DNA from: Candidatus Zixiibacteriota bacterium
GTDB lineage: Bacteria; Zixibacteria; MSB-5A5; SM1-73
Assembly: GCA_023129805.1 (NCBI GenBank)
Contig: JAGMBK010000116.1
Location: 1-5,129, forward strand
Length of the DNA stretch: 5,129 bases
Direction: 5' to 3'
A program made the translations under genes and the position numbers. Below, piece after piece: positions 1-5,129 of the stretch (position 1 is its first letter; the number at the start of each line of letters is the position of its first letter). The notes under the pieces are model-generated. The model worked only from the letters and a program-made list of their open reading frames with translations. It was not told the origin of the DNA and ran no database searches.

Positions 1-52
1 CAGGATGAACCCCTCTCCATTTTATGGAGAGGGGGTTAGGGGGAGAGGTAAA
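1..52. repeat. GC-rich hairpin repeat downstream of dcd
   Basis: A perfect 11-bp inverted repeat (10-20 with 24-34, loop TTT) is followed by a GGGGGAGAGG tract. The opening CAGGATGAACCC is shared with the repeat at 2614-2625, so this belongs to the same dispersed palindromic family. It lies 3' of dcd, where a transcript would fold it, but the stem is not followed by a T-run on the minus strand. I therefore do not call it an intrinsic terminator. The element may continue beyond the left window edge. Confidence 0.6.
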
Positions 53-64
53 AAACTGCAGTGC

Positions 65-619
65 TTATAACTTTGGTAAAGTTATCTTTTTCTGTGCCTG
101 GTATTTCCCTTTTTTATCTTTGTATGAGATTTCGCAAATCTCATCTGCCTCCAGAAAAATTATCTGGGCAATTCCCTCGTTAGCATAGATTTTGGCAGGG
201 AGTGGAGTGGTATTGGAAATTTCCAATGTGGCGTAACCTTCCCATTCCGGCTCAAAAGGGGTGACATTTACAATAATCCCGCAACGGGCATAGGTGGACT
301 TTCCCAGGCAGATGGTCAAAATATTTCGGGGAATTTTAAAATATTCCACTGTCCGGGCCAGAATGAATGAATTAGGGGGGATAAGGCAAAATTTCCCTTT
401 TACATCCACCAACGATCTAGAGTCAAATTTCTTGGGATCCACGATGGTGGTATTGACATTGGTGAAGACTTTGAACTCGTCTGCCACCCTGATATCATAC
501 CCATATGAAGAAAGCCCATAAGAGATAATGCCTTTTTTTATTCGGTTCTCTGAGAATGGCACAATCATCTTGTGCTTTTTTGCCATCCTTCTGATCCACC
601 TGTCCGATTTAATTGGCAT
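65..619 (-). CDS. dcd: dCTP deaminase
   Basis: This 184-residue protein deaminates dCTP to dUTP in the cytoplasm, supplying the dUMP from which thymidylate is made. The opening [13 protein letters not shown] and the block [17 protein letters not shown] (33-49) are typical of the short bacterial Dcd form. GKSTYARCG (106-114) carries the conserved Ser108 and Arg112, and LEISN (132-136) carries the catalytic-type Glu133. The C-terminal GKYQ (171-174) and LPKL ending are the expected nucleotide-covering tail. Length and both ends match the family, so the gene looks complete and functional. The ATG at 617-619 is preferred because the frame further upstream, to 673, reads only repeat-derived sequence and the family starts at MPIKSD. 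No strong Shine-Dalgarno sequence is visible. A degenerate second copy of the first nine codons lies 127 bases upstream. In some lineages related enzymes are bifunctional dCTP deaminase/dUTPases; I cannot separate these by eye. Confidence 0.95.
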
Positions 620-632
620 AACGCTCGATGAA

Positions 633-746
633 CTAAAAATTAAAAATGTAAAGTTGGTTCGGGGTGCCCTCACCCCGAACCATAAATGTTGCGGGGTAGG
701 GTACCCCGCAACAACAGTGGATCCACTTGTCCGACTTTATTGGCAT
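633..746 (-). pseudogene. duplicated fragment of the dcd start, leading into repeat sequence
   Basis: The minus strand from the ATG at 744-746 reads MPIKSDKWI, matching the first nine residues of Dcd (MPIKSDRWI) with one conservative change. After that it runs into hairpin-repeat sequence ([12 protein letters not shown]...) and stops at 633-635, 14 bases before the intact dcd ATG. The similarity also covers an A+T-rich upstream segment. It is best read as a duplicated or decapitated dcd 5' end, about 37 codons long and probably not a functional protein. If transcribed, it would act as a short upstream open reading frame ahead of dcd. Confidence 0.6.
650..716. repeat. two-hairpin palindromic module, compact copy
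   Basis: The first hairpin has perfect 11-bp arms, GGTTCGGGGTG (656-666) and CACCCCGAACC (671-681), with loop CCCT. The second has perfect 11-bp arms, GTTGCGGGGTA (688-698) and TACCCCGCAAC (702-712), with loop GGG. ATAAAT separates them. The same ordered pair in the same orientation recurs, heavily expanded, at 1130-1583, including 24 identical bases at the left edge (650-673 and 1130-1153). No coding function is apparent. Confidence 0.85.
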
Positions 747-851
747 GTTTTAATAAAATAAAAATTAAAAATGCAAAATGAAAAACTACAATGCAAAATT
801 CAAAATTAGGCTGAGAATCAATATGTCGTCAAGGTAACAGAGGAACATTGT

Positions 852-1085
852 TTATCCAAATAAAAGAGAGGTAATTAGAGTCAATTCATAGCAACCGATT
901 GGAAAAATAAATATATAGAGTGATCCAAAAATAACAATCCGAAGTGTTTTTTTGTTCTCACCTGGAAAACATTTCTCAAGAGCGTAGATAAGAACATTAC
1001 CGAGGAGTAACAACAGGAGAAGACCCAAGAGAAAAAATATGCCACATAAAACGGCCTTTGATATATGGAATATTATTTCAGCCAT
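852..1085 (-). CDS. small two-helix membrane protein, function unknown
   Basis: I do not recognise this 77-residue protein. Two strongly hydrophobic segments, about residues 9-36 (with a run of leucines) and about 47-75, are separated by a short polar, charged loop (EKCFPGENKKT). This predicts a hairpin-like inner-membrane protein. The ATG at 1083-1085 is preceded closely by an AGAGGAG ribosome-binding-type sequence, which supports real translation. It stands alone between the repeat cluster downstream of nuoK and the dcd leader, on the same strand as both. It does not resemble NuoK or NuoJ and lacks their conserved glutamate motifs, so there is no reason to link it to complex I. Its small size and repeat-rich surroundings leave some doubt. 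Confidence 0.6.
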   Translation of the reverse strand: MAEIIFHISKAVLCGIFFLLGLLLLLLLGNVLIYALEKCFPGENKKTLRIVIFGSLYIFIFPIGCYELTLITSLLFG

Positions 1086-1157
1086 TTTCTCCTCTTTTAC
1101 TCAAACTTTTTCCACGCCCAGACTACTTAAAAGTTGGTTCGGGGTGCCCTCACTATT

Positions 1158-1438
1158 AGTGTCCCCAAGATTTTAAAGTATGGACAAGGCTTGTCCTTCT
1201 CTACGTAGCGCCCGACCCTTGTTTACCCTGAGCATAGTCGAAGGGTGTCGGGCGTTTGTTTTTTGCGTCCGACAGAAACGTCGGACGCTAGTCACCCTCT
1301 CTCCTGGTGGGAAAAGGGGTATTGTTTGTGGTAACGGAAATTTTGTCTTTTGCTATTTTTCTTAACCTCCGGGACAATGTGCCCGAGACGAACAAAAGAG
1401 ACAAACTATTGAAATCGAAAGAGAATCTTGGGGACACT
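1158..1438. mobile_element. putative MITE-like element with 15-bp terminal inverted repeats
   Basis: Perfect 15-bp terminal inverted repeats, AGTGTCCCCAAGATT at 1158-1172 and its complement at 1424-1438, enclose 281 bp without a plausible transposase. GGTGCCCTC occurs directly on both sides (1143-1151 and 1442-1450), consistent with a 9-bp target duplication, although 6 and 3 bases separate it from the inverted repeats. Inside are several palindromes: GGACAAG/CTTGTCC (1182-1196), CGCCCGAC/GTCGGGCG (1209-1254) enclosing an ACCCTGAGC...GAAGGGT repeat, and GCGTCCGAC/GTCGGACGC (1265-1288). A non-autonomous element moved by a transposase elsewhere is the simplest reading; I cannot name the family. 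Confidence 0.65.
1265..1288. repeat. perfect 9-bp hairpin inside the MITE-like element
   Basis: GCGTCCGAC (1265-1273) and GTCGGACGC (1280-1288) form a perfect stem with a 6-base loop. It lies beside another palindrome of similar base composition (1209-1254). Both look like separate dispersed repeats captured by the larger element. Confidence 0.7.
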
Positions 1439-1468
1439 TGTGGTGCCCTCGCCCCGAACCAGAAATAA

Positions 1469-1518
1469 GGAGTGCGACAACTTCGTTGTTGCATGCGAAA
1501 ACGAAGTTTTCGCACTCC
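1469..1518. repeat. three-way-junction palindrome between the hairpins of the expanded module
   Basis: An outer stem GGAGT/ACTCC (1469-1473 with 1514-1518) encloses two adjacent hairpins. GCGACAAC-TTC-GTTGTTGC (1474-1492) has one wobble pair. GCGAAAAC-GAA-GTTTTCGC (1495-1513) is a perfect 8-bp stem. The loops, TTC and GAA, are complementary to each other. The segment is absent from the compact module copy, so it is a separable unit. There is no tRNA acceptor or anticodon arrangement. Confidence 0.7.
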
Positions 1519-1594
1519 CATACGCATGTTGCGGGGTAAGGGCTTGCCCTGAGGGCGAAGGCCGAAGGGTACCCCGCAACAACGGTTTTGTCCT

Positions 1595-1903
1595 TTACCA
1601 TTTCATAATGTTTATGTTGTCCACGTTAATGCCTTTGAAGTTTCTATATATCAAAAGCACGATAGCTAAACCGACCGTGGCTTCCGCCGCGGCGATGGTT
1701 ATGACAAAGATGGCGAATATCTGTCCCACAAAATCGTTGGGGGTGACAAACTTTGAGAAAGCCACGAAGTTGATATTAACCGCATTGAACATAAGCTCGA
1801 TGGACATCAGAATGCCGATGGCGTTTCTGCGGGTTAAGACCCCGAAGATTCCGATACAGAACAGTATGGTGCTTAAAGTCAAATAGTGATTTAGACCAAC
1901 CAA
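1595..1903 (-). CDS. nuoK: NADH-quinone oxidoreductase subunit K
   Basis: This 102-residue inner-membrane subunit of complex I has three transmembrane helices and takes part in proton translocation; it is the MrpC-like member of the antiporter module. [10 protein letters not shown] (34-43) holds the conserved Glu36 and [14 protein letters not shown] (71-84) holds Glu74, the two buried carboxylates of the family. The C-terminus [17 protein letters not shown] matches the usual ending, so the gene is full length. The start is a TTG at 1901-1903, supported by GGAGGGAG just upstream with 6-9 base spacing; that site overlaps the end of nuoJ. Only 3 bases separate the two genes, so translation is probably coupled. 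NuoL would be expected next but is absent: repeats follow instead. Confidence 0.95.
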
Positions 1904-1906
1904 AAT

Positions 1907-2404
1907 CTACTCCCTCCGGGCGATGATTATCGCCCCGATTAAAGCAGTTAACAAGACCACCGACACTACCTCAAAAGGCAGAACATATTTGGTCAAAAGT
2001 AGCTTGCCTATGCCAACCGTGGATTGAACCTCGGCAACCTCATAAGACAGCTTCCAGGCTGTTCTGCTCAAGGTGAAGATAGTAGCGACCAAAAGCGCGG
2101 CAACGATTATGATTCCGGGAATAACCTGTTCATTGGATTGCCTGATTTTGGCATTGTAAAGCTTGGCTGTGAGCATGATGGCGAAGATCATAAGTATGGT
2201 GATGGCTCCCACGTAAATTAAGACCTGAACTGCTGCCAGAAATTCCGCCGAAAGAAGTATATAGATTCCAGCTACACCAAAAAAGCAAAGCACCAAAAAC
2301 AGAGCACAATGGAATATGTTTTTAAGGCTGACCACCATCACGGCTGAACCTAAGATGATGCCAGTCAGTATGTAGAAGATGGCAGCCGGAATTCCAGTTA
2401 GCAA
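1907..2404 (-). CDS. nuoJ: NADH-quinone oxidoreductase subunit J
   Basis: This membrane subunit of complex I has about five helices and an expected length near 165-175. FHCALFLVLCFFGVAGIYIL (31-50), the conserved LSAEFLAAVQVLIYVGAITI (51-70), whose helix carries the functionally important pi-bulge, and IMLTAKLYN (76-84) identify NuoJ. The C-terminal helix ends IIIARRE. I place the start at the TTG at 2402-2404 (protein begins MLTGIPAAIFYIL, 165 residues), which has AGGA 8 bases upstream. The frame stays open to a GTG at 2432-2434, but those ten extra codons (VRGKNKRNSK) are hydrophilic and run into GGTGAGGG-type repeat sequence, so they are probably not translated. The gene is separated from nuoI by about 1 kb of inserted material, which probably also replaced its original upstream sequence. 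Confidence 0.92.
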   Translation of the reverse strand: MLTGIPAAIFYILTGIILGSAVMVVSLKNIFHCALFLVLCFFGVAGIYILLSAEFLAAVQVLIYVGAITILMIFAIMLTAKLYNAKIRQSNEQVIPGIIIVAALLVATIFTLSRTAWKLSYEVAEVQSTVGIGKLLLTKYVLPFEVVSVVLLTALIGAIIIARRE

Positions 2405-2424
2405 TTTCGAGTTCCTTTTATTTT

Positions 2425-2527
2425 TCCCCCTCACCCTTTTTCCCTCTCCCCGCTGGGGAGAGGGAGACTTCTTTTCCTCTCCCCTCTGGGGAGATGCGTA
2501 TGCATGCTTCGCAGGACTAAGGTGAGG
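2425..2527. repeat. tandem GC-rich hairpin repeats just upstream of nuoJ
   Basis: CCCTCTCCCC/GGGGAGAGGG (2442-2451 with 2455-2464, loop GCT) is a perfect 10-bp hairpin. TCTCCCC/GGGGAGA (2478-2484 with 2488-2494, loop TCT) is a second, and CCCTCACC...GGTGAGGG marks the outer edges. A TGCGTATGCATGCTTCGCA segment interrupts the right part. The cluster begins about 20 bases before the nuoJ TTG start and overlaps the alternative GTG start. Confidence 0.75.
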
Positions 2528-2583
2528 GGCTACCTATTTGTAAGTCAAGTATGCCCGCTAAGACTGTTTGACACTACCACGTT

Positions 2584-2637
2584 GGTCAAGGGTGCCCTTC
2601 AGGGTGAATCCTTCAGGATGAACCCTCGCCCTTGACC
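2584..2637. repeat. nested hairpin repeat downstream of the unknown gene
   Basis: The outer arms GGTCAAGGG (2584-2592) and CCCTTGACC (2629-2637) enclose a second palindrome, AGGGT..ATCC-TTCA-GGAT..ACCCT (2611-2626 on its right side). The right half repeats CAGGATGAACCC from the window's first bases. In the transcript it would fold 10 bases after the stop codon of the 228-residue gene. No T-run follows, so a terminator role is not established. Confidence 0.65.
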
Positions 2638-2646
2638 TTTTTCTCT

Positions 2647-3333
2647 TTAAGTATCTTTCTTCTTCGGTAATGTATATTTAACATAGTTATACTCGTCTAA
2701 TAGCTTGGCTAACGTGTAGTTATGTCCTTCTTTCTTGATTCCATTTATGGCTTTCTTGGGGCTACCATGGTGCTTTTTTATGTAGCTTTTTATAACGGCT
2801 TTTGCTTCATTTTGCATTAAAGGTAAAAAACAATAAGCATACTCTGTTCCAGTAAATTTATCGTTTTTAGGTTTCTTCCATCCGTCTTTCTTCTGTTTCC
2901 TCCATATTCTGTTTCTAATTTCTTTATCCCACATGACAAAAAGTTCAGGAAGAATGGTGTGGATAATTTTGGAAGCATCGGTACGTTCGGATCTATTTTT
3001 TTTACCACACCTTGCGGCTAAATTAAAGATTTTTTCAATACATCTTTTCGTTTTTTCGTTCTCAAGGTCTATTTGATCTATGCTTTTATTTTTCAATTCT
3101 TTAATATCGCTATGTATTTGTTTGAAGCATTGATTTAATTTTTTTACATTCCCCAAAAAGTGCGGGTCCCAACTGCGGATAAAGTAGCGAAGTTTCTTAA
3201 TTTCATATTCGCGGACATTTCCATTCTTACACCAGAAATCACCTTTGCTGTTCATATATCCATCATAGAAGAAATATCGAGGTTCTGATTTGATGAACTT
3301 CTTGTGGGCGTCCAAAAGTGTCTTACACTTCAT
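2647..3333 (-). CDS. hypothetical protein inserted between nuoI and nuoJ
   Basis: I cannot name this 228-residue, very basic, soluble-looking protein. It has no signal peptide or membrane helix. An aromatic N-terminal part (RYFFYDGYMNSKGDFWC, 19-35) is followed by FIRSWD (51-56) and a charged helical stretch (about 62-108). A distinctive block follows, TDASKIIHTILPELFVMWDK (118-137), and then a lysine-rich C-terminal half. From memory, a SK.LH...P.LF.MWD..I core occurs in a scattered family of uncharacterised proteins; I could not check this. The ATG at 3331-3333 has a strong GGGAGG 8 bases upstream, so it is very likely expressed, perhaps with the nuo transcript. Its coding sequence is visibly richer in A+T than the nuo genes, and hairpin repeats border it on both sides. 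These features fit a horizontally acquired cargo gene. A role in complex I is unlikely. Confidence 0.8.
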   Translation of the reverse strand: MKCKTLLDAHKKFIKSEPRYFFYDGYMNSKGDFWCKNGNVREYEIKKLRYFIRSWDPHFLGNVKKLNQCFKQIHSDIKELKNKSIDQIDLENEKTKRCIEKIFNLAARCGKKNRSERTDASKIIHTILPELFVMWDKEIRNRIWRKQKKDGWKKPKNDKFTGTEYAYCFLPLMQNEAKAVIKSYIKKHHGSPKKAINGIKKEGHNYTLAKLLDEYNYVKYTLPKKKDT

Positions 3334-3341
3334 TTTTTAAT

Positions 3342-3346
3342 CCTCC
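3342..3346 (-). promoter_or_regulatory. strong ribosome binding site of the unknown gene
   Basis: The minus strand reads GGAGG 8 bases before the ATG at 3331-3333. This is a stronger Shine-Dalgarno sequence than those of neighbouring nuoI or nuoJ, and it fixes the start of the 228-residue protein. Confidence 0.7.
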
Positions 3347-3372
3347 CACTTGGCTATTGTGTCAGAACAGGT

Positions 3373-3398
3373 GTCAAGCAGGCTTCGCCATGCTTGAC
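3373..3398. repeat. hairpin repeat between nuoI and the unknown gene
   Basis: GTCAAGCA (3373-3380) pairs with TGCTTGAC (3391-3398), and GGC-TTC-GCC extends the stem inside. A related, degenerate structure (GTCAAG...TTTGAC, about 2544-2572) lies on the other side of the unknown gene. Confidence 0.65.
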
Positions 3399-3414
3399 CT
3401 ACTGATACTCCTGA

Positions 3415-3445
3415 GTTGGGGCAGGGGAAAAACTCCTACCCCAAC
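3415..3445. repeat. hairpin repeat directly after nuoI
   Basis: GTTGGGGCAGG (3415-3425) pairs with CCTACCCCAAC (3435-3445) at 10 of 11 positions around a short A-rich loop. It begins about 10 bases beyond the nuoI stop, so it would form a stem in the nuo mRNA. Without a T-run, it could modulate mRNA stability or read-through rather than terminate. Confidence 0.65.
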
Positions 3446-3455
3446 ATTAAAGCAT

Positions 3456-3905
3456 TTATTGATATTCCTTTCCTATCTCAGCTAATTTCTCCTTATTGTA
3501 AATCAACTCTTTCTTATCATAAACTGAAAACTCATACAAGGGAACCAATTTTATGGCTTTTCCCTTTACCGGACAGGTCTCTTCACACAATCCGCAATAG
3601 ATGCACAGGCCAGTGTCCACCTCAAAAACCTCAGCCACCCTTTTTCCGCTCTCGTCCTTGGTGGCGGAAAATTTTATGGCATTGTTGGGACAAATTTTGT
3701 AGCACAAGCCGCAAGCGATGCACTTGAGTTTGTTGGTCTGGGGATCAGTGAGAAGCACCACGCATCCGCGGGACCGCTCTGGCATGGTCCATCTTTCTTT
3801 GGGATACTGTAAGGTGATAGCGTGTTTTCCCAGATGCTTCACCGTCACGGTAAGTCCCAGAATCAAATTATATATTCCCGAATATATGGTTTTAATTAAA
3901 GCCAT
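3456..3905 (-). CDS. nuoI: NADH-quinone oxidoreductase subunit I (2x 4Fe-4S)
   Basis: This peripheral-arm subunit of complex I passes electrons through clusters N6a and N6b toward N2 and quinone. Two canonical motifs are intact: CIACGLCYKICP (Cys62, 65, 68, 72) and CIYCGLCEETCP (Cys101, 104, 107, 111). An N-terminal amphipathic helix (MALIKTIYSGIYNLILGL) should lie on the membrane. At 149 residues it is in the family's usual range. I use the ATG at 3903-3905, which leaves 4 bases after nuoH. A TTG at 3915-3917 would add four residues (MLKI) and overlap nuoH by 8 bases. Neither has a convincing Shine-Dalgarno sequence, so translation is probably coupled to nuoH. The next nuo gene, nuoJ, is displaced by about 1 kb. 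Confidence 0.95.
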   Translation of the reverse strand: MALIKTIYSGIYNLILGLTVTVKHLGKHAITLQYPKERWTMPERSRGCVVLLTDPQTNKLKCIACGLCYKICPNNAIKFSATKDESGKRVAEVFEVDTGLCIYCGLCEETCPVKGKAIKLVPLYEFSVYDKKELIYNKEKLAEIGKEYQ

Positions 3906-3909
3906 GATC

Positions 3910-4938
3910 TTAAGCAAAAAGTCCGGTTAAGATTAAATTTAAAAATGCCAGGGGCAACAGAAACTTCCAGGCAAAATCCATCAATTGATCCACCCGGACG
4001 CGGGGATAGGTCCATCTAAACCACATGATCACAAGGATTATTCCAAAGGTCTTAATAAAGAACCACATCCAGGAAGGAAGCCAAGGTCCGTTCCATCCTC
4101 CCAAAAAGAGGGTGGTGGCAACAGCGCTTATGGCGAAAAGATTGGTGTATTCGGCAAAGAAGAACATGGCGAATTTCATTCCGCTGTATTCGGTGTTATA
4201 ACCTGCCACCAACTCCTGTTCCGCCTCCGGTATGTCAAAGGGAGTCCGGTTCACCTCGGCTATGGCGGCGGTTAAATAGACCAAAAACCCAATGGGTTGT
4301 CTGATGATATACCAATCCCAAAAATGTGCCTGCGATTTGACTATCGCCACCATGGAGAGAGATTGTGCCAGAAGCACCACGCCCAACACGGACAAAGTCA
4401 GAGGGACCTCATAGCTTATTATCTGTGCGGCTGATCTGAGTCCCCCCAGAAGAGAATATTTATTGTTAGACCCCCACCCCGCCATCAAAAGTCCCACCAC
4501 GGTGAAGGTAGTGATGGCTAAGATATATAATATCCCGATATTAAGATCCCGCACAATGAGCCCTCTGCCGAAGGGAATGCATACATACACCATAAAAGCG
4601 GAGGCGAAGATCACTATGGGAGCTATCACAAATACCGCTTTGTCCACCTTAGCAGGGACTATGTCCTCCTTCTGGATTAGTTTCAGCCCATCCATCATGG
4701 TCTGTATCCATCCGTGCCAGCCGGTTCGCATGGGACCGAATCTGACCTGCATATGGGCGGATACTTTTCTCTCCCACCAGATCAGAAACAAAACTGCCAG
4801 GGAGATGAAGGCAATGATAACCACTGCCACCAGCAACATGGAGAGAAGGTCCAGCCAGAAGTGGGGAATGCCCCATCGGATGAACAATCCTTCCAGCCAG
4901 AAGTAAACTGCCTTGAAAACCTTATCTAATTCAAACAA
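3910..4938 (-). CDS. nuoH: NADH-quinone oxidoreductase subunit H
   Basis: This 342-residue, eight-helix-type membrane subunit anchors the peripheral arm and forms much of the quinone chamber of complex I. WWERKVSAHMQVRFGPMRTG (54-73) with DGLKLIQKEDIVP (83-95) is the first conserved loop. GWGSNNKYSLLGGLRSAAQ (154-172) is the second. AEVNRTPFDIPEAEQELVAG (227-246), continuing through YNTEYSG, is the acidic third loop, and WFRWTYPRVRVDQLM (306-320) is the fourth. Length and ends match the family. The start is a TTG at 4936-4938, supported by GGGAGAGAG with 7 bases between GGGAG and the codon. It lies 49 bases after nuoD, and nuoI follows closely, so the three genes are almost certainly co-transcribed. 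Confidence 0.97.
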   Translation of the reverse strand: MFELDKVFKAVYFWLEGLFIRWGIPHFWLDLLSMLLVAVVIIAFISLAVLFLIWWERKVSAHMQVRFGPMRTGWHGWIQTMMDGLKLIQKEDIVPAKVDKAVFVIAPIVIFASAFMVYVCIPFGRGLIVRDLNIGILYILAITTFTVVGLLMAGWGSNNKYSLLGGLRSAAQIISYEVPLTLSVLGVVLLAQSLSMVAIVKSQAHFWDWYIIRQPIGFLVYLTAAIAEVNRTPFDIPEAEQELVAGYNTEYSGMKFAMFFFAEYTNLFAISAVATTLFLGGWNGPWLPSWMWFFIKTFGIILVIMWFRWTYPRVRVDQLMDFAWKFLLPLAFLNLILTGLFA

Positions 4939-4945
4939 TAACTCT

Positions 4946-4950
4946 CTCCC
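4946..4950 (-). promoter_or_regulatory. ribosome binding site for the nuoH TTG start
   Basis: The minus strand reads GGGAG, then 7 bases, then TTG at 4938-4936. It is the clearest Shine-Dalgarno sequence in the nuo cluster and is the main reason to accept a TTG start for nuoH. Confidence 0.7.
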
Positions 4951-4987
4951 GATGTTGCGTAGTTGCCCGATTCATCGGACCTTGTGT

Positions 4988-5129
4988 CTATCTATCCACG
5001 TCCGGCATGATCACGTCTAAGCTCGCAAAGATAACCACCAGATCTGCGATCTTCCAGCTTCTGACCATCCTATTGCTGGGGCGGGGGTTGAACCCCCGCC
5101 CCTTTTGCGGACAGGGGTACAACCCCTGT
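4988..5129 (-). CDS. nuoD: NADH-quinone oxidoreductase subunit D, C-terminal end (partial)
   Basis: The minus strand ends WKIADLVVIFASLDVIMPDVDR before a TAG at 4988-4990. This corresponds to the conserved KIAD..AI..SID...G..DR C-terminus of the 49-kDa subunit NuoD, which helps form the quinone pocket beside cluster N2. Its place directly upstream of nuoH fits. The upstream frame stays open to the window edge but reads glycine-, proline- and arginine-rich repeat sequence (QGLYPCPQKGRGFNPRPSN), where NuoD normally has its SF.NL..LP segment. Either a palindromic repeat has inserted in frame, or the frame is broken outside the window. The usual catalytic part of NuoD lies beyond the right edge. 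Confidence 0.85.
   Translation of the reverse strand, partial: QGLYPCPQKGRGFNPRPSNRMVRSWKIADLVVIFASLDVIMPDVDR
5078..5129. repeat. paired palindromic repeat inside the nuoD reading frame
   Basis: GGGGCGGGGGTT (5078-5089) and AACCCCCGCCCC (5091-5102) are perfect 12-bp arms around a single G. TTTTGCGG follows, then ACAGGGGT/ACCCCTGT (5111-5118 with 5122-5129). The repeat may continue past the window edge. On the minus strand it has no stop codon in the nuoD frame. Confidence 0.85.

Follow-up and report, generated by a model that had tools for sequence, protein, structure and literature searches.

A REPIN-like palindromic element beside the 3' end of nuoD in a Zixibacteria contig

We have identified, at the edge of a Zixibacteria contig, a copy of a palindromic element that is dispersed and non-autonomous and has the anatomy of a REPIN, as shown by its hairpin layout, its dispersal among related genomes and the covariation of its arms. 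The element stands beside the 3' end of nuoD, and the nuoD frame is open across it, which a preliminary description had taken as a repeat translated within the NuoD C-terminus. We consider it probable that this copy of nuoD breaks off at the repeat or has been replaced in part there, with no tolerated in-frame peptide, and that the open frame is mainly incidental. The main lesson is that repeats at contig ends can mimic in-frame insertions. The window, by which we mean the whole stretch of DNA that was analyzed, comprises 5,129 nucleotides (positions 1 to 5,129 of contig JAGMBK010000116.1, Candidatus Zixiibacteriota bacterium, assembly GCA_023129805.1), and its features are given in Table 1.

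Table 1. Positions of genes, repeats and hairpins in the window
Feature	Position	Strand	Evidence and remarks
Further REP doublet	654..718	-	Resembles the copies next to a Y1-type transposase gene of G004 (L183, G004:C1); identity 82% (67 bases) to the copy on one side and 78% (50 bases) to that on the other
Further REP copy	1527..1587	-	87-89% identity to the copies that flank the same G004 transposase gene (L183) on its two sides
nuoK, intact	1595..1903	-	Pfam/tblastn
nuoJ, intact	1907..2404	-	ORF can begin upstream at 2434
ORF of 228 aa between nuoI and nuoJ	2647-3333	-	Family not recognised
nuoI, intact	3456..3917	-	Pfam, tblastn
nuoH, intact	3910..4938	-	Pfam NADHdh; dN/dS 0.08 against L001
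nuoD, 3' end	4988..5069	-	Stop codon 4988-4990 and last codons, MVRSWKIADLVVIFASLDVIMPDVDR
Junction bases, from nuoD homology to the GCT end of the repeat	5070..5074	+	Match boundaries
REPIN-like element	5075..5129	+	Model positions 1-57 of 63; 3' end cut by the window end, about 6 bases short
Hairpin 1	5078..5102	+	25-base palindrome, perfect 12-bp arms, 1-nt loop
Hairpin 2, part in window	5111..5129	+	19-base palindrome, 8-bp arms, 3-nt loop; ends on the last window base

The two palindromes that had been noticed next to the NuoD ending are real, with their arms of 12 and 8 bp. Folded as single-stranded DNA, positions 5071-5129 form exactly these two hairpins (z = -5.7), and the same segment folded as RNA gives z = -4.5; none of 200 shuffles was as good in either case. 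With up to 3 mismatches allowed, the first palindrome occurs once in the window and in none of 200 shuffles. The second is cut by the window end: the left arm probably begins at 5108, the right arm finishes beyond the window, and the completion suggested by other copies and by a short database protein, P0001, would be ...CTGTCCGAAC. No Rfam family reached its gathering score in the window, and a tRNA scan of the window returned nothing. A terminator role for 5075-5129 was considered and dropped; the terminator scan gave 10 matches (5.5 expected), none of them at this position.

On the minus strand the frame reads QGLYPCPQKGRGFNPRPSNR, then MVRSWKIADLVVIFASLDVIMPDVDR and the stop codon. It contains no inner stop, and the earlier observation that it passes through both palindromes up to the window end was correct. 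This openness is weak evidence of translation, because two of the three frames on the nuoD strand are free of stops in the window copy, as are 37 of 60 in 10 related copies. The nuoD frame is open through the repeat mainly because GC-rich palindromes hold few stops, and its continuity is probably incidental. Since the window stops inside the second palindrome, a position within NuoD is unreadable from the window itself.

The codons that precede the stop belong to the NuoD family (Complex1_49kDa, PF00346). By tblastn they match residues 336-362 of NuoD from Zixibacteria SM23_73_3 (locus L001) at 89% identity (E 8e-10). The nuoD DNA homology of two relatives, G001 and G005, stops at window position 5069, and matches to the repeat family begin at 5070 (G005) and 5071 (G007). 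Window positions 4985-5129 were compared with 146 genomes, with the best 5 candidates considered per genome, and 9 genomes matched some part: four the nuoD part only, three the repeat part only, and two (G001 and G005) both parts at separate places. Among these candidates from the 146 genomes, no match crossed 5069/5070, and the exact 38-base junction pattern had no match in viral contigs. The tail differs from that of L001 by 10 synonymous and 3 nonsynonymous changes in 26 codons, giving a dN/dS of 0.04 for these 26 codons only. One nonsynonymous change turns the Gly of RGW, found in L001, in locus L111 and in the database fragment P0002, into Ser in the window; it is a mere hint, since the RGW position varies in some other Zixibacteria tails. 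The genes from nuoH to nuoK likewise have a conserved appearance (dN/dS 0.035-0.08), and because they and the nuoD tail look conserved, any break in nuoD must be recent.

Extension of the contig to the right had been proposed as a check, and a protein database search provides part of it. The search admitted only lengths of about 25-80 residues and returned two short proteins. P0002, a JGI-named NuoD fragment, reads MPYRLKLRTASFSNLAVLPEMVRGW...VDR and has no repeat. P0001 (53 aa, from a record of 2037 bases) reads MRFYMFGQGLYPCPQKGRGFNPRPSNRMVRSW...VDR, and the nuoD/repeat junction thus appears in a record that reads further than the window. P0001 completes the repeat in frame, its FGQ fitting ...GTTCGGACAG. 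The residues before the element are MRFYM instead of the ...SFSNLAVLPE of NuoD; the extension bears out the open frame and does not clearly show the expected upstream half of NuoD. P0001 may come from the same sample as the window and hence be non-independent. Either its frame closes upstream or the record ends there, and the protein may be a contig-edge fragment; its start alone proves nothing, because P0002 likewise begins at an internal Met and is nothing but a NuoD tail. Residues 26-53 of P0001 align with positions 244-271 of the 271-position PF00346 profile at 21.6 bits, under the 24-bit cut-off, as expected of a fragment.

Alignment of NuoD from relatives, another check that had been proposed, confirmed a conserved tail and argued against an insertion at this point. 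We searched 101 loci, 95 of which have a tail match, with 70 distinct strings for the last 39 residues. All 95 matches reach the end of the protein, and 94 are gapless from R..SF on. The sole exception (L106, G026:C27) has two additional residues (RGKGYLIAD) a few positions beyond the junction. Two solved chains of NuoD/NdhH, 2fug_4, which we take to be from Thermus, and 6hum_H, presumably cyanobacterial, also align at the site without a gap. As judged from these alignments, the insertion site is almost rigid in length. An in-frame insertion within NuoD is thus unsupported: P0001 carries MRFYM before the element and was called as a protein of 53 aa, and 94 of the 95 loci are gapless.

Both ends of the window lie in dispersed multi-copy repeats (1-55 and 5070-5129), and the contig stops here because such repeats tend to halt assembly. 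The related copies show the same tendency. For 29 copies, which were picked by hand from the match list of 10 genomes on contigs of known size, with most copies of one genome (G013) left out, four are found at most 200 bp away from a contig end, where 0.92 would be expected (P 0.014), and three at most 150 bp away, where the expectation is 0.69 (P 0.033). A repeat at a contig end does not by itself make the junction false. A chimeric read or an assembly error could nevertheless have carried the contig from nuoD into the repeat while the real nuoD is intact, and the repeats at both window ends, the excess of copies near contig ends and the uninterrupted sibling tail in P0002 are all consistent with such an error. 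P0001, though perhaps not independent, has the same junction and reads further, and by inspection there appears to be no long overlap between nuoD and the repeat that would lead a k-mer assembler across. We regard a false join as rather unlikely.

The repeat itself was characterized from an alignment of 15 copies, the window copy included. Copies of about 60-68 bp consist of two GC-rich hairpins in opposite orientation with a short spacer, the inverted pair by which REPINs are recognized; the typical length of the element is put at about 61-66 bp. The loops are GTTGYAC and, inverted, GTRCAAC, and the matched ends are GYT...ARC; the GTAG or CGTC tag that marks one end in the GTAG/CGTC REP superfamilies is absent. 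Pairing holds in 94.7% of 339 cells, and 9 of the 23 pairs change on both sides. None of 500 shuffles reached the covariation score; a second covariation measure, with further pair types, stayed within its control (58 of 500 shuffles as high). A covariance model scores the window copy at 68.5 bits, a value to be read with this copy in the training set, and an independent blastn comparison aligned the window copy with G001:C3:12657-12713 at 88% identity (E 5e-14).

That the palindromes belong to a dispersed repeat family of the mobile kind, as had been suggested, was borne out. By blastn the repeat part was matched in all of 7 genomes at E < 1e-3, and the covariance model gave matches at E <= 0.1 in 10 of 10 (best 150 candidates per genome). 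In a search of 14 genomes, a pattern for the second hairpin had up to 19 matches per strand and its reversed control 0-1; in four of these genomes (G008, G009, G012 and G014) the pattern itself had 0-1 matches per strand, like or nearly like the control. As in REPINs, the copies are dispersed, numerous and mostly extragenic, with 83 of 98 surveyed sites lacking a spanning frame. Copy number appears to be highest in G013, with at least 109 model matches at E up to 0.1 when both strands are counted; the genome that ranks second among the 10 has at least 45.

Of 29 relatives, 28 have Y1-type transposases (PF01797), 7 of 7 in one set and 21 of 22 in the other, and about two-thirds of 52 PF01797 loci have, by eye, matching palindromes on both sides. 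The exact core of the nuoD-repeat family flanks none of the 52 on both sides. The closest case is the transposase gene at L193 (G006:C296), where the model matches on both sides with 38.5 bits (E 1.5e-6) and 19.9 bits (E 0.03). The doublets there, at 785-853 and 1426-1515, have GTTGG...CGAAC ends and the same inverted layout as the nuoD repeat, with other letters in the arms. Three further loci have weaker or one-sided matches: L242 on both sides (23.7 and 19.6 bits), L180 with a full copy on one side only (54.4 bits), and L214 with a weak match on one side (18.0 bits). Because the L193 doublets share its ends and inverted layout, the nuoD-repeat family would seem to be a sister of a doublet that flanks a transposase gene. 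We call it REPIN-like. Two other repeats in the window (654-718 and 1527-1587) are 76-89% identical, over the aligned pieces, to repeats that flank the G004 transposase gene.

If the family moves as its kind does, a movement that we infer from that kind, the two-hairpin, non-autonomous element would be mobilized as single-stranded DNA by a Y1 (RAYT) transposase. It would then have reached nuoD, about 27 codons before the stop, through insertion with loss of sequence or through recombination between repeats, and as a multi-copy element it would have halted the assembly at the end of nuoD.

Copies inside other genes were surveyed at 98 sites of at least 31.4 bits in 10 genomes, taken by hand from matches in 93 loci. 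The survey omits some places on the 10-genome match list, and the places in G001 were examined separately. An open frame of at least 120 aa spanning the repeat was sought, a test blind to genes that the repeat has thrown out of frame. A spanning frame was present at 15 of the 98 sites: 2 within genes, 11 without a Pfam match, and 2 in which the repeat lies upstream of the likely start. The last two (L322 and L325) encode beta-propeller proteins, with the repeat 5' of the likely start and signal peptide by eye. In G001, 12 of 14 places lacked a spanning ORF of 80 aa, and the two ORFs found measure 82 and 99 aa. A smaller survey flagged 8 of 58 loci, among which L116/L168 and L119/L165 are two places counted twice; L126 and L136 had no Pfam match. 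A ParA/Mrp-like gene (L125) was rejected as an in-gene copy and left uncounted; by eye, its own coding sequence resembles a single hairpin.

Both in-gene copies have recognised domains on either side of the repeat. In CopA of G007 (L135, G007:C92; L255), a P-type ATPase, the element lies within a 31-residue in-frame stretch between the YHS and HMA domains. The orthologue in G010 (L259, G010:C56), 97% identical before the insert and 89% after it, is without this stretch; on either side of the insert about 12 bases are nearly duplicated, as judged by eye. The other copy belongs to an MFS transporter in G006 (L165/L243, G006:C74), where the element is in frame in the central loop, with a net gain of 13 residues in a comparison with relatives that are 83% and 70% identical. 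The two genes read the repeat in different frames, and the encoded peptides differ. The idea of such repeats being read in frame within genes is to this extent supported. In-frame insertion does occur in the Zixibacteria lineage; it is rare, and both known cases are in variable linkers.

Because two relatives carry the element in frame within genes, NuoD could in principle also tolerate an insertion. Such a NuoD, complete and working in other respects, would contain about 22 additional residues, in the manner of Rickettsia palindromic elements or intragenic REP dimers. The frame open through the whole element, the CopA and MFS inserts, the conserved nuoD tail and the two extra residues of L106 near the site all favor such a protein. 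P0001, however, is without NuoD residues before the element, 94 of 95 NuoD loci are gapless, unlike the variable linkers in which the CopA and MFS copies sit, Ser takes the place of the RGW glycine in the window, and the frames of other copies are often open anyway. We judge a complete NuoD with an inserted peptide to be unlikely.

The repeat might instead stand for about 27 nuoD codons, from after MGFY to before MVRGW, in a hybrid frame. The MRFY of P0001 resembles the MGFY of NuoD in the same frame, a likeness equaled by 2.5% of random peptides of M plus three residues, and it therefore leaves room for a replacement of this kind. The match covers four residues only, the lost segment would include the conserved RTASFSNL, and P0001 was called as a gene of 53 aa; we find a frame-keeping replacement quite unlikely. 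Doubtful to a still greater degree is a lineage-wide tolerance of translated REPIN-type palindromes that extends even to NuoD, as a hybrid with about 22 repeat residues for about 27 conserved ones by the quinone pocket; such a hybrid would be tolerated perhaps because many relatives hold a second NuoD-like gene. Interruption or partial replacement of nuoD at the repeat is the reading that we prefer.

Intragenic REP dimers and Rickettsia palindromic elements are both already in print, and it is useful to place the present family among these and other known systems. REPINs are described in the available text of their account as doublets of REP hairpins (PMC3116915). The Zixibacteria family resembles them, as there described, in its short, GC-rich, inverted hairpin pair, its dispersal, its usual lack of a gene frame and the Y1-type transposases in the same genomes (PMC3116915), and at the L193 gene of G006 both flanks carry doublets that share its GTTGG...CGAAC ends. 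It differs in that its exact core flanks none of the 52 transposase loci on both sides and in that no GTAG or CGTC tag stands at its ends. For GTAG/CGTC REPs within genes, the text available to us states that dimers or groups that code for 20-30 residues make up over half of the inserts, and it names flexible linkers and loops as places tolerant of such inserts (PMC3733652). REPs in known genes recall CopA and the MFS transporter here, although they belong to another sequence family and another phylum; the string 'Zixi' is absent from that text of PMC3733652.

The Rickettsia parallel drawn in the preliminary description was a fair lead, and REP doublets (REPINs) have turned out to be a closer match than the long Rickettsia elements. 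In the parts of the sources at hand, classic Rickettsia palindromic elements (RPEs) measure about 150 bp, lie in genes in nearly half of the cases and encode a conserved peptide (PMC10969869, PMC3733652), and RPE-4 and RPE-6 are counted as CGTC REPs (PMC3733652). The likeness is a palindromic repeat translated in frame within protein genes, with both halves of the gene present; this describes CopA and the MFS transporter of the relatives, and for NuoD the 3' part alone is seen. As far as those accounts go, the differences are larger: the Zixibacteria copies are about 60-68 bp, neither about 150 bp long nor the source of one conserved peptide, only 2 of 98 sit in frame within recognisable genes, and CopA and the MFS transporter read the element in different frames. 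The MITEs of DNA transposons are also small, non-autonomous and bounded by inverted repeats, whereas the Zixibacteria element consists of two separate hairpins with three matched terminal bases only, and no general target-site duplication emerged for it, the near-duplicate at CopA having been seen by eye.

As judged by title and the start of the abstract, we found no account of palindromic or REPIN repeats in Zixibacteria, and none of the matches listed joins nuoD with a palindromic repeat in its title. Our results add a REPIN-like family for Zixibacteria and, in the CopA genes of G007 and G010, a before/after pair for a gene that holds a palindromic doublet in frame. Were the nuoD copy shown to be translated, it would be a test of foreign peptide load in a core subunit of complex I.

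The remainder of the window is a nuo operon, read on the minus strand in the order end of nuoD, nuoH, nuoI, the 228-aa ORF, nuoJ and nuoK. Its NuoH is 89% identical to that of SM23_73_3, and the DNA identity to the same operon is 86% and 91% over two long stretches. The 228-aa ORF matched nothing in Pfam or PADLOC, its only NCBIfam match was below the threshold, and tblastn against the related loci gave no match. Downstream of nuoK, window positions 1-1600 hold dispersed repeats and a dCTP deaminase-like gene. In six related loci (L001-L006) nuoL follows nuoK, up to 0.85 kb away; in the window it is absent from the 1.6 kb past nuoK. The operon is altered past nuoK as well.

Two minor observations concern nuoD and its surroundings. 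The NuoD of SM23_73_3 (L001:198-1283) appears to be without about 27 residues, between GEVI and PYTDR, that are found in L111 and L003, the GYLHR stretch included. A short direct repeat lies at the edges of this gap, which would reflect either a real loss or an assembly error. In the window, the spacer between nuoD and nuoH contains, at 4960-4982, TAGTTGCCCGATTCATCGGACC, which resembles the palindromes next to another Y1 transposase gene (G001, L190).
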